From: a virus
Reading direction: 5' to 3' (one strand)
DNA: 38,262 bases
Virus record (IMG/VR): IMGVR_UViG_3300003177_000062
Span: 1 to 38,262 of that record
The position numbers were made by a program, and so were the translations under genes. Within the stretch, counting starts at the first letter, position 1, and every line of letters begins with the position of its first letter. Positions 1-38,262 of this stretch are shown piece by piece. Below the pieces are notes generated by a model. The model had not been told where the DNA came from. It was given only the letters and a program-made list of their open reading frames with translations, and ran no database searches.

Positions 1-64
1 TGTATCATATTCTCTTGCTCTGCTATTATTTCCAAGTATTTTACTATTAGACTATGCTTATCCA
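1..64 (-). CDS. 5' end of origin-spanning coiled-coil protein
   Basis: The ATG at 62-64 follows a good ribosome binding site (AGGAG at 72-76 on the minus strand, 7-8 bases upstream). The frame runs off the left edge and, because base 1 equals base 38209, continues into the frame ending at 37983, giving one protein of about 96 residues. These bases encode the first 21 or so residues, which the right-hand copy of the terminal repeat partly lacks. The whole protein is rich in Lys, Glu, Asn and Arg and looks helical. Function unknown. Confidence 0.7.
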
Positions 65-90
65 TTATTTTTCTCCTGTCTTTTTTTTCT
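1..90. repeat. Left copy of terminal repeat
   Basis: Bases 1-30 match 38209-38238 and bases 67-90 match 38239-38262 exactly. Bases 31-66 (36 bases, 12 codons) are missing from the right copy. The trinucleotide att at 28-30 and 64-66 flanks the extra segment, so the copies differ by a deletion or insertion at 3-bp microhomology. The repeat is what shows the contig is circular or terminally redundant. Confidence 0.85.
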
Positions 91-115
91 TTTCTCTCTT
101 AGTTTTTTCTTTTCT

Positions 116-619
116 TTAGTTGTCATTTTTAATCTCCTCTCCAATTTCTACAAAATCAACTGACAACAATTCATCACTTGCTTCTCCTGCTGTTTTAACC
201 AATTCATCATCTGTGTATATGTCTGCATAAAATCCTAATCTTGATAATGCTTTATTTATCGTATCTGTTTCTAACGATTTTCTGTATGATGGATTTATCT
301 TAAATTCTTTATTTTCTACTGAAATAATTGGTGTGCTGTTTGATATTGTAAACTCTGTTTTATAATCTCCTTCATTTACATAAAATACTGCATCTACTAT
401 TCCAAGAATAAAACTATTATTTATTCTTTGCTCTGTGTGTACTACATCTTTTAATCCCCAACATTTACCATAAATACCAAACTCTTCTGTTCCTTTTTTA
501 AGTCTGTTTATTGATGGAACTGTTTTTAATATTACTCCTTCTCCAACATCTAACTCTTTGATAATATCTTTTGGTGTTACTTCTACTTTTTTCCAAAGTT
601 CCATATTCTTATTACTCAT
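116..619 (-). CDS. Single-strand annealing protein, Rad52/Sak-like (predicted)
   Basis: 167 residues. The segment FGIYGKCWGLKD (about residues 47-58), a central beta-rich stretch, and DTINKALSRLGFYADIY (about 118-134) follow the pattern of phage annealing proteins in which a Gly-Trp-rich strand is followed by a 'KALS-LGF-AD' helix. These proteins form rings on ssDNA and pair complementary strands during recombination-dependent replication. Context fits: an SSB-like protein and HNH nuclease lie just across the origin, and a RecE-like exonuclease is at 6496-7731. The stop overlaps nothing and the start overlaps the stop of the 619-828 gene by one base. Family assignment is from pattern recall only; no search was run. 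Confidence 0.5.
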   Translation of the reverse strand: MSNKNMELWKKVEVTPKDIIKELDVGEGVILKTVPSINRLKKGTEEFGIYGKCWGLKDVVHTEQRINNSFILGIVDAVFYVNEGDYKTEFTISNSTPIISVENKEFKINPSYRKSLETDTINKALSRLGFYADIYTDDELVKTAGEASDELLSVDFVEIGEEIKNDN

Positions 620-828
620 TATACATACTCCAATACTAAATCTTTTATCTCATCTGAAAAATCATAACCTTCATAGTCTTTTGCTATATTTTTAATTCTT
701 GTTATAATATCTTCTAACTCTTCTATCTCGTTTTCAACTGCACTAAAAAAGTTTTCCAATGCTGTTTCCCCTTTTTCCTGTTCTGCTAGATGTCTATTTA
801 AAGCTTCTGTATTTGCACATCTTTCCAT
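619..828 (-). CDS. Hypothetical acidic helical protein
   Basis: 69 residues, strongly acidic, predicted helical (long stretch rich in Glu from about residue 18 to 50). It is translationally coupled: its start overlaps the stop of the upstream gene (828-1145) by one base and its stop overlaps the next start. I do not recognise a family. It could be a cofactor of the annealing protein that follows it. Confidence 0.6.
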   Translation of the reverse strand: MERCANTEALNRHLAEQEKGETALENFFSAVENEIEELEDIITRIKNIAKDYEGYDFSDEIKDLVLEYV

Positions 829-1145
829 TATCTTATCTCCTTTTGCATTTTGACTATATCGTTGTATGTTTTTTTAGTAATAAACATAATACCATCACAA
901 GCTTTCACATTTTTTACTACTAGAATATACAAAACTCCATCTATCCAAAACTCTTCTCCATTATTTACTTTTATTGCTTTTGAAAAATCTTGTCTATCTC
1001 CTTGCCCATCTCCTGTTAATACAAGTGTTCTTTTTCTCCCATAATAACTTACATCATCTTGAAACATTGTATTTTTTTCTCTTAAATCTACAACTGTAAA
1101 ATCTTCCCCTTGAATATTTATCTTTGTTCCATTTGTTAAATTCAT
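828..1145 (-). CDS. Hypothetical protein
   Basis: 105 residues, mixed alpha/beta, with hydrophobic beta-like stretches (LTGDG, EEFWIDGVLYILVV) and no transmembrane segment or recognisable motif. Starts one base into the stop of the 1145-1333 gene, so it is a tightly coupled member of the unit driven by the promoter at 1590-1618. Function unknown. Confidence 0.65.
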   Translation of the reverse strand: MNLTNGTKINIQGEDFTVVDLREKNTMFQDDVSYYGRKRTLVLTGDGQGDRQDFSKAIKVNNGEEFWIDGVLYILVVKNVKACDGIMFITKKTYNDIVKMQKEIR

Positions 1146-1333
1146 TACTTTACCTCTCTTAATTTTCCCATTGTTGCAAATGGTGCTTCGTGAATTGAAA
1201 CTACACTTGCTTTATTATCTGTATCTTTATCCATATTGTATGCTGTGATTTTTGCCTGTTGTTTTGCATCTGCATCATCTTCTGCATATATATAAAAATC
1301 AACTGTTACTGCATATCTGATTTCTTTTGTCAT
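1145..1333 (-). CDS. Small hypothetical protein
   Basis: 62 residues. N-terminal strand (IRYAVTVDFYIYAEDD) followed by a helix with ADAKQQAKITAYNM resembles the small ferredoxin-like folds (strand-helix-strand) common among phage accessory proteins, but no family is identifiable. It sits 3 bases downstream of the 1337-1558 gene. Confidence 0.6.
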   Translation of the reverse strand: MTKEIRYAVTVDFYIYAEDDADAKQQAKITAYNMDKDTDNKASVVSIHEAPFATMGKLREVK

Positions 1334-1336
1334 ATC

Positions 1337-1558
1337 TTACCCTTTGTACTTTGTGATTTCTATTTTTCTTACTATGTATTGAAGCAAATCTTTTTCACTT
1401 CTTGAAGTAATAAATCTAATTGGATTTTTTCCAAAATCATTCCATCTTTCTTCTGCATATCCACCTGTTTCTGAATATCCTGTTGCTCGTCTAAACCCTT
1501 CGTAATCCAATCTATTATCACAATACTTTTGTAATATGTTTAAATCTTCAAATCTCAT
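1337..1558 (-). CDS. First gene of promoter-A unit, hypothetical
   Basis: 73 residues. ATG at 1556-1558 is preceded by AAGGAG at 1566-1571 and lies about 25 bases from the start point predicted for the promoter at 1590-1618, so it is the first gene of this transcript. Sequence has RFEDLNILQKYCDNR and many aromatic and charged residues. No family recognised. Confidence 0.65.
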   Translation of the reverse strand: MRFEDLNILQKYCDNRLDYEGFRRATGYSETGGYAEERWNDFGKNPIRFITSRSEKDLLQYIVRKIEITKYKG

Positions 1559-1571
1559 CTTAATCTCCTTA

Positions 1572-1651
1572 CTTTCTTTTGATACCCTAATTATACCAAG
1601 TTTTTGTTAAAATGTCAAGTGTTTTGAGTTGTTTTCACAAGTTTTTGTTAA
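1572..1651 (-). promoter_or_regulatory. Consensus sigma70 promoter A with two operator-like repeats
   Basis: Read on the minus strand: TTGACA at 1613-1618, a 17-base spacer, TATAAT at 1590-1595. The 14-mer TTAACAAAAACTTG occurs twice, at 1638-1651 (upstream of -35) and 1597-1610 (in the spacer), exactly 41 bp apart (about four helical turns). The same roughly 80-bp block recurs at 3779-3858 and 34861-34930 and, shortened, at 8042-8070. The upstream operator overlaps the stop codon of the 1635-1988 gene. Likely bound by a phage or host regulator that controls all four units; the regulator is not identified. Confidence 0.9.
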
Positions 1652-1988
1652 AGTTGTTATTTTTGCTGTTGTATAAGCTTGTAGTATCTTGCTTCTTTTC
1701 TTTTAGTTCTAATAATTGCATATCTTCTGCATTGCTCCACTTTGAGTAGTGGATATTTTTATCTATTGCCTGTTCTGTTGATTTTAATCTTCCAAGCTTT
1801 TCGTTATTTCTTCCAAGTCGTACAGTTTCTTTTCCTGCATCTGTTCCTCTGTATTCTTTATATTGTTTTTGATGATGTTCTTTATTATTGTAATAGTGCT
1901 TACTTGCACTTTCTTTTATCTTTTCCTTGTGGAGTTTATAGTATTGTTTCCTATAAACTCTCTCATCTTCTTTATTTGCAAATGGCAT
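1635..1988 (-). CDS. Basic DNA-binding-like protein with SANT-like C-terminus
   Basis: 117 residues from the ATG at 1986-1988, chosen because it overlaps the upstream stop as TAATG; a longer frame to 2009 is possible. The N-terminal half is very basic with repeated Tyr/Lys/His (DERVYRKQYYKLHKEKIKE), and a SANT/Myb-like segment KWSNAEDMQLLELKEKK lies near residues 83-99. These features suggest nucleic-acid binding. The last codons fall within the promoter-A operator repeat. Function unknown. Confidence 0.6.
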   Translation of the reverse strand: MPFANKEDERVYRKQYYKLHKEKIKESASKHYYNNKEHHQKQYKEYRGTDAGKETVRLGRNNEKLGRLKSTEQAIDKNIHYSKWSNAEDMQLLELKEKKQDTTSLYNSKNNNFNKNL

Positions 1989-2377
1989 TACAATTCTCTC
2001 ACATTCCATTCACAACTGCAATCCAAATGGTTTATAACCCAATGTCTTGCATCTTCCAATGTTTCTGCTTCAAAATCATACTGTGTATCTCCTTTGTATT
2101 CAGGATACACATTTTCTGCCCAAGCTATAAATTTTACTGTGAATAAATTAGGACTTCCATCTTTTTTAATAAAATACTCATAATCTCTATTCCATCTTGC
2201 TTTTGCATCTTCAAGTTCTTTTTCTTCTCCACCTCTTGCATTGCAATCTTCACAAGATATATACCAACTATCAACCTGCTTACTATCTTCAAATCTTACT
2301 TTTGCTATTTGCTTTAGATTATTGCTTTCACAAAATGGACATTCTAATAAATCACTAATTACTATTTTATTTTTCAA
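1988..2377 (-). CDS. Lar-like restriction alleviation / zinc ribbon protein
   Basis: 129 residues. CPFC at residues 13-16 and CEDC at 42-45 form a zinc ribbon, followed by a helix ending in ARWN (60-63), the arrangement seen in Lar-family proteins (C-P-F-C, C-x-x-C-G, then A-x-x-x-W-N). Lar of the Rac prophage relieves EcoKI restriction by altering the balance of modification and restriction. The C-terminal half (about 70-129) is extra and not assigned. Start overlaps the stop of the 2374-2640 gene (ATGA-type). A host-defence role is inference from the family. Confidence 0.6.
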   Translation of the reverse strand: MKNKIVISDLLECPFCESNNLKQIAKVRFEDSKQVDSWYISCEDCNARGGEEKELEDAKARWNRDYEYFIKKDGSPNLFTVKFIAWAENVYPEYKGDTQYDFEAETLEDARHWVINHLDCSCEWNVREL

Positions 2378-2640
2378 AACAAAACTCCTTCTTTTTTACA
2401 TCTTAATTGCTCTTCAACTTTTGCAGGATATTTAATAACTGTGTATTGAAAATCTTTACCTTTTCCAAATGGTGTTTGCACTTCAACATATTCTGTTTCA
2501 AAATCATACCCATCTGCTTTCAACATACTTATAATTGCACCAAGTCTTGATATGTAGTTTTTTAAACATTTATTTCTTGTTACCTTTCCATCTTCAAATA
2601 ATATGTTTTCTACCCATTGCTTCTGTGTTGTATTCAACAT
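2374..2640 (-). CDS. Helix-turn-helix domain protein
   Basis: 88 residues. The segment ISRLGAIISMLKADGYDFET (about residues 30-49) has the pattern of the small winged HTH found in many phage proteins ('R-I-x-x-L-K-x-x-G-Y-x-I'). A regulator or DNA-binding accessory function is plausible, so it is one of few candidates for the factor that recognises the repeated operators. No direct evidence for that. Confidence 0.5.
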   Translation of the reverse strand: MLNTTQKQWVENILFEDGKVTRNKCLKNYISRLGAIISMLKADGYDFETEYVEVQTPFGKGKDFQYTVIKYPAKVEEQLRCKKEGVLF

Positions 2641-2644
2641 TATA

Positions 2645-3034
2645 TTATCTCCATTTCACATTAAATTTTTTATACTGTTCTCTTGAAAAACTTGTATCAT
2701 CATACTCTTCAAATTCGTGTACCTTTGGTATAAAATCTTCTATGTTTGTAACTGTGTGTATTGCATTGTATATTTCCCCACTTATATCATCATATATAAA
2801 TACTGAATTAAATCCACTATTCAAATTTGGTGTTTCATTTATTTCTTCAAGCATTTTATTGAAATACCTTTTTGCTCCTGCAAATGTCTTAAACTTTTTT
2901 GTTTCTCCTCTGCTTTTAAAATCTTTTATATCTGAAATCCAATCATATCCACCAACTTCATCATTGTAGTAGTAAAAATCACTACTACAAAATACATCAA
3001 AACTATTTTCCTCTACTTTCTCTTTAGTTATCAT
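2645..3034 (-). CDS. Hypothetical acidic protein
   Basis: 129 residues, acidic, rich in Tyr, Asp and Phe. The stretch FKTFAGAKRYFNKMLEE (about 48-64) resembles a helix seen in small phage proteins after a beta strand. Start overlaps the 3024-3602 stop. No family recognised. Confidence 0.6.
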   Translation of the reverse strand: MITKEKVEENSFDVFCSSDFYYYNDEVGGYDWISDIKDFKSRGETKKFKTFAGAKRYFNKMLEEINETPNLNSGFNSVFIYDDISGEIYNAIHTVTNIEDFIPKVHEFEEYDDTSFSREQYKKFNVKWR

Positions 3035-3602
3035 CTTGTTCTCCTAAAAAACTTTTTACTTCGTTATGGCATACTCTTCCTGTTTCTTTTACTACTTTTC
3101 TACAATGTTCTAATAACTTTTCTGCTGTACTTCCTAAACTCATTACTTGTCTTGATATTACAGGGCTTACACCATCTGTTAAATAATAAGCTAATTCAAT
3201 ATTATCACTTAAATCCATACCACCACCTGTAAGTGCTAAACCACATACATCTAAATCTTCCATTTCAATTACTACACATATTCCTGCATATTTTTCAACT
3301 AGCTGTACTTGTTCCTCAAATGGTTTATCTTGCAATATGTGCATATAATTCATCATTGGTACATAAGTTTCTCTTAGTTCATCAAATGCTTGTGTTTCTT
3401 TGAATTTATCAACTAGACTTATTCTATGTTCTTCTTCTGTTTCATCTTCATCTTTCTCATCTGAAAAATCATCATAAAAATAACCAAACTGTTCTGTTTT
3501 TGATAAAAGCTTATCATCTGCTTCTGTTTCGCTCCAAGATAGATTTTCATAACCTTCTCCTTCAAACTTTTCACTCCAATCAATATCTATACAATAACTC
3601 AT
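3024..3602 (-). CDS. Conserved-looking phage protein with LTGGGMDLS motif
   Basis: 192 residues, acidic. Residues about 123-132 read LALTGGGMDLS, a signature I associate with uncharacterised proteins of many phages, and the protein also contains an acidic insert (residues about 48-60). Start overlaps the stop of the small gene at 3599-3769 by an ATGA junction, so the two are coupled. Function unknown; position in an early unit beside Lar suggests host takeover or anti-defence, which is speculation. Confidence 0.65.
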   Translation of the reverse strand: MSYCIDIDWSEKFEGEGYENLSWSETEADDKLLSKTEQFGYFYDDFSDEKDEDETEEEHRISLVDKFKETQAFDELRETYVPMMNYMHILQDKPFEEQVQLVEKYAGICVVIEMEDLDVCGLALTGGGMDLSDNIELAYYLTDGVSPVISRQVMSLGSTAEKLLEHCRKVVKETGRVCHNEVKSFLGEQDDN

Positions 3603-3769
3603 CTCATACTCCTATTTAAAATTTCATCAATTCCTTGTGCTACATACACTCCAAAACCTGCCTTCATATATACTGCAAATGTTTTACACATTTCCTTCTG
3701 TGTGTAATTTGTAGCATCTATCCTTTTGCTTAAATTCATATCTTCATTTCTTATCTCTAATATTACCAT
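3599..3769 (-). CDS. Small hypothetical protein, first gene of promoter-B unit
   Basis: 56 residues from the ATG at 3767-3769 to the TGA at 3599-3601. It has a strong AGGAG site six bases upstream of the ATG, lies about 20 bases downstream of the predicted start of the promoter at 3797-3825, and overlaps the next gene as ATGA. The protein begins MVILEIRNEDMNLSKRIDA and contains YTQKEMCKTFAVYMKAG, a predicted amphipathic helix. No family recognised. Confidence 0.65.
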   Translation of the reverse strand: MVILEIRNEDMNLSKRIDATNYTQKEMCKTFAVYMKAGFGVYVAQGIDEILNRSMR

Positions 3770-3778
3770 CTGTAACTC

Positions 3779-3858
3779 CTTTCTTTTGATACCCTAATTA
3801 TACCAAGTTTTTGTTAAAATGTCAAGTGTTTTGAGTTGTTTTCACAAGTTTTTGTTAA
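3779..3858 (-). promoter_or_regulatory. Consensus sigma70 promoter B with two operator-like repeats
   Basis: TTGACA at 3820-3825, 17-base spacer, TATAAT at 3797-3802 on the minus strand. The 14-mer TTAACAAAAACTTG is at 3845-3858 and 3804-3817, again 41 bp apart. The upstream copy overlaps the stop codon of the 3855-4457 gene. Identical to promoter A over about 80 bases. Confidence 0.9.
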
Positions 3859-4457
3859 ATTCTTTTAATCTTAGTCATAATATCCATTACTGTTGGAGAT
3901 ATAACATCATCTTTATAATCTATCTCAACTATTTCACTCTTTTTATTCTCCAATAGTTTTTTCTCTTCTTCTACTTGCTTCCTGCTGTAATACTTCACTA
4001 CACCTACCCTAGACTGATTTTCTAGTAGATATTGATACACAACTGCCTTTTCTCCACTTTCTAGCTTTAAATAGCTTCCGTGTTCGTTTATGTATGATTT
4101 ATTTAATATGTTACAGTCCTTATCTAATGCAAGTACAACAAAATCAAAATAATTTCCAAGTCCATATCCAAAATCTTTATTCTTGTAATATGTTTCTACA
4201 TAATTTTGTATCTGCTCTACTGTTTTAAATGGCTCTTCTCCTGCTTCTAATCTTTTTTGCATTTCTATTCTGCGATATTCAAACAATGCTGTTTTAGTAA
4301 TTAGTTCTTTACTCATCATTGGCTCTATGTATGACATTCTAAATATCAAAAAGTTTTTTAGTTGATTATTTGGTATGTCTGATATTAGTTCACTTACTAA
4401 ACTCGCTTGTACTTCGTTTATTTCCATACCCTGCATTAAAAATTCTATTCTATTCAT
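3855..4457 (-). CDS. Hypothetical protein, last gene of promoter-C unit
   Basis: 200 residues, soluble, mixed helical; MNRIEFLMQGMEINEVQASLVSELI at the start looks like an amphipathic helix, and the last 40 residues are charged. Overlaps the 4450-4722 gene. Its stop lies inside the upstream operator of promoter B. No family recognised. Confidence 0.65.
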   Translation of the reverse strand: MNRIEFLMQGMEINEVQASLVSELISDIPNNQLKNFLIFRMSYIEPMMSKELITKTALFEYRRIEMQKRLEAGEEPFKTVEQIQNYVETYYKNKDFGYGLGNYFDFVVLALDKDCNILNKSYINEHGSYLKLESGEKAVVYQYLLENQSRVGVVKYYSRKQVEEEKKLLENKKSEIVEIDYKDDVISPTVMDIMTKIKRI

Positions 4458-4722
4458 CTATTTTCTCCATTGCAAATATTATGTACTCATATTCATATCC
4501 ATATCCATCACAATCACAATGATTTTGACTTTCACTAAAAGTGCAACTACAACCACCTTTGTTTATTTCTTCAAATTTTTCTGTAATTATTTCTTGAAAA
4601 GTAAAATCTGTATTGTGCATTTCCATTAAATCAACTTCAATTTCAATCTTCTCATCTCCATTTTCTAAATACTCAAACTTACCTACTGCTATTATTTTAA
4701 TTTTCATTTTACCAATCTCCAT
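4450..4722 (-). CDS. Small hypothetical Cys/acid-rich protein
   Basis: 90 residues, acidic, with CSCTFSESQNHCDCDGYGYEYEY near residues 58-80, giving four Cys and one His that could bind a metal. Overlaps its neighbours at both ends. No family recognised. Confidence 0.55.
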   Translation of the reverse strand: MEIGKMKIKIIAVGKFEYLENGDEKIEIEVDLMEMHNTDFTFQEIITEKFEEINKGGCSCTFSESQNHCDCDGYGYEYEYIIFAMEKIDE

Positions 4723-5140
4723 AGTGTTTTTTTAGTTCATCTTCTTTTCTGAATTGTGCCACTTTCCATCTCATTCCACCATAGGGTCTTTCCATCTCCA
4801 ATGCTAGTTCCATTATTGTCTTTTTTTTGTAGTTCTTTTTTATATATTTTAATTCATCTTCTGTGTATTCTTTTCTTTTTCTTTTTGCTTTTTTACCGAC
4901 TACACTAATAATTGCCTTTTGCCTAAATGGCTGTGTATGCTTACCACTTTTTTCATAGTGCCATTTATGTTGATGTTGTTCGCAACAAAATGTTTGATTT
5001 CTTCTCGCTGTTTCAAATTCCTTTTCGCAATATTTACACATAATTTTATTCTTTGGCTTTAATCTTTTTGCATTTAGTCTGTCTTTGTTCCTGTGGTAAA
5101 AATCATTGTTCCATTTTCTTTTTTGTGCCTTAGTTGCCAT
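4709..5140 (-). CDS. Zinc-finger plus Myb-like DNA-binding protein
   Basis: 143 residues, very basic. CKYC (35-38) with CC at 52-53 and H56/H58 forms a likely treble-clef zinc finger of the type often seen in phage HNH-like or DNA-binding proteins. A second part, YTEDELKYIKKNYKKKTIME followed by a helix with GGMRWKV (about 92-127), resembles a Myb/SANT-like HTH. It probably binds DNA. I see no HNH catalytic core, so I do not call it a nuclease. Confidence 0.55.
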   Translation of the reverse strand: MATKAQKRKWNNDFYHRNKDRLNAKRLKPKNKIMCKYCEKEFETARRNQTFCCEQHQHKWHYEKSGKHTQPFRQKAIISVVGKKAKRKRKEYTEDELKYIKKNYKKKTIMELALEMERPYGGMRWKVAQFRKEDELKKHYGDW

Positions 5141-5500
5141 TTAGAATACACAACCATCTTGCTCTACTTGCTCTTTGTAATATTCAATCTTTTGTGTATC
5201 ATCATCTATGTATGTGTTATTATAAAATCCTGCAAAATCTTTAAAATCTTCTATTTCATTTTGCTTACACAATCTACATATATGACACAATCCATCTGTT
5301 TCTATTGGCTCTTCTTTACATTGCCTACAATTTTGAGTAAGTGCTACAAATTCATTCACTTCATCTCGTAATGCTTCTCTTAAATCTTTTTCGTGCATAC
5401 TTGCTATTGTATATAATTTATTTTCTTCATCATTATTCATTAATCTACCTAGCTTCCTTTGTGCTTTCATTCTCAAAAAATCTAATATACTTGTTTTCAT
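5141..5500 (-). CDS. Hypothetical protein with zinc ribbon
   Basis: 119 residues. CRQC (58-61) and CHIC (72-75, plus C78) form a CxxC...CxxC zinc ribbon between an N-terminal helical region and an acidic C-terminus. One base separates it from the 4709-5140 gene. Function unknown. Confidence 0.6.
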   Translation of the reverse strand: MKTSILDFLRMKAQRKLGRLMNNDEENKLYTIASMHEKDLREALRDEVNEFVALTQNCRQCKEEPIETDGLCHICRLCKQNEIEDFKDFAGFYNNTYIDDDTQKIEYYKEQVEQDGCVF

Positions 5501-6063
5501 TTTAATAATCCTTGTGTATTTTTATCATCTTTATATAATCCATTTACTGCTCTTCTTGCTATTGCATCTTCTCTGCTGTCATTAAATCCAAACTCTGATA
5601 ATCCACCACCTGTTTTTTGTTTTGGAATTTTCTTATCTATCCAATCCAATTCAAATGTCTGCCACTCATTATCATACATAATGTCTAGTATTTGTTTGAT
5701 GTCATAACCTTTTATTTCTGCATCTATTAGCTTTTTAACCATTGCCACTAATGGTCTTGTAGTTTTTAATGGCTTCTTAATTGATATTCTATATCTTACA
5801 TATTCTGCTACCATATCAATTCCAATACTTGTACCAATACACATAGCACCTATTCTGCTCATCTCTTTTTGAGTAAATTTTGTACTTAAATATTTTGTTC
5901 CATCTTCCATTTTTGCATCTTTGTTATTTTCTAAAATTAATTTTTCAACCCACTCCAACTCATCTATGCTAATATAAAATCTTGTATGTATTGGTGTTCC
6001 AAATTCCGTATCATCTTTTAACTTCTTATAACTTTTTATTTTTCTTTGTATTGTTTCTAACAT
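5497..6063 (-). CDS. Hypothetical protein, possible replication/regulation factor
   Basis: 188 residues, helical and mostly basic in the first two thirds (FTQKEMSRIGAMCIGTSIGIDMVAEYVRYR is HTH-like at about 64-93). It lies between the HNH-AP2 gene and the zinc-ribbon gene and overlaps the former. I do not recognise the family. Confidence 0.6.
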   Translation of the reverse strand: MLETIQRKIKSYKKLKDDTEFGTPIHTRFYISIDELEWVEKLILENNKDAKMEDGTKYLSTKFTQKEMSRIGAMCIGTSIGIDMVAEYVRYRISIKKPLKTTRPLVAMVKKLIDAEIKGYDIKQILDIMYDNEWQTFELDWIDKKIPKQKTGGGLSEFGFNDSREDAIARRAVNGLYKDDKNTQGLLK

Positions 6064-6496
6064 TTTGCTTCTCCGTGTGTTTTGTCAAATCCATATTTTA
6101 CATTTGCTAACATTCTTGCTTCTTTTGCATCTGATAATTCTTTAAATAATCCCAAATACTTACTTACTTTTTTTACCATTATCTGTACTCTCCATTTATT
6201 GCGAACATTATCCCAAGTTACACCATTTACTCCACTTGTATTATTCTTACTCATTGTTCTGTTTTTACAATTTTCTTGCTGTGTAACTTCTCTAAGATTA
6301 TCAATCCAATTATCTGATTCCAAGCTAAATGATGAAGTCTATATCTATTTCCTTCAATATGCACTTCTCTATATCCATTCTTGTCTGCTCCTGCAACTGT
6401 TCCTGCTTTCACTCTTCTGCTAAAACCTTTTTTCCATAAAAATATTCCTGTTTTCTCATCATAATCCAATACTTCTTTTAATCTTTTTTGTGTCAT
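6057..6496 (-). pseudogene. HNH-AP2 homing endonuclease with core deleted
   Basis: Two overlapping frames together form one gene. The upstream frame (6251-6496) ends ...RYRLHHLAW then runs out of register; the downstream frame (6057-6323) begins SDNWIDNLREVTQQENCKNRT and continues into an AP2-like DNA-binding segment (SGVNGVTWDNVRNKWRVQI, LGLFKELSDAKEA). In this family about 19 residues holding the second His and Asn of the HNH core sit between LAW and the DNR/IDNLRE segment; here they are missing and the frame changes, so roughly 55-60 bases appear deleted near 6318-6325. As written it could not make an active nuclease. Confidence 0.7.
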
Positions 6497-7731
6497 TACA
6501 TAACTCCAAGGTCTATCATTTGAAATTTCCTATATGTTGGTAATTTCACTACTGCTGTTGGCTCAAATCTCATTTTATGATAATCAAATTTTCCCTCTTC
6601 CCATATATTGTTCTCTTTGCAATACTTATATTTTTTTAGTATTTGAGATACAATTTTCCCTGCATCTTCTATATCTTCTTTGTCAAGTTGATAATATGCA
6701 CTTCTACTTGCTTCATTCTTCCCTGCTACACAAAATCTAAAGTCTTTTACATCTATTCCATTTTGTCTTAGGACTTCCCTGTAAATCCATTCCTGTATAT
6801 CATAGAAAAATTTACTACTTTGATTTGCAAACATTGATAATGTAGCATCTTGTGCTGTTTTCAAATCTATACAAAACCATATTTGGTGTTCCTTACTTAA
6901 ATTCACAAGTGCATCAGGTCTTACTTGCACTTCAATTCCATTTATAACTCCATAAAAAGTTTTTTCAACATAGCAATTATCCAACTCCAATACTTCTTTT
7001 AGTTTTGCTTTCAATAATGTCCTGTTTCCAACTTCAACTATAAACATACTTTCAAGTGCTTTTTTTGATGTTAGTATTGCTACATTTAGTTGTGATTGTG
7101 TAACTATTGTTTTTTCTGATTTTTCTGTAAGGACTGCTATTTTATCTTTCAACCTATCCATTGTATCTGCTACTACAATTTCCCCTTTTGCTGTTTCCTT
7201 TGTTTCTATTTCTCCACCAAGTTTTTCTACTGCATCTACTAATTCACTCTTTACTGCTCTTGATGAAATTTCCAATACTGTATAATCTCTATTAAAATGT
7301 TCAGGCTCTAATACTAAAGTATGGTGCATACTACCTATAAGAAGTGCATCTGTCTTTTTTTGTCCTGTTTCTTTTGTTATATATTTAGCTTCATACTCTC
7401 TTGCATTTTCAAGTATTAGTTTTATTTTTGAACTTCCTAGTTTTGTACTGCTGTGATACACTTCATTTGGAATATCAATACCAATAGTTTTTGCTTTTTG
7501 TGTACTAATATCTTTTTTAGGCTCACTTTTTGGCTCTTTTGGTTTACTCTTTTCTGTTTTTACTTCAATTTTCTTTTCTGTTGGTTTACTATCTATAAAC
7601 TTTTTTGACAAAACTTTATCATCTCTGTATCTATCTAAAGTTCTTTTGTTATATCCTAAATCTTCCACCAACTCTTTAAAGCTTTTATAACCTGCTTCTT
7701 TTGATAATACTTTAAAATCTAATTTTGTCAT
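6496..7731 (-). CDS. RecE-like PD-(D/E)XK exonuclease with N-terminal HTH
   Basis: 411 residues. Residues about 90-411 match the RecE/DUF3799-type exonuclease: VYHSSTKLGSSKIKLIL, GSMHHTLVLEP, then D273 in VRPDALV, D289-L-K291 in CIDLKT, and the YxxQxxxY helix (310-317). These degrade one strand of dsDNA 5' to 3' and load an annealing protein, here probably the 116-619 product. The first 45 residues (SFKELVEDLGYNKRTLDRYRD) look like an HTH and are joined by a Lys/Pro/Glu-rich linker (about 50-80), an unusual addition. ATG start overlaps the next gene's region and is 3 bases from the 7735-8010 gene. Confidence 0.75.
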   Translation of the reverse strand: MTKLDFKVLSKEAGYKSFKELVEDLGYNKRTLDRYRDDKVLSKKFIDSKPTEKKIEVKTEKSKPKEPKSEPKKDISTQKAKTIGIDIPNEVYHSSTKLGSSKIKLILENAREYEAKYITKETGQKKTDALLIGSMHHTLVLEPEHFNRDYTVLEISSRAVKSELVDAVEKLGGEIETKETAKGEIVVADTMDRLKDKIAVLTEKSEKTIVTQSQLNVAILTSKKALESMFIVEVGNRTLLKAKLKEVLELDNCYVEKTFYGVINGIEVQVRPDALVNLSKEHQIWFCIDLKTAQDATLSMFANQSSKFFYDIQEWIYREVLRQNGIDVKDFRFCVAGKNEASRSAYYQLDKEDIEDAGKIVSQILKKYKYCKENNIWEEGKFDYHKMRFEPTAVVKLPTYRKFQMIDLGVM

Positions 7732-7734
7732 AGC

Positions 7735-8010
7735 TTATTTCTCCTTTCTTTTGTAAGGGTTTTTGTCTATGTTTGTTATTTCATACTGATAACATACATC
7801 AAATCCACTTCCGTTTTTTGTAGGATAAAACAAATCCATTAAATCATCTATTTTATTTTCTGCTTCCCATCTAATATCTTCATCTGTATCTTGTTCTGAT
7901 ACATCTATTTGAATTTTATTGTGTTGATAGTTTGCACCACTCCAATAATCTTTAATTGATTTATGTTTGAATTTCACAAGAACTTCTGTTGTTTTAACTT
8001 CTTTTTCCAT
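7735..8010 (-). CDS. First gene of promoter-C unit, hypothetical
   Basis: 91 residues, acidic, with ISVSEQDTDEDIRWEAENKI-like helix in the middle (about 36-55). The ATG is about 25 bases from the start predicted for promoter C. No family recognised. Confidence 0.65.
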   Translation of the reverse strand: MEKEVKTTEVLVKFKHKSIKDYWSGANYQHNKIQIDVSEQDTDEDIRWEAENKIDDLMDLFYPTKNGSGFDVCYQYEITNIDKNPYKRKEK

Positions 8011-8041
8011 CTTCTTTGCCTTTCTTTCTTTTGATACCCTA

Positions 8042-8070
8042 ATTATACCAAGTTTTTGTTAAAATGTCAA
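8042..8070 (-). promoter_or_regulatory. Consensus sigma70 promoter C, single operator
   Basis: TTGACA at 8065-8070, 17-base spacer, TATAAT at 8042-8047. The spacer operator TTAACAAAAACTTG is at 8049-8062. The upstream operator found at promoters A, B and D is absent: homology stops at about 8075 and is replaced by GT-rich sequence. This unit may therefore escape or respond differently to the shared regulator. Confidence 0.88.
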
Positions 8071-8219
8071 GTGTTTTTGTGTAAATGTGTATTTTTATTG
8101 AAGTATAGTTGTTTTATGTGTAGTTTGTGTAGTTTGTTTTGTGTATGTGGCAAACTAAAATGTGTAACGAAGATGGGTGCTACACATTTTAGCTGTGTGT
8201 GAGTGTATCTAAATATGTA
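8071..8219. other. Non-coding spacer with TACACAT repeats
   Basis: About 150 bases between endolysin stop and promoter C. The heptamer ATGTGTA occurs at 8085-8091, 8116-8122 and 8160-8166 and its complement TACACAT at 8181-8187. The same heptamer is iterated between terS and terL. Candidate binding sites for a phage protein; could also be part of an origin or packaging region. Confidence 0.55.
8155..8192. terminator. 12-bp perfect inverted repeat after the lysis genes
   Basis: CTAAAATGTGTA (8155-8166) and TACACATTTTAG (8181-8192) are exact complements around a 14-base loop. It lies 28 bases after the endolysin stop, at the end of the long late transcript, so a terminator is possible; but the stem is AT-rich and no long T run follows, so a protein-binding palindrome is equally likely. 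Confidence 0.5.
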
Positions 8220-8703
8220 TTATGTATCTATAAATTCTTTAATGCCTTCTACTATTGCTTCATAATATTTATTCTTCTTGTACATAAAATCTTTTAGTTC
8301 TTGTGTATTTGACATAAAACAAGGCTCTACTATTACACAAGGTGCATTAGTGTATCTTAGTAAATATCCACCTCTATCCTCTACATCTTTTGGCTTAATT
8401 CCTCTATCTCTATATCCAATTATGATAATAAAGTGTTTCTGTACCTGTTGAGTTCTCATCAAATGAATTATGATGAAATGATACTATCATAGATGGACTG
8501 TGCTTATTTATATCGTTTGGTAGTTTTGAGTATGTATCTCTATAAATCAATACACATCTTATTCCTTGTGCTTCTAGCATACCATACACATTTTGTGCTT
8601 CTATATCATTAAGTCCATATTCTGTTACACCAAGTTCTTTATTTGATGCTCCATAACTCTTTTCTGTATGTCCTACTACTAAAGCTACTAATCTTTTTGC
8701 CAT
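8220..8703 (-). pseudogene. N-acetylmuramoyl-L-alanine amidase endolysin (Amidase_3), frame broken
   Basis: The N-terminal frame (8410-8703) has the zinc ligands expected of Amidase_3: H12 in VVGHT, E28 in VTEYG and H77 in SFHHNS. It ends soon after TGTETLYYH. The C-terminal frame (8220-8462) begins in register at GYRDRGIKPKD and holds the catalytic Glu in VIVEPCFMSN. About 18-20 residues that normally link YYH to the RDRGIK strand are absent and the frame shifts, so some 50-60 bases seem deleted around 8412-8422. It cleaves the amide bond of peptidoglycan at lysis. ATG has an AGGAG site (8714-8718) eight bases upstream. Confidence 0.8.
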
Positions 8704-8707
8704 AATA

Positions 8708-8800
8708 TTATCTCCTGTTTTCTAAACATTCGTTGCAAATTAAACTATCACAAGGCTCTCCACAATCCAAACAAGTGTTACTTTGTTGAGTTGCTGTCAT
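8708..8800 (-). CDS. Small Cys-rich peptide between spanin and endolysin
   Basis: 30 residues, ATG at 8798-8800, TAA at 8708-8710. C10, C13, C17, C22 and C25 include two CxxC pairs, as in a minimal zinc knuckle. An AAGG-type site lies about nine bases upstream. It overlaps the end of the o-spanin gene by 23 bases and ends four bases before the endolysin ATG, so it bridges what would otherwise be a gap. Function unknown; could be spurious but the tight packing favours it. Confidence 0.5.
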   Translation of the reverse strand: MTATQQSNTCLDCGEPCDSLICNECLENRR

Positions 8801-9035
8801 TAAATGTGCCTTCATAATCTTCAATTTGTTTATTCTGAAACTTTATTATATTTCTAAAGTTCTCAATATATGCTTTATATAATGCTGTATCTGCCTTATA
8901 TACTCTTATCTCTCTTGTCTTTGGTATTTGTATGGTTTGGAACTTAAATTGCTTAGGCTTCAAATATACATACTCTTTAGTGCTACAACCTACTAATAAA
9001 AAACTTGCTAATACTAAAAATAATATCTTTTTCAT
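8778..9035 (-). CDS. Rz1-like outer-membrane spanin lipoprotein
   Basis: 85 residues. Signal peptide MKKILFLVLASFLLVGCS with lipobox LVGC (Cys17) is seen directly, so the mature protein is a lipoprotein. Paired with the Rz-like gene at 9037-9360, it fits the o-spanin that spans the periplasm and fuses the membranes at lysis. It is longer and less Pro-rich than lambda Rz1 and has a C-terminal helix (AYIENFRNIIKFQNKQIED). Confidence 0.7.
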   Translation of the reverse strand: MKKILFLVLASFLLVGCSTKEYVYLKPKQFKFQTIQIPKTREIRVYKADTALYKAYIENFRNIIKFQNKQIEDYEGTFNDSNSTK

Positions 9036-9036
9036 A

Positions 9037-9360
9037 CTAAACCCTCATTGTTACAAAATCATCATCACTCTGTTGTGGCTCTAACTTTTTTTGCTTTGCT
9101 TCTTTTTCTATTGCATCTAATGTTATTTCACTTTTCTTCAACTCTTCAACTCTTACTTTTTGCTTCTCATTGAATACTTGTCTTTTTACTTCATCTTTTG
9201 CAACTTCTTTTCTGACTTTGATTTCTCTTTTAAGTCTGCCAATATTTTCTTTCTGTTCTTCATTTGAAGCTTTTAGGTATTTCATATATGCTAAAAATCC
9301 TAATACAATCGCTCCAATAAACATACTTGCATACATTTTTAATGTGCTAAATCCAAACAT
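9037..9360 (-). CDS. Rz-like inner-membrane spanin
   Basis: 107 residues. One N-terminal transmembrane segment (about 9-25, YASMFIGAIVLGFLAYM) is followed by a long charged coiled coil (about 30-95), the typical i-spanin layout. One base separates it from the lipoprotein gene. Lysis role by context. Confidence 0.7.
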   Translation of the reverse strand: MFGFSTLKMYASMFIGAIVLGFLAYMKYLKASNEEQKENIGRLKREIKVRKEVAKDEVKRQVFNEKQKVRVEELKKSEITLDAIEKEAKQKKLEPQQSDDDFVTMRV

Positions 9361-9363
9361 AAC

Positions 9364-9570
9364 TTATTCCATCTTCTTTTTTATTACTTCTGTTACCATT
9401 TTCATTAACTCTGCACCTAAATCACTTCTGCTCATAATCAATGTCATTGCTAGAAATGCAAGTAAACCTGTATTCCAAATAACATCTGCACCTTTTCCAC
9501 TAAATGCTGTATATCCATATACAACTATAAATAGAAAAAATGCTACAAAACTCTTCCAATTTTTTAACAT
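9364..9570 (-). CDS. Small holin-like membrane protein
   Basis: 68 residues with two hydrophobic segments (about 7-24 and 31-46) and a basic C-terminal tail ending KKKME, as in small holins. It sits in the lysis block three bases before the i-spanin start. Confidence 0.6.
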   Translation of the reverse strand: MLKNWKSFVAFFLFIVVYGYTAFSGKGADVIWNTGLLAFLAMTLIMSRSDLGAELMKMVTEVIKKKME

Positions 9571-9579
9571 ACTAAATCC

Positions 9580-9933
9580 TTATTTTGCTTTTAACTCTGC
9601 TTGTAAATCTTGTTCTATTTCTACATTGAATTTTTTAGCTATTATTAATTCCATTAGATATACTGCTCTTGTTCCTTGATGTGCTACAAAACCTGCTAAA
9701 CCTACTGCAAGTAATTCAGTACCACCAAAACCTACAACTGTTGTAAAAGTTATGATACTTAGCATTACTGAACTTATCATATCGCTTATAAATAAAATAA
9801 CTCTTTGCTTAAAAGTTTTATTTTTCCTTCTTCCGTAATTAATAATTGCTCCAACTATCCCAAACAAAAATACTATTAAACCTGTTTTTTCAGGTATTTC
9901 ATTTAAACTACTATAAGGCACTTCATACTCCAT
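9580..9933 (-). CDS. Holin-family membrane protein
   Basis: 117 residues with two or three hydrophobic segments (about 18-33, 49-66 and 69-84) and charged ends; pattern resembles phage holins of the LydA/Phage_holin type. Having two holin-like genes is common (holin and antiholin). It overlaps the 9923-10261 gene by 11 bases. Confidence 0.6.
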   Translation of the reverse strand: MEYEVPYSSLNEIPEKTGLIVFLFGIVGAIINYGRRKNKTFKQRVILFISDMISSVMLSIITFTTVVGFGGTELLAVGLAGFVAHQGTRAVYLMELIIAKKFNVEIEQDLQAELKAK

Positions 9934-10261
9934 ATTTGATTTTATGATAAATTCTAATAAGCTTCATCATTGTTTTAGTTCTCCAAGATGTTTCTATCTC
10001 AAATAAAATCTCTTCTCCTAAATTGTCTGCTAATTCATACTTCTCTTTATCGCACAAGTAGTCGTGTAAAAAGAAAAATGGCATAAACTTTGGTGCATAT
10101 CTTGATACTATAAGTCTAAATATTCTAAACTTTAATGTCAATCCATCACTTTCATACCCTGTATGTATCCGTATATTTTTAATCTGATATGGCTTATCTA
10201 ATACAAATGTATTTTTAGATGTTGCACATACTGTTGGATATTCAGGGTATCTTCTTACCAT
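9923..10261 (-). CDS. DUF1353 family protein
   Basis: 112 residues. HTGYESDGLTLKF and FFFLHDYLCD fit the DUF1353 pattern (G-F-x-T-D-G-A-S, then L-H-D-Y-L), a family that accompanies tail fibre and lysis genes in Mu-like phages. A metal site from His and Asp of HDY is possible. Exact role unknown. Confidence 0.65.
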   Translation of the reverse strand: MVRRYPEYPTVCATSKNTFVLDKPYQIKNIRIHTGYESDGLTLKFRIFRLIVSRYAPKFMPFFFLHDYLCDKEKYELADNLGEEILFEIETSWRTKTMMKLIRIYHKIKYGV

Positions 10262-10815
10262 ACAATTAAGTCTAAGTCTGCTTGTGTTTTAGCTAAATCA
10301 ACATTAGCTTTTAGTGTTCCTGCTTTTTGAAGTAATGCTTGTTTATGTACTTTACCATCATTTAGCACTTGTTTTAGTTGTGCTACTGTGTGCATTTCAT
10401 AACTCCATACAAGTTTTCCACTAACTGTTTTTGCACATTTGAAATAATCATCTGTACCACCTGTAACTACTCCAATAAGATTTAATTGGTCTAGTTCTTG
10501 ACTTTGGTATGTTCTCCCACCTGTTAGTGCTGTTGAAGTAAAACCACTTGTTATTTCTGTGCTACAAGCTGTATTTATTTCTTGTACTTTTCTTGCTATA
10601 TATTCTGAAAATGGTATTGCTACTAAAGCATTGTAGCTTGTAGGACTAATACTAGTTAATGTTGTGCTATGTTTTGCTTCAACATTAGCAATTATTTCAG
10701 TTGATTTTTTATAAGTTCCTGTTTGCTTACCATCTTTATCCAAAATAGGTATATCTAAAAATATATCATCTTCAAATGCGAACGGATTGTTATTTGTGTC
10801 TTTATAGTATTTCAT
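10255..10815 (-). CDS. Tail fibre-associated protein (DUF4376-like)
   Basis: 186 residues. The C-terminal helices (YEMHTVAQLKQVLNDGKVHK..., about 139-186) resemble DUF4376, which often ends phage tail fibre or fibre-assembly proteins. The N-terminus (KYYKDTNNNPFAFEDD) is similar to the start of other such proteins. It follows the fibre gene by 13 bases. Confidence 0.5.
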   Translation of the reverse strand: MKYYKDTNNNPFAFEDDIFLDIPILDKDGKQTGTYKKSTEIIANVEAKHSTTLTSISPTSYNALVAIPFSEYIARKVQEINTACSTEITSGFTSTALTGGRTYQSQELDQLNLIGVVTGGTDDYFKCAKTVSGKLVWSYEMHTVAQLKQVLNDGKVHKQALLQKAGTLKANVDLAKTQADLDLIVW

Positions 10816-10828
10816 TTGCTTTTCCTTT

Positions 10829-11878
10829 TTATCTTAATTCTCGCCAAACATTAAATGCACCACTCATTATATATGTTGAGCCATTTGGTACTATTGCATA
10901 CACCTCTCCTCTACCTGTTGCTCCTGACAAAGTAGCTTCTGATACAACTACTCCATCAACCGATATGTTCATATTATATGCTGTTACACCATCTCTTACT
11001 ACTACAAAAATTGTTTTTCCTGTTGTGTTTGTGTAAGTAACTCCATTTGCTCTACTTGCTGTTAATACTTGCCAAGTTTGATTTACACCTAAACCTGTAT
11101 TGTTATCAACATATTGTTTGTTTGCAAATTCGTATGCTGTTGTTGGATTACCTGCTGGAGATGTTGGGAATTTTTTGAAGTTTGCAATCTGTATTGCATC
11201 AATAGTTAATGCACTTAATAATGCCCCATTACCTGTGTAGAAATTAAACCCACCACCAATTTTACTTTCAATAGCACAAAAATTTGTTCCATCTTCTGCT
11301 CCCATTGATAAGTTTGCATATCCTGTACCTTTTCTTAGTTCTAAAGTTGCACCACTTGAAGATAATATTTTAAGTGGACCTGACATTGTATCGCCACTTT
11401 TGCTTACTTTTAGGTTTACTTTTTCATTTGTTGCTATATCATATATGTTAAATCTTGAATTTGCTAAATCATATACTGCTATATATCTTGTCATTGTATT
11501 CAAGTATCCTGCTGTCAATGTTGCACCATTGTAGTATATAGGCTTTGCTGTTAGTGTGTTTATTTTTAAAGTTGTTGCACCTGTATTTACATTAGAAGGT
11601 GTGAACATAAAAGTCATTCCATTAAATAAAACTTCTGTTGTTGATGCTGTTGCACTTCTTGTAAGCTGTACTGCATTTGCTGTTCCTACATCTGTATATG
11701 TAAGTGCTTTTGTCATAATGTCAATAACTTCTGACATTTGTTTTGTTTTTGCTCCATCTAATGTTTGAAATGGCTTTATTACATTTTCTGCTTCTGTCAT
11801 TAAGCTGTTAAACTCTTCTGCTGTAAGTTCCCCTGCACTCGTATTGTCGTTATCTAATTTGCTTCCTACTTCAAGCAT
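10829..11878 (-). CDS. Tail fibre protein
   Basis: 349 residues. The middle has KSGDTMSGPLKI (about 159-170), the short repeat typical of phage tail fibres, and YEFANKQYVDNN (about 251-262), another fibre signature. The N-terminal half is Thr/Ala-rich and beta-like (MTFMFTPSNVNTGATTLKIN). Likely the receptor-binding fibre attached to the baseplate. Overlaps the gpI-like gene by 13 bases. Confidence 0.75.
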   Translation of the reverse strand: MLEVGSKLDNDNTSAGELTAEEFNSLMTEAENVIKPFQTLDGAKTKQMSEVIDIMTKALTYTDVGTANAVQLTRSATASTTEVLFNGMTFMFTPSNVNTGATTLKINTLTAKPIYYNGATLTAGYLNTMTRYIAVYDLANSRFNIYDIATNEKVNLKVSKSGDTMSGPLKILSSSGATLELRKGTGYANLSMGAEDGTNFCAIESKIGGGFNFYTGNGALLSALTIDAIQIANFKKFPTSPAGNPTTAYEFANKQYVDNNTGLGVNQTWQVLTASRANGVTYTNTTGKTIFVVVRDGVTAYNMNISVDGVVVSEATLSGATGRGEVYAIVPNGSTYIMSGAFNVWRELR

Positions 11879-12510
11879 AATTCAATCCTTTCTTCATTTA
11901 ATGTTTCATCTACTATATATAGTATTCTTGTTTGAGATTGCTTAATAATATCATAAATCTTCTTTATTTTTATAATATTCTTATTTCCTCTAAAACCAAG
12001 AGGGAATTTATATGCAAATCCACTTACTTCTTTTTGTTTAAAAAATACAACTAATATATTGTTTGGGTCTGTAATACCTAGTCCTATTTTTACAGGGAAC
12101 TTATATACAAATCTTTTTCCTCTTAAATATTCAACTCCTGAAATAACTTTTACATCATACCCATACATATTTGCTATTGCTTTAAAATGCCAAGCTGTGT
12201 TACCTTGCATTAAATATTTCAATATGTAAATATCTTTTCTATGTTCAAAATCATCTGTATTATAAAATATCTCATTTGGTATATTATAATCTTTTTTGAA
12301 GTTGTCTATCAAATATCCACTTTCACATACATACAAACCTCTAAATGTTTCATTGTATCTATCAACTAACCAAGTAAATCCACTAGCTATCCACTTTATA
12401 AGCTTGTTAAAATTTGTACCTTCTAAGTGTGCTTGTTTATACACTTTACCTGTTGGTAGATATTTCAATAAAATTTTATCTTGTTCTTCTCTATTAAACC
12501 ATAAACTCAT
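11866..12510 (-). CDS. Baseplate wedge protein, gpI/DUF2313-like
   Basis: 214 residues, placed between baseplate J and the fibre, where P2 gpI or Mu gp48-like (DUF2313) proteins sit. LLKYLPTGKVY near the start and a long helical N-terminal region fit; the C-terminus is beta-rich. It probably links fibre to baseplate. Confidence 0.65.
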   Translation of the reverse strand: MSLWFNREEQDKILLKYLPTGKVYKQAHLEGTNFNKLIKWIASGFTWLVDRYNETFRGLYVCESGYLIDNFKKDYNIPNEIFYNTDDFEHRKDIYILKYLMQGNTAWHFKAIANMYGYDVKVISGVEYLRGKRFVYKFPVKIGLGITDPNNILVVFFKQKEVSGFAYKFPLGFRGNKNIIKIKKIYDIIKQSQTRILYIVDETLNEERIELCLK

Positions 12511-12519
12511 AATTAATTC

Positions 12520-13621
12520 CTATTGAAATGTTGTGCCTGTGTACTTCCAAAATGTACCACTTGTTACTACTGTACTTCCACTTACTAATGTAAAACTATC
12601 TACCTGCTCTGCACCATTTGTTGTTTTGTAGATTACTGCTTCTAACTGTGAAGCTGATATGCCTTTTTCATACATATCTACTTCATATAAATATCTTATG
12701 TTTTTTTCAACTTCTGTTTTTAGTCCATCACTTGCAGGACTTAAACTTGATATTACTACTTGAATATCTGTAACTGTTGGAAGTGCAACTGTTATTGCTG
12801 TAATATCCATTTGTGCAGGTGCTATTGATTTTGTGTACTGAATTATATCTGTTTGTTCTTGTGAAGTTAATCCAAAACTTTCATTCAATGCTACTGCTTT
12901 TATTGTTCCTTCTATTGGACTTTCTACCCATATATATTTTAATGTTTTAATATTCTCCATATTTATATACTTAATATTATTATCATTAAATGGACTTTGT
13001 GGATTTATTATAAAAAATTCTACTCTTTTTCTATAATCTTCTACACTCTCTTCATCTTTTCCACCATCTATTAAAATTACACCTAAATCTTTATTCACTC
13101 CACCTATTGTAATACAACTGATACAACTGCTGTATTCTCTGTTACTAAAGTTACTGTATCTCCTGTAATTAGTGTTCCTGCATCAAACTGTAATGTATTT
13201 GCATCTACTACCGTTATTTGTGTTGTAACTCCATTTACTAAGCCTTGTGTATTTGTCAATTCGTGTGAGTTATATGTGAATACTGCGATACTTCCTGTAA
13301 CTGTAACTGTTCCAACTTTTGTGTTCTGCACTATTGTTGCTTCTGATAATGTTTTAAATGTTCCATTATCATCTTTCAGTTCTGTACCTTTCCACCTGCT
13401 GTAAGTGCAGGTTTTGGTGGTAACAATCTTCCTGTTTTTAAGTACAAATATTCTTTATCTGCTGTTGATATAAAAGCTTGTTTTTCTATAAATCCAAGTT
13501 TACTAGCAAACTCTTCTAGCCTTGAAGCAAATCCTAAACCTATTGAAGCAACTAAACCTTTATACATAAATCCTGTAATGTATTGAAAATCAACTTTTAA
13601 TCTTTCAAATATATCATTCAT
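12520..13621 (-). pseudogene. Baseplate protein J-like, broken by two frame disruptions
   Basis: Three frames form one Baseplate_J protein: 13376-13621 (N-terminus, ends ...LTAGGKV), about 13104-13372 (TELKDDNGTFKTLSEATIVQN..., then Ig-like beta region), and 12520-about 13110 (TIGGVNKDLGVILIDGG..., the conserved core EDYRKRVE and the C-terminus). At the first break the sequence GGTACAG (13383-13389) is read in two registers, and about 12 residues usual in this family are missing. At the second break, near 13107-13113, one base seems lost (GTATTACAA where a third T restores frame). The protein builds the baseplate wedge. Confidence 0.8.
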
Positions 13622-13980
13622 ATTGCAAATCTCCTATTTACTGTTATTTCTTTTTTGTCATAACATATAACCTGTAATGTCATAATACCATTAGTTATAT
13701 AAGCATCTGTTTCAATCCTTGTATATAATCCATCTTCAACTAATTTTAGTGCTATTTCTTTTGCTGTTTCTCTTAAATTTCTAGCTACTTCATCTGTTAG
13801 TCTGCTTTGGTCATAAGTCCATATTTCACTAGATTTTATATCTATCCAATAACCTCTTTGATTTCTCACTCTACTGTCTGTGAAAAATGCTGTTATTAAT
13901 GTAGTTTCTCCATCATCTTGTGTATCTATTACATTATCCTGTAATTGCAAGTCTAGTTTATCATCTAATTTGAAGTCCAT
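13618..13980 (-). CDS. Mu gp46-like baseplate protein
   Basis: 120 residues, FTDSRV and RGYWIDIKSSEIWTYDQSRLTDEV (about 33-63) match the GP46 family of Mu-like phages, a gp25-like wedge component. ATG preceded by AGGAG at 13985-13989 and overlaps the next gene ATGA-like. Confidence 0.75.
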   Translation of the reverse strand: MDFKLDDKLDLQLQDNVIDTQDDGETTLITAFFTDSRVRNQRGYWIDIKSSEIWTYDQSRLTDEVARNLRETAKEIALKLVEDGLYTRIETDAYITNGIMTLQVICYDKKEITVNRRFAI

Positions 13981-13989
13981 TTTATTCTC

Positions 13990-14426
13990 CTAGTTTGGTG
14001 CTGATGTAGTTCCACCACTATCGCCTGTATGTGTATGTGATTTAAGGCTTATTCCACCACCTGTTACATCTGTACTTCCTACAACATTTGGTGCTGTTAC
14101 ACTTGTTCCTGCTGTTATAGTTGTATCGCATACAAAATTGTATCGCCTTTGATTTCTATTATACCCTTACTAAATTTAAAGTGTATAAAATTGTTATCAT
14201 CTGTAACATATACATCTCCATCTTCTAGTTCAATATCCTTCTGTAAAGCCATTATTACATCTTGATTTGTTCCTTTGGATAGATTTATGACTAAAGCTTT
14301 TTCATTCTTTGGTTTACTGTATAAGCCTTTTGGAGATATAAATCTGTTCTGTGTTATTCCACCAAGTCCTAGCACTTCTACTAAATATGATTTTATTGTT
14401 CTTTTTATTATTGCAAATCTGTTCAT
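13990..14426 (-). pseudogene. Mu gp45-like baseplate spike, 1-base frameshift
   Basis: The frame from 14426 gives residues 1-103 (GLGGITQNRFISP, SKGTNQDVIMALQKD) and stops at 14115. The next frame carries on with VCDTTITAGTSV and ends ISLKSHTHTGDSGGTTSAPN, the typical spike tip with an HTH (His-Thr-His) iron-binding motif, stopping at 13990-13992. One base is missing in or near the four-A run at about 14133-14136. Corrected length is about 145 residues. It pierces the outer membrane at infection. Confidence 0.8.
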
Positions 14427-15355
14427 AATATCTTCTCAAAATATGCTCTCATCTCACTTACCTCTTTTGACTTCTCTATGTTTATTGCTTTTAAGTTCAT
14501 CATCTCATTTATTCCTACTGATAAATCTTTTACAAAATACTTAGTGTTTATCTTCAAATCCTGCTCATCTACTGCTACTGAATAATCAAATGTTTTTCTT
14601 ACATCTTTTTTGTATTCTATCTCTGCTAGTTTTTCACATTCATTTTGTGTAAGTGTATGCTCTGATACTATTACTTTTGTGAATTTACCACCACCATAAC
14701 TTCCTTGAATATTTGTATCTTGCTGTTGATTAATCAAATAATTGCTTTGAGATACAACTGTGTATTTATCATATAGTCCTGTTGTATCTTCAATGAAATT
14801 TCTTTTTCTGATATTTACTCCATACTCTAATACTATTTTGCTTTCATTTTTTGCTTCAAATTCTATTAGTATATTTCCTTCTGCATCACTTGTTATAAGT
14901 TGTCCTGCACTCTGTGCTATTTCTACAAACTCTTCTCCATATTGTTCTCCAATTAAAATAGTCTTTATTGCATTTATTGGTAACTGTGCATCTCCAACTA
15001 CTTTCAATCCAAAATCACTAGCTATTTTACTTAGTACACTATTTAATTTTTGCTTCTCTGCGAACTGTATTGTTTTATCTGCATAACTATCAACTATAAA
15101 TCTTGCATTGTTTCTACCTGCATAAATATATTCACTTTTGCTGTCATTTCCTATTGCTTCTATATATTCAATCTCTGCTTTGATTAATAATACATCTTTA
15201 TCATCATATATCTCTACAATATCGCCTTTAAAGTATTTTTGTGTGTTAGATATGTCCTGTACTGTGAATTGTCTTGTAACATCATTTATACTCATATTTA
15301 CTTGTATGTTATCAAGCATTACATTTTCTGAATTAATTATTACTTGCATTTTCAT
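14423..15355 (-). CDS. Mu gp44 (P)-like baseplate hub protein
   Basis: 310 residues, positioned before the spike as in Mu. It has the beta-rich hub pattern including YIYAGRNNARFIVDSYADK (about 76-94) and a central helix QKLNSVLSKIASDFGLKV. It forms the central hub under the tail tube, on which the spike sits. Confidence 0.75.
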   Translation of the reverse strand: MKMQVIINSENVMLDNIQVNMSINDVTRQFTVQDISNTQKYFKGDIVEIYDDKDVLLIKAEIEYIEAIGNDSKSEYIYAGRNNARFIVDSYADKTIQFAEKQKLNSVLSKIASDFGLKVVGDAQLPINAIKTILIGEQYGEEFVEIAQSAGQLITSDAEGNILIEFEAKNESKIVLEYGVNIRKRNFIEDTTGLYDKYTVVSQSNYLINQQQDTNIQGSYGGGKFTKVIVSEHTLTQNECEKLAEIEYKKDVRKTFDYSVAVDEQDLKINTKYFVKDLSVGINEMMNLKAINIEKSKEVSEMRAYFEKIL

Positions 15356-16550
15356 ATACCTTTAGTGTTCCTGCGATTATATCGTTGTCTTTTAAGTTGT
15401 TGAGTTTCAATATATCTGCATAGTTATCTAAATTTCCGTACAAGTCATAAACTATTGCTGTGAGTGGTGTTGCTGTTTTTATTTCTATCTCTATTATTTC
15501 TCTATATTTTTGTGTATTTGCATAAGCTTTTAGTGTCTGCTGTTTGATTACAATTTCTTCATAAGTGTATGATGTATTTTCTAGTCTTAATATAATACTT
15601 TTTATATGTGTTTCAAATTCTACCTGACTTGCAAAATCTACTTTTAGTGCTTGTTTGATACCCATTGTTGCTACAATCATATTGTTCAACTTATTTGCTG
15701 TATCTATCTTTTTAAGTTCTTTGTATTGCACCTGTGATATTTCACTCTGCTTTATATCACTAAACTTTTTATCTCCAACCATTATTTCAAATATTCCAAC
15801 ACTTTGTTCGTATTCTTCTTCCATAGTATTCATAACAAGATTTATAAAATCAAGTGGGAACTTTACTAAGTTTTTTAATGTTGTTGCTAGTCTTTGAAAT
15901 TTATCAACTCTTGATTTTACTTGCTTATAAGCATCTAATACTTTTGACTGCAATTCCAATATGCTTCCTATTCCATCTTGAGTACTATTTAGTGTGCTAT
16001 CTACAAAGTTTTCAACTCCTGCTGTTGCTCCTGATACTGTGTCTGTTATTGTATCAACTGTGCTTATCTCTTCTTTTGCTATTCTTGTTATTTCATCTGC
16101 AATATCTTTTTCCATTTGTATTACTGTGTTTTTTAACTTAGCTGTAAAATTTACTGTTGGTGCTTTTTCTAAATCCTGTACTGTACAATTAAGTTCATAT
16201 ACTGTTCTGTTGATATGCTTATCACTATCTATGATTTTATAATCATCTATATATACTTCAATCTTACCTTTGAATTTATCAATAATTGCTACATATCTTT
16301 TTGTTCTTAGTATGCTAAAAATTGCATCATTTTGTTCTCTATCAAAAACATAGAATTTTAGTCTATGCTTTTCTGCACCTTTTCCTAAATCTACTGTTTT
16401 TGTAGTTCCCTTATTTTTTATTGCTTTTGCTACTTTATCAAAACCAACTTTTGTGCTTTCTTGCTTACTGTTCTTAGTTGTGAGTATGCTTTCTCCAACT
16501 TGTATTATTTTTATGTTATCTAGTTTACTTATTAATAGTGTAGGCTTCAT
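15333..16550 (-). CDS. DNA circularisation (Mu N-like) tail protein
   Basis: 405 residues. The N-terminal 120 residues are beta-rich with a helix (HRLKFYVFDREQND) and the middle is helical; the placement between tape measure and hub, and the C-terminal LTAIVYDLYGNLDNYADILKLN LysM-like end (about 366-386, written with its linker), fit Mu gp43 / 'DNA circulation' proteins. Overlaps the hub gene by 23 bases. Confidence 0.7.
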   Translation of the reverse strand: MKPTLLISKLDNIKIIQVGESILTTKNSKQESTKVGFDKVAKAIKNKGTTKTVDLGKGAEKHRLKFYVFDREQNDAIFSILRTKRYVAIIDKFKGKIEVYIDDYKIIDSDKHINRTVYELNCTVQDLEKAPTVNFTAKLKNTVIQMEKDIADEITRIAKEEISTVDTITDTVSGATAGVENFVDSTLNSTQDGIGSILELQSKVLDAYKQVKSRVDKFQRLATTLKNLVKFPLDFINLVMNTMEEEYEQSVGIFEIMVGDKKFSDIKQSEISQVQYKELKKIDTANKLNNMIVATMGIKQALKVDFASQVEFETHIKSIILRLENTSYTYEEIVIKQQTLKAYANTQKYREIIEIEIKTATPLTAIVYDLYGNLDNYADILKLNNLKDNDIIAGTLKVYENASNN

Positions 16551-16552
16551 TT

Positions 16553-18547
16553 TTATAATCCATTATTTACTGTTTTTAATTTTACTGCACCTGTGCTTCT
16601 ACTTTGTGTATCTGCATTTGCTCCACCTACTGCTGTTACATTCACATCTACTATTGTGTGATTTTTCTGTGTATTATTTATATCTTCTATATTATTTGAC
16701 TTCGTTTTATCGTTACCAAATCCAAAGAAGTTTTTAGTTGCACTCCAACCATTAGCTACACCATCTTTTACTTTATTTGCAACATCTGTTACTTTTGCTT
16801 TTGCTTTATTGTAAATGTCAAACTTACTCATAAAACTATCAATCAAATTTATTACATATCTTATTGGTGCTGTTAGCATACTAAAATATGCTTTTACTCC
16901 TGCTAGTGCATTTTTGACTAAATGTAGTGAAGCTATAAAACCTGTAAATTTCTCCCATAATTTTCCAACCCAAGTTGTTATGTCCTGCCAATAATATATC
17001 AATGCTACAACTACTGCTATAAGTGCTATTACTGCAACCACTATCCAAGTTATAGGATTTGCCCATAATGCACTATTGAATAGCCAAGTAACTGCTGTCA
17101 TTGTTTTCATTACAAAACTAATACCTGTTAATACTGTTGATAATACACCTGCTGACATAGCAACTAATCCAAATATTACATACAATACACCCATTACTGC
17201 TATAAATCCACCTACATACATAATTATTGTACCTATTGTACTTACTAAGCTTTTATTCTTTTCAGTCCAATTTGTAAATCTTGTTATTATTTTGCTTATT
17301 TTATCGTATGTTCCACCTAGTGCTGTTGTGAAGTTACTACCAATACTTATCATCAATCCTTCAAATGCACTCTGTAATAATTTTAACTTTCCATTTGCAC
17401 CTGATAATTGTATGTCTGCAATTCTTTGACTTGTTCCGTGTGCTTTTTCTAATGACTGTGTATATTTTGCTATACCTTCTTGCCCTTGTTTCATTAGAAT
17501 TAATGCTGATGGTAAACTTTCACTTCCAAAAATCTGTTTCAGATAATTTACTTTTGCTTCTTTTGACATACCTTGTAATTTTTGTTTAATTTGTCCTATC
17601 TGTTCTGCCATAGGTTTAAATTTACCTGTTGCATCAAAAGTTTCTATACCAAGTTTCTGTATTGCTTTAAGTGCTTGTCCTGATGGTGCTGATAAATTCA
17701 ACATCATTCTTTTTAGTGCATTTCCTGCAAGTGTTCCATTAATACCTGCATCTCCTAACCTTCCTATCATAGCACTTGTTTCTTCTACTGATATTCCTAA
17801 ACTGCTACTTAATGGTGCAACTAATTTAAAACTTTCTCCTAATGAGCCTACTGTTGTATTTGATGTAGTAATTGTTTTCGCCATAATATCTGATACTCTT
17901 GACATCTCACTAGCTTTTAATCCAAATCCACTTAGTGCATTACTTGCAATATCACTAGCTTTTCCTAAATCCATTTCTCCAACTGTTGCCAAAGATAAAA
18001 CACCATTCATTGCACTTATTGTATCTTTTGTTTTAAAACCTGCCATTGACATAAATTTCATACCTTCTGCTACTTGACTTGCACTCCAAGATGTTGAAGC
18101 ACCTAACTGTTGTGCTTTATCTTTTAGTGCTAAAAAGTCCTGTTGTAGTTTTTGTGTACCTGCTGTATCTGTTCCATATCCACCTGAAATGATAGATTTT
18201 ACACTCAACATCTTAGTATTAAAATCTGTTGCTGTTTTTATTGGAAGTGCTATTGTTGATAATAGTCCTGCACCACCTGTAAGCATACCAAGTCCTTTTC
18301 CTAGACTTGCTTTACCCTTGTCTGATACTTCTTGTAGCTTCGTTTTAAGCTTCTTTATCTTATCTAGTGCCTTCTGTGTGTGTAATTTAAAGGTACTAGA
18401 TAATTTAACATTGCCAAGCTTTGTTTTGATATTAGATGATGCTTGACTTGCCTTATCACTCATTTGTGCCATCTTTGCATTGATAGTATTTATCTTAGCA
18501 CTTATTTTGTCTATGGCATCAAATCTTACTGAATAATCAAACATCAT
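16553..18547 (-). CDS. Tail tape measure protein (TP901 family)
   Basis: 664 residues. A TP901-type core occupies about residues 95-320 (SWSASQVAEGMKFMSMAGFK, GLKASEMSRVSDIMAKTI). A long hydrophobic region with several possible membrane segments covers about 430-525, followed by a Trp-rich helix. The N-terminal 80 residues form a coiled coil. It sets tail length (about 0.1 micrometre by the usual 1.5 angstrom per residue rule) and enters the cell envelope during infection. Two ATGs start the frame; the chaperone extension stops eight bases upstream. Confidence 0.85.
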   Translation of the reverse strand: MMFDYSVRFDAIDKISAKINTINAKMAQMSDKASQASSNIKTKLGNVKLSSTFKLHTQKALDKIKKLKTKLQEVSDKGKASLGKGLGMLTGGAGLLSTIALPIKTATDFNTKMLSVKSIISGGYGTDTAGTQKLQQDFLALKDKAQQLGASTSWSASQVAEGMKFMSMAGFKTKDTISAMNGVLSLATVGEMDLGKASDIASNALSGFGLKASEMSRVSDIMAKTITTSNTTVGSLGESFKLVAPLSSSLGISVEETSAMIGRLGDAGINGTLAGNALKRMMLNLSAPSGQALKAIQKLGIETFDATGKFKPMAEQIGQIKQKLQGMSKEAKVNYLKQIFGSESLPSALILMKQGQEGIAKYTQSLEKAHGTSQRIADIQLSGANGKLKLLQSAFEGLMISIGSNFTTALGGTYDKISKIITRFTNWTEKNKSLVSTIGTIIMYVGGFIAVMGVLYVIFGLVAMSAGVLSTVLTGISFVMKTMTAVTWLFNSALWANPITWIVVAVIALIAVVVALIYYWQDITTWVGKLWEKFTGFIASLHLVKNALAGVKAYFSMLTAPIRYVINLIDSFMSKFDIYNKAKAKVTDVANKVKDGVANGWSATKNFFGFGNDKTKSNNIEDINNTQKNHTIVDVNVTAVGGANADTQSRSTGAVKLKTVNNGL

Positions 18548-18554
18548 TTAATCC

Positions 18555-19135
18555 TTACTTTTTGTTCATTTCGTTTTGTTGTTTCTTACTAAGCTTTCCA
18601 ACCATTTTCTGTAATTTCATAAACTCTCTAATGTCTATATCATTCAGTAAATAATCGTACTGCACTCCACCATTCATAAAATAGCATATCTCAAATGCTA
18701 TTTCTTCATACTGTTCATCTTTAATATAATTTTTGGTAACAAAAAAGTTTTCATAACCTCATTACACAAATCGTTTAAATCATCAATATCCATCTGCTCT
18801 TGTAAATCTTCACTAAGTTTTTTATCTCTTACACTTGCAAATGCTTTTAGTGTTCCTGATACTTCATCAAATATTTTCTCACTTGCTCCTGTCATTTCTA
18901 ACATATCAAGCATTTCATCAACTGTTACATCAACTATTTTATCTGTTTCTTTACCATCTCCACTTGCATTTTTATTTGCTGTATCTTGAAATGTTTTGAA
19001 TATTGTATCTTGTAATCTTTTTATTGACTTCAAGCCTTTTTTACCTGTAAAACTTACAACAACTGTATAGACTTCTTCGCTTTCGCCTTCTTCTTTGTTA
19101 TATACCAATATTGGATTTTTTAATTTATGTTCCAT
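18555..19135 (-). CDS. Tail assembly chaperone GT fusion via -1 frameshift
   Basis: The G frame (from 19135) meets the heptamer T TTT TTG at 18740-18746. A -1 slip there enters an open frame that continues as VTKNYIKDEQYEEIAFEICY and ends MNKK at the TAA at 18555-18557, adding about 60 acidic/helical residues. This fits the universal G/GT arrangement just upstream of the tape measure. The extension ends eight bases before the tape-measure ATG. Slippage is inferred from sequence. Confidence 0.75.
18698..19135 (-). CDS. Tail assembly chaperone G
   Basis: 145 residues, helical, acidic; in the position of lambda G / Mu gp41, between tail tube and tape measure. Most ribosomes should make this form, ending MNSMKK. 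Chaperones of this kind coat the tape measure and are absent from virions. ATG preceded by AAGGTAAGAAG. Confidence 0.75.
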   Translation of the reverse strand: MEHKLKNPILVYNKEEGESEEVYTVVVSFTGKKGLKSIKRLQDTIFKTFQDTANKNASGDGKETDKIVDVTVDEMLDMLEMTGASEKIFDEVSGTLKAFASVRDKKLSEDLQEQMDIDDLNDLCNEVMKTFLLPKIILKMNSMKK

Positions 19136-19169
19136 CTTCTTCTTACCTTTTTAATAATATTTAAAATGC

Positions 19170-19186
19170 AGGGGATTATCTCCCCT
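19170..19186 (-). terminator. Hairpin between tail tube and chaperone (possible attenuator)
   Basis: AGGGGA (19170-19175) and TCCCCT (19181-19186) pair around a 5-base loop, an unusually GC-rich stem for this genome, in the 66-base gap after the tail tube gene. An AT-rich but not strictly T-rich tail follows in the direction of transcription. It may lower transcription or protect mRNA after the highly expressed sheath and tube genes. Confidence 0.55.
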
Positions 19187-19201
19187 ATATTCAAGCAAGG
19201 A

Positions 19202-19576
19202 TTATTTACCTTGCCCACCTTCAAAAATAACTTCAAACTCCGAACTGTCAAAGTCAATCTCAACATCATCACTTACACTTAATTTCTTAAATGTTTTTGT
19301 GAAGCCTGTATCTGTATCTACCATTCTTACTTCATTTTTTCCGATATTATCTTGCCAATCTTCTAACATTGTAATATTTTCTAAAGTGTTTCGTAATGCT
19401 ATTGTACATTTACCTATTGCTTCACTATAATCTACACTTTGTGTAGGTACAACTTCATTTCCTATAAAAGATGTATTAGTTTTTACTTTTGGTACACCTC
19501 TTTTATACTTAGGATTTTTTGATACTGCAACTGTCTGTCCGTTTACAATGACTGTATTTGCTTTTACTTCAAACAT
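19202..19576 (-). CDS. Tail tube protein
   Basis: 124 residues, beta-rich, directly after the sheath gene with 10 bases between, as in Mu (gpM). Segments such as VRMVDTDTGFTKTF and VEIDFDSSEFEVIFEGGQGK fit a small tube protein. Confidence 0.75.
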   Translation of the reverse strand: MFEVKANTVIVNGQTVAVSKNPKYKRGVPKVKTNTSFIGNEVVPTQSVDYSEAIGKCTIALRNTLENITMLEDWQDNIGKNEVRMVDTDTGFTKTFKKLSVSDDVEIDFDSSEFEVIFEGGQGK

Positions 19577-19586
19577 TTATTTCTCC

Positions 19587-21074
19587 TTATTTAAAGTCAT
19601 AGCTAATTGCTACAACACCATTTAGACCTCTGAATTGAGATACAATCGCCACAGGTGCATATACACTATATGTTCCACTCGCACTATCTAATGATACTGT
19701 CAAGTTTTTCTTAAATGATTTCAATGCTTCTGCTCCACCTTGTACAAGTGCCATTTCAACCATATCCTGATATAAACCTACTATGTAAGCTTTTACAGAT
19801 AATGTGTTTGTCATTGCTACACCTGCTACTAAATCTCCACCTGTTGCTCTTGTTTGTCCGAACTCTTTTTGTGAATTGTTAAACAAGTATTCTTGTACTG
19901 CAAAAGATGTATCCATTGCATTTACATACTTAAATGTAACATCTGCAATTCCTGATAAATCTGTTTTGTAAAGTGTTGTCATTGTTCCAAGAACTACACC
20001 TATTGTTGCAGGTACAAATAATGATACACCTGCATCATTTAAGTCTTGTACTTGTTCAATAATTAATTCATTTGCAGGATTATCATAACTCATTGGAGTA
20101 TTATGATATGGCAAACTTGACTTATTGATACCACCAAATGCTTCCTGTGCTTCAAGTACGATATTACCTAAAACTGCACCATCTGTTAATCTTAATGCTC
20201 TTTTTGCACCAAATTCTGCTACTGCTAAAAGTGGAAGTGCATTGTATTTCATTTCATCTACATTACCAATAATAGTAATTGACTGTGAATTTTTACTGTT
20301 TGCAAAAGCTTTAACTGTTGCTAAAGTTCCATTCAACATTTTAAATCCATTTCCACCTTTTACAGTATTTGTCATATTTACTCTTGATTGTAACCAAGTT
20401 TCAACATTATCAAAATTCATAGCATCATCAAATAATACTGTTTGGTATCTTTTTGTAATTCCATCAAATAAACCAACTACTTCATAAGCACCTGCACCAC
20501 CTGTAAATGGTACTACTGTAAAGTCAAGTCCTAGAACTCTATCTTTTACTGATACTGTAAGTCCATTACCAACTTCTCCACTAATATCAAAGTCAATTAA
20601 AATCAATGTACTGTCTGTTCCATCAATAGTAGCTGTAAATGGATAGTTTGTTGCATTTATCGCTGTGCTAATAACTAATGCTGTTGCTGTTGCTGTTGCA
20701 CCTTGTGTTACTGTTGCACTTACTAGAAATTCATCATCTCCAATTTTTAGATTTAATGTTTTGTTTTCACTAGCTGTACCTGTGATTTTTAAACCACCTT
20801 GTGCTTTAGTTGCTCCAACAGGCTCATTTAAAGTAATAATATCTACTTCATTTGCTTTGTTGAATTTTCTAAACTTGTTATATGCTCTCGTTGCAAGACT
20901 TCCTACACCACAAAGTAAATCTACTTCGCCTTGCTGAATATCTTGAATTAAGCCTTTATGTGGATTTGTTCCACTACCTTGTGCGATAATAAGCACTCTT
21001 TGTTCGCTAAAACCTGCCTTACTATCTCCTGCCATTACTTGCCAATTAATAATTGGTGCTTGTAAATCTGCCAT
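19587..21074 (-). CDS. Tail sheath protein
   Basis: 495 residues. N-terminal PIINWQVMAGDSKAGFSEQRVLIIAQG, the central beta domain, and the C-terminal VVAISYDFK are in keeping with the contractile sheath of Mu (gpL) type. It polymerises round the tube and contracts on infection. It shows the phage is a myovirus. Confidence 0.85.
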   Translation of the reverse strand: MADLQAPIINWQVMAGDSKAGFSEQRVLIIAQGSGTNPHKGLIQDIQQGEVDLLCGVGSLATRAYNKFRKFNKANEVDIITLNEPVGATKAQGGLKITGTASENKTLNLKIGDDEFLVSATVTQGATATATALVISTAINATNYPFTATIDGTDSTLILIDFDISGEVGNGLTVSVKDRVLGLDFTVVPFTGGAGAYEVVGLFDGITKRYQTVLFDDAMNFDNVETWLQSRVNMTNTVKGGNGFKMLNGTLATVKAFANSKNSQSITIIGNVDEMKYNALPLLAVAEFGAKRALRLTDGAVLGNIVLEAQEAFGGINKSSLPYHNTPMSYDNPANELIIEQVQDLNDAGVSLFVPATIGVVLGTMTTLYKTDLSGIADVTFKYVNAMDTSFAVQEYLFNNSQKEFGQTRATGGDLVAGVAMTNTLSVKAYIVGLYQDMVEMALVQGGAEALKSFKKNLTVSLDSASGTYSVYAPVAIVSQFRGLNGVVAISYDFK

Positions 21075-21087
21075 CTGCTTTTCCTTT

Positions 21088-21738
21088 TTATTTTATTGCA
21101 ACATTTCCAAGAACTGTATCAAAGTTCTTTAGTCGTGCTTTTATTATATCATCAAATACCATAACATACTCATAACTAAACTCTAAATCAACTACATAGT
21201 TTTTACCTGCAAAATATCTAGCACCTACACTATCAAACTTTATAAGTGTTGAAGTGTCTTTTTTAATGCCAAGTACACTATGTATAAACACAACATCTGT
21301 ATTTACACAACCTATACTTTCCATTTGCTTTGCATCTATTTTGAATAATACTCCTAGTGTGTTATTTACCTTAAATGATAAATCTTGACTAATTGTAGTA
21401 TTTTTTCTATCTGTTGCATTTCTAGTTGAGTTTAAATAAACTATAATACTATTTCCAATTTTCTCATCTATAATCATTTCTTCTGCAATGCTTTTACTAA
21501 TAGCTGTTCCAACATTAACTTTATGTGCAACTAAACTATGTGTTGATACTACATCTCCAAAGAAACAATCTGTTGTTACTGCACCTGCTACAAAATCTAG
21601 TGTTTGGTTTACACAACCTTTACTAGCTGTTCCATCAACTCCACCACTTAATGTGTATTCTCCATCTAGTCCTGAATTTGATATTACATTATTTTGTGTA
21701 TCTACTGTTACTATATGCCTTACTAATGTATCTATCAT
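21088..21738 (-). CDS. Hypothetical tail/neck protein upstream of sheath
   Basis: 216 residues, beta-rich, in the place where Mu gpJ (DUF1834)/tail terminators lie. Starts as ATGA-like overlap with the 21735-22127 gene. The family is not clear to me; tail completion or terminator is a positional guess. Confidence 0.55.
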   Translation of the reverse strand: MIDTLVRHIVTVDTQNNVISNSGLDGEYTLSGGVDGTASKGCVNQTLDFVAGAVTTDCFFGDVVSTHSLVAHKVNVGTAISKSIAEEMIIDEKIGNSIIVYLNSTRNATDRKNTTISQDLSFKVNNTLGVLFKIDAKQMESIGCVNTDVVFIHSVLGIKKDTSTLIKFDSVGARYFAGKNYVVDLEFSYEYVMVFDDIIKARLKNFDTVLGNVAIK

Positions 21739-22127
21739 TTTGTAAATCCTAAACTTTTTGCAAATAATGTCTGTATTTCTGCATTTATCTTTGCTGTATT
21801 TTCAACGATAGACTTTGTATAGTTTGGTCTGCTTTTCATACCTTTTGTTCCTACTTCTAAGAATTTTGCATAATCTACACTACTGTTACCTGCACCAAAG
21901 TCCATTGTGTTGCCTTGAATTTTAAACCTGATAGTGTTTTTTAAAGCACCACTCATATTGTTTGCTGTATCTCCACCCTTACTTGCTATGTGTGATTTAC
22001 CACCAACTATATAAACTCTTCCGTATGAAACTTTATCCATATTGTCTTTTGCTTGTTTTACAACTATTGCACCTATTGTTTTAAGTGTTCCTTTTGCTAA
22101 ACTATTGAAGTCAAAATCTATTTTCAT
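21735..22127 (-). CDS. HK97 gp10-like tail-completion protein
   Basis: 130 residues. GTLKTIGAIVVKQAKDNMDKV, then YAKFLEVGTKGMKSRPNYTKSI matches the HK97-gp10/Mu gpG type pattern ('Y-A-x-F-x-E-x-G-T-x-x-M-x-x-R-P-F'). It joins tail to neck. Confidence 0.7.
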   Translation of the reverse strand: MKIDFDFNSLAKGTLKTIGAIVVKQAKDNMDKVSYGRVYIVGGKSHIASKGGDTANNMSGALKNTIRFKIQGNTMDFGAGNSSVDYAKFLEVGTKGMKSRPNYTKSIVENTAKINAEIQTLFAKSLGFTK

Positions 22128-22658
22128 TACAGTACCTCTATACAGTTCATCTCTAAAAATGTATCTGTTTCATCTATATTCTCCATAGTTAAAACTTCAA
22201 AACTTCTGCTACCCCACTTTATTAAATCACTAGCACTTACACCATTCTGATAAAAAATCGTTATAGTGTGTGTAGGAACTTTTGCACCCTGTAAAGAGTA
22301 TTGGAGATAGTCATTAGGCTTTTTAGTTCTAATTTTGGCTTTATATGAAGTATAAGGTACATTTGTAGCTGATGGTAAATTACAACCACTCATATTGATA
22401 GATTGATTGTACATTTGTATATCGTGAATAAAATCATTTTCAAATAATCCTGTTTCACAATAATACACTTTCCCATTTGTTACAGGTGCTTCTATTGTTT
22501 CCAATACTAAATAATTCTTACCATCTATTGTTAAATCTGCTGTTTGTGTAACTATATCTTTTGTCAAAATTACACAAGTATTAAATGATGAATACAATTT
22601 ACTTTTTTTGAATAATATCATTACCATATTTATCAATTAGTGTATTTACATTATTCAT
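22127..22658 (-). CDS. Neck/head-tail joining protein, probable 1-base insertion
   Basis: The longest uninterrupted frame starts at 22636, but the better start is the ATG at 22656-22658, which overlaps the previous stop and reads MNNVNTLIDKYGNDIIQK. That frame stops at a run of seven A (minus strand, 22612-22618); with six it joins SKLYSSFNTCVILTKDIVTQ in the main frame. Corrected length is about 176 residues. KWGSRSFEVLTMENIDE near the C-terminus fits a neck protein. Family unproven. Confidence 0.6.
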
Positions 22659-23121
22659 TTCTTGTACCTAGTCTTACTGTTTTAGCTTGTAGTGGTTTTA
22701 GAAATGTGTATATCTCACTTCCTACTTCACTTTCACTATTTGCAAAACTCCAACTTAACTTAGATATTGTTTCACTTGTAATATTTTTAAATGCTTTGTC
22801 ATTACTATATTGTAAACACATCATTACAACTGCGAACTTTACATTATTTTGTAAAACTTTTGAAGCAAGTAAACTATCTGCACCATATTCCATTCGTGGG
22901 AACTTTAACATTTGTGCTTCTGATATTTTTACACCTTGATACATAAAAGCACTATCTACTGCTAAACTTGACTGATTTAATAGTATTTGTTTTACTGCAT
23001 CTGCATATCCATTCCAACTTGTGTTGTTGTTCTGCCCTGATATTAAATCATCTGCATCTGCTATACTTAAATAGCTAGTTGCTGTTTCATAGTTTGCTTC
23101 TGTGTATGGTATAAAAATCAT
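22651..23121 (-). CDS. Head completion / DnaT-like connector protein
   Basis: 156 residues: EANYETATSYLSIADADDLI followed by LKFPRM (about 83-88) and a helical middle resembles the 'DnaT-like' or P22 gp4-like connector family of phage head-tail joining proteins. The position after the capsid supports it. Confidence 0.6.
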   Translation of the reverse strand: MIFIPYTEANYETATSYLSIADADDLISGQNNNTSWNGYADAVKQILLNQSSLAVDSAFMYQGVKISEAQMLKFPRMEYGADSLLASKVLQNNVKFAVVMMCLQYSNDKAFKNITSETISKLSWSFANSESEVGSEIYTFLKPLQAKTVRLGTRNE

Positions 23122-23131
23122 AGTTTACCTT

Positions 23132-23488
23132 TTACTTGTTAAAGTGGTCTGCACATTCATCTGCTGTTTCAAATGCTTTTTTGTACTTATCTTTCATACT
23201 GTACCATCTGTTACCAATCATTTTAATACCCATATAGTTTTTTGTTTTCACAGGTGCTACATTTTTTGTATCTTGTGTTGTTGATGTTGGTGGTGTTGGC
23301 TCTTTTGCATTTTCAATAGCTTCAAGTTCTTCAACTTTTGCTTTTAAGTCTTTGTACTCTTGCGATTTACCATTAGCTTCATCTCCTAGAAACTCTACTG
23401 CTTCTATTGCATCTTGAAGTTCTGCATCTCCTGTAACTGTTGCTAGTGCTACTGCTACTGTTAATAAGTCTGTTACTGCTTTTGTCAT
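23132..23488 (-). CDS. Hypothetical head-region protein
   Basis: 118 residues: a helical, acidic first half (about 1-65, EFLGDEANGKSQEYKDLKAK), a Pro/Thr linker (PTPPTSTTQD), then a small C-terminal domain (NYMGIKMIGNRWYSMKDKYK). A head decoration or fibre protein is possible. No family recognised. Confidence 0.6.
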   Translation of the reverse strand: MTKAVTDLLTVAVALATVTGDAELQDAIEAVEFLGDEANGKSQEYKDLKAKVEELEAIENAKEPTPPTSTTQDTKNVAPVKTKNYMGIKMIGNRWYSMKDKYKKAFETADECADHFNK

Positions 23489-23540
23489 CTTCTTTTCCTT
23501 TTTTTTGTTTTGCTAAAAGTAGGTTTTACCCTACTTCAAC

Positions 23541-24576
23541 CTATCCAATCTTAACTTTTAAGTTTGTAATTGGAGATAATTTTGCATCTACTTTAAGTGC
23601 ATATTGTCCACCACCTTGTAACTCTGCAAGTGTTAATCCACTTTTTGAAGCATAGTTAGTTCCAAGTACACCAACAAAATCAAATCCGATAGGGTGCATA
23701 ATGTATAGTGATTTAGTACCATACTCTTCTTTACCTGCTCCATTACCTGCTTTTGCTGTTTTCTCATACATAAGTGGGTCATTCAAGTCTTTTTGTGAAA
23801 ATGCAAATGCACCTTTTGAGATTAATGAAATAATACCAAGTGTCATTGTATCATCAAGTACAACTTCTGTTGCTCCATCATAGTACCAAACTGTTTCATT
23901 TGTAGCTACAAGTGTTTCAACACCATTCACTTTAACTGTTCTTTGTTTTGAGCCTTGTGTAAATAATGTTACACCTGCAACTTCTTGTTTTGCAAGTTGG
24001 TCTGCAAATGTTGCCGAACTCATATACATTTCATTAAGTTTACCAAATCCCATATCGCCTTTTAATGTCATTGCTGAAATAACCATACTACGACTAAAGT
24101 TTACTAAACCATCTCCAACTGTGATACCTGCGATTGTACTCATACCTGATACTGTTGCTGATATAATTCTATTCCATTGAGTTGCCCAATAAGCACCTAC
24201 TTTGTTTAAAACTAATCTGTTTGGCTCTGTTGAGTTCATTAAATCTTTTTGGATAGTTCTTACTGCCCACCATTGATTACCATAAAATGTTTTAACTTTA
24301 TACTCATCAAAAAATGGCTCTAAAGAACGTCATTGTAGATTGTACATTTCCATAATCCATTGCATTTAGGATTGCACTTGCTTGTTCACTCGCACCTGTT
24401 ACGATACCACCTGATATAAGTTTATTCACATCTGTTGATTGAATAAAGTAAGAATTGTCATAATGTTTTCCTACCTTTTTGTTTTTTTTATTTTGTGCTT
24501 ATGTAATAATCCAACCACATATTTGTTTGAAGTCCATCAAATTTAGCTACTGTTTGATTTACATTGTACCAAACAT
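23541..24576 (-). pseudogene. Major capsid protein, disrupted by several indels
   Basis: The intact C-terminal frame is 23541-24239 (extended upstream to about 24329, including EPFFDEYKVKTFYGNQWWAVR). The N-terminus is in other frames: MFGT (ATG at 24574-24576), then VNQTVAKFDGLQTNMWLDYY, then KKVGKHYDNSYFIQSTDVNK and ISGGIVTGASEQASA. Breaks lie near 24563-24568 (one A missing in ACAATG), 24481-24491 (run of eight A) and 24328-24333 (extra T in GTTCTTT). Rejoined it makes about 344 residues, a usual size for a coat protein following a scaffold. It must be functional in the real phage, so sequencing error is likely. Confidence 0.75.
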
Positions 24577-24583
24577 TTCTTTA

Positions 24584-25229
24584 CTATGGAATAAAATCAT
24601 CTTGTACTTTAGTTCCACCACTATTACTTGCACCACTATTTTGTACATCTACATTAAAAAATATACCTTTGTTTGCTTTAACTTCTGCTTCTCTTTTTTG
24701 AGATACCATATCATCTAATGTTGCATCTTTACCATACTTTACCATCTTCAAAATGTGCTAACTTTTTAATGTCCTGCATCATATATGTAGATAATTCTTC
24801 AACTGCTTTGTACTTTGGTAACACTAAAGCTAAATCTCTCTCTAAAACTACATTCATTGTTTCTGTTTGTGCTTCTTTTTTTACTGTTTCAACTGTTGAT
24901 GTAAGTGTAGTTACTTCGCCTTTTAGTGCTTCTATCTCTCTATCTTTGATTTCAAGTTCTGCAATTTTATCTACACCTTTTTTGCTCTTGATTGCATCTA
25001 TTGCTTCATTGATGTTTTCTACATCTGTTGCTCCAAGTTGAGTTGCTACATTTTTTAATACTGTTTTCATCTCATCTCTTGTTTTAATTGCATCTAACTT
25101 TAATCTTTCGTGTGAACTTATTTGTGTATCTAAATCTGTTACTTTTATTTTAACTGCATCTACTAATTTTTGTGCATCTGCTTTTTTGCTTTCTTCTACC
25201 ATTCCAAGTAGTTCTAATAACTCATTCAT
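24584..25229 (-). CDS. Scaffold protein, probable 1-base frameshift near C-terminus
   Basis: The clear frame is 24729-25229, 166 residues: a long coiled coil (about 20-125, many E/K heptads) typical of scaffolds that guide capsid assembly. It stops at 24729 after ...FEDGKVW, but another frame continues with YGKDATLDDMVSQKREAEVK and ends ...VQDDFIP at the TAG at 24584-24586, just before the capsid ATG. That tail with Gly/Ser-rich region fits scaffold C-termini, so one base is extra or two are missing near 24738-24742. Corrected length is about 214 residues. Confidence 0.7.
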
Positions 25230-25302
25230 CTCATTAACTCCATAATTTAATTTCTTTTTTAACTACTAATTGTAGCACCTCTATAATTTTAAATCCATAA
25301 TA

Positions 25303-26165
25303 TTATATTTTACTCCCACCCCCTATTTTGTCTAATCTAGCTTTATTCTTTATTCCAAGTCTTTGTATTATTTCTTCATTGGTATAAAATCTACTTCCTT
25401 TTATATCTATGAAGCTATTTATTTTTGCTTTACCTGATTTGAATATTCTGTATTTCTTTTGTCCTAGTACATCTTCTGCAATTTTTGGATTGTTCTTTAG
25501 AAATGTACTTATCTTTTGCCCTTTATAATCTGTTATCCTAGTTCCTTCCCATACTGCTAATAAAATACTTCTACAATTTGGGTGTCGTGGTGGTGGATTT
25601 GGTATATCATATCTTGTTCCATAATCTTTTTTCAAATAAAACTTATTATGTAGTGCGATACATATTGCACTTGTACGATTATCTAGTGTTGCTACACTTA
25701 TCCAACCTCTTAGCTTTTTTGACATTGCAACATCTACTTTATGATAACCTTCCTCTCTTGCCTTTTTTGTTTGAGTTCTATAAAAGCTTTCCATTTGTTG
25801 CTTGTATTTCTTTATCTCATTATCCATAATATCCTGTACAGGCTTACCATCTTTGATAGCTTCTTTCATTTGTGCCATTGCTCTCACAAGTTGTTTTTTA
25901 GTTGCTTCCTGTCTTAGTTTGATACTTTCTTTCCTGTAATGTTTGATACTTGCTCATCTGCCATTGTTTGAAGTGTATCTTGTGTATCTGAATTTATATT
26001 ACTACTGTTTATATCTTTTTTGATTTCTTTCAATGGCTTATTTGCTTCTAATTTACTTTTTATGATGTAAAGTGTTCCTGCAAATTCTTTATGGCTATTA
26101 TCTTTTATTTGCTGTTGCTCTGCTAGTAACTCAAAATGTATAATGTCATTTTCATTTTCAAGCAT
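25303..26165 (-). CDS. MuF-like minor head protein (SPP1 gp7 family), 1-base frameshift
   Basis: The N-terminal frame is 25914-26165 and the rest 25303-25887. Lost register lies near 25928-25934 (GGAAAG where one more A restores TGKESIKLRQEATKK). The C-terminal domain carries LDNRTSAICIALHNK and PPPRHPNCRSIL, the MuF/SPP1 gp7 signature. It joins the portal and acts in head morphogenesis and DNA ejection. Corrected protein is about 287 residues. Confidence 0.75.
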
Positions 26166-26169
26166 TTAG

Positions 26170-27465
26170 TTATCCACCTATTCCTGTTGATATGTCCTTT
26201 TCTATTTGGTTTGCTTCTTCTTCTGCTGTAAAGTTTGTTGGAAGTTCCCCTGTTTTCATAATATGATAAAAAGTTTCTCGTGACATTTCATTTGCAAGTA
26301 ATAATTCTTTTGCTGTTGCAATATTTACAATAGCTGTATCAAAATCTTTTTTGAAGTCTATTTTATCATCTGCACTTACTGTTTTATTTTCAAGCAATAC
26401 TACCATTTGGAATATTGCATTAAATTTCACTTCTAGTTCTATTGCTACATCTGATAAAAATGATGTGTTCTTGCTTTGGTTTGACTGTGCTTCTATTACT
26501 GTTTTACTTTTCTCTTTTGTTAATAGACTAAAAGTTAGTTTATCTATTTGTTCTTCTACTGACTTGATTTTGTTTTGTAGCTTTTCAACTCCTGCACCTG
26601 TTATCTCTCCATACTCAAAACCTTCTTTTGATTTATCATCAAATACAAGTGCATCTTTTACACCTATTGTTACTTTACTCTCTGATACCTGCCCATAAAA
26701 TATTGGTATTGGATTTCCAACTACACCTAAAACATTTGCTATGTTACTTTCTAAGTTTAAATGTACTTTATTTAATCGTGCTGTGTCTAATAGCTTTGGT
26801 ATGATTTCAAAATCTGATAATGTCTTACCTGTTTGTATTGCTACCATTGGAATTTCTGTTAATGAATTAGTCCAAGTTTCTTGCTCTTTGATTGTATCTT
26901 CGTTTTCTTTTTTGTACCATAATGCTCCACCACCTACTGTGAATACTATGTATCTCTCTTGCTTATATAATCCAAACTTTCCACTTTGCTTCTCAACTTC
27001 ATCTTTGAATACTATCTGCTTTAATATATTATCTTCAACTATGTAACTCATTAGGTTTTCATACTCATACATTTTAAGATATATTCTATTTTTTGGTGTG
27101 TTCTTTTCTGCTGTTACAAATACAATTCCATCAACTATTGATTTTGTTGCTACTTTTTTACTAAAACTTGCAATACTTTGATTTTTTAAATCTACATTAT
27201 CCATATCTAGCATATCATAACCAACTATTTGTGGCTCTTTTCTTGTAATCATTCCTACAAGTCCATCTACTATTGGTGCATACATATTTGCAAATGCTGT
27301 TGTTGCTACTCTTGTGTTATAACCTGCATCTGTTTCTCCACTCCATTGTGGTAAGTATGTAGTGTTCATTACTTTTGCTGTACCTGTGTAAAAATCTTTA
27401 CATATTTTACTTTGGTTTACCATTGTTGATATTTTATTTAACTGTGTATTTGGAGTGTCTGACAT
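26170..27465 (-). CDS. Portal protein (DUF4055-like)
   Basis: 431 residues. FYTGTAKVMNTTYLPQW, ATTAFANMYAPIVDGLVGMITRKEP and the long C-terminal helical region fit the DUF4055 portal family. It sits between the terminase block and MuF. It forms the ring through which DNA enters the head. Confidence 0.75.
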   Translation of the reverse strand: MSDTPNTQLNKISTMVNQSKICKDFYTGTAKVMNTTYLPQWSGETDAGYNTRVATTAFANMYAPIVDGLVGMITRKEPQIVGYDMLDMDNVDLKNQSIASFSKKVATKSIVDGIVFVTAEKNTPKNRIYLKMYEYENLMSYIVEDNILKQIVFKDEVEKQSGKFGLYKQERYIVFTVGGGALWYKKENEDTIKEQETWTNSLTEIPMVAIQTGKTLSDFEIIPKLLDTARLNKVHLNLESNIANVLGVVGNPIPIFYGQVSESKVTIGVKDALVFDDKSKEGFEYGEITGAGVEKLQNKIKSVEEQIDKLTFSLLTKEKSKTVIEAQSNQSKNTSFLSDVAIELEVKFNAIFQMVVLLENKTVSADDKIDFKKDFDTAIVNIATAKELLLANEMSRETFYHIMKTGELPTNFTAEEEANQIEKDISTGIGG

Positions 27466-27536
27466 TTTAATTACTTCCTATTTTGAACTATTTGCATTTA
27501 TTATAACTAATATTTTTTAAATTGTTGTTTATTAGC

Positions 27537-28412
27537 TTATGCAAGTATTTCTCTTTTGCCTTTTTCATTAGGCTTAGATAATATACCATTTGCTTCTAAC
27601 TGCTGTACAATCAAGGCACTTCTATTGAAACCAATCTTTAAACTTCTTTGTAAATATGAAATTGATGTTTTTTGTGTATCTATTACTATTTGCTTTGCAT
27701 CTTCATATAGTGCATCTTGTTCTACTGTTTTTTCTTTTACTTCAAGTTCTGCAAAATATTCGTATGAATAACCTAGACTATCAAAAAGTGTAGGGTCTTG
27801 TGGCTTATATTCTGTACCCATTATAACTGCTGTAATTCTCAAATTGTTTTCTTTAAAACCTTCTATCTTAACCATACCTGCTCTTTGACCTTCTCTATTG
27901 CTATCTTGTTGAATACTGCTCACTTTGTATTTTGTAGCATCTCCAAATTCCTGTATCCCTTTGAATAAATCACTATTAATATGTGTATTATTGTGTGTAG
28001 TGTCAAAATCAATATACATTAAGCTATCTGTTGTGTATGAATTAGTATATCTTTTTGGCAAGTGGTCGTTCATATTTGGAAACTTTAGTTTGTACTTTTC
28101 ATCATATTCATATTCTGTGTGCAACTTGAATTTCATATCATCTACAATTAAATGGTTATCTTCAAACTTGTAACTTACTTCTTTTGTGTTGCTCATAAAA
28201 GTTATCATTGCTTTTAATATCTTTTTATGCAAGTAGTGTGTACCAAAACAATTCTCTACTTCATCTTCATTTAGATTTATAATTACCATCTTTCTTGTAT
28301 CTGTTGAGTAAATACAATTATCATTAAAATCTATGTAGGCATAGTTTATTTCTCTCTTTGGATTTTTACTTGCTATTGCATCTTCTACTAACTTAAATTC
28401 ATTCTTATTCAT
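27537..28412 (-). CDS. Protein with C-terminal FtsK gamma (KOPS-binding-like) domain
   Basis: 291 residues. Residues about 234-291 (ALYEDAKQIVIDTQKTSISY, then QRSLKIGFNRSALIVQQLE, ending KREILA) are an FtsK/SpoIIIE gamma winged helix, which in hosts binds polar KOPS sequences and activates Xer recombinase. No FtsK motor (Walker A/B) is present; the first 230 residues are unassigned beta-rich sequence, with NCIYSTDTRKMVIINL (about 32-47) reminiscent of sliding-clamp-like domains. It lies between portal and a Cys/His protein. Possible roles: recombination at host dif, packaging orientation, or interfering with host FtsK. All inference. Confidence 0.75.
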   Translation of the reverse strand: MNKNEFKLVEDAIASKNPKREINYAYIDFNDNCIYSTDTRKMVIINLNEDEVENCFGTHYLHKKILKAMITFMSNTKEVSYKFEDNHLIVDDMKFKLHTEYEYDEKYKLKFPNMNDHLPKRYTNSYTTDSLMYIDFDTTHNNTHINSDLFKGIQEFGDATKYKVSSIQQDSNREGQRAGMVKIEGFKENNLRITAVIMGTEYKPQDPTLFDSLGYSYEYFAELEVKEKTVEQDALYEDAKQIVIDTQKTSISYLQRSLKIGFNRSALIVQQLEANGILSKPNEKGKREILA

Positions 28413-28423
28413 TTTTTATCCTT

Positions 28424-28546
28424 TTAAGAAAATAATTTATATGCTGTAATTATATTCACTATAAACATAACTCTTATAAACCATATTGCTGTAATGTAAT
28501 TTACTTCTAATCTTTCTCTACTATATTTACTTATTGTTTTCTTCAT
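28424..28546 (-). CDS. Small single-pass membrane protein
   Basis: 40 residues, ATG at 28544-28546, TAA at 28424-28426, preceded by AAAGG at the right distance. Residues about 15-37 (VNYITAIWFIRVMFIVNIIT) form a membrane segment; the N-terminus is basic. It follows promoter-like P5 (28567-28595) by about 20 bases, so it may start a transcript with the FtsK-gamma gene. Confidence 0.55.
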   Translation of the reverse strand: MKKTISKYSRERLEVNYITAIWFIRVMFIVNIITAYKLFS

Positions 28547-28566
28547 ATTAAAACCTTTTATTCAAC

Positions 28567-28595
28567 ATTATAACTAAAACTTGTTAAAACTTCAA
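28567..28595 (-). promoter_or_regulatory. Possible promoter P5, spacer related to promoters A-D
   Basis: TATAAT at 28567-28572 with TTGAAG (4 of 6 of the consensus) at 28590-28595 and a 17-base spacer (28573-28589) that begins TTTTAACAA, like the promoters A-D spacer. The second half differs. Likely drives the membrane gene, the FtsK-gamma gene and perhaps the head genes. Confidence 0.6.
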
Positions 28596-28759
28596 CCTTC
28601 TATAATTACTTTTAGATTTCCTCTTCCAAACTTTATACCATCTTCAAACACCTGCATATATTCACTAACTATTATCTTTAACTTCTCTTCATCTTTTACT
28701 ACTTCTGATAACTGCTTTTTTAAGTACAGTTCGTATTCTTCTAATCTTCTTATCTCCAT
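28592..28759 (-). CDS. Small hypothetical helical protein
   Basis: 55 residues (MEIRRLEEYELYLKKQLSEV and on to VIIEG), ATG at 28757-28759 with AGGAG eight bases upstream, stop TGA at 28592-28594. Charged helix followed by a short strand. Its tail overlaps the P5 -35 box. No family recognised. Confidence 0.6.
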   Translation of the reverse strand: MEIRRLEEYELYLKKQLSEVVKDEEKLKIIVSEYMQVFEDGIKFGRGNLKVIIEG

Positions 28760-28770
28760 CTTACACACTC

Positions 28771-29166
28771 CTAAAAATCATTTATTGTATTTTCTTCTTG
28801 CTGTGCTTTTGTTAGCTGATTATATATTATTCTCTTCATATCCATTAAATCATCTGTTGGTGCAAATTCTTTTATTGTGTACTTTTTAACTTCTATAAAA
28901 CTTTCATACATTCCTATCATATTTCCATAGGTAGGGTCTATATATGTTCCATCTTTCATCTTCACTATAAAATGTGCAACTACACAATCTGTAAATACTT
29001 GAAGTCCACCAACTATACACTTAACTTTTGATTTATGTTTTACTGCATAAGATAAACTATTGGTATGACATTTAAAGTTTCCTATGTACTGTATATTCTT
29101 TTTAGCTTTTAACTTCACTTTTTTATTGTGCTTAAATTTCTTTAGTATTCTATCTTTTATATTCAT
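28771..29166 (-). CDS. Cys/His/Asp protein, papain-like fold suspected
   Basis: 131 residues, basic N-terminus. C33 in FKCHTNSLSYAV, then C50/C61, and AHFIVKMKDGTYIDPTYG (about 64-81) offer a Cys-His-Asp arrangement of the kind seen in papain-like or transglutaminase-like small phage proteins. It sits between terL and small genes. Catalysis is not shown. Overlaps nothing but is four bases from terL. Confidence 0.5.
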   Translation of the reverse strand: MNIKDRILKKFKHNKKVKLKAKKNIQYIGNFKCHTNSLSYAVKHKSKVKCIVGGLQVFTDCVVAHFIVKMKDGTYIDPTYGNMIGMYESFIEVKKYTIKEFAPTDDLMDMKRIIYNQLTKAQQEENTINDF

Positions 29167-29170
29167 TTCA

Positions 29171-30409
29171 TTATCCTAAAATTGTTGGCTTCTGTATAAC
29201 CATTACACTTACTTTCTGTTTTATCATTGGTGCTAGTGCATATCTAAGTGCATCTATGTAATGGTTATTTGCATCTATTACTATTGGTAAAATATCTCCT
29301 GTTACTCTATCTATCTTGTATGAATATTTTACAAATTCATTAGCTACTTCTTTACATCTGCTATGTATGTGTACTTTTCTAAAACTTCGTATAAATTCTA
29401 TACCATCTTCAATGCTACCACCCCACTTATCTGCACTTACAATATTATATCCTTGCCTTCTAACAAAACTTATACTTTCAGGTCTTGCACAATCTGCTCT
29501 TATTGTATGCTCTTTTGCTTTAGGTATTTTGTCTATTAATCTATGTGTATCATCTAATTCTACTTGCACATCTCCTGCTTCATAATCAATATACAAATCA
29601 TATCCAATTACTGTACATCTTAAAACTGCTGTTGGGTCTTGTGCAAATCCCCAATCTAGTCCAAAGTAAAATGCTAAATCTTTTACTTCATTTTCTTTTG
29701 CTACTTGGTTAATACTAAAATCTTCTATTACAAATTTATCTCTAAATATTTGTGCATCACTAGCTGTTTTACATTGCCCTTCCCAAATGTGTAAATATAA
29801 ATCATAATCCACTTCTCTTAAATATTCCATCTCTTCCTGCAATTCTTGTGGGAAGTGCTTATTGTCATAATGGTTTACTTTTTTAACTATTGAATTTGGT
29901 GGTGGTGTTGTTATAAACTTTTTGTATGTAGGGTCTGTTTCTAAATATGGATTAAATGTAACCCAAATTTCACTACCACTTTTTCTGATAGTAGGTATTA
30001 GAAAATCCCAAGACTGTTGTGATATTTTTTCTGCTTCCTCTACCCAACATATATCTACACCTTCTGTTGATTTAATCTTTGCAGGGTCGTGTAATAATCC
30101 CTTAAATATAAACTCCGTTCCATTTTTACCTAAAATTTGTGTTTTGGTAACATAATAAAAGTTTTCCATATCTAAAGCATTTATTTGGTCACGAAGTAAT
30201 TTGTGTACACTATCTTGTATTGAGTTCTGCATCTCTCTTGTGCATAAAATTCTTACTTTTCTTTGACTTCCCATTATTAGTAATGTCATAGCTACTGCCC
30301 AAGACTTACCACCACCTCTTCCACCATATAAAACTTTATACCTTGCTTTTTTTCTAAGGTCTTTAAATATTGTTGGTATTGATATTGTAATTTCTTTTTT
30401 AACTTTCAA
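29171..30409 (-). CDS. terL: Terminase large subunit (PBSX/Terminase_3 type)
   Basis: 412 residues from a TTG at 30407-30409; no ATG occurs in frame before the Walker A motif, and AAGG lies 9 bases upstream. Walker A GGRGGGKS (29-36) and Walker B DICWVEE (119-125) form the ATPase; FGLDWGFAQDP, IRADCARPES and YIDALRYAL near 240, 295 and 390 hold the nuclease acidic residues. It packages DNA into the prohead. Headful packaging is usual in this type and fits the circular map. Confidence 0.9.
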   Translation of the reverse strand: MKVKKEITISIPTIFKDLRKKARYKVLYGGRGGGKSWAVAMTLLIMGSQRKVRILCTREMQNSIQDSVHKLLRDQINALDMENFYYVTKTQILGKNGTEFIFKGLLHDPAKIKSTEGVDICWVEEAEKISQQSWDFLIPTIRKSGSEIWVTFNPYLETDPTYKKFITTPPPNSIVKKVNHYDNKHFPQELQEEMEYLREVDYDLYLHIWEGQCKTASDAQIFRDKFVIEDFSINQVAKENEVKDLAFYFGLDWGFAQDPTAVLRCTVIGYDLYIDYEAGDVQVELDDTHRLIDKIPKAKEHTIRADCARPESISFVRRQGYNIVSADKWGGSIEDGIEFIRSFRKVHIHSRCKEVANEFVKYSYKIDRVTGDILPIVIDANNHYIDALRYALAPMIKQKVSVMVIQKPTILG

Positions 30410-30538
30410 AATGTGTACCTTAAAATGTGTAAATGTGTAAAATGTGTATCTCTAAAATGTGTACTTTGTGTAAAATGTGTAAATCTGTCCATTCTGTCCA
30501 CTCAACTTTTTGTGTAATGTGTAAAGTGTGTACTTTTT
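30410..30538. repeat. TACACAT heptamer cluster between terS and terL (candidate pac)
   Basis: The heptamer ATGTGTA (minus strand TACACAT) starts at 30411, 30425, 30433, 30442, 30457, 30475 and 30517, with partial copies between. Also TCTGTCCA is repeated in tandem near 30484-30500. No ORF crosses this 129-base gap. Iterated sites in or beside terS are typical of pac sites bound by the small terminase. The same heptamer occurs at 8085-8187. Confidence 0.65.
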
Positions 30539-30904
30539 CTAATCTTCATATTTAACTGTGTAACTTGCACTTTCATCTATCTTCATCTCCTGCTTTGTTG
30601 TGTATCCTCTCTCTTTTCCTAATGTATCTAGTGTATATGTTATTGCCCATTTCTCTCCATTGTTCATTGCCTGTAAAAGCTTTGTTTCTGCAAGGTCTAA
30701 CACTTCTTCGTGCATATCTTCTATTGACTGTTTTAGTGTATCAAATTTGTTAATCCAATTATCTAATGTCTGTCTGCTTATGTTAGCTGTTCTACAAGCA
30801 AGTGCTTTATGTTTTCCACCTGTCTTTTGTAACACTTCTAGTATAATTTTTATCTTCTTCTTCTGTGCAGGTGTAGGGTACTGTTTCTTCTCTTTTACAC
30901 TCAT
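30539..30904 (-). CDS. terS: Terminase small subunit
   Basis: 121 residues. HTH at about 33-52 (KALACRTANISRQTLDNWIN), basic N-terminus and a coiled-coil middle (about 53-85) as in terS proteins that recognise pac. Overlaps the ParB-methyltransferase gene by four bases and is followed by the TACACAT cluster. Confidence 0.75.
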   Translation of the reverse strand: MSVKEKKQYPTPAQKKKIKIILEVLQKTGGKHKALACRTANISRQTLDNWINKFDTLKQSIEDMHEEVLDLAETKLLQAMNNGEKWAITYTLDTLGKERGYTTKQEMKIDESASYTVKYED

Positions 30905-32352
30905 TCTATTAGTCCTTTTGCCTTATATCTATCATATCTCGTACTGAAAACCATTATTGCTCTATCTCTTATATCACTAAATGTTCTATTATTGTATCTA
31001 ATTCCAAATTCAAACTCTACTGCTTCTAATAACTCTTCTTTGTTTATTGTGTACTTTGGATTGTCTATTCTATAAAATGTGTACTGTGCTTTTGTTTTGA
31101 ATTTTCCACCTTTTCCAAATAGTTTTTCTATATCACTCTCTGTATGGAAGTTCTGTATCTTAGTCTTGTTCCCTGTACTTATAAATGATTTCTTTCCTAA
31201 CTCTTCTATTTTTGTTGCTGTACTATTGTTTGTGTTACACTTTAAAGATGTTATATTTCTACTGCTTACAATTAGTGTAGTTGCTCCTGCTGATAGAAAT
31301 TTTAATAATGTAACAACTTTTTTCAAGTCTGCTTCAAAAGGTACACTATTCAATACTGCATTTGCTACAACTAAATTAAATGGCTCATCTTTTGTAAGTT
31401 CTTTTAGTGTGTTCTCTAAACTATGGTATGTTTCTTTTAATGAAAATGCTAAACCTTCTCCTGCTGTTGCAAATGGCTCAAACAATGTTATATCGTGTCC
31501 TTTGTGTCTAGCAAATACAGTCTGCTTCCCATTCCCTGCTCCAAAGTCTAATATTCTTTTGTAATGTGTTTTCATATACTTACTTCTAAATGCTTCACTA
31601 CCATCTGCTAATACATCTCCTACTAGCACATTTGAATATACACCACTTAAACTATTAGCTACTTGATGTCGCCTTTGTTCTAGTCTTATATTGTCCTCTT
31701 TACCTTTTAGTGAATAATTTGCTGTTATGTATCTAAATACATCATTTGTTATTCCCTTAACCACTAAGCAAGGTATCTCATCAAATATTGTTCTGTAATA
31801 TTGGTATCTTGCATTTCCATTTATAATATTTAAGTTCTCATCTAAAATTATTGGTATGATTACTTTTGCTTTCATATACAGTAGTGCTGAATTGCCTTGT
31901 GCTTTCTTATCTTTGAGTTCTGTTTGGATTATTTTGTCTTTGTGTAGTAGTTGTGTGCTTTTTAAGAAGTGAAATTTATCTTTTACATCTTCAAGGCTTT
32001 CAAGATATTCTAATAACTCCTGTTGCTTTTGTGCTATATTTCCACTTGCTTCTTCATCACTAACTATTTCTTGCATCTCTTTATTAAATGCAAAGTTTAC
32101 TGCATTTGTTGCACTCTTTGGTAAGTCTGCTAAGACTATACAGTATATATGTGTTTCTCCCATTGCTTTTAATGTCTTTGTTCTTTGATGTCCACTTAGT
32201 AATTTACCTGTTCTAGTGATAAATAGTGGACTTAACAACCCAAATTTTGTAAGCGATAATCTTAATAGTTTAAATTTCTCATCACTTAGTATTCGTGGAT
32301 TGTTTACATCTCCTAGTACATTTCGTATCTCAACTTTTTTTAATGTAAACAT
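30901..32352 (-). CDS. ParB-ParB-methyltransferase fusion
   Basis: 483 residues from the ATG at 32350-32352, chosen for GGAG seven bases upstream; a longer frame to 32385 overlaps the next gene more. First ParB/sulfiredoxin-like box GKLLSGHQRTKTLKAMG (49-65), a second weaker one near 165-200 (IILDENLNIINGNARYQYY), then a class I SAM methyltransferase: motif I ILDFGAGNGKQ (267-277), acidic E292, and VANAVLNSVP (329-338) as motif IV. The absence of DPPY/NPPY argues against a standard N6-adenine or N4-cytosine enzyme. The 'VLN' motif recalls methyltransferases linked with DNA modification. It may act on phage DNA; substrate unknown. Confidence 0.7.
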   Translation of the reverse strand: MFTLKKVEIRNVLGDVNNPRILSDEKFKLLRLSLTKFGLLSPLFITRTGKLLSGHQRTKTLKAMGETHIYCIVLADLPKSATNAVNFAFNKEMQEIVSDEEASGNIAQKQQELLEYLESLEDVKDKFHFLKSTQLLHKDKIIQTELKDKKAQGNSALLYMKAKVIIPIILDENLNIINGNARYQYYRTIFDEIPCLVVKGITNDVFRYITANYSLKGKEDNIRLEQRRHQVANSLSGVYSNVLVGDVLADGSEAFRSKYMKTHYKRILDFGAGNGKQTVFARHKGHDITLFEPFATAGEGLAFSLKETYHSLENTLKELTKDEPFNLVVANAVLNSVPFEADLKKVVTLLKFLSAGATTLIVSSRNITSLKCNTNNSTATKIEELGKKSFISTGNKTKIQNFHTESDIEKLFGKGGKFKTKAQYTFYRIDNPKYTINKEELLEAVEFEFGIRYNNRTFSDIRDRAIMVFSTRYDRYKAKGLIE

Positions 32353-32767
32353 ACAATACTCCATTATCTTCTGCTGAATATACATCTACTTTTAAAATGT
32401 ATTTTAGTAATGCTAAAAATTTATGAATACTCAATGGTGCTTTATATTTATTGTCAAAAAAGCTATAATTTAATGTAGCTACATTTTTACTAAATGCTAT
32501 TTGTTCTACTTTGTAAGTTTCAATTACTTGCTTCAAGCTTTTTATCCCACTTACATTCAATCCATTTACTGCAATAAAATCAATAGCTTCTCCATAGTTC
32601 TTCAAAAAACCAAACATTCCTGTAAAGCTTTTAAAGTATGGATTTTTACTTGATGAAGATAATATTTTTTCTGAATATATAACATCTTTTGTATCATCTA
32701 ATACCAATAACTGTGTACCCAAGTTAGCTACTAATGCCCTCTTAAATTCTACATTACTTATTGTCAT
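32330..32767 (-). CDS. Hypothetical protein of the modification-like island
   Basis: 145 residues, hydrophobic core, no motif I recognise. It overlaps the ParB gene's stop and the ParB-methyltransferase start, so it is translated with both. Confidence 0.6.
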   Translation of the reverse strand: MTISNVEFKRALVANLGTQLLVLDDTKDVIYSEKILSSSSKNPYFKSFTGMFGFLKNYGEAIDFIAVNGLNVSGIKSLKQVIETYKVEQIAFSKNVATLNYSFFDNKYKAPLSIHKFLALLKYILKVDVYSAEDNGVLYVYIKKS

Positions 32768-33320
32768 TATTAATACCTTCTACATAGTCAATATTCTTAC
32801 TATCTAATAGTTGTTTAACTTCATCTATTTTATCTGTTGTAATAATAAGCACTTTCTCCTGCTCTTTAAAATCACTCATCTTAACTTTGCTCATATCAAA
32901 ACTAAGTACATCTTCACTAAAACCTTCAACTAATCCATCTATGTTTAATATACTAATATTAAAGTCTTTATCTGCACCTAAAATACCTTCAACTGTTTGC
33001 ACTAATAATTCATTATCATAGTGTCCTGTTCTTGCTGTTTGATTATCATAAATTCTAAACTTATCTTTTTGTACTTGCTTTAATCCTGTAAGTTTTAGCA
33101 CTTCAATTTCAGTTTCTCCATCTTCTTTCATAACTTCAAATCTTCCGTGTCCTGCAAGTATCATATTCCCATCATCTACAATAATTGGTGTTACATAACC
33201 AATATCATTTAAACTTTGTCTAATAAGTGCTAAGTTTTCTGCTGTATGTACTTTTTCATTTTTAGGGTTTGCTTTTATATCGTTTACTTTTAGTGTAACT
33301 ACTTTTTTATTCGTTGCCAT
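32754..33320 (-). CDS. ParB-like nuclease-domain protein
   Basis: 188 residues. ParB box GNMILAGHGRFEVM (51-64) with KANPKNEKVHTAENLALIRQ before it is clear. In phages such domains often sit beside methyltransferases and are thought to direct DNA binding or CTP/ATP-dependent steps. The C-terminal half (about 80-188) is not assigned. Confidence 0.7.
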   Translation of the reverse strand: MATNKKVVTLKVNDIKANPKNEKVHTAENLALIRQSLNDIGYVTPIIVDDGNMILAGHGRFEVMKEDGETEIEVLKLTGLKQVQKDKFRIYDNQTARTGHYDNELLVQTVEGILGADKDFNISILNIDGLVEGFSEDVLSFDMSKVKMSDFKEQEKVLIITTDKIDEVKQLLDSKNIDYVEGINNDNK

Positions 33321-33334
33321 TTTATTTTCCTTTT

Positions 33335-34021
33335 TTATTTAATTGCTAAGATACCTGTAAATGTGTATCTCTTCCAAAATATTTCTATTTTTCTAAAACC
33401 TGCATCTCTTAACATTTGTATATTTTCATCAAGTGTATATAGCTTCATTTGATGTCTTAAATCATATTCTTTATCAAGGATTTCTGTATCTGAAAAATGC
33501 TCTCTTTTATGGTCATAATACATAAATGATAATATATCTTGTAGCTTTGAACTTTCTGCTAACATCTTTTCGCAAAATATAAAACCTGCTCCATAGTTCA
33601 TTGAATTATAAACTTTTTGTACTGCTTTAAATCTTTTATGCTGTGGTATAAATTGCATTGTAAATACTGATGTTATCAAACTAGCATTTGTCATATTCTC
33701 AACATCAAATAAATCCATCTTTTTAAATAGTGCATTATTATTATTCTCTAATGCTTTTGTAAAATTTCCTTCTTTTTCTATACCTATCACATTTGCTGTT
33801 GTATGTTTTTTAGCTAAGTCATACACAAGCTTTCCACTACTGCACCCTACATCATAAACATTTGTGTTTGCTTCTACAAAATATTCAGATAGATTTTGAA
33901 TATCCTGCACCAACTCTCCATAACCTTTGATACTGTTTTCAATATGTGCATCAAAGTTTTTTATACTACTAAAGTCAAAGTTTTTTTCATTTCCCATTTT
34001 ATTCTCCTGTTTGTGTTCCAA
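33335..34021 (-). CDS. CmoA-like class I methyltransferase / carboxy-SAM synthase homologue
   Basis: 228 residues. Aligns by eye with E. coli CmoA over nearly its length: VYDVGCSSGKL (55-65) as motif I, SVFTMQFIPQHKRF (118-131), FIFCEKM (147-153), MYYDHKREHFSDTEI (167-181), and FTGILAIK at the end. CmoA makes carboxy-SAM from SAM and prephenate for tRNA wobble modification by CmoB. The CmoA Arg199 reported to hold the carboxylate appears to be Glu185 in a gap-free alignment, with Arg189 nearby, so the cofactor made here is uncertain. No CmoB in the window. Confidence 0.7.
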   Translation of the reverse strand: MEHKQENKMGNEKNFDFSSIKNFDAHIENSIKGYGELVQDIQNLSEYFVEANTNVYDVGCSSGKLVYDLAKKHTTANVIGIEKEGNFTKALENNNNALFKKMDLFDVENMTNASLITSVFTMQFIPQHKRFKAVQKVYNSMNYGAGFIFCEKMLAESSKLQDILSFMYYDHKREHFSDTEILDKEYDLRHQMKLYTLDENIQMLRDAGFRKIEIFWKRYTFTGILAIK

Positions 34022-34402
34022 GCATTTCCAAAAATGATACTCTTGTGTATATGCTTCTTATGCCTAATTTTTTAAATTCGCTTTGTGTAGTAAAATTACT
34101 TTCAATAGCGATAAAATCATTTACTTCATAATCCCCACTCATTAAAAGTCTTTCTACATATTCTCTTTTAAAATCGTGTACTTTTTTAAATCTGTTTTTA
34201 TAAGACTTGAATACTGCTACATCTATTTTTAGTCCTAAGTCCTTTTCAATCTTTGCAAGTGTTTCTTCTTGGTAATTGTCTGTTCTTGCTGTTACCAAAT
34301 GGATTTCAAAACCACTCTGAATTGCACTTGCTAACTCTTTACTATAAATATCCCCTTGTACATTATATGTAAATGTTCTAAAGTTATTACTTTCTTTCTC
34401 AT
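33999..34402 (-). CDS. Degenerate HAD-like protein, probable 1-base frameshift
   Basis: The upstream ATG at 34400-34402 (GGAG seven bases before) reads MRKKVIT and loses frame at ACTTTAG near 34378-34383; one more T joins RTFTYNVQGDIYSKELASAI and the rest. Segment LVTART (near 43-48) and FIAIESN resemble HAD motifs II and IV, but motif I would be NVQG instead of DxDG and motif IV lacks its Asp pair. So a HAD fold without phosphatase residues is likely. Overlaps the CmoA-like gene. Confidence 0.5.
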
Positions 34403-34406
34403 CTCT

Positions 34407-34838
34407 TTACTCCACTTCTGTTTTAATTTCTTCAATCATTTCTGACAACTGACTTGATATATTCCCATCTTTTTCATTTACCAATTTATATAACTTTTCA
34501 ATAATTTCACATTTTGTTTCCTCATATTCATCATCTGACAAAAATAGTTCTTCTAAAACTTCCTCTTTTAATTCAGGCACAGTTGCTTCAAATCCAAACC
34601 AAGCCATATCATTTGCACTCATTGGCTCTGCTCCAAAGTCTTTCATTAACTCTATTATTTCATCGTGATATTCTCTTGCAAAAGGCTCTGTATCTGAATA
34701 ATAAATTAACTCTCCAATACAACCATTTACACAAGCATAATTTTCTGCATTGTCAAACCATTCTGTCGCTTCTTCTTTTGAGTATCCTGTTAGTTCTCCA
34801 ACAACTATATCTTTTACTGCTTCTCTTAAATTTGCCAT
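34407..34838 (-). CDS. Hypothetical acidic protein, first gene of promoter-D unit
   Basis: 143 residues, very acidic and helical; RBS AAGGAA/AAGAAG before the ATG. Starts about 24 bases after the predicted transcription start of promoter D. It could be a DNA mimic, but this is only from charge. No family recognised. Confidence 0.65.
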   Translation of the reverse strand: MANLREAVKDIVVGELTGYSKEEATEWFDNAENYACVNGCIGELIYYSDTEPFAREYHDEIIELMKDFGAEPMSANDMAWFGFEATVPELKEEVLEELFLSDDEYEETKCEIIEKLYKLVNEKDGNISSQLSEMIEEIKTEVE

Positions 34839-34860
34839 CTTCTTTCCTTTTTATCTTTTG

Positions 34861-34930
34861 ATACCCTAATTATACCAAGTTTTCGTTAAAATGTCAAGTG
34901 TTTTGAGTTGTTTTCACAAGTTTTTGTTAA
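34861..34930 (-). promoter_or_regulatory. Consensus sigma70 promoter D with two operator-like repeats
   Basis: TTGACA at 34892-34897, 17-base spacer, TATAAT at 34869-34874. Operators at 34917-34930 (exact) and 34876-34889 (one mismatch, TTAACGAAAACTTG on the minus strand), 41 bp apart. It drives the modification-like island and terminase genes. Confidence 0.9.
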
Positions 34931-34934
34931 TTTA

Positions 34935-35121
34935 TTAATATCCTGTTCCAATATCATCTATATCTGCTTCTCCATCTTTTAACTCTTCAAATAGTTCTCT
35001 TGATGGAAGCTTATCTACTGTTACATACTGTGGACATCTTGCTTCTAGTTCTCTTATTGCTTCTTCTCTCCTCTTTGCTTTTTACATTGCTTATTGCTTT
35101 TATTATGTGTTCGTTCAACAT
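34935..35121 (-). CDS. Small hypothetical protein, probable 1-base frameshift
   Basis: From ATG 35119-35121 the frame gives MLNEHIIKAISNVKSKEERR and then should switch near 35064 to AIRELEARCPQYVTVDKLPS and end TGY at the TAA at 34935-34937. Removing one A in an AGAAGAAG stretch restores a 62-residue protein. It overlaps the 35054-35218 gene and ends just before promoter D. No family recognised. Confidence 0.5.
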
Positions 35122-35218
35122 ATCTTTCTACCTTTGTTTTTCTGCTGTCATATACAAAACCAAGTATTGTACACTCAACATATTTATCTAATGATTTACT
35201 TACTATTTTTAATGCCAT
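35054..35218 (-). CDS. Small basic hypothetical protein
   Basis: 54 residues, ATG at 35216-35218 with GGAG nine bases upstream; stop at 35054-35056. C-terminus is strongly basic (KSNKQCKKQRGEKKQ). Possibly nucleic-acid binding. No family recognised. Confidence 0.55.
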   Translation of the reverse strand: MALKIVSKSLDKYVECTILGFVYDSRKTKVERYVERTHNKSNKQCKKQRGEKKQ

Positions 35219-35271
35219 TTTGCACTACTCCAAAACTAATAATTATTCACTTTAGAGTGGTGCAAGTATTG

Positions 35272-35715
35272 CTACTTGCTACCTGTGCTTCCAAACCCAC
35301 CTGCTCTATTTGCACTTCTTCTAAATTTATCATCTAGTAATTCCATTCCATAATGTTTGTGAAAAATAAGCTGTCCTACTCTATCTCCCTTTTTTATATG
35401 AAATGTACCTGCTTCAAAGTTTGAGTTATACACAATCTGTTTTATTTCATCTTTGTAGCCTATATCAATTATTCCTACACCATTTGGTAAAACTAATCCT
35501 TTTGCACCATAACTACTTCTAAGATATAATCCAACATAAAAACCTTGCTTTGCTAAACTACTTACATTTTTTACATTTAGTGATATTCCAAGTGGAACTA
35601 ACTTTGTTTGTCCTGCATATATTGTTACATCTTCATTTGCATATACATCATATCCTGCACATTCATTTGTTTGTGCTTGTGGAAGTGTTGCACCATTTGT
35701 TATTTTTTTAAACAT
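35272..35715 (-). CDS. dut: dUTP diphosphatase (dUTPase)
   Basis: 147 residues with all five dUTPase motifs: AGYDVYA (20-26), RSSYGAKGLVLPNG (66-79), GIIDIGYKDEIK (81-92), GDRVGQLIF (110-118) and RAGGFGSTGS (137-146). D84 is the catalytic-water Asp. It converts dUTP to dUMP, keeping uracil out of phage DNA and feeding dTMP synthesis. Overlaps the upstream gene's end by eight bases. Confidence 0.9.
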   Translation of the reverse strand: MFKKITNGATLPQAQTNECAGYDVYANEDVTIYAGQTKLVPLGISLNVKNVSSLAKQGFYVGLYLRSSYGAKGLVLPNGVGIIDIGYKDEIKQIVYNSNFEAGTFHIKKGDRVGQLIFHKHYGMELLDDKFRRSANRAGGFGSTGSK

Positions 35716-35989
35716 CTTTTTTTACCTCTTCCATTATTGTTTTGTAATGTTCAAAACTAATAAATCCACTACTTTCATTTACCCCACCTGCTACTTTATT
35801 AACTGCATATTTAATTCTTTTGTTTTTCTCTATATGATTATCAATCTTAGCTGATAAATTTACAATTATATTTACAAGATTACTTTTACCCATTCTTTTT
35901 AGCTTTTTTCTTGCATCTTTTACTATTGCTTCTTTATCATTCTCTGATAAATTTTCAGTATCTATTGCTTCCTCTTTAACTTTTTCCAT
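35708..35989 (-). CDS. Hypothetical helical basic protein
   Basis: 93 residues, helical, KDARKKLKRMGKSNLVNIIV (about 24-43). Overlaps both neighbours. No family recognised; possible DNA-associated role from charge. Confidence 0.6.
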   Translation of the reverse strand: MEKVKEEAIDTENLSENDKEAIVKDARKKLKRMGKSNLVNIIVNLSAKIDNHIEKNKRIKYAVNKVAGGVNESSGFISFEHYKTIMEEVKKDV

Positions 35990-36188
35990 CTTCTATCTCC
36001 AATACTTTTTTTATGATTAAATCTTCATCTAGCTTAACTTCAAAACTTATTCCTATTGGCTCTCCGTTTCTTGTTTCAACTTTGTGTGTATCTAGTATAT
36101 AGCAAATTGCATCTTCCCAACCTGCTTTATACTCATTACTTCTATCATCATCTTTTGATAAAAATAGTTCTCTTATATCTACTGCCAT
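35976..36188 (-). CDS. Small hypothetical protein
   Basis: 70 residues, mixed alpha/beta, acidic. Start touches the SSB-like stop by one base. No family recognised. Confidence 0.6.
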   Translation of the reverse strand: MAVDIRELFLSKDDDRSNEYKAGWEDAICYILDTHKVETRNGEPIGISFEVKLDEDLIIKKVLEIEDGKS

Positions 36189-36676
36189 TAAAAAGGTATT
36201 TCATCTTCATTAATATCTATTGCAGGTGCTTCTTGTGGCAATTCTCCCTGTTGTGGCTGATACTGTTGCTGTGGCTGATTTTCATATACTACTTGTGGTG
36301 CAGGTCTTTCGTATGTGTTTGTTAATTTTGAAGGCTCATATTTTTTAATCTCAAATATTTTACCACCATTTTGAGTTGCTTTAGCTTTAAATGTAGCAAT
36401 TACATATCTATCAGGTATGATATTTGTATCAACAACATTTGGCAACTTTAGTGCCTTTGTTAGCATCTTTATTTTCCACATTGCATTATTTGTTATTACA
36501 AATTCATCTATCGCCCAATGTCCTACTTTGTCTTGAAAATGTACCTTAAATGATGGATTACCATTTTTAGTTGTATGCTCTGTAACTTTTACTGCTTTTA
36601 GGATTATTGCACCTTCTCGCTTTATATACACTCTCTCTGTTTCTTCTACACTTACACCTGTTGTATCCACTATCAT
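36188..36676 (-). CDS. SSB-like protein (DUF669-type) with acidic tip
   Basis: 162 residues. A beta-rich core (about 20-115) with NGNPSFKVHFQDKVGHWAID and MWKIKMLTKALKL resembles DUF669 phage ssDNA-binding proteins; a Gln/Pro-rich linker (about 128-150) follows and the last six residues are EDEIPF, almost the bacterial SSB tip that binds partner proteins. Probably coats ssDNA for the annealing protein. Confidence 0.7.
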   Translation of the reverse strand: MIVDTTGVSVEETERVYIKREGAIILKAVKVTEHTTKNGNPSFKVHFQDKVGHWAIDEFVITNNAMWKIKMLTKALKLPNVVDTNIIPDRYVIATFKAKATQNGGKIFEIKKYEPSKLTNTYERPAPQVVYENQPQQQYQPQQGELPQEAPAIDINEDEIPF

Positions 36677-37167
36677 CTTGTAACCCTTATACCTGCTGAT
36701 TTTTCTTCTGTAACTTCACTAGCAATACTTCTAGTTTTTACACCTTTTTCTTCCAACATTTTTACTAAATCATCTTTGCTCAAATCTCCTAATGATACAT
36801 ACTTTCGTTTTACCATTATCTGTTTATCTGATACTGTTTTGATTACTTTTTTAGCTTCTTGAAATGTGATAGATTTAAGTGTTGCACCTTCCAACTTCTT
36901 AATACCTTTTTCTCCCATATACTGTGTAGTATATTCTCTCAATCTAATTTCGCCTTGCTTAAACTTTTTAAGTTCCAAATCAACTGCTCTTTTTAAATCT
37001 TTACCTGCTTCTATGTTTGAAGCTAATGTATTATCAACTTTTGCAAAAACATCTGCTTCATTATCTGATGCTTCAATTATTGCTACAAATCCATCATAAT
37101 CTGCTTCAATTACTTGTCCTGCTAAACTACCTTTTGTAATTTTTGGAACTACTAAATCTTTACTCAT
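36673..37167 (-). CDS. Siphovirus Gp157-like protein
   Basis: 164 residues, helical, with RLREYTTQYMGEKGIKKLEG (about 76-95) resembling the Gp157 pattern (a helix, then M-x-x-x-G-I-K-K-x-E). Often next to SSB and annealing proteins. Exact role unknown. Confidence 0.5.
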   Translation of the reverse strand: MSKDLVVPKITKGSLAGQVIEADYDGFVAIIEASDNEADVFAKVDNTLASNIEAGKDLKRAVDLELKKFKQGEIRLREYTTQYMGEKGIKKLEGATLKSITFQEAKKVIKTVSDKQIMVKRKYVSLGDLSKDDLVKMLEEKGVKTRSIASEVTEEKSAGIRVTR

Positions 37168-37461
37168 CTAAATCTCCTTATATTTTATTTGATATTTTTT
37201 ATCATCTTCTAATATGTTTCCTAAACCATTGATAACACCTTCTTTATCGCCTGTAATTGCTATTGTGCTTTTTTCATCTTCTTCCATTGTTTCTTGCATT
37301 TTAGCAAATGCCATTAGCTTATCTAGCTTATCTCCAACTTTTCTGCTTGTATATACAGCATTTAAACTTACCTTGTGAAACTCTGATACATCTTTGGCTT
37401 TAAAATTATACTTACCCCTGCTATCTTTTATAGATAATAGCTTTCTTACATTTTCATTCAT
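37168..37461 (-). CDS. Hypothetical protein, possible DNA-binding
   Basis: 97 residues, N-terminal FKAKDVSEFHKVSLNAVYTS is HTH-like (about 20-39). C-terminus acidic. One of the candidates for an operator-binding regulator. No family recognised. Confidence 0.5.
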   Translation of the reverse strand: MNENVRKLLSIKDSRGKYNFKAKDVSEFHKVSLNAVYTSRKVGDKLDKLMAFAKMQETMEEDEKSTIAITGDKEGVINGLGNILEDDKKYQIKYKEI

Positions 37462-37516
37462 CTATTCTTTCTCCTTTTTGAATTTTACACCATTATACCT
37501 TTTATTTCTCAATAAA

Positions 37517-37999
37517 TCAACTGTTTTGATGTATAACTCCACCTTCATCTATATATTTCTCATTATAAAACTTCGCTGTTTCTTCAAAAAACTCTATCAA
37601 ATCATCTATTAATAATTTATGGTGTTTTACAAAATCACTCTTTGTAACACTATGATACGACTTACCACCCCAACTATGCACAAATCCCATTAATGGAACT
37701 TGCATATAATCATTTCTTGCAGGTGTTCTTCCGTGAATATGATGGCAATGTATATTATTTGCTCCTGTACCTCTATCTGCACATAATCCTGTAACTATAC
37801 ATTTTTGAGTACCTAACCATTTTGAATATTTATCATCTATGATGTCATTCTTTTTTACTTTAGGTTTTTTATTGCTACCTTTTCTGTTCCAATCATAGTT
37901 CTTTTTTCCAAAACTTCCTTTTGATGGCTTCTTCCCAAATGTACTTTCTTTTTTCTTTTTTGGTTTTCCAAGTTGCTGTTCCTTACTGTACCCTAGCAT
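37517..37999 (-). CDS. HNH/DUF968-like nuclease
   Basis: 160 residues from the ATG at 37997-37999 (GTG at 38005 is possible). N-terminal 55 residues are very basic. KCIVTG, NNIHCHHIHGR (His-His pair), ARNDYMQVPLMGFVHSW and a later His form an HNH-type metal site of the DUF968/recombination-nuclease sort. Likely a structure- or nick-specific nuclease in recombination. Confidence 0.65.
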   Translation of the reverse strand: MLGYSKEQQLGKPKKKKESTFGKKPSKGSFGKKNYDWNRKGSNKKPKVKKNDIIDDKYSKWLGTQKCIVTGLCADRGTGANNIHCHHIHGRTPARNDYMQVPLMGFVHSWGGKSYHSVTKSDFVKHHKLLIDDLIEFFEETAKFYNEKYIDEGGVIHQNS

Positions 38000-38262
38000 T
38001 TGCACTCTCTTTATACATTTTTATTGCATATCTCTTTTTCCCACTATGTTTTTCATTTTGCTTTATAGAATTATATGTATCTTGCAAACAACTTCTTAGT
38101 TCATCTGCTCTTGCTTTCCATTCAATAGCATTTGTTTTGTACATATCTTTTTTTCTAGTTAGTTCTGTGTTTCTATTTTTCAATGTTTTATTTGAAGCAT
38201 CTAATGCCTGTATCATATTCTCTTGCTCTGCTATTATTATTTTTCTCCTGTCTTTTTTTTCT
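37983..38262 (-). CDS. Origin-spanning coiled-coil protein (main part)
   Basis: Continues from 1-64 on the circular map. In this copy an internal ATG at 38214-38216 starts a frame of 77 residues, but the real start is the ATG at 62-64 of the left repeat. The right copy lacks that ATG because of the 36-base gap. Sequence is helical and rich in Lys, Asn, Arg (ALDASNKTLKNRNTELTRKK). Confidence 0.65.
   Translation of the reverse strand, partial: EKKDRRKIIIAEQENMIQALDASNKTLKNRNTELTRKKDMYKTNAIEWKARADELRSCLQDTYNSIKQNEKHSGKKRYAIKMYKESANARVQ
38209..38262. repeat. Right copy of terminal repeat, 36 bases shorter
   Basis: Equals bases 1-30 joined to 67-90. The missing 36 bases contain the start codon of the origin-spanning gene. 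See the left copy. Confidence 0.85.

Follow-up and report, generated by a model that had tools for sequence, protein, structure and literature searches.

A phage CmoA homologue is linked to a ParB-methyltransferase fusion that may carboxymethylate DNA

The viral record IMGVR_UViG_3300003177_000062, analysed here over its whole length of 38,262 nucleotides and called the window in the following, encodes a CmoA homologue in a compact module with a second enzyme, in which two ParB-like domains are fused to a class I methyltransferase. The two genes proved to be almost inseparable in phages and prophages of many bacterial phyla. The reading that we favour, and hold to be reasonably probable, is that carboxy-SAM made by CmoA is used by the ParB-guided fusion protein, which would then carboxymethylate phage DNA; the use of carboxy-SAM by the fusion, DNA as its target and the nature of the modified base are all points that we infer. 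A phage CmoA serving DNA carboxymethylation has already been published. Yang et al. (Nat Commun 2025) demonstrated that CmoA of Synechococcus phage S-B43 feeds CmoX, a cytosine-C5 carboxymethyltransferase, that the product is 5-carboxymethylcytosine and that CmoY is a ligase adding glycine (PMC12783734). The new part of the present work is the different partner protein. The genes concerned are listed in Table 1.

Table 1. Genes of the CmoA module and the adjoining terminase genes in the window
Feature	Position	Strand	Family matches and remarks
Terminase large subunit, adjoins module	29171..30409	-	phrog_3717, E 3.9e-70
Terminase small subunit, adjoins module	30539..30904	-	phrog_4102 and others
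ParB-like / second ParB-like / class I methyltransferase fusion	30901..32385	-	phrog_5475; proposed carboxy-SAM-dependent transferase
Small protein, 145 aa	32330..32767	-	no family match; found only in nearest modules
Stand-alone ParB-like protein	32754..33320	-	phrog_620/phrog_498, weak ParB_N
CmoA homologue, predicted carboxy-SAM synthase	33335..33997	-	TIGR00740, phrog_4752, AF2 model
HAD-like protein remnant	34002..34298 or 34406	-	5' end with DLNxT motif missing

The CmoA-like open reading frame extends over 33335..34021 on the minus strand, with a TTG at 34021 as its upstream start. An ATG at 33997 is preceded by the ribosome-binding site AGGAGAA, and the homologue in locus L007 (87% identical) uses the same start; the shorter frame given in Table 1 is therefore the likely gene and the first 24 bases of the longer one are probably non-coding. 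The near full-length resemblance to bacterial CmoA noticed in the original prediction was borne out when the protein was compared with profiles and structures. The TIGR00740 (CmoA) profile matched residues 14-228, nearly the full length, with 119.8 bits (E 1.4e-34). This score lies below the curated equivalog cut-off of 193.3, which is tuned to bacterial CmoA, and it weakens the equivalog label of the window protein, not its likely function. The phrog_4752 profile matched with 177 bits (E 6e-52), and solved CmoA chains were matched by sequence with E values from 5.6e-23 to 1e-21. An AF2 model calculated with an input alignment of 39 module CmoAs had a pLDDT of 91 and reached a TM of 0.88 with 1im8, 4iwn and 4gek as the best structures, the top matches being the CmoA proteins of H. 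influenzae and E. coli. Scans of IMG/VR with single proteins returned only one near relative and alignments were required to find more; a deep alignment of CmoAs offered no segment of sufficient conservation for use as a scan query.

Residue Arg199 of E. coli CmoA is salt-bridged to the carboxylate of carboxy-SAM (PMC3663124). Alignment confirmed the earlier observation that the window protein carries a glutamate in this column, and placed an arginine at +4 (KE..LR). At the level of sequence, the doubt about carboxy-SAM synthesis that had been attached to this exchange falls away for this protein, because the CmoA of phage S-B43 has the identical arrangement and is a proven carboxy-SAM synthase with a kcat of 2.33/s as compared to 0.23/s for the E. 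coli enzyme (PMC12783734). Loss of Arg199 was hence dropped as an argument against CmoA function, and comparison at the sequence level indicates that the window protein is probably an enzyme producing carboxy-SAM. The CmoAs linked to fusion proteins are not uniform at this site: 41 of 81 have the bacterial R..LE, 13 have the arginine at +4 and 27 have an arginine at neither position. About one third of them thus lack an arginine at either carboxylate-binding position and may make something else. Proteins with neither arginine (L036, L046, L059, L030, L015 and similar ones) may bind the carboxylate in another way or produce another SAM analogue. The CmoA of Pseudomonas phage SM1 also lacks the two arginines.

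We then asked how firmly CmoA and the fusion are associated. Fusion genes were fetched from IMG/VR and GTDB genomes by the fusion sequence only, CmoA not being used, and a locus was counted if 1.5 kb or more flanked the fusion on each side. A same-strand CmoA reading frame was present beside 104 of the 105 fusions so selected, with a median gap of 360-415 bp, and CmoA was kept in every one of the 35 fusion lineages distinct at 70% identity. A fusion truly without CmoA occurs in L159; the apparent exception L147 is cut off upstream. The loci are from phages and prophages whose hosts represent about ten bacterial phyla, those derived from genomes falling into Pseudomonadota, Verrucomicrobiota, Bacillota, Thermodesulfobacteriota, Bacteroidota, Chloroflexota, Cyanobacteriota and others. 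The control set consisted of 79 contigs whose terminases are related to that of the window; a full-length fusion was found in none of them and no CmoA match exceeded 26 bits, which indicates that CmoA and the fusion are gained and lost as one unit. Among isolated phages, full-length phrog_5475 matches were found in Gordonia phage Evaa, Aeromonas phage HJ05, Pseudomonas phage SM1 and close relatives of SM1. CmoA adjoins the fusion in all three phages checked (Evaa, HJ05 and SM1), where it is annotated as 'methyltransferase', 'hypothetical' or 'tRNA methyltransferase'. The original prediction had suspected the ParB-methyltransferase fusion two genes away as the partner of CmoA. The arrangement is real, with the stand-alone ParB-like gene and the small gene of no matched family in between, and the near-obligate linkage strengthens the suspicion.

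Other known partners of CmoA were sought as well. The absence of CmoB from the phage was confirmed, the only match in the window being CmoA itself at 12.8 bits. A CmoX elsewhere in the record was looked for and not found: neither the window nor the L007 record gave a match to PF00145 (C5-methyltransferase) at E 1; the whole records of SM1, HJ05 and Evaa likewise contain no PF00145 protein, and no CmoX above 150 bits occurred in any fusion locus surveyed. The window had no match to PF00733, the Asn-synthetase-type ligase family of CmoY, and CmoY homologues, present in 49 CmoX loci, were absent from the flanks of all fusion loci. A CmoY-like ligase was accordingly rejected as a component of the fusion modules. 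A distant Asn-synthase-like gene occurs in HJ05 alone (L349:1288-2505), 7 kb from CmoA; its 405-aa product might be a ligase that acts on the carboxymethyl group. The ends of the window (1..92 and about 38205..38262) have in common a repeat of 30 bases and a further 24 bases, with a 37-nt gap, which suggests that the genome is nearly complete and circularly permuted or terminally redundant; IMG/VR classes the record as linear, and a gene may be missing from it. At 30% G+C, the window is strongly depleted in CpG (observed/expected 0.17) and enriched in GpC (1.38). A 291-aa protein encoded at 27537..28412 on the minus strand ends in an FtsK gamma domain and has no matched FtsK motor.

The window fusion is a member of phrog_5475 by a full-length profile match (residues 15-465, E 1.5e-46). 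Its AF2 model (pLDDT 85) contains a ParB fold at residues 13-108 and a methyltransferase fold at about 240-445. A second ParB-like segment at about 145-208 was read from repeated secondary structure and an N-G-x-x-R motif. The methyltransferase domain has the motifs DFGxG and EP, followed by N-S-V-P-F after strand 4. The fusion lacks a C5-methyltransferase domain, and strand 4 is not followed by a motif of the DPPY type. Reading N-S-V-P-F as the motif of an N6/N4 amino-methyltransferase was found to be unsupported: judged by eye, it lies four residues past strand 4 in the model, where small-molecule enzymes carry 'VLEHVPD'. Structural matches of the domain were small-molecule, tRNA and protein methyltransferases with Z up to 11.8 (METTL6, GNMT), and no DNA methyltransferase family was among them; C5-type and DPPY-type enzymes are missing from the fold matches listed, which is not proof of their absence. 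PADLOC matched only ParB_N segments, to a generic type II methyltransferase model.

Invariant in the fusion family are R234, N346-S-x-P-F350, K409 and Q411. Arg234 is kept in 158 of 158 fusions and Lys409 in 155 of 155, the latter residue sitting inside the sequence pattern that fetched part of the set. Judged from this conservation, both are candidate basic residues for the carboxylate of carboxy-SAM. Arg234 is located ahead of the methyltransferase domain, at a position which we take to match broadly that of Lys91 in CmoB. In CmoB, this lysine decides between carboxy-SAM and SAM (PMC4482062); the carboxylate of carboxy-SAM is contacted by it and, in SpCmoX, by Arg350.

Other genes recur in the fusion modules. 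Of the 35 distinct fusion loci, 33 have a stand-alone ParB-like gene and 24 a member of a HAD-like family (D-L-N-x-T, TAR, K, ESN), which matched the NIF, acid phosphatase and PNKP phosphatase families weakly; neither gene was found in any of 70 CmoX loci. ParB-domain proteins have been reported near many CmoX genes (PMC12783734). The HAD-like gene is intact in L007 (6571-7020). In the window it runs straight out of the upstream gene, pointing to a deletion or an assembly fault. Homologues of the 145-aa protein occur in L032, L033, L034 and L007 (8221-8697).

CmoX itself is a frequent companion of related enzymes: scanning IMG/VR with CmoAs near that of the window, we found CmoX in 70 of 80 loci. 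In a quick tree of 72 CmoAs, the window protein fell into a group of 21 (SH-aLRT 99) together with CmoX-linked CmoAs, and the CmoX-linked CmoA of phage PaBG was placed among the fusion-linked ones. To account for the tree, three or more switches between a CmoX-type and a fusion-type partner are needed. Movement of CmoA between two transferase partners is most simply understood if both use one cofactor, carboxy-SAM, and the sequence data thus suggest that CmoX-type and fusion-type modules share a product.

Several loci with other neighbours were encountered. In L004 and L010 (Staphylococcus phages F1 and SPbeta-like), the C5-methyltransferases beside CmoA seem to have glycine in the column of SpCmoX Arg350 and GSPC in place of SPPC, which would put them outside the published CmoX definition. 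Alcaligenes phage Afa-NA1 (L006) has a CmoA at 4980-5732 and neither CmoX nor a fusion in its whole record; a D12-class adenine methyltransferase 2.5 kb from CmoA is a possible third type of partner. A preliminary search by Yang et al. gave no candidates for adenine-N6 or cytosine-N4 carboxymethyltransferases with phage CmoA (PMC12783734). The CmoA homologue at L005:6959-7753 (MT835562) is part of an operon that also encodes ABC exporters, a TonB-type receptor and oxidoreductases, resembling a natural-product cluster more than a phage.

In the mechanism that we propose, CmoA would convert SAM and prephenate to carboxy-SAM, the two ParB-like domains would hold the fusion protein on DNA, probably helped by the separate ParB-like protein, and the fusion would use carboxy-SAM to carboxymethylate phage DNA. 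The carboxymethylated base might then protect the DNA before packaging, the module being situated directly beside the terminase genes. The ParB folds in the model of the fusion favour DNA as the target. The same enzyme could instead carboxymethylate tRNA or a protein such as the terminase, with the ParB domains only localising it. The methyltransferase fold, nearer to tRNA, protein and small-molecule enzymes than to DNA methyltransferases, and the position of the module next to terminase genes in several phages would fit such a target, but we regard it as unlikely: DNA binding is suggested by the two ParB-like domains together with the separate ParB protein, fusions of ParB_N to DNA methyltransferases are common (PMC12783734; phrog_498 matches), and the verified phage CmoA system modifies DNA. 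Supplementation of host tRNA cmo5U synthesis via host CmoB would be in keeping with CmoA's original role. CmoB and bacterial CmoA over the cut-offs were indeed found in Vibrio and Photobacterium, yet in these only; the other eight of ten module-carrying host genomes had neither, their CmoA matches being below the cut-off and mostly at the module only and CmoB being absent or weak. As most of the checked hosts lack both proteins, a tRNA cmo5U role is unlikely; the window has no tRNA genes, and the linkage of CmoA to the fusion would be left unexplained. We therefore disfavour it and consider the supplementation of host tRNA synthesis extremely improbable. The original prediction had envisaged carboxy-SAM for the carboxymethylation of DNA or tRNA, of which synthesis for a nucleic acid without CmoB is well supported while the tRNA part is not.

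The cofactor itself could also differ. Module CmoAs might produce a SAM analogue other than carboxy-SAM, or do no more than bind SAM, with the fusion using that analogue or plain SAM. The group lacking both Arg199 and the arginine at +4 and the score of the window protein below the equivalog cut-off speak for this, but the active-site arrangement of the window protein is that of the verified S-B43 enzyme, the bacterial one is kept in half of the partners (41 of 81), CmoAs move between CmoX and fusion modules, and all 39 module CmoAs scanned match TIGR00740, so that we rate it as improbable. Still less probable, and in our judgement very unlikely, is that the consumption of SAM or prephenate is itself the function, in anti-defence or host takeover, and that the fusion, a conventional DNA methyltransferase using SAM, only travels along. 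SAM depletion by phage CmoA has been raised as a possibility (PMC12783734), but two genes that only travel together would be expected to occur separately in many cases, whereas the 35 distinct lineages keep both without exception.

Carboxymethylation of phage DNA by the CmoA-fed fusion thus remains the preferred reading. If the fusion is a carboxymethyltransferase, phages have recruited carboxy-SAM at least two times for nucleic-acid modification. Opinion is evenly balanced, in our assessment, on the wider proposal that phrog_5475 represents a further class of DNA carboxymethyltransferase that depends on carboxy-SAM, is unrelated to the first and would be ParB-guided, neither C5-type nor DPPY-type, widespread, and gained and lost with its own CmoA; its product may be a carboxymethylated base not yet known. 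Carboxymethyltransferase activity of the fusion would provide a function for a large orphan family and probably a new modified base, and cultured carriers such as Pseudomonas phage SM1, Aeromonas phage HJ05 and Gordonia phage Evaa allow direct testing by mass spectrometry.

The family to which the window fusion belongs is listed in PHROGs as 'unknown function', and another of its members is gp2 of Gordonia phage Evaa, described as 'ParB-N-terminal-like domain methyltransferase'. In the literature searched, no paper describing a link between phrog_5475 and CmoA was found. Bacterial CmoA and the window protein are of the same family, with the same fold and motif I, at an identity of about 27-28% (E. 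coli, H. influenzae); the bacterial CmoA/CmoB system (tRNA cmo5U34) differs by the presence of CmoB and by Arg199, which in the window protein is replaced by Glu with Arg at +4. The engineered carboxymethyltransferase M.MpeI N374K is cited as using carboxy-SAM on DNA (PMC12783734) but is a C5-methyltransferase, which the window fusion is not. Also close is the CmoA-CmoX-CmoY system of S-B43. The window record has neither the C5-methyltransferase nor the Asn-synthetase-type ligase of that system, the partner of its CmoA belongs to another family, that of the ParB-ParB-class I methyltransferase fusions, and most fusion modules contain a HAD-like gene as a further difference from S-B43. Both systems, however, have a phage CmoA without CmoB, the KE..LR arrangement, and linkage of CmoA to a transferase of the SAM fold.
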